DNA of 33,727 nt from a virus. The translations under genes were made by a program, and so were the position numbers. This document shows, in pieces, positions 1 to 33,727 of the stretch (its first letter is position 1; every line of letters begins with the position of its first letter). Under the pieces are notes generated by a model. It saw only the letters and a program-made list of their open reading frames with translations. It searched no databases and was not told the origin of the DNA. The DNA is taken from positions 1 to 33,727 of IMG/VR virus record IMGVR_UViG_3300020156_000461. The stretch is one strand, 5' to 3'.

Positions 1-615
1 TTAAGCCAAGCGTTTGCTAGAAGTTGACCCCGTGTTGGTCGAGCGCAGCTCCCGACGCAATTGCTCCAGGGCGAGCTTCAATCCGATCGAGCGCTCGTAC
101 GGATCCTCGTAGGCCGCCATCAGCTCGTTGTGGATGCGCGCCGCCAGCTGGCCGAGATGTCGGAGCGGCAGGCCGGCGCCCTCTTCCTTATACACCGTGG
201 AGATCCCCTCCACCACGCGGCCGTGCAGGTCTTCGTCCATCGCGGCGGTCTGGGCCGGGGCTTGCTGGGGTTCTGGTTCCGTCTGGCGGCGCAGAAAAGC
301 CGGCACGTCGAGCAGATCTTCGTCGGCCATAGCAGGCCGCGCAGGCGGGCTGTCCGGGGCGTCCCGCGTGCTCTTCGCCTGGACCAGCAGCATGTGGCCG
401 TTGCCGGTGATGATCCAGTCGAGGGAGACGCCGAGTTCCCGCAACCGCTCCAGGAACTCGGGTGGCGGGAACGTCCGTCCCTGCTCGTAATTGGCCAGCG
501 TGCTGGCCTTCCACGCCAGCCTCTCAGCCAACTCGTCCCGCTTGAGGCCGAGATCCTCCCGAACCGCCATCAGGCGCTCGGCAAAGGGCGTCGCTGGTTT
601 CGCCTTTCTAGGCAT
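1..615 (-). CDS. XRE-family phage repressor (lysogeny regulator)
   Basis: This leftward gene encodes 204 residues from the ATG at 615. An in-frame TTG at 627 would add four residues but overlaps an operator-like repeat, so I prefer 615. Residues about 10-70 form a lambda-repressor/XRE helix-turn-helix, seen in the run KRDELAERLAWKASTLANYE followed by a second helical part ending SLDWIITG. The C-terminal half is rich in Pro, Ala and Glu and has no visible LexA/S24 Ser-Lys peptidase motif, so RecA-driven self-cleavage is not indicated. It is divergent from ner and faces the repeat array at 617-776, as expected for the Mu c position. The Mu c repressor itself has a MuA-like DNA-binding domain, so this is a non-homologous replacement. 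The repressor role is inferred from position and fold. Confidence 0.85.
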   Translation of the reverse strand: MPRKAKPATPFAERLMAVREDLGLKRDELAERLAWKASTLANYEQGRTFPPPEFLERLRELGVSLDWIITGNGHMLLVQAKSTRDAPDSPPARPAMADEDLLDVPAFLRRQTEPEPQQAPAQTAAMDEDLHGRVVEGISTVYKEEGAGLPLRHLGQLAARIHNELMAAYEDPYERSIGLKLALEQLRRELRSTNTGSTSSKRLA

Positions 616-616
616 G

Positions 617-776
617 GCTGAAACCAAAACCAGAAACAGCGAAATTGCGTTTCCCGAGACCGGCTAAAACGCTGATTTCGCTGAAAAATCTCGCCTGCCG
701 GTGCTTGTCATGCCTGCCGCTCTCGCTGAAACAGCCAATTCGCTGTTTCAGCCAGTTGCTTTTACGCTGAAACAGG
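617..776. promoter_or_regulatory. Operator array of GCTGAAACAGC repeats
   Basis: The spacer between repressor and ner contains repeats of an 11-base hyphenated palindrome, GCTG-AAA-CAGC. Perfect copies are at 725-735 (GCTGAAACAGC) and 742-752 (its complement GCTGTTTCAGC). A 10/11 copy is at 766-776, and weaker copies are at 630-640 (9/11), 680-690 (9/11) and 617-627 (8/11). The two perfect copies together make a larger dyad at 725-752. Position and repetition fit the operator region that in Mu holds O1-O3 and the transpositional enhancer. Which protein binds (the XRE repressor, Ner or the transposase N-terminus) cannot be told from sequence. Confidence 0.75.
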
Positions 777-784
777 CTTATCGT
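756..784 (+). promoter_or_regulatory. Predicted early promoter Pe
   Basis: TTGCTT (756-761) and TATCGT (779-784) are separated by 17 bases, a reasonable sigma70-type match in an otherwise GC-rich stretch. The operator-like repeat at 766-776 lies in the spacer between the two boxes and the perfect dyad at 725-752 lies just upstream, so a bound repressor would block polymerase. It would drive ner and the A/B genes. This is predicted from pattern only. Confidence 0.5.
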
Positions 785-864
785 TTTTCCATACATAGCA
801 ACCCACCCCCCGTGAAAAGCCGGCCTGGCGGGGCCGGCAGCGGGACCGAAGAGGACCTTTCCGT

Positions 865-1164
865 ATGGCGCGAAAGCGCACATGGCACAAGGCCGACATC
901 AAGGCCGAGCTGGAAAAGCGCATCGGCAAGTCGCTTGCCCAACTCGACGCCGAGCATGGCCTGCCGGTCGGCACCTGTTCCGCGGCCCTTCGGCGTCCGC
1001 ACCCCCAGGGCGAGGCGGTGATCGCCGCCCTGCTGGGAGTGGCACCCGTCATGCTGTGGCCCAGCCGCTACCATCGCGACGGGACCCGGAAGCGTCCTCA
1101 ACCCATGGAAAACTATAGGTCCGGCGCGGCGGGTGGTCACCGTCAAAAGGAAGCGAGAGCATGA
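865..1164 (+). CDS. ner: Ner-family early transcription regulator
   Basis: The protein has 99 residues. It carries the Ner/Nlp-type DNA-binding domain over residues 5-70, with the family's typical wording: WHKADIKAELEKR, a helix-turn-helix around SLAQLDAEHGLPVGTCSAAL, and then ALLGVAP...LWPSRY. In Mu, Ner damps early and repressor transcription during lytic growth. Being the first gene of the rightward early operon, directly after the operator array, supports the same role. A purine-rich GAAGAGGA (848-855) precedes the ATG. The final 25 residues are basic and not conserved in the family as I know it. Its stop overlaps the next start by ATGA. Confidence 0.93.
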   Translation: MARKRTWHKADIKAELEKRIGKSLAQLDAEHGLPVGTCSAALRRPHPQGEAVIAALLGVAPVMLWPSRYHRDGTRKRPQPMENYRSGAAGGHRQKEARA

Positions 1165-2138
1165 ACGTGCCGAACGTCAAGCCACCAGCGCCGGCCTTGA
1201 AGGATCTGGGTGACCGGACGATCCCCCTCGCGGACATCGACGTGGGCGAGCGCCTGCGGGCGATCGACGAGGGCCACGCGATGCTGCTCGCCGAGAACAT
1301 TCGCGAAAGCGGGCGGATGCGGCAGCGGATCGAGGTGCTGGTGGTGGCCGCAGGCTATCGGCTGATCGCCGGTGGACACCGGTATCGGGCCGCCCAGATC
1401 CTCGGCTGGACCCACATCGAGGTGCGGGCGTACAGCGGCAGCGATGACGCGGCCCGTTTGGCCGAAATCGACGAGAACCTCGTCCGTCACGACCTCAACC
1501 CGCTCGACCGCGCCGTGTTCCTGGCCGAGCGCAAGGCGCTGTACGAGAAGCTGCACCCGGAGACGAAGGCCGGCGTCGCGGGCGGCAAGGCCCGTCAGGG
1601 AGCAGCAACCGACATCATGTCGTTTGCTCGCGACACCGCCGAACGCTGCGGGTTGGACGAGCGCACCATCCAGCGCGCCGTCATGATCGCCAGCCGGCTG
1701 GCGCCGGAGGTGCGCGCCCGCATCGCCGGCACGTGGATCGCGCGCAAGCAGTCCGAGCTGCTGGCGCTCGCCAAGGTGGAACCAGCCAAGCGTCTGGCCG
1801 TGATCGACGCCCTGCTGGCCGACGACAGCCCCGTCAACACCGTCCAGGCGGCCCTGCGCGTCGTCGACGGCGCCGCGGAACCGGTCAGCGACGATCGCGA
1901 GAAGAAGGTGGCGGCCCTGCGCAAGGCATGGGATCGCGCCGGCCGGCAGGGCCGCCGCGCTTGGCTGGCGGAGCTGCAGGCCGAGGGGCGTCTGGACGAG
2001 CTGCGCGAGCTGCTGGCGGAGATCGAGGACAGAGGGAGCCGGCGCCGTCCGGCACCCGTCGCCAATGACGGGGCCGAGCAGATCGACCTGGAAGAGGTGA
2101 TCCGCGCCAGAACCGCCACCACCGGAGCGGGAGACTGA
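1161..2138 (+). CDS. ParB/RepB-like DNA-binding protein
   Basis: This 325-residue protein has a ParB N-terminal domain (about 20-110) with the signature AGYRLIAGGHRYRAA at 64-78 and the following IDENLVRHDLNPLDRAVF segment. A helix-turn-helix region follows at about 150-180 (LDERTIQRAVMIASRL). Classical ParB proteins bind parS and hydrolyse CTP. Here there is no ParA partner nearby, so plasmid-style partition is doubtful. In several alphaproteobacterial Mu-like phages a ParB-like gene sits between ner and the transposase, as here, which suggests a role in early DNA handling or regulation. The start is the ATG in an ATGA overlap with ner, preceded by AAGGAAG. Confidence 0.85.
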   Translation: MNVPNVKPPAPALKDLGDRTIPLADIDVGERLRAIDEGHAMLLAENIRESGRMRQRIEVLVVAAGYRLIAGGHRYRAAQILGWTHIEVRAYSGSDDAARLAEIDENLVRHDLNPLDRAVFLAERKALYEKLHPETKAGVAGGKARQGAATDIMSFARDTAERCGLDERTIQRAVMIASRLAPEVRARIAGTWIARKQSELLALAKVEPAKRLAVIDALLADDSPVNTVQAALRVVDGAAEPVSDDREKKVAALRKAWDRAGRQGRRAWLAELQAEGRLDELRELLAEIEDRGSRRRPAPVANDGAEQIDLEEVIRARTATTGAGD

Positions 2139-2140
2139 TC

Positions 2141-2296
2141 ATGGCGCACCAGAACGAGAGCACCCCGGTGGTGCGCCTCGACAACGCGCGCACGAACACC
2201 TCGACGACGGTGGAGCGGCTGATGGCCACGGCGGGCATTCGCATCGAGCGGCCGTTGCCCGGCCGGCCCCAACCCAAGAGCCGGGCGGAGGGCTGA
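2141..2296 (+). CDS. Small hypothetical protein, 51 aa
   Basis: A short open frame starts two bases after the ParB-like stop, with GGAGCGGGAG just upstream as ribosome-binding site, and ends at TGA 2294-2296. It encodes 51 residues beginning MAHQNESTPVVRLDNARTNT and ending in a basic, Pro-rich tail. There is no signal peptide or membrane segment and I recognise no family. It fills the gap between two confident early genes in the same direction, which is the main reason to accept it. Confidence 0.6.
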   Translation: MAHQNESTPVVRLDNARTNTSTTVERLMATAGIRIERPLPGRPQPKSRAEG

Positions 2297-2300
2297 GCCC

Positions 2301-2759
2301 ATGGCCCGCCCACGCGACAACCGCACCCTCGACCTCCTGGCGTGGCAGCCGCCCGAACCGCCGGCCGTCCGCTACAAGGAGCCGGATCAGGTCCGCGCGG
2401 CCAGCCTGCGCAGCAGCTTCCTGCGCGCCATGCACATGGCCGAGCAGGAGTGCGACAAGCCCCGCGAGCAGATCGCGGCGGAGATGGCCGCGTACCTGGG
2501 CGAGGACGTCTCCAAGGCCGTGCTCGACCAGTACATGAGCGAGGCGCGCGAAACCTACACCATCAACGTCGTCCGCTTCCTCGCCTTCATCCACGCCACC
2601 CGCGACTTCCGCCTGCTGTCCCTGCTGGCCGAGCCCTTCGGCCTGGCCGTCATCGAGGAGCGCTACCTGGGCGCGGTCGAGGAGGCGATGTGCGCCGAGC
2701 AGATCGAGGCGCTGGACCGCCGCAAGACCATGGCCCGCCGGAAATGGAGGGGAGCATGA
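2301..2759 (+). CDS. Early phage protein with possible CII-like DNA-binding fold
   Basis: The protein has 152 residues, with a ribosome-binding GGAGGG upstream, and overlaps the transposase start by ATGA. Residues 54-80 (REQIAAEMAAYLGEDVSKAVLDQYMSE region) read like a helix-turn-helix, and residues 84-120 (INVVRFLAFIHATRDFRLLSLLAEPFG) match the pattern of CII/CP76-type phage regulators, where a helical part ends in a LLSLLAE-like stretch. The C-terminus is basic (RRKTMARRKWRG). Its place directly before the transposase is common in Mu-like phages of alphaproteobacteria. The function is not established, and the regulator assignment is inference from motif shape. Confidence 0.75.
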   Translation: MARPRDNRTLDLLAWQPPEPPAVRYKEPDQVRAASLRSSFLRAMHMAEQECDKPREQIAAEMAAYLGEDVSKAVLDQYMSEARETYTINVVRFLAFIHATRDFRLLSLLAEPFGLAVIEERYLGAVEEAMCAEQIEALDRRKTMARRKWRGA

Positions 2760-4720
2760 CGGCCGATTGGGAATGGCTGCCGGCCGCCGACATGGCGCGC
2801 CTTCTCGACATCTCGCCGCAGGCGTTCAACGCCAACGTCCGCCGCTGGGAGTGGCGCGCCCCGAAGCGCCGCTGGTCCCGCTCCAACCCCGATGGGGTGT
2901 GGCGGCCGGCCGAGGGCGGCGGGTACGCTTACCATTACCGCCTGCTGCCCGCCCGCCTCCAGGTGTCCCATCAGGCCCAGCACCAGCCGGCGCCCGAGGA
3001 CCCCACGGCGGATCGCCGGGAGCGCAAACAGGCCATCGCCCGTGACGAGGCATGGGCCTTCTACGAGCGCCAGCCGGACAAGAAGAAGAGCGCGGCCAAG
3101 GCCAAGCTCGCCATTCTCCTGCAGATCGAGGAGGCCGTGCGCGGCGGCATGGGGAAGGACGACGCCGCCGCCATGGTCGGCCGCCAGAACGGCGTTGGCC
3201 GCAGCACCATCTTCGGCTGGTACGAGCGCGTCGCCGGCATCGCCCGGGCCGACTGGCTGCCCTACCTGCTGGACCACCGCGCCGGCCGCCAACGCTCGGC
3301 CGAGACCATGCCGGAGGGCGCCTGGGAGATCTTCAAGGGCGACTACCTGCGCGAGGAACAGCCCTCCTACGCCGAATGCTACAACCGGCTGAAGGACGTG
3401 GCCAAGGCCGAGGGCTGGCGGCTGCCGTCGTGCAAGACGTTCCAGCGCCGCGTCGAGCAGGACGTCGACCCGCGCACCCTCGTGCTGTACCGCCAGGGCG
3501 CCGACGCGCTGGAACGCCTCTACCCGGCCCAGCGCCGCGACAAGTCGGTGTTCCACGCGCTGGAGGCGGTCAACTACGACGGCCACAAGATCGACGTGTT
3601 CTCCCTCTGGCCGGGCCAGAAGAAGCCGTCCAGGACGTTCCTGCTGGGCTTCCAGGACATCTACTCCGGCATGATCGTGAGCTGGCGCCTGGATCAGGCC
3701 GAGACGGCCTACGCCTTCCGCCTCGCCTTCGGCGACGTGATCGAGACCTGGGGCATCCCCGACCATGTGTGGTCGGACAACACCATGGCGGCGGCGGCCA
3801 AGGAGAACACCGGCGGCAGCGCCGGCCGGTACCGCTTCAAGATCAAGGAGGACGATCCGGTCGGCCTGTTCGGCCTGGTCGGTTCCGAGATCCACTTCAC
3901 CAAGCCGCGCCACGGCCAAGCCAAGCCCATCGAACGCGCTTTCGGTACCCTGTCGCGCTACATCTCCAAGGCGCCGGAGTGCGCCGGCGCCTACACCGGC
4001 AACAGCCCGGAGAACAAGCCCTCCAACTACGGCGAGCGCGCCATCGAGCTGGCCGAGCTGGTGAAGGTGGTGGAGCGGGAGATCCACCGCTTCAACCACG
4101 ATCCCGCGTTGAACAGCGCCGGCAAGGGCCGGAGCCGCGCCGAGGTCTTCGCCGAGAGCTACGCCAAGAGCCCGATCCGCACGGCCAAGGGGCTGGCGGA
4201 TGAACAGCGCCGGCTGTGGCTGCTGGCGGCCGAGGGCGTCACCTGCCGGCAGCCGGACGGATCGGTGTGGCTGCACGAGAACCGCTACTGGCACGAGCGG
4301 CTGGTGGGGCTGATCGGCAAGAAGGTCGTGCTGCGCTTCGATCCGGACCGGCTGCACCAGCCCGTGCACGTCTACCGCCTGGACGGCTCCTTCGTCTGCA
4401 CGGCCGAGTGCATCGGCGACACCGGCTTCGCCGACGCCGAGGCGTCGAAGCGGCACGCCCGCGCGGTTGGCGCCTGGAGGAAGGCCGGTCGCACCATGGC
4501 CGAGGCCGAGCGGACCTTGGGCATCGACAAGGTCGCCGCCCTCATGCCGCAGCCCGAGGCGGCGCCGCTGCCGGAGGCCAAGGTGGTGCGCCCCCTCTTC
4601 GGCAACCTGGCGGTGGCCGCCGCCCCGGCGGCCGAGGCCCGGACGGACACGCAGCAGGAAACGCTGACGAACTTCACCCGCGGCATGCGGGCGCTGCGTC
4701 TCGTCTCGTCGAACGACTGA
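2756..4720 (+). CDS. A: MuA-type DDE transposase
   Basis: This 654-residue protein (MuA has 663) performs strand transfer for integration and replicative transposition. It starts with a Mu-type winged-helix DNA-binding domain (about 6-70, WLPAADMARLLDISPQAFN) and continues with the end-binding helical domains (about 95-240). The catalytic core follows: Asp275 in NYDGHKIDVF, Asp341 in WSDNTMAAA and Glu393 in GQAKPIERAF. These correspond to MuA D269, D336 and E392 with nearly the same spacing. The segment YRFKIKEDDPVGLFGL is also typical of MuA. A beta-barrel region (about 490-560) and a C-terminal tail for contact with B complete it. The start is the ATG at 2756. The open frame extends further upstream, but that part reads as a shadow of the preceding gene. 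Confidence 0.97.
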   Translation: MTADWEWLPAADMARLLDISPQAFNANVRRWEWRAPKRRWSRSNPDGVWRPAEGGGYAYHYRLLPARLQVSHQAQHQPAPEDPTADRRERKQAIARDEAWAFYERQPDKKKSAAKAKLAILLQIEEAVRGGMGKDDAAAMVGRQNGVGRSTIFGWYERVAGIARADWLPYLLDHRAGRQRSAETMPEGAWEIFKGDYLREEQPSYAECYNRLKDVAKAEGWRLPSCKTFQRRVEQDVDPRTLVLYRQGADALERLYPAQRRDKSVFHALEAVNYDGHKIDVFSLWPGQKKPSRTFLLGFQDIYSGMIVSWRLDQAETAYAFRLAFGDVIETWGIPDHVWSDNTMAAAAKENTGGSAGRYRFKIKEDDPVGLFGLVGSEIHFTKPRHGQAKPIERAFGTLSRYISKAPECAGAYTGNSPENKPSNYGERAIELAELVKVVEREIHRFNHDPALNSAGKGRSRAEVFAESYAKSPIRTAKGLADEQRRLWLLAAEGVTCRQPDGSVWLHENRYWHERLVGLIGKKVVLRFDPDRLHQPVHVYRLDGSFVCTAECIGDTGFADAEASKRHARAVGAWRKAGRTMAEAERTLGIDKVAALMPQPEAAPLPEAKVVRPLFGNLAVAAAPAAEARTDTQQETLTNFTRGMRALRLVSSND

Positions 4721-4730
4721 CCCCGAACGA

Positions 4731-4762
4731 CCGGGGGGCGGCGCTGGAACGCCGCCCCCCGG
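4731..4762. terminator. GC-rich 13-bp stem-loop between A and B
   Basis: CCGGGGGGCGGCG (4731-4743) and CGCCGCCCCCCGG (4750-4762) form a perfect 13-base-pair stem with a 6-base loop in the spacer between the transposase and B genes. There is no T-run after it, so it is not a standard intrinsic terminator. It could attenuate, protect the mRNA end or separate A and B levels. Confidence 0.55.
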
Positions 4763-4808
4763 AACCCCCACGCACACCACTACACGCATGAAGGGAAGCG
4801 ACCGTACC

Positions 4809-5789
4809 ATGGACACCAGACAGGACACCAGCTTCGCCGAAACGGATCTCGACCGCATCCGCGCCGAGGCGCGGCAGATCGCCGAGGCCGAGTTTCCGTC
4901 GATCGCCGCCGCCGCGAAGGACGCCGGCGTGGCCTACTCCACCTTCAGCGCCTTCCTGAACGGCACCTACGCCGGGAACAACGACAAGGTCGCGGGAGAG
5001 GTGCAGATCTGGATCGCCGCCCGGCGCGAGCGCAGGCAGACGGCCGCCGTGCTGCCGCGCTCCCCCGGCTTCCAGCCCACGGCGACGGCGACCCACATCC
5101 TGTCGATCCTGGAGTGGTGCCAGACGGCCGCCGACTTCGGCGTGATCGTCGGCGGCGCGGGCATCGGCAAGACCAGCGCGCTCCGCCACTACCAGCAGAC
5201 GCACCCCAACGTCTGGCTCTGCACCATGGAGGAAACGACCGGCAGCGTGAACGGCATGCTGCGCGAGATCGTCGAGACCATGCAGATCGCCGAACGCTCG
5301 AACAGCGAGTTCGCGCGGGCGCTGCGGCGGCGCATGACGGGCACCAACGGCCTGCTGATCGTGGACGAGGCGCAGCACCTGGCGCCGGCCGCGCTGAACC
5401 AGCTCCGCTCCCTGCACGACCGTGCCGGCATCGGCGTGGTGGTGGCCGGCAACGAGGAGATCTACAGCCGCATCGACGGCGGCAAGAGCCGCTTCGCCCA
5501 GCTCGCCAGCCGCGTCGGCATGCGCATGAGCCAGCCCAAGCCGCAGGCGCAGGACATCTGCCTGATGGTCCAGGCGTGGAGCATCACCGACCCGGCCGAG
5601 GTGAAGTACCTGAAGCAGGTGGGCAACAAGCCGGGCGCGCTCCGCACCCTCGACAAGGTGCTGAAGCTCGCCTCGATGCTGGCGCTGGGGGCGGGCGAGA
5701 CGCGCGGCCTTCGCCACATCCGCATGGCCTACGAGCAGCGCAACCCCGGCGACCAGATCGGCGCCGACGCCACGGCCAACGCCGCGTGA
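4809..5789 (+). CDS. B: MuB-type AAA+ ATPase, target-DNA activator
   Basis: The protein has 326 residues from the ATG at 4809, which has GGGAAG ten bases upstream. An in-frame ATG at 4788 would add seven residues but lacks such a site. MuB binds target DNA as an ATP-dependent filament, delivers it to the transposase and gives target immunity. Visible parts are an N-terminal helix-turn-helix (about 28-60), Walker A GGAGIGKTS (115-123), Walker B LLIVDEAQH (182-190) and a sensor-like VVAGNEE (211-217). The length is close to MuB (312). The C-terminal part (about 245-315) matches the small helical DNA-binding domain position. Confidence 0.95.
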   Translation: MDTRQDTSFAETDLDRIRAEARQIAEAEFPSIAAAAKDAGVAYSTFSAFLNGTYAGNNDKVAGEVQIWIAARRERRQTAAVLPRSPGFQPTATATHILSILEWCQTAADFGVIVGGAGIGKTSALRHYQQTHPNVWLCTMEETTGSVNGMLREIVETMQIAERSNSEFARALRRRMTGTNGLLIVDEAQHLAPAALNQLRSLHDRAGIGVVVAGNEEIYSRIDGGKSRFAQLASRVGMRMSQPKPQAQDICLMVQAWSITDPAEVKYLKQVGNKPGALRTLDKVLKLASMLALGAGETRGLRHIRMAYEQRNPGDQIGADATANAA

Positions 5790-5796
5790 GGCAGCC

Positions 5797-6120
5797 ATGC
5801 GCACCGCCATCCACGCCACCGGCCCCGGCGCCTTCCTCGCGATCGCCAGCGAGCTGCGCGCCGTCCCTGCGGGCCGCGACACCCACCCCGGCCTGCGCCC
5901 GCACGAGGTGACGGCGCTGGCCCGCCGGATCGGCGCCTTGGCCGGCGGGCTGTACGGTCAGCCGCGCCGCGCGGACCGGCTGCGCACCGTGGCCGGCGAG
6001 CTGGTGGCGCAGTACGGCGCCGCCGGCCTCCCGCCCGCGGAGACGGAAGAGCTGGCCGCTTGGTTCGCCGAATGGGCAGAACGCATGGCCGAGCCCGCCG
6101 GGCCGGGAGGTGCGGCATGA
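5797..6120 (+). CDS. Hypothetical early protein, 107 aa
   Basis: This is a small, probably helical and soluble protein (MRTAIHATGPGAFLAIASEL at the start) with no signal peptide, Cys cluster or membrane segment. I do not recognise a family. It begins seven bases after the B stop and ends with an ATGA overlap onto the next gene, so it is clearly part of the early transcript. The middle part, HEVTALARRIGALAGGLYG, has the look of a short helical bundle. The function is unknown. Confidence 0.75.
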   Translation: MRTAIHATGPGAFLAIASELRAVPAGRDTHPGLRPHEVTALARRIGALAGGLYGQPRRADRLRTVAGELVAQYGAAGLPPAETEELAAWFAEWAERMAEPAGPGGAA

Positions 6121-6539
6121 CGGCCACCGCGTACGCGGCCTACCGCCAGGCCGTTCTCAAGCGGGCGCTGACGGCGATCGCCGACGCCCAGGCCGCCGGC
6201 GGGACGGTCACCGCGCGCGGCATCGGCCACCTGCTCGGCATGTCCGAGAGCAGCGGCCTGGAGATCCGCGCCCGTCTGGTGGCGCTCGGCTGGCTGGAAG
6301 TCCTGAGCCGGGCCGCCGGAGGGCGGGCATCGGTCATCCGCATCACGTCGGACGGCTGGACGGCGATCGACCGTCAGCCGCCCGAGGAGGGCCAGCGCCC
6401 GGCCGCCATGAAGGAGCGGCGGTGCCTGCGCTGCCGCCACCCGTTCCTCAGCGAGGGGCCGCACAACCACATCTGCCCGAGCTGCCAGCGCGGCGAGGAC
6501 TTCCAGATGGGCGCCGTCGAGTACGGGAGGGTCGCATGA
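6117..6539 (+). CDS. Winged-helix plus zinc-ribbon DNA-binding protein, 140 aa
   Basis: Residues 5-80 look like a winged helix: two helices, then VTARGIGHLLGMSES as turn and recognition helix, followed by LVALGWLEVL and a beta pair RASVIRITSDGW. Residues 103-123 hold a CxxC-N13-CxxC zinc ribbon (C103, C106, C120, C123). The combination suggests a DNA- or RNA-binding regulator. The start is in an ATGA overlap with the gene before, and the end overlaps the next start the same way. It is in the Mu region of semi-essential early genes. No specific family is recognised. Confidence 0.8.
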   Translation: MTATAYAAYRQAVLKRALTAIADAQAAGGTVTARGIGHLLGMSESSGLEIRARLVALGWLEVLSRAAGGRASVIRITSDGWTAIDRQPPEEGQRPAAMKERRCLRCRHPFLSEGPHNHICPSCQRGEDFQMGAVEYGRVA

Positions 6540-6859
6540 CCGCGCCGCGCCGCTTCAATGTCGGTGACGCCGTGGAAGGCGACGGCATCGACGGCGTCGT
6601 CACGGCCGTGGTGGACATCGGCGCGGCCCAGCAGGTGCTGGGGGTCCGGACGCCGGCCGGGCCAATCGTCGTCGGCGTCACGGTCACGAACGAGGGAGCG
6701 GACATCACGCTGCATCCCTTCCTCGTCGGCGATGCGGTCGAACTGGCCCGCATGGTCACGGCCGGCCGCGACCCGCGCATGCCGGTGGCCCTGCTGCAGC
6801 GGATCCTCTCCGCCGCCCTGCTGACCGCCACCACGGCCGACGCGGGGGCGCCGTCATGA
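6536..6859 (+). CDS. Hypothetical protein with beta-rich N-terminal half, 107 aa
   Basis: The first half (RFNVGDAVEGDGIDGVVTAV, then VLGVRTPAGPIVVGVTVT) reads as an SH3-like or KOW-like small beta-barrel, often found in nucleic-acid or modifying-enzyme partners. The second half is helical (PMPVALLQRILSAALL region). There are no catalytic residues to name. It is linked by ATGA overlaps on both sides to its neighbours in the early operon. The fold suggestion is by eye only and the role is unknown. Confidence 0.75.
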   Translation: MTAPRRFNVGDAVEGDGIDGVVTAVVDIGAAQQVLGVRTPAGPIVVGVTVTNEGADITLHPFLVGDAVELARMVTAGRDPRMPVALLQRILSAALLTATTADAGAPS

Positions 6860-7059
6860 CCGCCGCCCGCATCGCCCAGTCCCTGTTCGCCGCCTTCGGC
6901 CTGCCGGTGCCGCCCCATCCGCCGGCGCCGGTCGCGCCCGAGCGCCTGCCGGTCTTCTGCCGCCCGGCCAACCGCCGGCCCATGCCTTTCCATCCCCTGC
7001 GCCTCGCCGTCGGCGGGGCCGTCACCACCAACCACAAGCGAGAGGGCTTCTTCCGATGA
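6856..7059 (+). CDS. Hypothetical Pro-rich protein, 67 aa
   Basis: This short protein has a helical start (ARIAQSLFAAFGLPVP) followed by a Pro-rich, basic stretch ending NHKREGFFR. It has no Cys pair, membrane segment or known domain. The main support is translational coupling: its ATG overlaps the previous stop by ATGA, and its own stop overlaps the next ATG the same way. The function is unknown. Confidence 0.6.
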   Translation: MTAARIAQSLFAAFGLPVPPHPPAPVAPERLPVFCRPANRRPMPFHPLRLAVGGAVTTNHKREGFFR

Positions 7060-7709
7060 CCACCGACACCGTTACCGCGGCGCCCGCCCAGGCCGCCGCG
7101 CCCGCCATCCCGCCCGGCTACATGGCCGACGCCAAGGGCCGCTTGGTGCCCGAGCACCTGGTCAAGCCGACCGACCTGCTGGAGGACCAGCTGGTCCGCA
7201 AGCTGGTGGAGTACGCCGACGCGCTGTCCGCGCAGATCGCCCGCTTCAAGGTCCACACCTTCGACGACGTCGGCGCCCATCTGGCGCTGCTGGCGGAGCA
7301 GTACAACGAGCCGCGCGGTGGTGCCAAAGGCAACGTCACCTTCACCTCCTATGACGGCCGCCTCAAGGTGCAGGTGGCGGTCGCCGAAAAGCTGACCTTC
7401 GGGCCGGAGCTGCAGGTGGCAAAAAACCACATCGACGCCTGCATCGCCGAATGGTCGGCCGACGCCAACGACAAGGTCCGGCTTCTGGTCGACCACGCCT
7501 TCCAGACGGACAAGGAGGGACAGGTCAGCCGCGAGGCGATCTTCGCCCTGCGTCGGGTTCAGATCGACGACCCGCGCTGGCAGGCGGCCATGGCGGCGAT
7601 CGCCGACAGCATCCGCGTCGAGGGCACCAAGACGTACATCCGTTTCTACCGCCGCCCCTCGCCCGAGGCGCGCTGGGAAGCGGTCACCATCGACCTCGCC
7701 AGCGCGTGA
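7056..7709 (+). CDS. DUF3164 family Mu-like early protein
   Basis: The 217 residues match the DUF3164 family, a conserved protein of Mu-like phages. Family wording is visible in GYMADAKGRLVPEHLVKPTDLLEDQLV, the helical region with DVGAHLALLAEQY, GNVTFTSYDGRLKVQVAV, and the closing TKTYIRFYRR. In Mu relatives the gene lies in the early region after B. Its biochemical role is unknown to me. An Ala/Pro-rich leader of about 20 residues precedes the conserved start. It overlaps the preceding gene by ATGA. Confidence 0.88.
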   Translation: MTTDTVTAAPAQAAAPAIPPGYMADAKGRLVPEHLVKPTDLLEDQLVRKLVEYADALSAQIARFKVHTFDDVGAHLALLAEQYNEPRGGAKGNVTFTSYDGRLKVQVAVAEKLTFGPELQVAKNHIDACIAEWSADANDKVRLLVDHAFQTDKEGQVSREAIFALRRVQIDDPRWQAAMAAIADSIRVEGTKTYIRFYRRPSPEARWEAVTIDLASA

Positions 7710-7717
7710 GGTGGGTG

Positions 7718-8443
7718 ATGTGGAACATAGAACACTTTCGGGCTGGCCTTGCGCAGGTCGAGGCGAAGATCGCTGGAACAACCGATCCGGAGGCGCTGGT
7801 CATCCTTCAGCGCCAGCGCCGCCACATGCAGGATCTGATCGACACGAACGACGCCGTCGAGGTGTACGATCAGGTCCTCACGCTCATCTTCCGGAATTTC
7901 TCCGTCAACTTTGTCGGCTGGTCGAGCTGGCTGCTCCGCTCCTTGGGGCTCCTGGAAATGGACCGGGAGTGGGTTGTCGAAGAGTGCGAGAAGCGCTTTG
8001 AGGTGGATCTCGACGTCCTCGACTGGAAAGTCGGCATCGGCGTGGACTTCACCGTGGGCGACATCGTGGCCGCGATCATCGCGGCGCGCCGTCCGCCGTC
8101 CGCCGAGCCTTCCTTCGATCTGATCGCCCACCTGCGGCGCCAGATGGAGTGGTCCAGCCGCACGTTCGGCCCCGGCTATCAGGTGTCCCGCGTGCTGGCC
8201 CATCTCCGCAAGGAGCTGGTGGAGGTCGAGAGCCGTCCCGGCGATCTTGAGGAGTGGGCCGACGTCATCAGCCTCGCCTTCGACGGGGCGTGGCGCGCCG
8301 GGCATTCCCCCGAGCAGATCGCCGCCGGCATCGCGGCGAAACTGGCGAAGAACGAAGCCAGGCAGTGGCCGGACTGGCGGACGGCGCCGCCGGACGCGCC
8401 GATCGAGCACGTGCGCAAGCCGGAGGAGGCGCCTCATGGCTAA
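7718..8443 (+). CDS. Two-part protein: ACP-like (DUF1493-like) region fused to dATP/dGTP pyrophosphohydrolase-like domain
   Basis: The protein has 241 residues, starting at the ATG at 7718 with GAGGTG five bases upstream. Residues about 132-235 match the DUF550-type dATP/dGTP pyrophosphohydrolase (all-alpha NTP pyrophosphatase superfamily). They start FDLIAHLRRQMEWSSRTFGPG, and the metal-binding acidic residues of this superfamily are visible as KELVEVE (E166, E169) and EEWADV (E179, D182). Such enzymes convert dNTP to dNMP plus pyrophosphate. Residues about 84-120 (EECEKRFEVDLDVLDW...FTVGDIVAAI) resemble a DUF1493/acyl-carrier-like domain without the usual phosphopantetheine serine motif. 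That second match is tentative. The stretch is somewhat less GC-rich than its neighbours, which hints at separate acquisition. Confidence 0.8.
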   Translation: MWNIEHFRAGLAQVEAKIAGTTDPEALVILQRQRRHMQDLIDTNDAVEVYDQVLTLIFRNFSVNFVGWSSWLLRSLGLLEMDREWVVEECEKRFEVDLDVLDWKVGIGVDFTVGDIVAAIIAARRPPSAEPSFDLIAHLRRQMEWSSRTFGPGYQVSRVLAHLRKELVEVESRPGDLEEWADVISLAFDGAWRAGHSPEQIAAGIAAKLAKNEARQWPDWRTAPPDAPIEHVRKPEEAPHG

Positions 8444-8732
8444 GCGCAAGGTATTGCTGCCGACCGAGCGGCAGCTCGCCGTTCTCAAGATCCTGGCCGC
8501 TGGCGGTGCTCTGTCCCGGCGGATCGCCGGGACCCGCATGTACCAGCTCTCCGCCAGCTACGACGAAGATGGCCCGATGGTGGATGCGCTGACGGTGTCG
8601 GAAGTCGTGGCGCTGTTCCGGGCCGGCTGGATCCAGGACCGGGAAAATGGCGACGGCGCAAACCCCAGGATCGGTGGCGAGTACATCATAACCGAAGCCG
8701 GGGACGAACTCGTGGAGGCCGCCCATGGCTGA
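8436..8732 (+). CDS. Hypothetical protein with winged-helix look, 98 aa
   Basis: The start is the ATG at 8436, with GGAGGAGG about eight bases upstream, and it overlaps the preceding stop by eight bases. The order is basic start (MAKRKVLLPTERQLAVLKIL), helix, DALTVSEVVALFRAGWI, and a beta-like ending GGEYIITEAGDELV. The closing pattern (variable loop, then YIITEAG) is what winged-helix proteins show at the wing. No catalytic residues are seen and the family is not recognised. Confidence 0.75.
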   Translation: MAKRKVLLPTERQLAVLKILAAGGALSRRIAGTRMYQLSASYDEDGPMVDALTVSEVVALFRAGWIQDRENGDGANPRIGGEYIITEAGDELVEAAHG

Positions 8733-9030
8733 CGCCGTCGCCTTTGACCTGTCCGACCCGGCTGCGGTCTTGCTCTGGGTGCGGGGTGCCGTCGCCCGCT
8801 TGGCCTTTCCCGGTATCGGCCCTGGGTTGGCCAAGCAGGTGGCGCCAGCCGCGCACCTCAACCGCATCGGCCTCGCCGCCCCGGCCTACGACGTGCTGCA
8901 GGAGGGCATCAAGGCCCTCTGGGGCGTCGAGGTCGTGATCCCCACCAACGCCCGCGTCCAGGAAGTCGCCGACGCGATCCGGGACGCCTACGCCCAGAGG
9001 GCGGACGCACGTGAGGCCGGTGCGTCATGA
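8725..9030 (+). CDS. Hypothetical protein, 101 aa
   Basis: This small soluble protein begins MADAVAFDLSDPAAVLLWV. Two conserved-looking parts can be seen: a GIGPGLAKQVAPAAHLNRIG segment and a C-terminal helix with RVQEVADAIRDAYAQR. It overlaps the previous gene by eight bases and the next by ATGA. I do not recognise the family, and no signal peptide or metal site is visible. Confidence 0.75.
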   Translation: MADAVAFDLSDPAAVLLWVRGAVARLAFPGIGPGLAKQVAPAAHLNRIGLAAPAYDVLQEGIKALWGVEVVIPTNARVQEVADAIRDAYAQRADAREAGAS

Positions 9031-9275
9031 CCACGCCGACCGCCGTCTCCCTCACCGTCGAGCCGATCGGCGGGCCGGGCGTTCCGGTGTACCTGGTGGC
9101 CGGCCTGCCCGGCCACCAGGAGGTCGCCTTCATGGTCATCGACGGTGCCGTGCGGACGCTGAACCCGGCGCGCGGCTTGTCCGTGCACCAGCTTGAGCGC
9201 CCGATCGACCGCGGGCTGCCCAGCATCGCCGCCCTGGTGCGTGGCGCCGTCATGCAGGAGGAGCAATCATGCTGA
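9027..9275 (+). CDS. Hypothetical protein, 82 aa
   Basis: The protein appears mostly beta-rich at the N-terminus (SLTVEPIGGPGVPVYLVAGL, EVAFMVIDGAVRTLNP), with a helical end ending QEEQSC. No family is recognised. The acceptance rests on its ATGA overlap with the previous gene and a seven-base overlap with the next gene, both in the same direction. Confidence 0.7.
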   Translation: MTTPTAVSLTVEPIGGPGVPVYLVAGLPGHQEVAFMVIDGAVRTLNPARGLSVHQLERPIDRGLPSIAALVRGAVMQEEQSC

Positions 9276-9934
9276 CCGACCGCCAGATCGACGCGCGCAT
9301 CCGCCAGCTCGTCGCGCGGGACATGCCGCCCGAGCAGATCTGTGTGCGGCTCCGCCTGTCCTGGCAGCGTGTCGCCCGTGTCCTTCCGCCCGCACCACCC
9401 GTGCCGGCCGCGCTCGAACCGCCGCCACCCGCCACGACGGAGGCCCCTCCACCGGTCGCTGCGGTGCCGGCGGTCGCCGATCCGGCCGCGCGGCGCGTGC
9501 TGGAACTGCTGGAGAAGGCGGCGGATGCCGGCGCTCCGTGCCCGGCCTACAGCACGACGGCCGACCTCCTCGGGCTCAGCGAGACGCGGGTGTCCGTCTC
9601 CGTCCGCACCCTGGAGCGGGACGGCGTCATCCGGATCGCCCGGAAAGGCCCGCAGCGGCGCGTCACCATCGTCGCCACCGGCCGCGCCACAAACTGGTCG
9701 CCGCACCCGCGCGCGCGCGGCGGCGGCTGCGCCATCGCGCCGCCCGGCTTCAACCAGTCCGTCCTCGATCAGGCGCGCCGCATCCTGATGAGCCGGGATT
9801 ATCAGGTGCTGTCGGCCGGCCCTGGGCTCTTCAAGGTCGACGGCCGGATCAGGAACGCCGACGAGCTGGTGGGCATGGCCAACCGGCAGCTCGCCACACT
9901 GGGCCGCCCACCCCTGGTCGGAGCCGCCGCATGA
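9269..9934 (+). CDS. Two-domain HTH regulator-like protein, 221 aa
   Basis: Residues 1-40 (LTDRQIDARIRQLVARDMPP...LRLSWQRVARVL) resemble a resolvase/sigma-type helix-turn-helix. A Pro/Ala-rich linker follows (about 41-73). Residues about 75-135 form a second, winged-helix unit: RRVLELLEKAADAG, then TTADLLGLSETRVSVSVRTLERDGVIRI, then a basic wing RKGPQRRVTIVAT. A C-terminal part of about 85 residues has an RRILMSRDYQVLSAG motif. It is probably a DNA-binding regulator of the early region. The target is unknown. The linker Pro run is typical of flexible tethering. Confidence 0.8.
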   Translation: MLTDRQIDARIRQLVARDMPPEQICVRLRLSWQRVARVLPPAPPVPAALEPPPPATTEAPPPVAAVPAVADPAARRVLELLEKAADAGAPCPAYSTTADLLGLSETRVSVSVRTLERDGVIRIARKGPQRRVTIVATGRATNWSPHPRARGGGCAIAPPGFNQSVLDQARRILMSRDYQVLSAGPGLFKVDGRIRNADELVGMANRQLATLGRPPLVGAAA

Positions 9935-10230
9935 CCGCGCAGCCCCTCGCCCTTGCCCTCCAGTTCGGCGTGCACGCCCGCAACCTGCGGCGCGGCGTGG
10001 CGCTGGACGCCGCCCGACGCGCCCAGCTCGCGCAGCATCTTCTGTTGGGGGCGCTGGCTCTGACCGGCCGGCCGCTCCCCACCCGCCTGGACGCTGACCC
10101 CGCCGGCTTGGTGGAGGCTGCCGTGCTCGCTGCGCGGGAAGCCGGCATGGCCCCGGCCGACGTGGCCGTCATCGTCAACGACGCGCTCAGCCAAGCCAAC
10201 CGCCCTCTCACCCGCACAGGTACCCGATGA
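9931..10230 (+). CDS. Hypothetical helical protein, 99 aa
   Basis: This Ala/Leu-rich protein reads as several helices (HARNLRRGVALDAARRAQLA, LVEAAVLAAREAGMAP, VAVIVNDALSQAN). It has no signal peptide, because the hydrophobic stretch is short and broken by charges. It starts in an ATGA overlap with the two-domain regulator and ends in an ATGA overlap with the zinc-motif gene. No family is recognised. Confidence 0.72.
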   Translation: MTAQPLALALQFGVHARNLRRGVALDAARRAQLAQHLLLGALALTGRPLPTRLDADPAGLVEAAVLAAREAGMAPADVAVIVNDALSQANRPLTRTGTR

Positions 10231-10451
10231 CTGACAAACCGAAGCGCCGCTGCCCGCACTGCGGCGACCTGACGTCCGCCGACCTCTGCTGCGGCTTCCG
10301 CGCCGATGGAACGGCGGCCATCCCTGCCGACGTGATGGCTCTGGTCAGGGCCATGACCGGCACGGGGACCGATTGGGAGGCCGTGGTGGACGGCGAGGCG
10401 GCGGCCGACGGCGCCGAGTGGGACAACCGCCGCCCCGAACCCCAGGATTGA
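10227..10451 (+). CDS. Small zinc-ribbon-like protein, 74 aa
   Basis: The N-terminus carries RRCPHCGD (C9, C12) followed by CC at 21-22, a possible zinc-binding knuckle. The rest is acidic (DGEAAADGAEWDNRRPEPQD). Phages commonly carry such tiny CPxC proteins that bind host RNA polymerase or other partners, but nothing here identifies the partner. It starts in an ATGA overlap and ends 21 bases before gemA. Confidence 0.7.
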   Translation: MTDKPKRRCPHCGDLTSADLCCGFRADGTAAIPADVMALVRAMTGTGTDWEAVVDGEAAADGAEWDNRRPEPQD

Positions 10452-10472
10452 AGTACGTGTGAGCGCATCATC

Positions 10473-10922
10473 ATGAAGTCCGAAAACCAAGCCCGCCTGA
10501 TCAAGGCGATCCAGACCTGCCGGCGCAAGGTGTCCGGACTGGACGGTGACGACGACTGGCGCGATTTCCTGGAGAAGGCGGCGGGCGGTCGTTCGCTCAA
10601 GGCGATGTCCGGGCCGCAGCTGGGGCGCGTCCTGGATGCGCTGCACTCGGCCGGCGCCCCGCGGCTGGCGCCGCCGCCGGCCGGCCGGTCGCGTTACTCC
10701 GCCTCGCCGCAGATGGCGATGGTCCGGGGGCTGTGGCTGGAACTGGCGGATCTGGGAGCGGTCCAGGACCGCTCTGAGAGCGCTCTCAGCGCCTTCGTGA
10801 AGCGGCAGACCCGACAGGATTTCGGCCGCCTGGATCAGCAGGCGGCCGAACGGGTCATCGAGGCGCTGAAGAGCTGGCGAGCGCGGACGCTGGCGAAGGC
10901 CGACGGGGCGTCGGCATCATGA
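10473..10922 (+). CDS. gemA: GemA/gp16-like regulatory protein (DUF1018)
   Basis: The 149 residues match the Mu GemA (gp16) family. They show an N-terminal helical start with ARLIKAIQTCRRKV, the conserved SPQMAMVRGLWLELADLGAV, and the C-terminal SALSAFVKRQTR...QQAAERVIEALKSWRARTL. Mu GemA affects host gene expression and supercoiling and sits just before mor, the same place as here. A clear Shine-Dalgarno site is missing; AGTACGTGTGAG precedes the start, so expression may be weak or coupled to the upstream gene. Confidence 0.9.
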   Translation: MKSENQARLIKAIQTCRRKVSGLDGDDDWRDFLEKAAGGRSLKAMSGPQLGRVLDALHSAGAPRLAPPPAGRSRYSASPQMAMVRGLWLELADLGAVQDRSESALSAFVKRQTRQDFGRLDQQAAERVIEALKSWRARTLAKADGASAS

Positions 10923-10927
10923 CGCGG

Positions 10928-11302
10928 TCATCGCTTGCATTCCTTGGACATGCCGGCCAGCGCCGCGACCTGCGTGGCGGCGTAATAGTCCAGGCCGGTG
11001 GTCTTCTTGAAGCTGGCGTTCAGCGCCTCCAGGTGCGGTTCCTTCCACTTTTCCCGCGCCTGGAAGTGTTCAACCAGCATCTCCTTCGACGGCGATTTCC
11101 CCGGCGGCACCGCCGGATGCATGCCGAACAGCTTGTCGGCCTCACGTTCCAGCTTCACCCTTTCGTCGTTCTTGTACTTGCACCAGGTCGGCAGGACGGC
11201 GCGCACCTGCGCCTCGCTGGGCAGGTCGGCCGCTGCCGCCGGCACGGCGGCGAGGAGTGTGGCGAAGGCAAGCGCGGCGGGAAGCCGGTGCGGGCGCATC
11301 AT
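10928..11302 (-). CDS. Secreted hypothetical protein on the opposite strand (possible lysogenic-conversion gene)
   Basis: This leftward gene encodes 124 residues. Residues 1-25 are a clear Sec signal peptide: basic start, ALAFATLLAAVP core, and AAA-AD cleavage region. The mature part is about 99 residues, Lys- and Glu-rich, with two Cys (in PTWCKYKND and near the C-terminal KECKR) that could form a disulfide. GGAG lies about four bases upstream of the first of two ATGs, supporting translation. It is the only leftward gene besides the repressor, so it may be expressed in the lysogen. A moron or conversion function is inference, and I do not recognise the family. Confidence 0.75.
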   Translation of the reverse strand: MMRPHRLPAALAFATLLAAVPAAAADLPSEAQVRAVLPTWCKYKNDERVKLEREADKLFGMHPAVPPGKSPSKEMLVEHFQAREKWKEPHLEALNASFKKTTGLDYYAATQVAALAGMSKECKR

Positions 11303-11385
11303 GCGTCTCCGGTTGTGGTGGTTCCCCAGAACTCTCGCGCGCGCAACAGCCGTTCGTCAACCGCCAGCGCCGGGGGGCGGACACC

Positions 11386-11802
11386 ATGACGGCCGCGCCG
11401 CCCTCCCTCGTCCTGCCGGGCGTGCTGGGCGAGATCGCCGAGATCGCCGGCGCCCCGGCGGCCCTGGCCGTCGCGCGCGAGATGGGCGGGCGGCGGGCCT
11501 ACTTCCCCGCCAAGCCGAAAGCCGATCACTGGCTGGTGCGCGCGGTGGGGGCCGAAACGGCCGCGGCGATCTGCGCCCATCTGGTGGCCGGCGGGACCGG
11601 TCTGGAGATCCCGGTGCCTCTTGGCCCGACCGGATCGCGTGCCCAGGTTTGGTCGACGATCCAGCGGGCGCTGTCGGCCGGCGAGACCTCCGGTCGCGCG
11701 GCGCAGCTCGCCGGCGTTGACGAACGGACGATCCGGCGTCACCGTAACGGCCATTCCGGGGCGCGCCGCAGCGGCGACCCCGACCAGGGCGAACTGTTCT
11801 GA
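11386..11802 (+). CDS. mor: Mor/C-family late or middle transcription activator
   Basis: The protein has 138 residues. The N-terminal dimerisation part follows the family pattern: LPGVLGEIAEIAG...ALAVAREMGGRRAYFPAKP, then AICAHLVAGGTGLEIPVPLG. The C-terminal helix-turn-helix runs about 88-122 (IQRALSAGETSGRAAQLAGVDERTIRRHR). In Mu, Mor activates the middle promoter and its paralogue C activates late promoters. Only one family member is visible here, so it may do both jobs. It lies immediately before the lysis genes and before the first of two dyads proposed as its binding sites. The start is the ATG at 11386, after a G-rich GGGGGGCGG; the longer open frame upstream is not supported. Confidence 0.9.
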   Translation: MTAAPPSLVLPGVLGEIAEIAGAPAALAVAREMGGRRAYFPAKPKADHWLVRAVGAETAAAICAHLVAGGTGLEIPVPLGPTGSRAQVWSTIQRALSAGETSGRAAQLAGVDERTIRRHRNGHSGARRSGDPDQGELF

Positions 11803-11818
11803 CCACGACGCCCTGAAG

Positions 11819-11836
11819 CCCGGACAAGTGTCCGGG
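11819..11836 (+). promoter_or_regulatory. Late operator dyad 1 (predicted activator site of the lysis promoter)
   Basis: CCCGGACA-AG-TGTCCGGG is a perfect 8+8 dyad with a 2-base centre. It lies in the 93-base spacer after the mor-like gene and ends 59 bases before the endolysin ATG. The same dyad, with another centre, recurs at 19523-19540. Both copies share flanking G before and TGT after. Position matches Mu Plys. No clear -35 or -10 box is visible, which would fit an activator-dependent promoter. Confidence 0.7.
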
Positions 11837-11895
11837 TGTGTGGGAACGGGAGCGAGCACCAAAGTGGGCGGCACAACCGCCAGGGTGCCCCCGTC

Positions 11896-12423
11896 ATGTC
11901 CTACAGCTCCCCCAGCCTGTCGCCGCGCCACCTGCGCGACCACGTCATCAAGCCCGTCCTGACGCACTGCGCCGGCGACGATGCCCGCGGCTTCGACAGC
12001 CCCGCGGCCGTCGAGCTGGTGCTGGGCACCGCCGCGCATGAGTCCAAGCTGCGCGCGCTGGACCAGATCACCGGCCCGAACGACGGGACGCTCGGGCCGG
12101 CCTTCGGGCTCTGGCAGATGGAAGGCCCGACCCACGACGACATCTGGCGGAACTTCCTGCTGCACCGGCACGGGCTGGCCGCGCGCATTCGCGCCATGCA
12201 GGGGGAGTTTCCGCACCCCCACCACCAGCTCGTCACCAACCTGGCCTACGGCGCCGCCATGTGCCGCGCCCACTACTTCCGCCGGCCCGAGCCGCTGCCG
12301 GCCGCCGGGGACTTGGCCGGCCAGGCCGCCTACTGGAAGCGCCACTACAACACCAGCGCCGGGAAGGGCACGCCGGACCAGTACGTCCGCGACTGGCGCG
12401 AGCTGGTGGCGCCGTACCTCTGA
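11896..12423 (+). CDS. Putative endolysin (lysozyme-like peptidoglycan hydrolase)
   Basis: The protein has 175 residues from the ATG at 11896. The key segment is LVLGTAAHESKLRALDQITG (42-61), in which Glu49 in AHES is a likely catalytic glutamate, as in lysozyme-like and SLT folds. FGLWQMEGPTHDDIW and a second helical part with NLAYGAAMCRAHYFR follow, and the end is DWRELVAPYL. I recognise this as a phage family found directly before holin genes. There is no signal peptide, so it would need a holin. The first position after the predicted late promoter and before the holin-like gene supports a lysis role. Confidence 0.8.
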   Translation: MSYSSPSLSPRHLRDHVIKPVLTHCAGDDARGFDSPAAVELVLGTAAHESKLRALDQITGPNDGTLGPAFGLWQMEGPTHDDIWRNFLLHRHGLAARIRAMQGEFPHPHHQLVTNLAYGAAMCRAHYFRRPEPLPAAGDLAGQAAYWKRHYNTSAGKGTPDQYVRDWRELVAPYL

Positions 12424-12436
12424 AGGAGACCCCCGC

Positions 12437-13015
12437 ATGGAAATCGCGTTCCTCATGGTTCTCGCGCTGGCGCTGCTGGTGTGGGGCATCTACTCCCTGG
12501 TCCGTCCGGGCGCCCGGCTCGGCCATGCCGTCGCCGGCCTGCTGTCGGTCGCGGCGGGCGGCGTCATGCTGATCCTGCTGGCCGTGCCGGCGCTGGCGGC
12601 GGACGGCGCGCAGGTCTACGCCGTGTCGATCCCGCCGGACCTCGTGGCGTCGGTGATCGACGTGGCCATCCTCGCCCTGTCGGCGCTGGGTTCCTGGCTG
12701 ATCAAGCGGGGGGCCGACTGGCTGAAGCTCGATCACGAGAGCAAGCTGGTCGAGCGGCTGGAGCTGGCCATGCTGCCCGCCCTCACCTTCGCCCGCGAGC
12801 GGCTGCTGGCCCAGGGCAAGGACCTGAGCAAGGTCGAGGTGCGTTCAGAGCTGGTCGGCGTCGCCGCGACCTACCTGCTGCCGAAGATGCCCGGCGTGCT
12901 GCGGAACCTGGGCATCGACGCCGAGGGCCTGCGCGAGCGCCTGACCGGCCGCCTCGACCTGGTGGCGCCGCTGCCCGGCCAGGACACGGTCAACAGCGCC
13001 CAGATCCGGGAGTAG
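12437..13015 (+). CDS. Holin-like membrane protein
   Basis: The protein has 192 residues. Three hydrophobic segments are visible: about 3-23 (IAFLMVLALALLVWGIYSLV), 32-55 (AVAGLLSVAAGGVMLILLAV) and 70-89 (VASVIDVAILALSALGSWLI). A charged cytoplasmic-type tail with helical content follows (ESKLVERLELAMLPALTFARERL). The third segment plus tail resembles LLH-type holins. It would let the endolysin reach the cell wall. A strong AAGGAGA at 12423-12429 precedes the ATG. The pairing with the endolysin is the chief evidence, and the exact holin class is uncertain. Confidence 0.7.
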   Translation: MEIAFLMVLALALLVWGIYSLVRPGARLGHAVAGLLSVAAGGVMLILLAVPALAADGAQVYAVSIPPDLVASVIDVAILALSALGSWLIKRGADWLKLDHESKLVERLELAMLPALTFARERLLAQGKDLSKVEVRSELVGVAATYLLPKMPGVLRNLGIDAEGLRERLTGRLDLVAPLPGQDTVNSAQIRE

Positions 13016-13019
13016 CGCC

Positions 13020-13238
13020 GTGGCCGACGACGCCGACAACGCGCAGGCCGCGACCGACCGCTTCCTGTCGCACGCTCTCGCGGGCCGCATCACCGGCCCA
13101 CGTCCCGGCCCGGGTTCGGACGCCTGCGTCCGGTGCGGCGAGCCGATCCCGGCCGCCCGCCGCCACGCCGTCGACGGCGTGGCGACCTGCGTGTCCTGCC
13201 AGGACGAACTGGAGCGCGCGCGCCGGAGGGTCGCATGA
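13020..13238 (+). CDS. TraR/DksA C4-type zinc finger protein, 72 aa
   Basis: C36, C39, C57 and C60 form the C-x2-C-x17-C-x2-C finger of the TraR/DksA family, with CGEPIPAARRHAVDGVATCV typical of the family. TraR-like proteins bind the secondary channel of RNA polymerase and mimic DksA with ppGpp. The family's N-terminal helix with an Asp-containing tip is represented by the short acidic start. The start codon is GTG at 13020. It lies between the holin-like and DUF2730 genes and is common at this place in Mu-like phages. Confidence 0.85.
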   Translation: MADDADNAQAATDRFLSHALAGRITGPRPGPGSDACVRCGEPIPAARRHAVDGVATCVSCQDELERARRRVA

Positions 13239-13648
13239 GCATCCTGGCCGAGCTGAAGGAGTGGGGCGCCGCCGTGGCGCTGGTGTCGCCGCTGGTTTCC
13301 GCCGCCCTGCTCTGGTGGCTGTCCCAGCGCTTCGCCAGCCGCAAGGAGTTGGAGGCCGTGCACGTCCGCCTCGACGGCATGGACGATCGCCTGGACGAGG
13401 GCGCCCAGCGCTTCCAGACCATGGACACGGCGATCCGCGAGGCGACCCACGCGGCCGAGGACGCCAAGGAGGCGGCCGAGCGGGCCATCAAGGCGGCGGA
13501 GGAGATCGGTGACGCGCGGCTGGAGGTGGCCGAGCTGCGCGGGGACATCAAGACGCTGAACGCGCTGCTGGTGCGCCTGGAGCGTGACAGCGCGCGGATG
13601 GTCGACGGCCATCTGGCCATGGGAGCGATCGGGGGAGGCAAGGTATGA
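13235..13648 (+). CDS. DUF2730 family membrane-anchored coiled-coil protein
   Basis: The protein has 137 residues: one transmembrane segment (about 10-30, VALVSPLVSAALLWWLSQRF) followed by a long charged heptad-like coiled coil (about 31-125). This is the DUF2730 pattern of Mu-like phages, located between lysis and packaging genes. The shape also fits an inner-membrane spanin, but I found no nested outer-membrane lipoprotein frame, so that alternative is weaker. It overlaps the previous gene by ATGA and has GGAGGG upstream. Confidence 0.8.
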   Translation: MSILAELKEWGAAVALVSPLVSAALLWWLSQRFASRKELEAVHVRLDGMDDRLDEGAQRFQTMDTAIREATHAAEDAKEAAERAIKAAEEIGDARLEVAELRGDIKTLNALLVRLERDSARMVDGHLAMGAIGGGKV

Positions 13649-13950
13649 GCATGAACGAGCAGGTGCGCGCCGTCTTCGACGCCGACCGGCGCCTGTGTTT
13701 CCTGCGCCTGCTGGATGAGAGCGGCGGGCGGGCCAGCACGTCGACGCTGGAGAAGTCGGTGCGCATCTTCTTCTCGCGGGTGGACCGTGCGTCGACCAAC
13801 GCCGATGCCCGCTGGCTGGCCGCCGCCGGCCTGGTCGAGTGCGAGGAGCTGCGGCCCGACCTGATCGCCGTCTCGATCACCGACCGTGGCGAGCGCGTGG
13901 CGCGCGGCGAGGAGCGCGTCGACGGCGTCGCCCGTCCGTCGCGGGATTGA
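13645..13950 (+). CDS. VpaChn25_0724-family Mu gp26-like protein
   Basis: The 101 residues follow a winged-helix-like pattern: RRLCFLRLLDESGGRASTST, a middle helix with STNADARWLAAAGLVECEEL, then IAVSITDRGERVARGEERVDGVARPSRD. The ending with TxRGxxVAxG...GVxRP is the signature I associate with the VpaChn25_0724 family, found just upstream of the small terminase in Mu-like phages. It may help packaging or regulate it; its role is not known. It overlaps the DUF2730 gene by ATGA. Confidence 0.85.
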   Translation: MSMNEQVRAVFDADRRLCFLRLLDESGGRASTSTLEKSVRIFFSRVDRASTNADARWLAAAGLVECEELRPDLIAVSITDRGERVARGEERVDGVARPSRD

Positions 13951-13954
13951 CGGC

Positions 13955-14611
13955 ATGGCCGGCAAACCCTCCAAGGTGGACAAGCTGCCGGACCCGCTGC
14001 GCGAGGGCATCGCGCAGCTGTGGACCTCCGGCCGCTACACCGTCGACCAGATCCTGACCCATCTGCACGATCTGGCCGGCGGCCGGCGCACCATGCTGCC
14101 GCCCGAACTGGACGTGGCGGTGTCGGTGGCGCCCGAGGAGCTGCCGTCGCGGTCGCGCCTGCACGCGCACCTCCAGGGCGTCGACCAGGTCGCCGAGCGC
14201 CTCCAGCGCTCGCGCTCCGTCGCCGAGGCGCTGATGCGGAAGCTTGGCGACGAACCCGAAAGCCGGACGGCCCGCCTCAACATCGAGCTGCTGCACTCGG
14301 CCGTGCTGGACCTGTTCATGGCGGCCGATGAACAGCAGGCGGCCGGCGACGGGGACGGCGCGTCGCCCGACGGCCCGCCCGTGTCGTTCACGCCGGAAGC
14401 CGTGGCTAACCTGGCCAAGGCCCTGAAGGATCTGTCGTCGGCCCGCAAGGCCGACGCCGACCTGATCCTGCGCATGCGCAAGGAGGTGGCCGCGGAGATG
14501 GTCAAGAAGCTGGACGTCGCGGAGAAGGCGGCCAAGGCGGCCGGCGAGAAGGGGCTGTCGGTCGAGCGCATCGCCCAGCTCCGCCAGGTGCTGGCCGGCG
14601 GGGCGGCGTAG
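13955..14611 (+). CDS. terS: Small terminase subunit (DUF3486, Mu gp27-like)
   Basis: The protein has 218 residues from the ATG at 13955. The N-terminus begins GKPSKVDKLPDPLREGIAQL, with the DUF3486 helix-turn-helix (SGRYTVDQILTHLHDL), as expected for the DNA-recognition part of a small terminase. The rest is helical, including a long central helix about residues 80-125 and a C-terminal coiled part (KLDVAEKAAKAAGEKG). It would recognise the pac site at the phage left end and hand DNA to TerL. It sits four bases before the large subunit. Confidence 0.9.
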   Translation: MAGKPSKVDKLPDPLREGIAQLWTSGRYTVDQILTHLHDLAGGRRTMLPPELDVAVSVAPEELPSRSRLHAHLQGVDQVAERLQRSRSVAEALMRKLGDEPESRTARLNIELLHSAVLDLFMAADEQQAAGDGDGASPDGPPVSFTPEAVANLAKALKDLSSARKADADLILRMRKEVAAEMVKKLDVAEKAAKAAGEKGLSVERIAQLRQVLAGGAA

Positions 14612-14615
14612 CGCC

Positions 14616-16316
14616 ATGCAGGACGGGACGGCGGCGGTGTGGATCCCGCCAGAGAGCGCCATCGACCGGATCGAGGCCGGCCACGCCACGGCGGCCGACC
14701 TCGACCCGCTGTCGGAAGGCTTCCTGCTGAAGCACCAGCGCGACTGGATCGCCGACCCGTCGCCGCTGAAGATCGGGCCGAAGGGCCGGCGGACCGGCAT
14801 GACCTTCGCCGAGGCGCACGACCACGTGCTGATCGCGGCGGCCAGCCGCGATGCCGGCGGCGACCACTGCTGGTACATCGGCGACACCGCCGAGAAGGGG
14901 CGCGAGTTCATCGCCACCTGCGCCAACTTCGCCCAGACCGTCGCCAACGAGCTGTGCGCGATCGAGGACTTCGTCTTCGACGATCAGGAGGAACAGCCGG
15001 ACGGCACGGTCAAGACCCGGCAGATCACCGCCTGGCGCATCCGCTTCGCTTCGGGCCACCGGATCACCGGCCTGTCGTCGCGGCCGGCGGCGATCCGCGG
15101 TCTTCAGGGCGTCGTCGTCATCGACGAGGCGGCCTTCCACACCGACGTCGGCAAGGTGCTGGAAGCCGTGCTGGCCCTGCTGATCTGGGGCGGCAAGGTG
15201 CGCATCATCAGCTCGCACAACGGCGCGCTGAACGCCTTCAACACGCTGCTGAAGGAAGCCGAGAGCGGCAAGTTCCCCGCCACGATCCACCGCGTCACCT
15301 TCGACGACGCCGTGCGCAACGGCCTGTACGAGCGCGTCTGCTTCGCCCGCGGCTGGACCGCCAGCGTCGAGGGCAAGCGGCGCTGGTACCATCAGATCCG
15401 CGCCGCCTACGGCACCCGCACCGCCGCCATGCGCGAGGAGCTGGACGCGGTCCCGCGCGAGGACAGCGGCACCATGCTGGCGCTGGCGCTGATCGAGGCG
15501 GCCATGACGCCCGACTACGCCGTGGCGCGCTGGGAGAAGCCGGAGCCGGACGCCGAGGGCCGGGAATTCGTCGACTGGCCGGAGGTCCGGCGCCGCGCCC
15601 ACATGGCGGCCTGGATCGAGGCGCACGTCCAGCCCGTGCTGGAGCGGCTGCCGGAACGCTGGACCTACGGCATCGGCGGCGACTTCGCCATGCGCCAGGA
15701 CCGCTCGGCCTACGCCGTCGCCTTCGCCGACCAGTGGCTGGCCCGCCACGTGCCGCTGCTGGTCGAGGCACGCGAGTGCCCGTACGACCAGCAGAAGCAG
15801 CTGCTGTGGCGCATCGCCGACTTCCTTCGCGAAAAGCGCCGCCTGGGCAGCGGCGTCCTGGACGCCGGCGGCAACGGCATGGTGCTGGCCCAGGAGGCCC
15901 GCCAGCGCTACGGCGCCGACCGCATCGTCGAGCTGATCGCCAGCGACGCATGGCTGCGGGTGCACTCCACCCAACTGAAGACGGCGTTCGAGGACCGCAC
16001 GATCCGGATCGGCAAGGATCTCGACGTCCGCGACGATCTGCACCAGTTCCGCCTGGTCAACGGCGTCGGCCGCATCCCCAGCGACGTCCGCAAGGTCGGC
16101 ACGGACGGTGGGCGCCGCCACGCCGACGCGGCGATCGCCATCCTCAACGCCTTCGCGGCCACCAGCGCGCCGGCCGAAGCCATCGCCTACGAGGGCCTGC
16201 CCAAGCGTGGCCTGCCGCCGGCCGGCGACCGCCACGGCTTTTCCGGCGGCGGGGTCATGCAGGCCATGAGCCGCGCCGCCCGCCTTTTGTTCGGAGCTGA
16301 CGATGACCGGTACTGA
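14616..16316 (+). CDS. terL: Large terminase subunit (Mu gp28-like)
   Basis: This 566-residue packaging motor carries an ATPase half with a Walker A-like KIGPKGRRTGMT (52-63), Walker B VVVIDEAAF (166-174, D170/E171) and a coupling motif around IISSHNG (197-203). The RNase H-like nuclease half has Asp356 (GGDFAMRQDRSAYAV), Asp416 (LDAGGNG) and Asp504 (RHADAAIA), the usual three metal-binding acids. It pumps DNA into the head and cuts host-flanked DNA by the headful mechanism in Mu. Its end overlaps the portal gene by 14 bases. The Walker A motif lacks the strict GKT, as is common in Mu-type terminases. Confidence 0.96.
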   Translation: MQDGTAAVWIPPESAIDRIEAGHATAADLDPLSEGFLLKHQRDWIADPSPLKIGPKGRRTGMTFAEAHDHVLIAAASRDAGGDHCWYIGDTAEKGREFIATCANFAQTVANELCAIEDFVFDDQEEQPDGTVKTRQITAWRIRFASGHRITGLSSRPAAIRGLQGVVVIDEAAFHTDVGKVLEAVLALLIWGGKVRIISSHNGALNAFNTLLKEAESGKFPATIHRVTFDDAVRNGLYERVCFARGWTASVEGKRRWYHQIRAAYGTRTAAMREELDAVPREDSGTMLALALIEAAMTPDYAVARWEKPEPDAEGREFVDWPEVRRRAHMAAWIEAHVQPVLERLPERWTYGIGGDFAMRQDRSAYAVAFADQWLARHVPLLVEARECPYDQQKQLLWRIADFLREKRRLGSGVLDAGGNGMVLAQEARQRYGADRIVELIASDAWLRVHSTQLKTAFEDRTIRIGKDLDVRDDLHQFRLVNGVGRIPSDVRKVGTDGGRRHADAAIAILNAFAATSAPAEAIAYEGLPKRGLPPAGDRHGFSGGGVMQAMSRAARLLFGADDDRY

Positions 16317-17988
16317 CAGCCCCATCCTGGGTGCCGACGGGCGCCCCATGAAGCGCGTGGAACGCGCCGCCACGGAGGCGGCGCTGACCGGGGAGGTGGC
16401 TGCCCCCTCGCTGTTCGGCGTCCGCCGCGTCTGGCAGGAGGCGATCGCCCGCGACCTCACGCCGGCACGGCTGGCCGGCCTGCTGCGCCGCGCGGCCGAG
16501 GGCGACGCCGACGCCTATCTGGCGCTGGCCGAGGAGATGGAGGAGCTGGACCTGCATTACGGCTCCGTCCTCGGCACCCGCAAGCGTGCCCTCTCCGGCA
16601 TCGAGCCGCGCGTGGAGGCCGCCAGCGACGAGACGCGCGACCAGGAAATCGCCGACGCCGTCCGCAAGCTGGTCAACCCGCTGGTGTGGCCCGACCTGGT
16701 CGAGGACCTGCTGGACGGCCTGGGCAAGGGGTACAGCGTGGTGGAGATCGTCTGGGACACCGCGGTCACACCCTGGGTACCGGCACGCTACGAGCACCGC
16801 GACCCGCGCTGGTTCGTCTACGACGACGCCAGCCGGCGCCATCTGCTGCTGAAGGACGAGGCGGCGCCGCGGGGCGTCGAGCTGCCGCCCAACAAGTTCA
16901 TCGTGCACGAGCCCAAGCTGAAGACCGGCATCCCCATCCGCGGCGGCTTGGCGCGGCTGGTGGCGTGGACCTTCATGTTCAAGCACTACACGGTGCTGGA
17001 CTGGGTGCAGTTCTGCGAGACCTACGGCATGCCGATCCGGCTCGGCCGCTACGGCGCCGGCGCCGGCGACGCCGACCTGCGGGTGCTGCGTCAGGCGGTG
17101 ACGAACCTGGCGCGCGACGCCGCCGCCATCCTGCCCGACACCATGCGCGTGGAGTTCCAGCAGGTGGCTGCCGGAGGCAGCGGTTGGGAGGTGTTCCAGC
17201 GTCTGGCCGAGTACCTGGACAAGCAGGCCAGCAAAGCCGTGCTGGGCCAGACCATGACGGCCGACGACGGCGCCAGCATGGCGCAGGCCAAGGTGCACAA
17301 CGAGGTGCGCCAGGACATCCGGCGCGCCGACGCCCGCCAGCTGAGCGCCACGCTGAACCGCGACCTCGTGCGGCCGTTCGTCGACCTGAACTTCGGGCCG
17401 CCGCCGAACGGCTATCCGCTGCTGCTGCATCCGGTGCTGGAGCCCGAGGACGTCAAGCTGCTGGTGGAGAGCTTGGTGGCACTGGTGCCCATGGGCCTGG
17501 AGGTCGAGGCGTCGGTGGTGCGGGACAAGCTGGGCATCCCCGACCCGCCGCCGCCGGAGAAGCGCGGGCCGGAAGTGCGGCTGCTCCAGGCGCCGGCCGC
17601 CGCCCCGCCACCGGCGCCGGCCGATCCCGCCCGCGTCGACGGCGACGTGGCCACCGCCGCCAATCGTGCGTGCCCCAGCTGCGCCACGGCACAGGCGCTG
17701 AACCGGGAAGGCGAAGCCGACGCCCTGGACGCGCTGGCGGACGCGGCGCTGGACGGCTGGCGGCCGGTCATGGCGCCGCTGGTCGACCCCGTCGTCGACG
17801 CGATCCAGTCGGCCGGCAGCTACGAGGAGGCGCTGGCTCTGCTGCCGGAGCTGATGGAGCGGATGGACGCGGACGAGCTGATGCGCTCGCTCGCCCGCGC
17901 CACCTTCCTGGCGCGCGCCGCCGGCGACGCCGGCGATCTTGATGGTGAGCGCGCTTCGCGCGCCGGCGATGCGGGTGACCTGCCGTGA
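16303..17988 (+). CDS. Portal protein (DUF935, Mu gp29-like)
   Basis: The 561 residues match the Mu gp29/DUF935 portal family: an N-terminal clip and wing region with EEMEELDLHYGSVLGTRKRA, then GKGYSVVEIVW, HRDPRWFVYDD, PPNKFIVHEPK, AWTFMFKHYTVLDWVQFCETYGMPIRLGRY, and a stem-like SKAVLGQTMTADDG. The dodecameric portal is the vertex for DNA entry. The C-terminal part (about 430-561) is Pro/Ala-rich and variable, with a CPSC at about 462-465, and ends with a short repeated GDAGDL unit. It overlaps terL by 14 bases and the MuF gene by ATGA-type coupling (GTGA). Confidence 0.95.
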   Translation: MTGTDSPILGADGRPMKRVERAATEAALTGEVAAPSLFGVRRVWQEAIARDLTPARLAGLLRRAAEGDADAYLALAEEMEELDLHYGSVLGTRKRALSGIEPRVEAASDETRDQEIADAVRKLVNPLVWPDLVEDLLDGLGKGYSVVEIVWDTAVTPWVPARYEHRDPRWFVYDDASRRHLLLKDEAAPRGVELPPNKFIVHEPKLKTGIPIRGGLARLVAWTFMFKHYTVLDWVQFCETYGMPIRLGRYGAGAGDADLRVLRQAVTNLARDAAAILPDTMRVEFQQVAAGGSGWEVFQRLAEYLDKQASKAVLGQTMTADDGASMAQAKVHNEVRQDIRRADARQLSATLNRDLVRPFVDLNFGPPPNGYPLLLHPVLEPEDVKLLVESLVALVPMGLEVEASVVRDKLGIPDPPPPEKRGPEVRLLQAPAAAPPPAPADPARVDGDVATAANRACPSCATAQALNREGEADALDALADAALDGWRPVMAPLVDPVVDAIQSAGSYEEALALLPELMERMDADELMRSLARATFLARAAGDAGDLDGERASRAGDAGDLP

Positions 17989-19223
17989 CGGCGTACAGCG
18001 AGAAGCCCGGGTACAGCTTCCCCACCGGCCCCGATCCCGAAACGCTGGCGTACCTGAAGGCCAAAGGCTGGGCGCCGGCCTTCAGCCACAAGGACGTGTG
18101 GGGGGAGGAGCACGCCTTCGCCTTCATGGTGGCCAAGGCGACCCGGATGGACGTGCTGCGCACCATCCGCGAGGAGCTGGAACGCGCGCAGGCCGCCGGC
18201 CTGCCGTTCGAGGCGTTCAAGCGGAACCTGACGCCGCGCCTGCAGGAACTGGGATGGTGGGGCGAAGGCGAGGTGCCCGATCCGAAGGCGGACGGCGCCC
18301 TGCGTCCCGGACAGCTCGGCAGCCCGCAGCGGCTGCGGACCATCTACGAGGCCAACATCCGCACGGCGCACGCCGCCGGCCAGTGGGCACGGATTGAACG
18401 CAGCAAGGCGGCGCTGCCCTATCTGCTGTACCAGCTGGGTCCGTCGGAGCGGCACCGGCCGGAGCACGCGGAGAAGAAGGGGCTGGTGCTGCCGGTGGAC
18501 GATCCCTTCTGGCGCCGGTGGATGCCGCCCAACGGCTGGGGCTGCAAGTGCCGGGTCCGGCAGGTCTCGGCCGCCGAAGTGCGGCGCCAAGGCTGGGAGG
18601 TGTCGCCGTCTCCGGAGGTGCCGACGCGGCGCTGGACGAACGACCGGCGCGGCGAGACGATCGACGTGCCGGTCGGCATCGACCCCGGCTGGGACACCAA
18701 TCCGGGCCTGACGCGACGCCGGAACCTCGACCGCTGGGCCGTCGACAAGCTGCGCGACGCGCCGCCCGATCTCGCCCGCGCGACCATCTCCGACATGGTG
18801 GCCAGCCCTCGCTTCGCCGAATGGCTGGCGCGGCCCGAGGGCACCTTCGCCGTGGCGCGGCTGTCCGACGCCGTCGCGCAGGCGATCGGCACCAGGAACC
18901 CGGTCGCCGTCCTGTCGGACGAGACCATGGCCAAGCAGAAGGGGGAACTGCCGGGCAGGCGCGGGCATCCGGAATTGACGGTGGACGAGTACCGGAAGCT
19001 GCCCTACCTCGGGTCCGATCCGGAGCTGGTCGCGAAGGAGGGGGAGAACGCCGCCGTGTACCTGTGGCGGGACGGGCGGCTCTACAAGGCGGTCGTGAAG
19101 CGCACCGGCACCGGCGAGGGGACCTTCGTCACCAGCTTCACCCGCGTTGACGACGAGCTGCAGCTGGTCCGGCTGCACCGGCGCGCCGACGAGATCCTGT
19201 TCGACGGGGGCGAGGATGAGTGA
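17985..19223 (+). CDS. MuF-type head morphogenesis protein with C-terminal nuclease-fold (PBECR-like) domain
   Basis: The protein has 412 residues. The MuF/SPP1 gp7-type minor head domain occupies about 40-200, with the end motif PPNGWGCKCRV (181-191), the family's Cys-containing hallmark. It is packaged in the head near the portal. A variable linker follows. The last about 110 residues (IGTRNPVAVL..., GRRGHPELTVDEYRKLP at 324-340, YKAVVKRTGTG at 367-377, FVTSFTRV) match the pattern of the phage barnase-EndoU-colicin E5/D-RelE-like (PBECR) nuclease domains known as C-terminal parts of such proteins. Candidate catalytic residues are H328, K372 and the TSF strand. Nuclease activity is inferred. 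The start codon is GTG at 17985. Confidence 0.9.
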   Translation: MTAYSEKPGYSFPTGPDPETLAYLKAKGWAPAFSHKDVWGEEHAFAFMVAKATRMDVLRTIREELERAQAAGLPFEAFKRNLTPRLQELGWWGEGEVPDPKADGALRPGQLGSPQRLRTIYEANIRTAHAAGQWARIERSKAALPYLLYQLGPSERHRPEHAEKKGLVLPVDDPFWRRWMPPNGWGCKCRVRQVSAAEVRRQGWEVSPSPEVPTRRWTNDRRGETIDVPVGIDPGWDTNPGLTRRRNLDRWAVDKLRDAPPDLARATISDMVASPRFAEWLARPEGTFAVARLSDAVAQAIGTRNPVAVLSDETMAKQKGELPGRRGHPELTVDEYRKLPYLGSDPELVAKEGENAAVYLWRDGRLYKAVVKRTGTGEGTFVTSFTRVDDELQLVRLHRRADEILFDGGEDE

Positions 19224-19418
19224 GGGGCGCACGGTGGGGCCTCGCAGGGAACCCCACATGACGCTCCGGCGGGCGGACCCGCCGTGCTACGGCCGCGAGA
19301 GTTTCACCGTGTCGCGTGCGCCTGCGCTGAATATAGCGCTCCTTGCGCGGCGCGTCACGCCCGGCCCGCTGAGGCCCTGAGCGCCCCTGGCTGCCCCTTC
19401 CCCAGTCGGAGGGGCCGC

Positions 19419-19458
19419 ATACCCCTTAAGAGCCCTCTTACCGGCTCTTAAGGGGTAT
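19419..19458. terminator. Perfect 16-bp inverted repeat, possible terminator
   Basis: ATACCCCTTAAGAGCC (19419-19434) and GGCTCTTAAGGGGTAT (19443-19458) are exact reverse complements with the 8-base loop CTCTTACC. The stem contains a CTTAAG site in each arm. There is no T-run behind it, so it would be an unusual intrinsic terminator. It sits 195 bases after the MuF gene and 65 bases before the late operator dyad, suitable for ending the upstream transcript. It might instead be a protein-binding site. Confidence 0.55.
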
Positions 19459-19522
19459 TCCGAAGGGGCATGGACGATAGACGTCCGCCAGCGTAGGGTT
19501 GGCGGACGGCAGCGAAGCCACG

Positions 19523-19540
19523 CCCGGACACCTGTCCGGG
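19523..19540 (+). promoter_or_regulatory. Late operator dyad 2 (predicted activator site of the protease promoter)
   Basis: CCCGGACA-CC-TGTCCGGG is the same perfect dyad as at 11819-11836, again preceded by G and followed by TGT. It ends 61 bases before the protease ATG, against 59 before the endolysin ATG at the other site. A short GGCGGCAC string also follows both dyads at about 30 bases. Its place upstream of the protease gene equals the PI promoter of Mu. Confidence 0.7.
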
Positions 19541-19601
19541 TGTCAGGCGTTCGCGCGGTCGGACAGGGTGGCGGCACCGCACCACCCACTCCGGCCACCC
19601 G

Positions 19602-20582
19602 ATGCCCGCCCGCCGCGACATCCTTTCCGACACACAGCGCGTCCTGTGCTTCGAGCTGACCGCCGCCGGCGGTCCGGCCCCGGAGTGGATCATGCTGCTG
19701 CCGGCCGGCCCCGAAGTGGTCGGGCTGGACGGCCGCCGCTGGCTGAACGGCAACCCGGCCCGCGTGGTCGAGGCGTTCCGGGCGCGCGGCCTCGACCTCG
19801 TCCTGGACTGGGAGCACGGCAGCGAGACCCGCTCGCTGGCCGGCGAGCGCAGCCCGGCCGCCGGCTGGATCAAGGACGTGGAGCTGCGCGACGGTGCCGT
19901 CTGGGGCCGCGTCGCCTGGACCGACCAGGGCCGCGCCGACGTCGAGGGCGGCGCCTACCGCTACATCAGCCCCAGCTTCGACTTCAGCCGCTCCGCCAAC
20001 GAGATCGTCCGGCTCACCTCCGTGGGCCTGGTGCATGCCCCCAACCTGCCGGCGCTGCCGGCGCTCAATCGCGAGGAGCCGATGGACATCAAAGCCCTGT
20101 GCCGGGAACTCGGCCTGCCGGAGACCGCGAGCCTGGACGACGTCCTGGCCGCCGTCCGCCGGCAGAAGACCGACCTGGACACCGCCCGCAACCGGGCGGA
20201 GACGCCCGACATCGCCCGCTTCGTGCCGCGGGCGGACTACGACGCCGCCGTGAACCGCGCCACCAACGCCGAGAAGACGCTGGCGGATGTCGAGGCCGCG
20301 ACGCTCAAGGCCGACGTCGACGCCCTGATCGAGCAGGGCAAGAAGGAGGGCAAGATCAGCCCGGCGACGGAGGACTTCTACCGCGCCCAGTGCCGTGACC
20401 GCGCCGGCGTCGACCGGTTCCGCGACTTCCTGAAGGCGGCGCCGAAGGTGCTGGATCCGGCGCCGTCCGCCACGGGCAAGCCGCCGGCCGGCGACGGGGC
20501 GCTGTCCGACGAGGACCGCGCCGTGTGCCGCCAGATGGGCTTCACCGAAGAAGAGTGGCGCACGTTCAAGGAGGGCAAGTAG
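19602..20582 (+). CDS. Head maturation protease with C-terminal scaffold part (Mu gpI-like)
   Basis: The protein has 326 residues. The N-terminal about 160 residues are the Mu gpI-type protease: LDLVLDWEHGS (64-74, with D69, E71, H72), SPAAGWIKDVELRDGAVWGRV (84-104) and AYRYISPSFDF (118-128), whose Ser is the likely nucleophile region, then VGLVHAPNLPALPALN. From residue 161 the protein is helical, charged and coiled-coil-like, as a scaffold is. It cleaves scaffold and capsid proteins during head maturation. It is the first gene after the second late dyad. A nested start gives the scaffold alone. Confidence 0.92.
   Translation: MPARRDILSDTQRVLCFELTAAGGPAPEWIMLLPAGPEVVGLDGRRWLNGNPARVVEAFRARGLDLVLDWEHGSETRSLAGERSPAAGWIKDVELRDGAVWGRVAWTDQGRADVEGGAYRYISPSFDFSRSANEIVRLTSVGLVHAPNLPALPALNREEPMDIKALCRELGLPETASLDDVLAAVRRQKTDLDTARNRAETPDIARFVPRADYDAAVNRATNAEKTLADVEAATLKADVDALIEQGKKEGKISPATEDFYRAQCRDRAGVDRFRDFLKAAPKVLDPAPSATGKPPAGDGALSDEDRAVCRQMGFTEEEWRTFKEGK
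20082..20582 (+). CDS. Nested scaffold protein (Mu gpZ-like), same frame as the protease
   Basis: An internal ATG at 20082 (Met161 of the protease) is preceded by GAGGAG at 20073-20078. Translation from it would give 166 residues in the same frame, the helical scaffold without the protease. This repeats the I/Z arrangement of Mu, where Z is made from an internal start. Both the ribosome-binding site and the domain border at residue 160 agree. Spacing of three bases between AGGAG and ATG is short, which would lower efficiency. Confidence 0.65.
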   Translation: MDIKALCRELGLPETASLDDVLAAVRRQKTDLDTARNRAETPDIARFVPRADYDAAVNRATNAEKTLADVEAATLKADVDALIEQGKKEGKISPATEDFYRAQCRDRAGVDRFRDFLKAAPKVLDPAPSATGKPPAGDGALSDEDRAVCRQMGFTEEEWRTFKEGK

Positions 20583-20990
20583 ATGGCCGCCCTGTCCGCC
20601 GGCCGGCGTACGCAGCAGCGCGCCGGCGACATCATCTCCCATCCGCTGGCCGCGGGTGCCGTCGTCCACCAGGGCGGGCTCGCCTGCCTGAACGCCGCCG
20701 GCTTCCTCGTGCCGGGCGCCACCGCCACCAACCTGACCTGCGTCGGCATCGCCGCGCAGAGCGTCAGCAACGCCGCCGGTGCCGCCGGTGCCGAGCGGGC
20801 GGACGTGCGCCGCGACGGCAGCTGGCGCTTCGACAACGACGCCGCCGACCCGGTCGGCCGCGCGCACGTCGGCAAGGCGGCCTGGATCGTGGATGACCAG
20901 ACCGTCGCCGCGACCGATGGCGGCGGCACGCGCAGCGCCGCCGGAACCATCATCGACATCGACGCCGATGGCGTCTGGATCGAGTTTTAA
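20583..20990 (+). CDS. Capsid decoration (cement) protein
   Basis: The 135 residues are beta-rich. A GDIISHPLAAGAVVHQGGLACLNAAGFLVPGA start is followed by VGIAAQSVSNAAGAAGAERADVRRDGSWRF, a common wording in phage decoration proteins (spike or D/DUF2190-like), and WIVDDQTVAATDGGGTRSAAGTIIDIDADGVWIEF at the end. These proteins coat and stabilise the expanded capsid. It is located exactly between protease/scaffold and major capsid genes. It begins directly after the protease stop. Assignment is by pattern and position. Confidence 0.82.
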   Translation: MAALSAGRRTQQRAGDIISHPLAAGAVVHQGGLACLNAAGFLVPGATATNLTCVGIAAQSVSNAAGAAGAERADVRRDGSWRFDNDAADPVGRAHVGKAAWIVDDQTVAATDGGGTRSAAGTIIDIDADGVWIEF

Positions 20991-20999
20991 GGAGGCCCC

Positions 21000-21896
21000 A
21001 TGCCCCGCGTGATCACCGCCGCCCTGCTGGCCAGCGCCAGCCAGGGCTTCCAGATGGCCTTCAACACCGGGGTGGAGGCCGTCGAGCGCACCTGGTCGAA
21101 GATCGCCATGGAGACGCCGTCCTACGGCCGCTCCGAGATCTACCCCTGGCTGATGACCCTGCCCGGCACCCGCGAGTGGATCGGCGAGCGGTTCATCAAC
21201 AGCCTGGAAGCCACCGGCTTCGAGGTGGCAAACAAGACCTTCGAGAACACGTACGGCGTCAAGCGCACCGACATCGAGGACGATCGGCTGGGCATCTACA
21301 AGCCCGCCTTCTCCATGCTGGGCGAGACGGCGGCCGAGACGCCCGACGATCTGGTGTGGGGCCTGCTGCCGGCGGGCTTCAGCACGGTGAGCTGGGACGG
21401 CCAGTACTTCTTCGACACGGACCATCCCGTTATCGACGCTGACGGCAAGGTCACGTCCATGTCGAACTTCGGCGGCGGCAGTGGCACGCCCTGGTACCTC
21501 GTCTGCACCAAGCGCATCCGCAAGCCCTTCATCTTCCAGAAGCGCTCAGAGGTCGAGTTCGCCAAGCAGGACCAGACGAGCGACGAGGCCGTCTTCATGC
21601 GCGACGAATTCCTGTACGGCGTGCGCTTGCGCTGCAACGCCGCCTACGGGTTCTGGCAGATGGTGTACGCGAGCCGCCAGCCGCTGACGTCCGCGAACTT
21701 CGACGCGGCCTACAACGCCATGTGCGCCATCAAGGGCGACTACGGCCGGGCGCTCGGCAACAAGCCCAACCTGCTGGTGGTGCCGACCAACCTGCGCGGC
21801 GCGGCGAACGAGGTCATCAAGGCCGAGCGGCTGGCCAACGGCGCCACCAACACCAACCGGGATCTCGTCGAGATCCATGTCGAGCAGCGCCTGTAA
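21000..21896 (+). CDS. Major capsid protein (Mu gpT-like)
   Basis: The 298 residues match the Mu gpT major head subunit family, an HK97-like fold. Characteristic parts are GFQMAFNTGVEAVERTWSKIA near the start, LPGTREWIGERFINSLEATGFEVANKTFENTYGVKRTDIEDDRLGIYKP, and the closing LLVVPTNLRGAANEVIKAERLANGATN region. Mu gpT is of similar size (305). A strong AAGGAGG (20990-20996) is four bases from the ATG, in line with a highly expressed structural gene. It is preceded by the decoration gene. Confidence 0.96.
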   Translation: MPRVITAALLASASQGFQMAFNTGVEAVERTWSKIAMETPSYGRSEIYPWLMTLPGTREWIGERFINSLEATGFEVANKTFENTYGVKRTDIEDDRLGIYKPAFSMLGETAAETPDDLVWGLLPAGFSTVSWDGQYFFDTDHPVIDADGKVTSMSNFGGGSGTPWYLVCTKRIRKPFIFQKRSEVEFAKQDQTSDEAVFMRDEFLYGVRLRCNAAYGFWQMVYASRQPLTSANFDAAYNAMCAIKGDYGRALGNKPNLLVVPTNLRGAANEVIKAERLANGATNTNRDLVEIHVEQRL

Positions 21897-21908
21897 GGAG
21901 ACGGCTCC

Positions 21909-22124
21909 ATGGCCCAGCACCTGCGCATCGTGTCCAAGCGCGCCGGCTTCCGCCGCGCCGGCATCAGCCACCCCGACCAGCCCGTGTTCCACCGCCTTTC
22001 CGACTTTACGGCGGCGCAGGAGGCGGCGCTGAAGGCCGAGCCCATGCTGATCGTCGACGAGATGGACCCGCCCGACGCGGTGCCAGCCGCCGGCGAAGGG
22101 CAAGGCCGCCGTCGGGGCGGCTAA
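21909..22124 (+). CDS. Mu gp35-like (HI1506-related) small head/connector protein
   Basis: The protein has 71 residues. The core LRIVSKRAGFRRAGISHPDQPVFHRLSDF matches the Mu gp35/HI1506 pattern (SKxxGFRRAGI, then Phe- and Leu-rich positions with an EPMLIVDE ending). Family members sit directly after the capsid gene, as here. Its job in head completion is not known. AAGGAGA precedes the ATG. The final 15 residues are Gly/Arg-rich and variable. Confidence 0.82.
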   Translation: MAQHLRIVSKRAGFRRAGISHPDQPVFHRLSDFTAAQEAALKAEPMLIVDEMDPPDAVPAAGEGQGRRRGG

Positions 22125-22139
22125 CCGGAGGAGCCGTCC

Positions 22140-22568
22140 ATGTCCTACGCCACGCTCCAGGACCTGATCGACCGCTTCGGCGCGGACGAGCTGGTGCAGC
22201 TCACCGATCGTGCGGCCGTGCCGACCGAGGCGATCGACGAGGTCGTGGTGGGGCGGGCGCTGGACGACGCCCGCCGGCTGATCGACGGCTACGTGGGCGG
22301 GCGCTACCGGCTGCCGCTCGCCCCGGTGCCCGACCTGGTGCGCCGGATCGCCTGCGACCTGGCGCGCTACTTCCTGCACTCCAACAAGCCCACGGAGCTG
22401 GTGAAGGACAGCTACAAGGAGGCGGTGCGTCTGCTGGAGAAGGTCGCCGCCGGCACCGTCACCCTTCAGGCCGCCGGCCTGGAAGCGCCCGCGTCCACCC
22501 ACACCGGTGCCGCCTTCATCGCCGGCGAGGCGCCTTTGTTCGGGCGCCGCGCCCACCGCGGGAGCTGA
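22140..22568 (+). CDS. Head-tail connector protein (DUF1320, Mu gp36-like)
   Basis: The 142 residues match DUF1320. They include a YATLQDLIDRFGADELVQLTDR start, then ALDDARRLIDGYVGGRYRLPLAPVPDLVRRIACDLARYFLH, typical of the gp36/gp6-like adaptor helices. Such proteins form the ring under the portal. GGAGGAG lies eight bases before the ATG. The last 25 residues (THTGAAFIAGEAPLFGRRAHRG) are a flexible tail typical of the family. Confidence 0.92.
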   Translation: MSYATLQDLIDRFGADELVQLTDRAAVPTEAIDEVVVGRALDDARRLIDGYVGGRYRLPLAPVPDLVRRIACDLARYFLHSNKPTELVKDSYKEAVRLLEKVAAGTVTLQAAGLEAPASTHTGAAFIAGEAPLFGRRAHRGS

Positions 22569-22572
22569 GACG

Positions 22573-23031
22573 ATGGCCGGCGCGCGGGTCGGGATCCTCA
22601 TCGACGACGTGGGCGTCAACGCCAGTCTCGGGGTGCTGCGGGCCATCCAGGCGCGGGCCATGGACCTCACGCCGCTGCTGGATGCCCTGGGCGGGCTGGT
22701 CGAAAGCCAGACGCGCCGGCGGCTGTCACAGGACAAGGAAGGGCCGAACGGCGAGCCCTGGCCCGAGTGGTCGGAGGGGTACAAGGCCACCCGCCGTGGC
22801 GGCCACCACCTGCTGGAGAGCACCGGCACGCTGATCGACAGCGTCCACTATATGGTCCGCGGCGATGCGGTCGAGGTCGGATCGGGCATGGTCTACGCGG
22901 CCATCCACCACTTCGGTGGTGCGGAGGCCGGCAAGCCGGAGATCCCGGCGCGCCCGTGGCTCGGCATCTCGCGCGACGACAGGCACGAGATCGACGAGGT
23001 GCTGGGCGACTGGATCGGGAGGGCCGCGTGA
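22573..23031 (+). CDS. Virion morphogenesis / tail completion protein (Mu gpG, P2 gpS-like)
   Basis: The 152 residues match the phage virion morphogenesis family. Family wording is seen in LGGLVESQTRRRLSQDKEGPNGEPWPEWSEGY, GGHHLLESTGTLIDSVHYMV, VEVGSGMVYAAIHHFGGAEAG, and IPARPWLGISRDD. Members help tail completion and head joining in P2 (gpS) and capsid assembly in Mu (gpG). The start at 22573 has GGGAGCTGAGA upstream. The stop overlaps a GTG start of the next gene. Confidence 0.92.
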   Translation: MAGARVGILIDDVGVNASLGVLRAIQARAMDLTPLLDALGGLVESQTRRRLSQDKEGPNGEPWPEWSEGYKATRRGGHHLLESTGTLIDSVHYMVRGDAVEVGSGMVYAAIHHFGGAEAGKPEIPARPWLGISRDDRHEIDEVLGDWIGRAA

Positions 23032-23504
23032 TCCTCGACCTGGAAACCGCCATCGTCGGCCGCCTGACCGATGTCCTCAAGGACATCAGGGTCGAGGCGT
23101 ATCCCGAAGACCCGGCGGGCTACGCGCTGAAGCATCCGCGCGGTGCGGTGCTGGTCGGCTACGGGCGCTCGGCCTACGGCAAGCCGGAGGCCCTGGACGT
23201 GATCGCGCAGGAGCGGCGGCTGGAGTTCGACGTCACCATCCTGGCGCGCAACCTGCGCCAGCACGGCGGGGCCTATGGCCACCTCGACGCCGTGCGCGTG
23301 GCGCTGACCGGCTGGCGGCCGACCGGTGCGCGCAAGCTGTACCCGGTGCGCGACCGCTTCCTGGGCGTGCGCGACGGCGTCTGGCGCTACGCCATCACCT
23401 TCGCGACCGCGGCCATGGCCCTGGAAACGGCCGAGCCCGAACAGGCGGCCGTGCTCCAGCGGATCACGCTTTCCGAACACCTTGTCATGGGAGACGAGCC
23501 TTGA
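23028..23504 (+). CDS. Gp37-family (DUF1834) tail terminator-like protein
   Basis: The 158 residues match the Mu gp37 (Gp37/Gp68) family: ILDLETAIVGRLTDVL at the start, VEAYPEDPAGYALKHPRGAVLVGYGRSAYG in the middle, and the ferredoxin-like beta-alpha pattern continuing with RRLEFDVTILARNLRQHGGAYGHLDAVRVALTGW. Members in this position act as tail terminator or joining proteins; the precise role is inferred. The start is GTG at 23028, in a GTGA overlap with the previous stop. Confidence 0.88.
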   Translation: MILDLETAIVGRLTDVLKDIRVEAYPEDPAGYALKHPRGAVLVGYGRSAYGKPEALDVIAQERRLEFDVTILARNLRQHGGAYGHLDAVRVALTGWRPTGARKLYPVRDRFLGVRDGVWRYAITFATAAMALETAEPEQAAVLQRITLSEHLVMGDEP

Positions 23505-23704
23505 CCCTCTACCGCTACAGCGGTCCGCCCTCGGGTGCCACCATCGACGGCAAGGAGGTGCTGCTGCACCCCGGCGCCGACGTGGAGCTGAGCGCCGACA
23601 ACGGCTACGTCCGCACCCTGCTGGCGCTGGGCCACCTGACGGAGGTGCCCAAGCCGGTGGTGCCGGCGCCCGCGCGCAAGGCCAAGCCCGAGGAGGCCGC
23701 CTGA
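23501..23704 (+). CDS. Small tail-region protein, 67 aa, TTG start
   Basis: The open frame has no ATG in the free region. The best start is TTG at 23501, in a TTGA overlap with the Gp37 stop, with GGGAGA eight bases before it. The product reads TLYRYSGPPSGATIDGKEVLL with a conserved-looking HPGADVELSADNGYVRTLLALGHL, and ends in a basic Ala/Pro tail. It lies directly before the sheath, where Mu-like phages have a short gene (gp38 or DUF2635-like), but I cannot name the family with certainty. It touches the sheath start by TGATG. Confidence 0.7.
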   Translation: MTLYRYSGPPSGATIDGKEVLLHPGADVELSADNGYVRTLLALGHLTEVPKPVVPAPARKAKPEEAA

Positions 23705-25158
23705 TGCCCGCCAACTTCCTGCACGGCGTCGAGACGGTCGAGGTGACGAAGGGGGCGCGGCCGGTCCGCGCGGTGAAGACGGCCGTCATCGGCCTGGTCG
23801 GCACCGCGCCCGTCCACCACCTCGACGCCGCCGACCGGCGTGTCAACGAGCCCTTCCTGGTGCTGTCCGACCGCGACGCCGGCCGCCTCGCCGGGCCGGC
23901 GCTGTCCGGCTACACGATCCCCCAGGCGCTGGACGCGATCTTCGACCAGGGCCGCGGCACGGTGATCGTCATCAACGTGTTCGACCCCGCGACCCACAAG
24001 ACGGCGGTGCCGACCGAGGCGGTGACGCTGGGCGCGGATGGCACGGCGCGGCTGGCGCACGGCGACATCATCGCCGCCGTGGTCAAGAGCCAGGACGGCG
24101 CCACCACGCACGCGGCGGGCACCGACTACACGCTCGACCCGGTGACGGGCACTCTCGCCCGCGTCGCGGACGGCGCCATCGCCGCCGGCGCCACCTTGCG
24201 CGTCGATTACGACCGCGCCGACCCGTCCAAGGTCACCGCCTCCGACGTCATCGGCGGCGTCGACGTGGCCGGCCGGCGGCTGGGCATGCAGGGCTTCCTG
24301 AACAGCTACAACCTTTTCGGCATGTTCCCGAAGATCCTGATCGCCCCGGTCTACTGCACGCAGCAGTCGGTGGCGGTGGAGCTGGAGGTGCTGGCCGCGC
24401 CGTCGAAGTGCCGGGGCATCGCGCTGGTCGACGCGCCGATCGGCACGACGCGCGACCAGGCCATCACGGGCCGCGGCCCGTCCGGCGCCATCAACTTCGG
24501 CTTCAGCAGCGAGCGCGTGGTGCTGTGCTACCCGCACCTGAAGGTTCACGACGCCGCGACCGACAGCGTGCGCCTGGAGCCGTACAGCCAGCGTCTGGCC
24601 GGCGTCATCGCCGCCACCGACGACGAGTTCGGCTACTGGTACAGCCCGTCCAACAAGGTCATCAAGGGCATCGTCGGTGCCGAGCGCGACCTGTCGGCGA
24701 TGATCAACGACCCGACCAGCGACGTGAACCTGCTGAACGAGGTGGGCATCGTCACGCTGTTCAACAGCTTCGGCACCGGCCTGCGCACCTGGGGCAACCG
24801 GTCCAGCGCGTGGCCGGCCTCCACCGCGCAGGGCAACTTCATCCAGACGCGGCGCACCGCCGACATGGTCCATGAAAGCCTGGAGTACGCGATGCTCCAG
24901 TTCATCGACCTGCCGATCAACGACGCGCTGATCGAAGGCATCGTCGAGACGGGCAACGCCTTCATCCGCACGCTGATCGGCCGCGGGGCGCTGACCATCG
25001 GGTCGCGCTGCGAGTTCAACAAGGACAAGAACCCGGCGACCGAGCTGGCGGCCGGGCACCTGACCTTCGACCTGATCTTCTGCCCGCCGCCGCCGGCGGA
25101 GCGGATCACGTTCGAGAGCTTCATCGACGTCCAGCTCCTCGCGAACCTGGGAGGCTGA
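23704..25158 (+). CDS. FI: Tail sheath protein (P2 FI-like)
   Basis: The 484 residues match the contractile-tail sheath family of the P2 FI type. The start NFLHGVETVEVTKGARPVRA followed by VKTAVIGLVGTAPVH is characteristic. In the C-terminal half, ADMVHESLEYAMLQFIDLPIN and the closing FDLIFCPPPPAERITFES...DVQLLANL match the conserved sheath core. An inserted region (about 90-200) with VTLGADGTARLAHGD and TDYTLDPVTGTLARV is Ig-like and surface-exposed in such proteins. It shows that the tail is contractile. Start ATG at 23704. Confidence 0.96.
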   Translation: MPANFLHGVETVEVTKGARPVRAVKTAVIGLVGTAPVHHLDAADRRVNEPFLVLSDRDAGRLAGPALSGYTIPQALDAIFDQGRGTVIVINVFDPATHKTAVPTEAVTLGADGTARLAHGDIIAAVVKSQDGATTHAAGTDYTLDPVTGTLARVADGAIAAGATLRVDYDRADPSKVTASDVIGGVDVAGRRLGMQGFLNSYNLFGMFPKILIAPVYCTQQSVAVELEVLAAPSKCRGIALVDAPIGTTRDQAITGRGPSGAINFGFSSERVVLCYPHLKVHDAATDSVRLEPYSQRLAGVIAATDDEFGYWYSPSNKVIKGIVGAERDLSAMINDPTSDVNLLNEVGIVTLFNSFGTGLRTWGNRSSAWPASTAQGNFIQTRRTADMVHESLEYAMLQFIDLPINDALIEGIVETGNAFIRTLIGRGALTIGSRCEFNKDKNPATELAAGHLTFDLIFCPPPPAERITFESFIDVQLLANLGG

Positions 25159-25160
25159 TC

Positions 25161-25682
25161 ATGGCGATCGAGCTGAACAAGATCTTCAACGCCAACGTCT
25201 ACCTCGACGGCACCGCCAGCCTGATCGGCCGCGCCGGCGAGTTGACGCTGCCCGAGATGTCGGTGGCGACGAGCGAGCACAAGGCGCTCGGCATGTTCGG
25301 CACGCTGGAGCTGCCGGGCGGGCTGGAGGCCATGACGTGCGAGATCAAGTGGACCGGCTTCTACGCCGACCACCTGCGCGCCGCCGCCAACCCGTTCAAG
25401 TCGCACAAGCTCCAGGTCCGCGGCAGCCTGGAGACCTGGACGGCCGAGGGGCGCACGCGCGAGGTGCCGGTGGTCTGGCACATGACCGCGACCTGGACCA
25501 CGGCCAAGCTGGGCGTGCTGAAGCCGCAGGAGGGCGCGGAGTTCGACGACGAGATGGCGGTCTCGTACGTCAAGGTCCTGCACGACGGCGAGAGCGTCTG
25601 CGAGATCGACGTCTTCAACAACATCTGGACCGTCGGCGGCGAGGACGTCCTCGCCCGCTGGCGCACGAACCTGGGAGTGTGA
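25161..25682 (+). CDS. FII: Tail tube protein (P2 FII-like)
   Basis: The 173 residues match the P2 FII major tail tube family: NKIFNANVYLDGTASLIGRAGELTLPEM at the start, LGMFGTLELPGGLEAM, and the closing VCEIDVFNNIWTVGGEDVLARWRTNLGV. The tube assembles inside the sheath and is the conduit for DNA. The length is that of P2 FII (172). It follows the sheath by two bases, as in P2. There is nothing unusual in the sequence. Confidence 0.95.
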   Translation: MAIELNKIFNANVYLDGTASLIGRAGELTLPEMSVATSEHKALGMFGTLELPGGLEAMTCEIKWTGFYADHLRAAANPFKSHKLQVRGSLETWTAEGRTREVPVVWHMTATWTTAKLGVLKPQEGAEFDDEMAVSYVKVLHDGESVCEIDVFNNIWTVGGEDVLARWRTNLGV

Positions 25683-25686
25683 TGGC

Positions 25687-26010
25687 ATGGCCAGCGAGAG
25701 CAACACCGACACGCGCACCGTGACGCTGCCCAGCGGCAAGGCTGCGACCGTCCGCAAAGGCAAGGGCCGCGACTTGGTGCAGGCCGCACGCATGGCCGGC
25801 GGCGGCAACGACGGGATGAAGCTGACCATGGGCATCATCGCCGTGCTGACGCAGGTCGACGGCCGACCGCTCGTCATCGAAGACGTCGAGGAGATGGATC
25901 TGGGGGACGTCATGGCCCTGATGGGTGCCGTCATGGGAAACGGCGCCTCCTCCTTGAGCAGCATTTTGCCCAACTCCGCATCGATGGAGGGTTTCGCCAC
26001 GCGGAGCTGA
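25687..26010 (+). CDS. E: Tail assembly chaperone, short form (P2 gpE-like)
   Basis: The protein has 107 residues. The core TVTLPSGKAATVRKGKGRDLVQAAR, GMKLTMGIIAVLTQVDGRPLVIEDVEEMDLGDVMALMGAVMG is the chaperone family of P2 E/Mu gp41 type, located between tube and tape-measure genes. It coats the tape measure protein during tail assembly. Codons GGA AAC at 25936-25941, preceded by G, make the heptamer GGGAAAC, at which a -1 shift would fuse it to the following frame. Without the shift the protein ends at 26010. Confidence 0.9.
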   Translation: MASESNTDTRTVTLPSGKAATVRKGKGRDLVQAARMAGGGNDGMKLTMGIIAVLTQVDGRPLVIEDVEEMDLGDVMALMGAVMGNGASSLSSILPNSASMEGFATRS

Positions 26011-26120
26011 TGGAGATGGACTGGGACGATCTGGTCCACGAAGCGGCGGCGCTGGCGGAGTACGCCCGCCGCCGCAAGGCCGCCTACGACGCTGCACGTC
26101 CGGCGGCGAACCGGCGCTGA
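25687..26120 (+). CDS. Tail assembly chaperone, -1 frameshifted long form (E-E' like)
   Basis: Slipping back one base at G-GGA-AAC (25935-25941) after 85 codons continues in an open frame to TGA at 26118-26120 with another 59 codons, a product of 144 residues. The new part begins RRLLLEQHFAQLRIDGG and contains HAELMEMDWDDLVHEAAALAEYARRRKAA, the pattern expected of P2 gpE'/Mu gp42. The open second frame, its position directly before the tape measure, and the canonical slippery site support programmed frameshifting. The shift itself is inferred. The second part alone has an ATG at 26010, overlapping the first stop. Confidence 0.75.
25935..25941 (+). promoter_or_regulatory. Slippery heptamer GGGAAAC for -1 frameshift
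   Basis: The heptamer fits X-XXY-YYZ in the chaperone frame (G GGA AAC), the classic signal for a simultaneous -1 tRNA slip. After it the mRNA reads CGGCGCCTCCTCC, but I see no strong stem-loop to cite. Mu and P2 both use such a site at this position between the tube and tape-measure genes. Confidence 0.75.
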
Positions 26121-26144
26121 CGCCTTCCTCCTCATCGGGACACC

Positions 26145-29036
26145 ATGGCCAACCCCTTCGACATCGCGGTCATCCTGCGCCTCGTCGACCAGCTGACCGG
26201 GCCGCTCGGCCAGGCGACGGCGGCGATCGAGCACGTGGACCGCGTGGCCGGCGCGGCGCAGGGCCTGCGGAACATGGGCCAGCAGGCCATGATGTCGGGG
26301 GCCATGGTCTCGGCCACCGGTGCCGGCGTCGCGGCGGGCTTCCGGGAGATGCTGGACCCGGCCATCGCGTTCGAGAGCGCGATGGCCGACGTCAACAAGA
26401 CGCTCGACCTGGACCCGAGCAAGCTGGTGGAGCTGTCCGACCAGATCGCCGCCATGTCCACCCGCATCCCCATGGCCGCCGTCAAGCTGGCCGAGATCAC
26501 GGCGGCGGCCGGGCAGGCCGGCATCGCGCGCGACGAGCTGCTGCGCTTCACCGAGGACGCGGCAAAGATGGGCGTGGCGTTCGACGTCAGCGCCGGTCAG
26601 GCCGGCAGCGCCATGACGGGCCTGCGCACCATCTTCGGCCTGACGCAGGACCAGGTGGTCGGCCTGGGCGACAGCATCAACCACCTGTCCAACAACATGG
26701 ACGCCAAGGCGGCGGAGATGCTGAACGTCGCCAACCGGGCGGGCAGCACGGCGAAGCTGTTCGGCCTGTCGGGCGAACAGCTCAACGCCCTGTCGGCCAC
26801 CATGCTGGCGCTGAAGAGCCCGCCCGAGGTCGCGGCCACCGGCATCAACGCGCTGCTGCTGAAGATGGCCACCGCCGACAAGCAGAACGCGAAGTTCCAG
26901 GGCGGGCTTGAAGCAATCGGCATGACGGCCGAACAGCTCAAGGCCGCAGTCCAGAACGACGCGCAGGGCGCGCTGGTGTCCTTCCTCGACAAGGTGAAGG
27001 GCGCTCCCGACGTGATGGGCACGCTGGCCGACCTGTTCGGGGCGGAGTACGCCGACGACATCGCCAAGCTGGTCGGCTCGCTGGACACCTACAAGAAGGC
27101 CTTGGGCTTGGTCGCCGATCCGGCGGCCTACAACGGCTCCATGCTCAAGGAGTACGAGACGCGGTCGCGGACGACGGCCAACGCCATCGAACTGCTGGGC
27201 AACCAGACCAACGTCCTGGCGATCAGCCTGGGCAACCTGGTGCTGCCGGCCCTCAACGACATCCTGCCCCACGTCCAGGCGCTGGTCGAGGGCGTGACGG
27301 CGTTCGCCAAGGCCAACCCGGAGATGTTCCGCACGGGCATGATCCTGCTGGCCCTGGCCGGCGCCGCCGCGCTGGTCCTGGGGCCGCTGATGATGATGTT
27401 CGGCGTGCTGGCCACCGGCGCCGGCGTCGCGCTCTCCGCCCTGTCCGTCCTGCTGGGGCCGGTCGGGCTGCTGGCGGCGGCGGTCGCCGGGGCCGCCGTG
27501 CTGATCCACCGCAACTGGGATGGCATCGCGGCCTTCTTCGAGGGGCTGTGGGCGGGGTTCCTGGACGGGCTGGCGCCGCTGCAACCGGCGCTGGACGGGT
27601 TGGCCGCCGCGGTCGCCCCGATCCTGGTCGCCGGTGCCGGCCTGCTCGACTGGGTCCAATCGCTGTTCGCCCCCGTCGACGGGCTGGCGGGCGCCGCCGG
27701 CGAGCTGGGAACGGCCTGGGGGCAGGCGCTGGGCGCCATGGCGGCGGGGATGGCCGACCCCTGGCTGGTCGAGGCGGCTGCCCTGGTGACCACCGCCTGG
27801 GAGGCGCTGCCCGGCGCCCTCGACGCCGTAGGCGCGGGGCTGAACCGGCTGCGCGCCTGGGGGCAGGAGTTCGTCGCGGGCTGGATCTCCGGCTTCCAGT
27901 CGGCGTTCGACCTGTCCCGCTTCACGGCGCTGTCGGAGAAGCTGGGTCCGCTGGGCAGCGCGCTGGGCGCGCTCGGCACCGCCGTGGCAGGCCTGTTCGA
28001 CCGGCTGGCCGCGCTGTTCGGCGGCATGGAGGAGGCGGCCGGCGGCACCGCGCGTCTGGGCGAGATGGCGGGCCAGCTCGCCGGCGGCGCGCTCAACTCC
28101 CTGGTCGACCTGATCGGCATGGTGGCCACCGTCGTCACCGGGCTGGCGCAGGCGATGGCGGGCGTGCTGTCCGGCGACTTCGGCGCCGTCGTGGCGGGCT
28201 GGCAGACGGCGCTGGGAGGCGTGCTGACCTTCTTCGAGAGCCTGTCCCAGCGGTTGACCGGCCTGTCGCTGTACGACGCCGGCGCGGCGATCCTGCAAGG
28301 GCTGGCCGACGGCCTGTCGGCCGGCGCGTCGGCCGCGCTGGCGGCGATCGAGGGCGTCGGCGCCTCCATCATCGGCCGCTTCAAGGCGCTGCTCGGCATC
28401 GCGTCGCCCTCCACCGTGTTCGCGCAGTTCGGGCAATGGATCATGGACGGCTTGGCCGGCGGCCTCGCCGCCAAGGTGCAGGCGGTGCTGGACACCGTAT
28501 CGGGCGTGGCCAGCGGCGTCGTGGGGAAGTTCAAGTCGCTGCTCGGCATCAACTCGCCCTCCACCGTCTTCGCCGGGTTCGGCCTGAACCTGGTGGAGGG
28601 CTTGCAGAACGGCATCAACGACAACGGCGCCGATGCCACGGCGGCGGCGGCCAACCTGTCGCGCTTGGTGGCCGCCGCCGCCGCCGCGGCGGCCGTGGCG
28701 TTGCCGCTGTCGGTGTCCACGGCGACGGCGGGCATGATGCCCGACTTGGCGGCGGCACAGGCGATGCCCATGACAGCCATCGCGCCGCTGGCCGAACAAG
28801 GCGAAACGATCGCCGGCGGCGGAAGCGGCGGGGCGGCGGCCGGCGGCGCGCCGGTGACCGTCAACCTGTCGGTGACCCTCGACGGCGGTGATCCGGACGT
28901 GGTCCGCCGCCTGGAGGAGTGGGTGCGCGGCGAGGGCGGCCGGCTGATCGCCGAGGCGGTCCGCCGCGAGGACGAGCGCCAGGCGCGCACGGTCTTCGAT
29001 GCAGCTTCCCATTCGCGTGGGGGGCGCGGCCGATGA
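26145..29036 (+). CDS. Tape measure protein
   Basis: The 963 residues begin with a P2/Mu-type core: ILRLVDQLTGPLGQATAAIEHVDR, a conserved FREMLDPAIAFESAMADVNK, then helical segments with FTEDAAKMGVAFDVSAGQAG. A hydrophobic region at about 398-450 (MILLALAGAAALVLGPLMMMFG on) is the usual membrane-associated part used in ejection. The rest is helical, with two copies of FK[AS]LLGI.SPSTVFA.FG 50 residues apart. At about 0.15 nm per residue the tail would be near 145 nm, a rough family rule. The stop overlaps the next start by ATGA. No domain for lysozyme or protease is obvious. Confidence 0.93.
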   Translation: MANPFDIAVILRLVDQLTGPLGQATAAIEHVDRVAGAAQGLRNMGQQAMMSGAMVSATGAGVAAGFREMLDPAIAFESAMADVNKTLDLDPSKLVELSDQIAAMSTRIPMAAVKLAEITAAAGQAGIARDELLRFTEDAAKMGVAFDVSAGQAGSAMTGLRTIFGLTQDQVVGLGDSINHLSNNMDAKAAEMLNVANRAGSTAKLFGLSGEQLNALSATMLALKSPPEVAATGINALLLKMATADKQNAKFQGGLEAIGMTAEQLKAAVQNDAQGALVSFLDKVKGAPDVMGTLADLFGAEYADDIAKLVGSLDTYKKALGLVADPAAYNGSMLKEYETRSRTTANAIELLGNQTNVLAISLGNLVLPALNDILPHVQALVEGVTAFAKANPEMFRTGMILLALAGAAALVLGPLMMMFGVLATGAGVALSALSVLLGPVGLLAAAVAGAAVLIHRNWDGIAAFFEGLWAGFLDGLAPLQPALDGLAAAVAPILVAGAGLLDWVQSLFAPVDGLAGAAGELGTAWGQALGAMAAGMADPWLVEAAALVTTAWEALPGALDAVGAGLNRLRAWGQEFVAGWISGFQSAFDLSRFTALSEKLGPLGSALGALGTAVAGLFDRLAALFGGMEEAAGGTARLGEMAGQLAGGALNSLVDLIGMVATVVTGLAQAMAGVLSGDFGAVVAGWQTALGGVLTFFESLSQRLTGLSLYDAGAAILQGLADGLSAGASAALAAIEGVGASIIGRFKALLGIASPSTVFAQFGQWIMDGLAGGLAAKVQAVLDTVSGVASGVVGKFKSLLGINSPSTVFAGFGLNLVEGLQNGINDNGADATAAAANLSRLVAAAAAAAAVALPLSVSTATAGMMPDLAAAQAMPMTAIAPLAEQGETIAGGGSGGAAAGGAPVTVNLSVTLDGGDPDVVRRLEEWVRGEGGRLIAEAVRREDERQARTVFDAASHSRGGRGR
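28380..28583 (+). repeat. Two-copy repeat in the tape measure gene
   Basis: Two related 54-base units start at 28380 and 28530, 150 bases apart, encoding FKALLGIASPSTVFAQFG and FKSLLGINSPSTVFAGFG. Within the units 14 of 18 residues agree. The repeat resembles the SPS-containing helical repeat seen in many tape measure proteins, where repeat number sets length. It may be a site of expansion by recombination. Confidence 0.75.
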
Positions 29037-29479
29037 GCACTACCCTGATCCTCGGCCCCGTGCGGCTGGACACGCTGTCCGTGGTCGGCTTCGACCTGAC
29101 GGACGGCTGGCAGTTCCCCGACCACGATGTGGTGGAAACCAAGCCGAAGCTGCAATGGACCGGCACGCAGCTGCGCAGCGCCAGCATCGCCCTGCGCTTC
29201 CACATGCGCTGGTGCGACCCGTCGGCGGAGATGGCGCAGCTGCGCGCCCTGGGTGGTGCCGTGCGGGCGTGGCCGCTGATGCGCGGCACCGGCGCGTGGC
29301 TCGGCCGCTTCGTGGTGACGAGCCTGGGTGAGAAGGGCCGCTGGACCATGCCCGACGGCGCCCCGCTGTGGGTCGAGGCAGACCTGAAGCTAACCGAGTG
29401 GGCCGGCGCGCCCCTGACCGGCATCGGCCCCGAGCTGGCCCGCGCCGTCGCCTCGCCCCTGCTGCGGAGGCTGCCGTGA
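29033..29479 (+). CDS. U: Baseplate/tail protein gpU
   Basis: The 148 residues match the P2 gpU family. TLILGPVRLDTLSVVGFDLTDGW opens it, with the family's beta-rich pattern FDLTDGWQFPDHDVVETKPKLQWTGTQLRSASIALRFHMRWCDPSAEM. The middle LRALGGAVRAWPLMRG and the ending part with VEADLKLTEW are also seen in gpU. It helps the tape measure complex and baseplate form the tail tip. ATG at 29033 overlaps the tape measure stop. Confidence 0.93.
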   Translation: MSTTLILGPVRLDTLSVVGFDLTDGWQFPDHDVVETKPKLQWTGTQLRSASIALRFHMRWCDPSAEMAQLRALGGAVRAWPLMRGTGAWLGRFVVTSLGEKGRWTMPDGAPLWVEADLKLTEWAGAPLTGIGPELARAVASPLLRRLP

Positions 29480-29700
29480 CGGACGCCTTCATCGAGCACG
29501 TCACCGTGGACGGCGACCGCTGGGACCTGCTGGCCTGGGACTACTATGGCGACGCCCACGGCTACGCCCGGATCGTGCGCGCCAACCCGCACGTGGCGCC
29601 GACGCCGCTGCTGCCGGCCGGCGTGCGCCTGGCGATCCCGGTGATCGCGCGGCCGGTGTCGGCGCACGGCCTGCCGCCCTGGAAGCGGGGGGCGCGATGA
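29476..29700 (+). CDS. X: Tail protein gpX (LysM-like)
   Basis: The 74 residues match the gpX family: HVTVDGDRWDLLAWDYYGDAHGYARIVRANPHVAPTPLLPAGVRLAIP, a small LysM-like unit between gpU and gpD. Start is GTG at 29476 in a GTGA overlap with the gpU stop. In P2 gpX is needed for tail formation. Nothing unusual is visible. The family's Trp-Asp pattern (RWDLLAWDYYGD) makes the call firm. Confidence 0.92.
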   Translation: MTDAFIEHVTVDGDRWDLLAWDYYGDAHGYARIVRANPHVAPTPLLPAGVRLAIPVIARPVSAHGLPPWKRGAR

Positions 29701-30698
29701 ACCGGGTCGATACGCCAGTCTGGACGCTGACCTGGCAGGGCACCGACGTGACGGCCGACATCGCCGCCATGGTCACCAGCCTGACCGTCACCGACCGCAA
29801 GGAAGGCGAGAGCGACGAGCTGTCCGTCACGCTGGAGGACCGCGACGGCCGCTGGCGCGGCGACTGGCTGCCGGAAAAGGGCGACGTGCTGGACGTGACG
29901 CTGGGCTACGCCGGCGGGCTCGCCGTCGACGCCGGCACCTACCAGGTGGACGAGGTGGAGCACAGCGGCCCCCCCGACCGGCTGGACGTGCGGGCACTCG
30001 CCGCCGGCGTGACGGAGGCCCTGCGCACCAAGCGGCACCGGGCGTTCGAGAACCAGACGCTGGCGCAGATCGCCGCGGCCGTGGCGGCCGACCACGGCAT
30101 GGAGGTGATCGGCGACCCCGCCACCGAGGCCCTGCAACGGGTGACGCAGGCGGACGAGACCGACCTGGAGTTCCTGAGCAAGCTGGCGGCCGAGCACGGC
30201 TACGTCTTCTCCGTCCGCGGCGGCCGGCTGGTGTTCATGAGCGAGGACGAGCTGCTGTCGGCCGACCCGGTCATGACCCTGTCGCGCGTCCTGCACCATC
30301 CGGTGCGCTGGCGGTTCCGCGTCACGGCCCGGCAGGTCTACACGGGCTGCGAGGTGCGCTACCTGGACCCGGCGACCAAGCGCACGCGCACCGTCACGGT
30401 GAAGGCCGAGGGACAGGAGACCAAGCCCAAGGGCGGCGACCTGCTGCGCCGGCGCATGCGGGTGGAGAGCGAGGCGCACGCCCGGCAGAAGGCGCAGGCG
30501 CTGCTGGACCGCGCCAACCGCGGCGAGGTGCGCGCCAGCCTGTCCTTTCCCGGCCGGCCCGATCTGGTGGCCGGCGTCAACGTCGTGCTCGCCGGGTTCG
30601 GCGGCGCCTGGGACGGCACGTACCACGTCACCAGCTCGACGCACCGCATGGTGCGCGGCGGCGGCTACACCACCGACATGGAGGCCCACCGTGTATAG
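29697..30698 (+). CDS. D: Baseplate hub protein gpD (late control protein D)
   Basis: The 333 residues match P2 gpD/phage late control D, the hub that links tube and spike (similar to T4 gp27). Visible parts are WTLTWQGTDVTADIAAMVTSLTVTD, ADETDLEFLSKLAAEHGYVFSVRGGRLVFMS, YLDPATKRTRTVTVKAEGQETK, and the closing GTYHVTSSTHRMVRGGGYTTDMEAHRV. The family name refers to an inhibitor role that is not relevant here. It overlaps gpX by ATGA and gpV by eight bases. Confidence 0.94.
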   Translation: MNRVDTPVWTLTWQGTDVTADIAAMVTSLTVTDRKEGESDELSVTLEDRDGRWRGDWLPEKGDVLDVTLGYAGGLAVDAGTYQVDEVEHSGPPDRLDVRALAAGVTEALRTKRHRAFENQTLAQIAAAVAADHGMEVIGDPATEALQRVTQADETDLEFLSKLAAEHGYVFSVRGGRLVFMSEDELLSADPVMTLSRVLHHPVRWRFRVTARQVYTGCEVRYLDPATKRTRTVTVKAEGQETKPKGGDLLRRRMRVESEAHARQKAQALLDRANRGEVRASLSFPGRPDLVAGVNVVLAGFGGAWDGTYHVTSSTHRMVRGGGYTTDMEAHRV

Positions 30699-31116
30699 GC
30701 GCGCGATCGTCGAGGCGGTCGATGCCGCCACCGCCCGCGTGCGCGTCCGCTTCCCCGACGCGGACGCCATGGTCAGCTGGTGGCTGGAGGTGCTGCAGCA
30801 GCGCACGCTGGGCGACCGGTCGTACTGGATGCCGGACGTCGGCGAGGCCGTCGCCGTCCTGATGGACGAGCGGGACGAGGCCGGCGTGGTGCTGGGCGCC
30901 ATCTACTCCGCCGCCGACCCGCCGCCGGTGACGTCGGCCGACAAGTCCCACACCGTGCACAAGGATGGCGCGGTGTTCGAGTACGACCGCGCCACCCACA
31001 CCTGGACGGTGGCGGTGCCGGCCGGCGGCCGGGTCGCGATCAGCGTCGGCGGCACGTCGATCGTGCTGGACGATGCCGGTGTCCGCCTCGTCGGCGCCCG
31101 CATCGACCTGAATTGA
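30691..31116 (+). CDS. V: Baseplate spike/puncturing protein gpV
   Basis: The 141 residues match the P2 gpV/Mu gp45 assembly family: an OB-like domain (VDAATARVRVRFPDADAMVSWWLEVLQQRTLGDRSYWMPDVGEAVAVLMD), then GGVVLGAIYS-like AGVVLGAIYSAADPP, and a C-terminal beta-helix part (KDGAVFEYDRATHTWTVAVPAGGRVAISVGGTSIVLDDAGVRLVGARIDLN). It pierces the outer membrane. Start is GTG at 30691, eight bases inside the gpD end. The sequence lacks the C-terminal tip domain with HxH iron site, and a separate PAAR gene follows. Confidence 0.92.
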   Translation: MYRRAIVEAVDAATARVRVRFPDADAMVSWWLEVLQQRTLGDRSYWMPDVGEAVAVLMDERDEAGVVLGAIYSAADPPPVTSADKSHTVHKDGAVFEYDRATHTWTVAVPAGGRVAISVGGTSIVLDDAGVRLVGARIDLN

Positions 31117-31127
31117 GGGAGCGCCCG

Positions 31128-31430
31128 ATGCCCGCCGTCACCCGCCTTGGCGACACCTGCACCGGCCACGGCTGCTGGCCGCCCCGGCCCAGCACCGGGG
31201 CGTCGCCCGACGTGTTCGTGGACGGCCGGCCCGTGCACCGCGTCGGCGACGCCTGGGCTGCCCACACCTGCCCGGCCATCCCGGAGACGCACGCCGGCGC
31301 GCTGGCCGCCGGCAGCGCCACGGTCTTCGTCAACGGCCGCCCGGTCGGCCGCATCGGCGATCCGGTGTCCTGCGGCTCGTCGGTCGCCACCGGCAGCGCG
31401 ACCGTCTTCATCGATGAGGGAGGCGAGTGA
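31128..31430 (+). CDS. PAAR-domain spike tip protein
   Basis: The 100 residues are a PAAR-domain protein, the sharp tip that caps the spike. The two repeats with TCTGHGCWPPRPSTGASPDVFVDGRPVHRVGDAWAAHTCPAI and ETHAGALAAGSATVFVNGRPVGRIGDPVSCGSSVATGSATVFI show the family pattern. His and Cys residues for metal binding are present in HGC, HTC and SCG. The start is ATG at 31128, after GAGGGAGCGCCCG. It lies directly after gpV, as expected. Confidence 0.93.
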   Translation: MPAVTRLGDTCTGHGCWPPRPSTGASPDVFVDGRPVHRVGDAWAAHTCPAIPETHAGALAAGSATVFVNGRPVGRIGDPVSCGSSVATGSATVFIDEGGE

Positions 31431-31816
31431 TGGCGCTGCTGGCAGTCGACTGGTCGCTGATGGTGGATGGCCCCGGCCTGACGGTGGAGGGGCTGGACGA
31501 CGTGGCGCAGGCCGTGCGCGTCATCGTCACGACGCCGCTCCGCTCCGACCCGCACCGGCCCGACTTCGGCTGCGACCTTCAGCCGTGGATCGACCTGCCG
31601 GTGCCGGTGGCCGGCCCGGGCATCGTCGCCGCCGTGCGCGACGCGCTGGAGCGCTGGGAGCCCCGCCTGTCGGTCCTTGACGTGGCGGTCGCGGCCGGCA
31701 CGGCGAACGCGCCGGGCGACGGCGCCGGCCTGACGATCACCGTCACGTGGCAACTGGCGGGCTCGCTGGGGGCCGCTGCCTCCACCGCCGTTTCGATTGG
31801 GGCGGCCGTCCGATGA
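31430..31816 (+). CDS. W: Baseplate wedge protein gpW (gp25-like)
   Basis: The 128 residues match the P2 gpW/T4 gp25 family: VDGPGLTVEGLDDVAQAVRVIVTTPLRSDPHRPDFGCDL at the N-terminal part is the typical helix and Arg-Pro-Asp-Phe-Gly-Cys loop (EPR motif region). VRDALERWEPRLSVLDVAV follows. A GTG at 31427 also is possible; the ATG at 31430, six bases after GGGAGG, fits better. It forms the baseplate wedge with J and I. Confidence 0.94.
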   Translation: MALLAVDWSLMVDGPGLTVEGLDDVAQAVRVIVTTPLRSDPHRPDFGCDLQPWIDLPVPVAGPGIVAAVRDALERWEPRLSVLDVAVAAGTANAPGDGAGLTITVTWQLAGSLGAAASTAVSIGAAVR

Positions 31817-32925
31817 TCGACCTGTCGGCCCTGCCGCGCGCCCACTTCATCGACACCGACCCCACCGACCTCGCCGCCGCGATGGTGGAGAGCTTTCAGT
31901 CGATCTCCGGCCGGTCGCTGCTGCCGGCGCAGCCGGAGCGGCTGTTCCTGGACTGGCTGGCCTACCAGTTCGCGCTGCAGCGCATGGCCGTGCAGGAGGC
32001 CGGCGAGCAGACGCTGCTGGCCTACGCGCGTGGCCAGAACCTGGACCACCTGGGAGCGTTGCTGGGCGTGGAGCGCCTGCCGGCCCGCGCCGCACAGGCG
32101 GTGTTCGAGGTGCGCATGGCCGAGCCGGCCGAGACGGAACGCACCGTCGGCCCCCTGTCCGTGCGGACCCCCGATCGCGCGTGGGCCTTCACCGGCACGG
32201 CGACGGTGCCGGCCGGCGCGGCGAAGGCCGAGGCGGTGCTGGTGGCCACCGCGGCTGGCGCCGGCGCCAACGGCTTCCTGCCCGGCCAGATCACCGCGCT
32301 GGATGCGCCGGTCGAGGGCGTGGCGGCGGCTTCGAACGTCGGCGTCAGCCACGGCGGCGCCGACATCGAGGACGACGAGCGCCTGCGCCGGCGCATCCAG
32401 GAAGCGCCGGAGAAGTTCAGCACCGCCGGCCCGGCCAACGCCTACCGCTGGCACGCGCTGACGGCGCACGCCTCGATCCTTGATGTGGCGGTCACCTCGC
32501 CGCGGCCCGGCGCGGTGATGGTGCACGTGTTGACCGACGCCGGCATGCCATCCGACGCGGTCCTGTCTTTGGTGCGCGCGGCGCTGACGGCCACGTCGAC
32601 CCGGCCGCTTTCGGATACGGTGACGGCCGCGCCGCCGGTGGCGGTCCCCTACGCGCTGGACGCCACGGTGTGGCTGCGCGCCGACGTGGACGTGCAGACG
32701 GTGCGGGCGCGCGTCGAGGCCGCCGCGGCGGCCTGGACGGCCGAGCGGGCGCGCGGGCTGGGCCGCGACCTGATCTCCAGCCAGGCGGTGGTGGCGCTGT
32801 CGGTGGCCGGGGTGCACCGCGTCGAGGTGGCGGCGCCGGCGTTCCGGCCGCTGGCGCCGCAGGAGTGGGCCACCTGCACCGGCATCAGCCTTGGCTTCCG
32901 GACGGCGGAGAGCGCCCATGGCTGA
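31813..32925 (+). CDS. J: Baseplate assembly protein gpJ (Mu gp47-like)
   Basis: The 370 residues match P2 gpJ. Family features are the N-terminal helical part with LAAAMVESFQSISGRSLLPAQPERLFLDWLAYQFALQRMAVQEAGEQ and LLAYARGQNLDHLGALLGVERLPARAA. The later GADIEDDERLRRRIQEAPEKFSTAGPANAYRWHALTA and SVAGVHRVEV patterns also fit. It joins W and I to make baseplate wedges (equivalent to T4 gp6). It overlaps gpW by ATGA. Confidence 0.95.
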   Translation: MIDLSALPRAHFIDTDPTDLAAAMVESFQSISGRSLLPAQPERLFLDWLAYQFALQRMAVQEAGEQTLLAYARGQNLDHLGALLGVERLPARAAQAVFEVRMAEPAETERTVGPLSVRTPDRAWAFTGTATVPAGAAKAEAVLVATAAGAGANGFLPGQITALDAPVEGVAAASNVGVSHGGADIEDDERLRRRIQEAPEKFSTAGPANAYRWHALTAHASILDVAVTSPRPGAVMVHVLTDAGMPSDAVLSLVRAALTATSTRPLSDTVTAAPPVAVPYALDATVWLRADVDVQTVRARVEAAAAAWTAERARGLGRDLISSQAVVALSVAGVHRVEVAAPAFRPLAPQEWATCTGISLGFRTAESAHG

Positions 32926-33727
32926 CTTGCATGACCTGCCGCTGCCGGCCGGTATCGACCGGGAACCGTTCCGCAGCCTCGCCGCCCTGGCGGCGGCCGA
33001 ACTGCGGGCCATCGACGCCGCGCTGCCGCGCCTGGCCGTCTACCGGATCGGCGAGGTCGACGCAGGCTTGCTCCCCGTCCTGGGCTGGCAGTTCCACCTG
33101 TTCGGCGAGGGGTGGGAGGAGTGCGTCACCGACGCCCAGCGCCGGGCTCTGGTGTGGACGGCCATCGAGTTGCACCGGCGCAAGGGCACGCCCCACGCGG
33201 TAAAGCGCGTGGTCGGGGCCATCGGCCATTCAGAGGTCGAGCTGACCGAGGGGCTACCGCCACTCCTCCACGACCGCGCGGCGCGACGTGACGGGCGCGA
33301 ACGCTATGACGGGCGCGGACGCTGGGCGCGCTACCGCCTGCGCGTGCCGCTGGGCGACGCCGACACGCTGACGCCGGCCGACGTAGCGCGCATCGGCCGC
33401 GCCGCCGCAGCGTGGGCGCCGGCGCGGTGCCGCCTCGACATGGTGGTGGTGGCGTTGCCGCCGGCCGTCGGGCGGGACGCCGAGCCCGCCGTGACGGTGT
33501 CACCGCGCGCCCTGGTGCGCGTCCAGGCAGCCCGCGACCCTGCCCACAACGGCATGCGGTCGCGCGGCGACGGCACGCGCTACGGAGCGCGGCGCATCGC
33601 CCCGACCCTGACAGCCCGCCTGACAATCACCGTGACACACACCGCGCCGCCGTCTGTGGCCTCCTCCATCGCCTGGGACGATGGGGCGACCCGATGGGAC
33701 GGCGGCTTGACAGCCTGGAGCTTGTGA
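32918..33727 (+). CDS. I: Baseplate/tail protein gpI
   Basis: The protein has 269 residues, complete to the last base of the window. The N-terminal about 190 residues match P2 gpI: LPLPAGIDREPFRSLAALAAAELRAID, then AVYRIGEVDAGLLPVLGWQFHLFGEGWEECVTDAQRRALVWTAIELHRRKGTPHAVKRVVGAIGH. Its C-terminal part (about 190-269) is longer than P2 gpI (176 residues) and ends with SSIAWDDGATRWDGGLTAWSL. That tail is a likely adaptor to the tail fibre that should follow outside the window. Confidence 0.93.
   Translation: MADLHDLPLPAGIDREPFRSLAALAAAELRAIDAALPRLAVYRIGEVDAGLLPVLGWQFHLFGEGWEECVTDAQRRALVWTAIELHRRKGTPHAVKRVVGAIGHSEVELTEGLPPLLHDRAARRDGRERYDGRGRWARYRLRVPLGDADTLTPADVARIGRAAAAWAPARCRLDMVVVALPPAVGRDAEPAVTVSPRALVRVQAARDPAHNGMRSRGDGTRYGARRIAPTLTARLTITVTHTAPPSVASSIAWDDGATRWDGGLTAWSL

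Follow-up and report, generated by a model that had tools for sequence, protein, structure and literature searches.

Two copies of an 18-bp dyad, standing before the lysis and head-protease operons of a Mu-like phage, are very probably the operators of its single Mor/C-like activator at two late promoters. This late-promoter reading, proposed in an earlier note on the same DNA, is supported by what the sequence itself provides: the sites and their conservation at both places, covariation between the activator's recognition helix and the operator bases, and a regular spacing to the -10 element that yields a geometry like that of the Mu promoter Pm. Comparison of dozens of relatives further suggests that two activator residues set the operator bases by a simple rule.

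The window analyzed here is the entire IMG/VR record, 33,727 bases long. A scan of the window located CCCGGACA-N2-TGTCCGGG exactly at 11819-11836 and at 19523-19540, as had been described before. Operator 1 has the form CCCGGACA-AG-TGTCCGGG and would mark a Plys-like late promoter, while operator 2, CCCGGACA-CC-TGTCCGGG, would mark a PI-like one; neither is assigned a strand. No third copy with up to three mismatches is present in the window, in line with the earlier inspection by eye. Perfect 8+2+8 palindromes number six in the window, compared with a first-order Markov mean of 2.25, and two palindromes with a common half-site appeared in 0 of 100 first-order Markov sequences. It is thus the recurrence of the half-site, rather than palindromy alone, that exceeds chance.

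The exact dyad was detected in 64 stretches within 55 IMG/VR contigs, a control palindrome of identical composition in 3 stretches. At least 34 of the 55 contigs are Mu-like, judged by homologues or a shared baseplate gene, and in these the dyad typically lies directly downstream of mor, or ahead of either the head protease or the GPW_gp25 baseplate gene. A minority of the IMG/VR matches represent other elements or terminators. Several loci (L011, L017, L020, L025, L035, L044, L059, L061 and L047) carry the dyad in other elements, not Mu-like by homology, with extra TGTCCGG repeats. Among the exact matches listed for bacterial genome contigs, most are background, unrelated to Mu-like phages, so the dyad without its context is not diagnostic; this is the observation that would favor reading the dyads as chance or GC-rich background repeats. 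Such an origin has a vanishingly small probability, and the comparative sequence data already refute it through the excess over the control palindrome, the conserved position, the recurrence within the same phage and the restriction to prophages in hosts. The earlier note had reasoned that scattering of the dyad through a host genome would speak against an operator; in six host genomes checked against the places of Mor genes, every exact copy was on a prophage contig or region.

The candidate binder is encoded directly upstream of dyad 1 (11386..11802, plus strand; 138 aa), with the helix E113-R-T-I-R117-R118-H-R120. It is the only Mor/C-family ORF in the window, as previously noted, and a separate gene for a middle activator was not found in the window phage. 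The protein matches phrog_836, 'late transcriptional activator' (E 4.4e-21), scores 18.0 bits against Pfam Mor, under the cut-off of 24.9, and aligns by profile with Mu Mor and C (hhalign, E 9e-5, probability 59%). By profile it is a distant branch of the Mor/C family, though it falls below the Pfam cut-off. The AlphaFold model (pLDDT 78.7) has a C-terminal HTH, for which Foldseek and VIA-align recovered general HTH domains only (Z up to 4.4); the Mor fold was not among the Foldseek matches returned. The gene is placed between gemA (10473-10922, PF06252) and the lysis gene, the arrangement of a Mu-like phage. On the minus strand, the interval between gemA and mor contains a 124-aa ORF (10928-11302) whose start resembles a signal peptide.

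Downstream of the dyads, 59 and 61 bases separate them from the respective ATG codons, exactly the spacing reported earlier. The gene after dyad 1 (11896..12423, plus strand; 175 aa) is a putative endolysin and the first gene of the lysis operon. The earlier name 'endolysin' holds by position, since relatives encode a lysozyme, M15 peptidase or amidase there; the product itself matches only phrog_3108, whose function is unlabelled, and has no Pfam match. Its structure model is poor (pLDDT 54). The alternation of lysozyme, M15 peptidase and amidase after the dyad in relatives indicates that the site persists as unrelated lysis genes replace one another. After dyad 2, the gene at 19602..20582 (plus strand) encodes a Mu gpI-like head maturation protease (PF10123, E 8.5e-54; phrog_328, E 4e-79). 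Upstream of the protease promoter lies a 16-pair inverted repeat, ATACCCCTTAAGAGCC/GGCTCTTAAGGGGTAT (19419-19460, z -3.9), absent from all other fetched loci, and a second hairpin is found at about 19481-19508, between this repeat and dyad 2. No Rfam families were found in the window.

To sample operators independently of the dyad sequence, we screened about 1,250 alphaproteobacterial genomes for Mor homologues with an HMM, fetched 100 regions and searched them for palindromes with a 2-base spacer and no base preference. Phages selected by the dyad were excluded from the main tests of the recognition code and the -10 element. In many of the sampled phages, a palindrome lying no more than about 60 nt from the stop codon of mor recurs in almost identical form before the protease; the operators found in them are mostly palindromes whose sequence differs between phages. 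Among 47 non-redundant phages with a recognizable protease, 18 have near-identical palindromes (joint score 30/32) after mor and 36-154 nt before the protease. Cross-phage pairings reached this score in 2.3% of cases, a null that is inflated by operators shared among many phages and is hence conservative. The earlier note had also held that homologous phages keeping the genes without the dyad would count against its reading; the relatives have either the dyad or a palindrome of other sequence at both places. The 2-base-spacer method yielded no operator for about half of the Mor homologues sampled and for almost every one from Burkholderiales.

The relation between helix and operator was assessed in 32 operators chosen without the dyad, with the recognition helices aligned so that X and X2 correspond to R117 and R118 of the window protein. 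Half-site position 4 is C in all four operators with Glu or Gln at X and T in all 20 with Phe, Tyr, Trp, His, Leu, Lys or Ala; Arg accompanies G in four and T in two, and neither of the two operators with Thr fits. Overall, the position-4 rule describes 28/32 operators, with a mutual information of 0.785 that none of 20,000 permutations equaled. Position 7 is C in 19/20 operators with Arg at X2, and with other residues there it is A in 11/12 and C in 1/12 (Fisher 1.1e-6). The mutual-information table peaks at X with position 4 and at X2 with positions 7/8. On a helix-free tree, all eight independent X2 changes accompany position 7 (p 0.008); for position 4, well-supported branches offer only three independent X contrasts, none of them against the rule. 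With the rule fixed, held-out Sphingomonadales and Burkholderiales conformed at position 4 in 5/5 cases with covered residues and at position 7 in 6/6. Two cultured phages fit the code at both promoters: POA1180, with a Tyr-Arg helix and GCCTGACA with a 1-base spacer, and RcapMu, with Arg-Arg and CCCGGAC. The exceptions to the pairing of Arg with G are L311 and L322, which have Arg-Arg yet TGACA; in a possible third, L393, the anchor Arg is missing in the alignment. In the dyad-selected phages, all 19 Mor proteins have Arg-Arg.

Since the operator bases covary with the Mor-like recognition helix, the identity of the binder rests on more than gene position. This covariation, scored for Mor, bears on the idea that another protein of the phage occupies the dyads. 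The ParB-like protein (1161-2138), the Ner-like protein (865-1164) and the repressor (1-627) all have DNA-binding domains, and ParB proteins bind palindromes. Binding by any of the three is nevertheless extremely unlikely: besides tracking the Mor helix, the sites precede late operons and not early control regions or phage ends, and L015 and L023 have the dyad, with 4.8 and 6.6 kb upstream of the transposase and no ParB homologue there.

The bases downstream of the operators suggest a promoter with a geometry like that of Mu Pm. Across 51 unbiased sites, A at +25 past the dyad (44/51, p 2e-23) and T at +29 (41/51, p 1e-18) are the sole strongly conserved bases, and they are the second and last positions of a -10 hexamer. 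This fixed spacing places the dyad at -53 to -36. In the window, the predicted -10 hexamers occupy +24 to +29 on the plus strand: CAAAGT at 11860..11865, with a predicted start at about 11872-11873, and CAGGGT at 19564..19569, with a predicted start at about 19576. The dyads lie directly upstream of these elements with no -35, no match to the sigma-70 consensus was obtained at the window dyads, and the sites precede the lysis and protease operons, as expected of Mor/C promoters. The earlier note had pointed to a string, GGCGGCAC, some 30 bases past both dyads. It is present in the window at 11867-11874 and 19570-19577 (+31 and +30), but is missing from the nearest relative, L003; we therefore rejected it as a shared motif and place it outside the conserved architecture. 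The feature that L003 and the window do share is the -10 element (CAAAGT, CAGGGT) directly before the GGCGGCAC position.

This geometry also bears on whether the dyads act between operons as RNA, in the form of either intrinsic terminator hairpins or structures at mRNA 5' ends. If transcribed, they would form 8-pair hairpins with 4-nt loops, and in some relatives (L326, L345, RcapMu) a T run follows the dyad. Neither window dyad, however, has a T run or a terminator match. The distance from the upstream stop to the dyad varies from -5 to more than 200 nt, whereas that from the dyad to the -10 element is fixed, and the paired base changes track Mor helix residues, which an RNA hairpin would not predict. 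Past the operators of other phages we observed mild T enrichment at +3 to +9, with T runs in 14/51 sites; it may be a spacer feature as in Mu lys and mom, or reflect a terminator doubling as an operator. T-rich spacers also occur in Mu late promoters (PMC4461284). Overall, a role as RNA structures is very unlikely.

With the dyads taken as activator operators, the predicted start often falls on the protease start codon: in 24 of 28 protease sites (L350, L355, L004, L358 and 20 others), an in-frame ATG lies at +35 to +37 past the dyad, which implies a leaderless late mRNA as a prediction. The window's own protease site is an exception, with its ATG at +62. At GPW_gp25 sites the ATG likewise lies at 35-37 nt.

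The textbook examples of such activators come from Mu, which uses Mor and then C; the latter acts at Plys, PI, PP and Pmom. The window resembles the C system in that its sites follow the activator gene, before lysis, and precede protease I, and some of its relatives carry a third site, before the GPW_gp25 baseplate gene; the operator sequence of C, by contrast, is unrelated to the window dyad. Used as a positive control in the same palindrome search, Mu gave no strong recurring palindrome pair. In L404 (G004, Methylobacterium), a tandem pair of Mor-like genes flanks a CCCGGACA dyad, an arrangement that recalls Mor and C of Mu. Another parallel is RcapMu, a phage of Rhodobacter capsulatus SB1003: CCCGGACCTGTGTCCGGG stands after its activator gene and before its protease, and its activator RcapMu27, labelled 'late transcriptional activator', has the Arg-Arg helix. 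It differs in having 7/8 pairs in the 2-nt frame and a T run past the dyad, and its record annotates no operator. At Mu Pm, the Mor dyad lies at -51 to -36 and there is no -35 (PMC4287176). The window promoters, with predicted sites at -53 to -36, would have in common with Pm a dyad that ends at -36 and is occupied by a dimer of the activator, together with the lack of a -35 hexamer and a weak -10. Their dyads, in contrast, are palindromes perfect over all 18 bp and belong to late promoters, and the phage was not found to encode a separate middle activator.

By analogy with this known family, the 138-aa activator would bind as a dimer, reading both half-sites, in each of which R117 would contact position 4 and R118 would contact position 7. 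Bound at about -53 to -36, where the -35 element is missing, the dimer would help the host RNA polymerase use the weak -10 elements (CAAAGT, CAGGGT), so that the lysis and head-protease operons would be transcribed late in infection.

Judged from sequence comparison, this is very probably a new variant of the Mor/C-type late operator, with perfect high-G+C palindromes and a readable specificity code. In the open-access literature, only Mu's own Mor/C sites were found described, and neither this operator nor a recognition code for Mor was encountered. The whole alphaproteobacterial Mor/C branch probably relies on the two-residue code (at X, Arg with G, Glu/Gln with C and hydrophobic or aromatic residues with T; at X2, Arg with C7, otherwise A7), such that late operators would be predictable from the protein, and the protease mRNA would be leaderless in most phages, not in the window. 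The binding sequence of a wide, little-described activator branch becomes readable through a residue-to-base rule. The code makes specificity testable with natural protein-operator pairs, and late promoters can be annotated with it in many prophages. It would also help to recognize the activator in phages for which its absence has been reported, such as vB_ThpS-P1 and vB_PeaS-P1 (PMC5488378).
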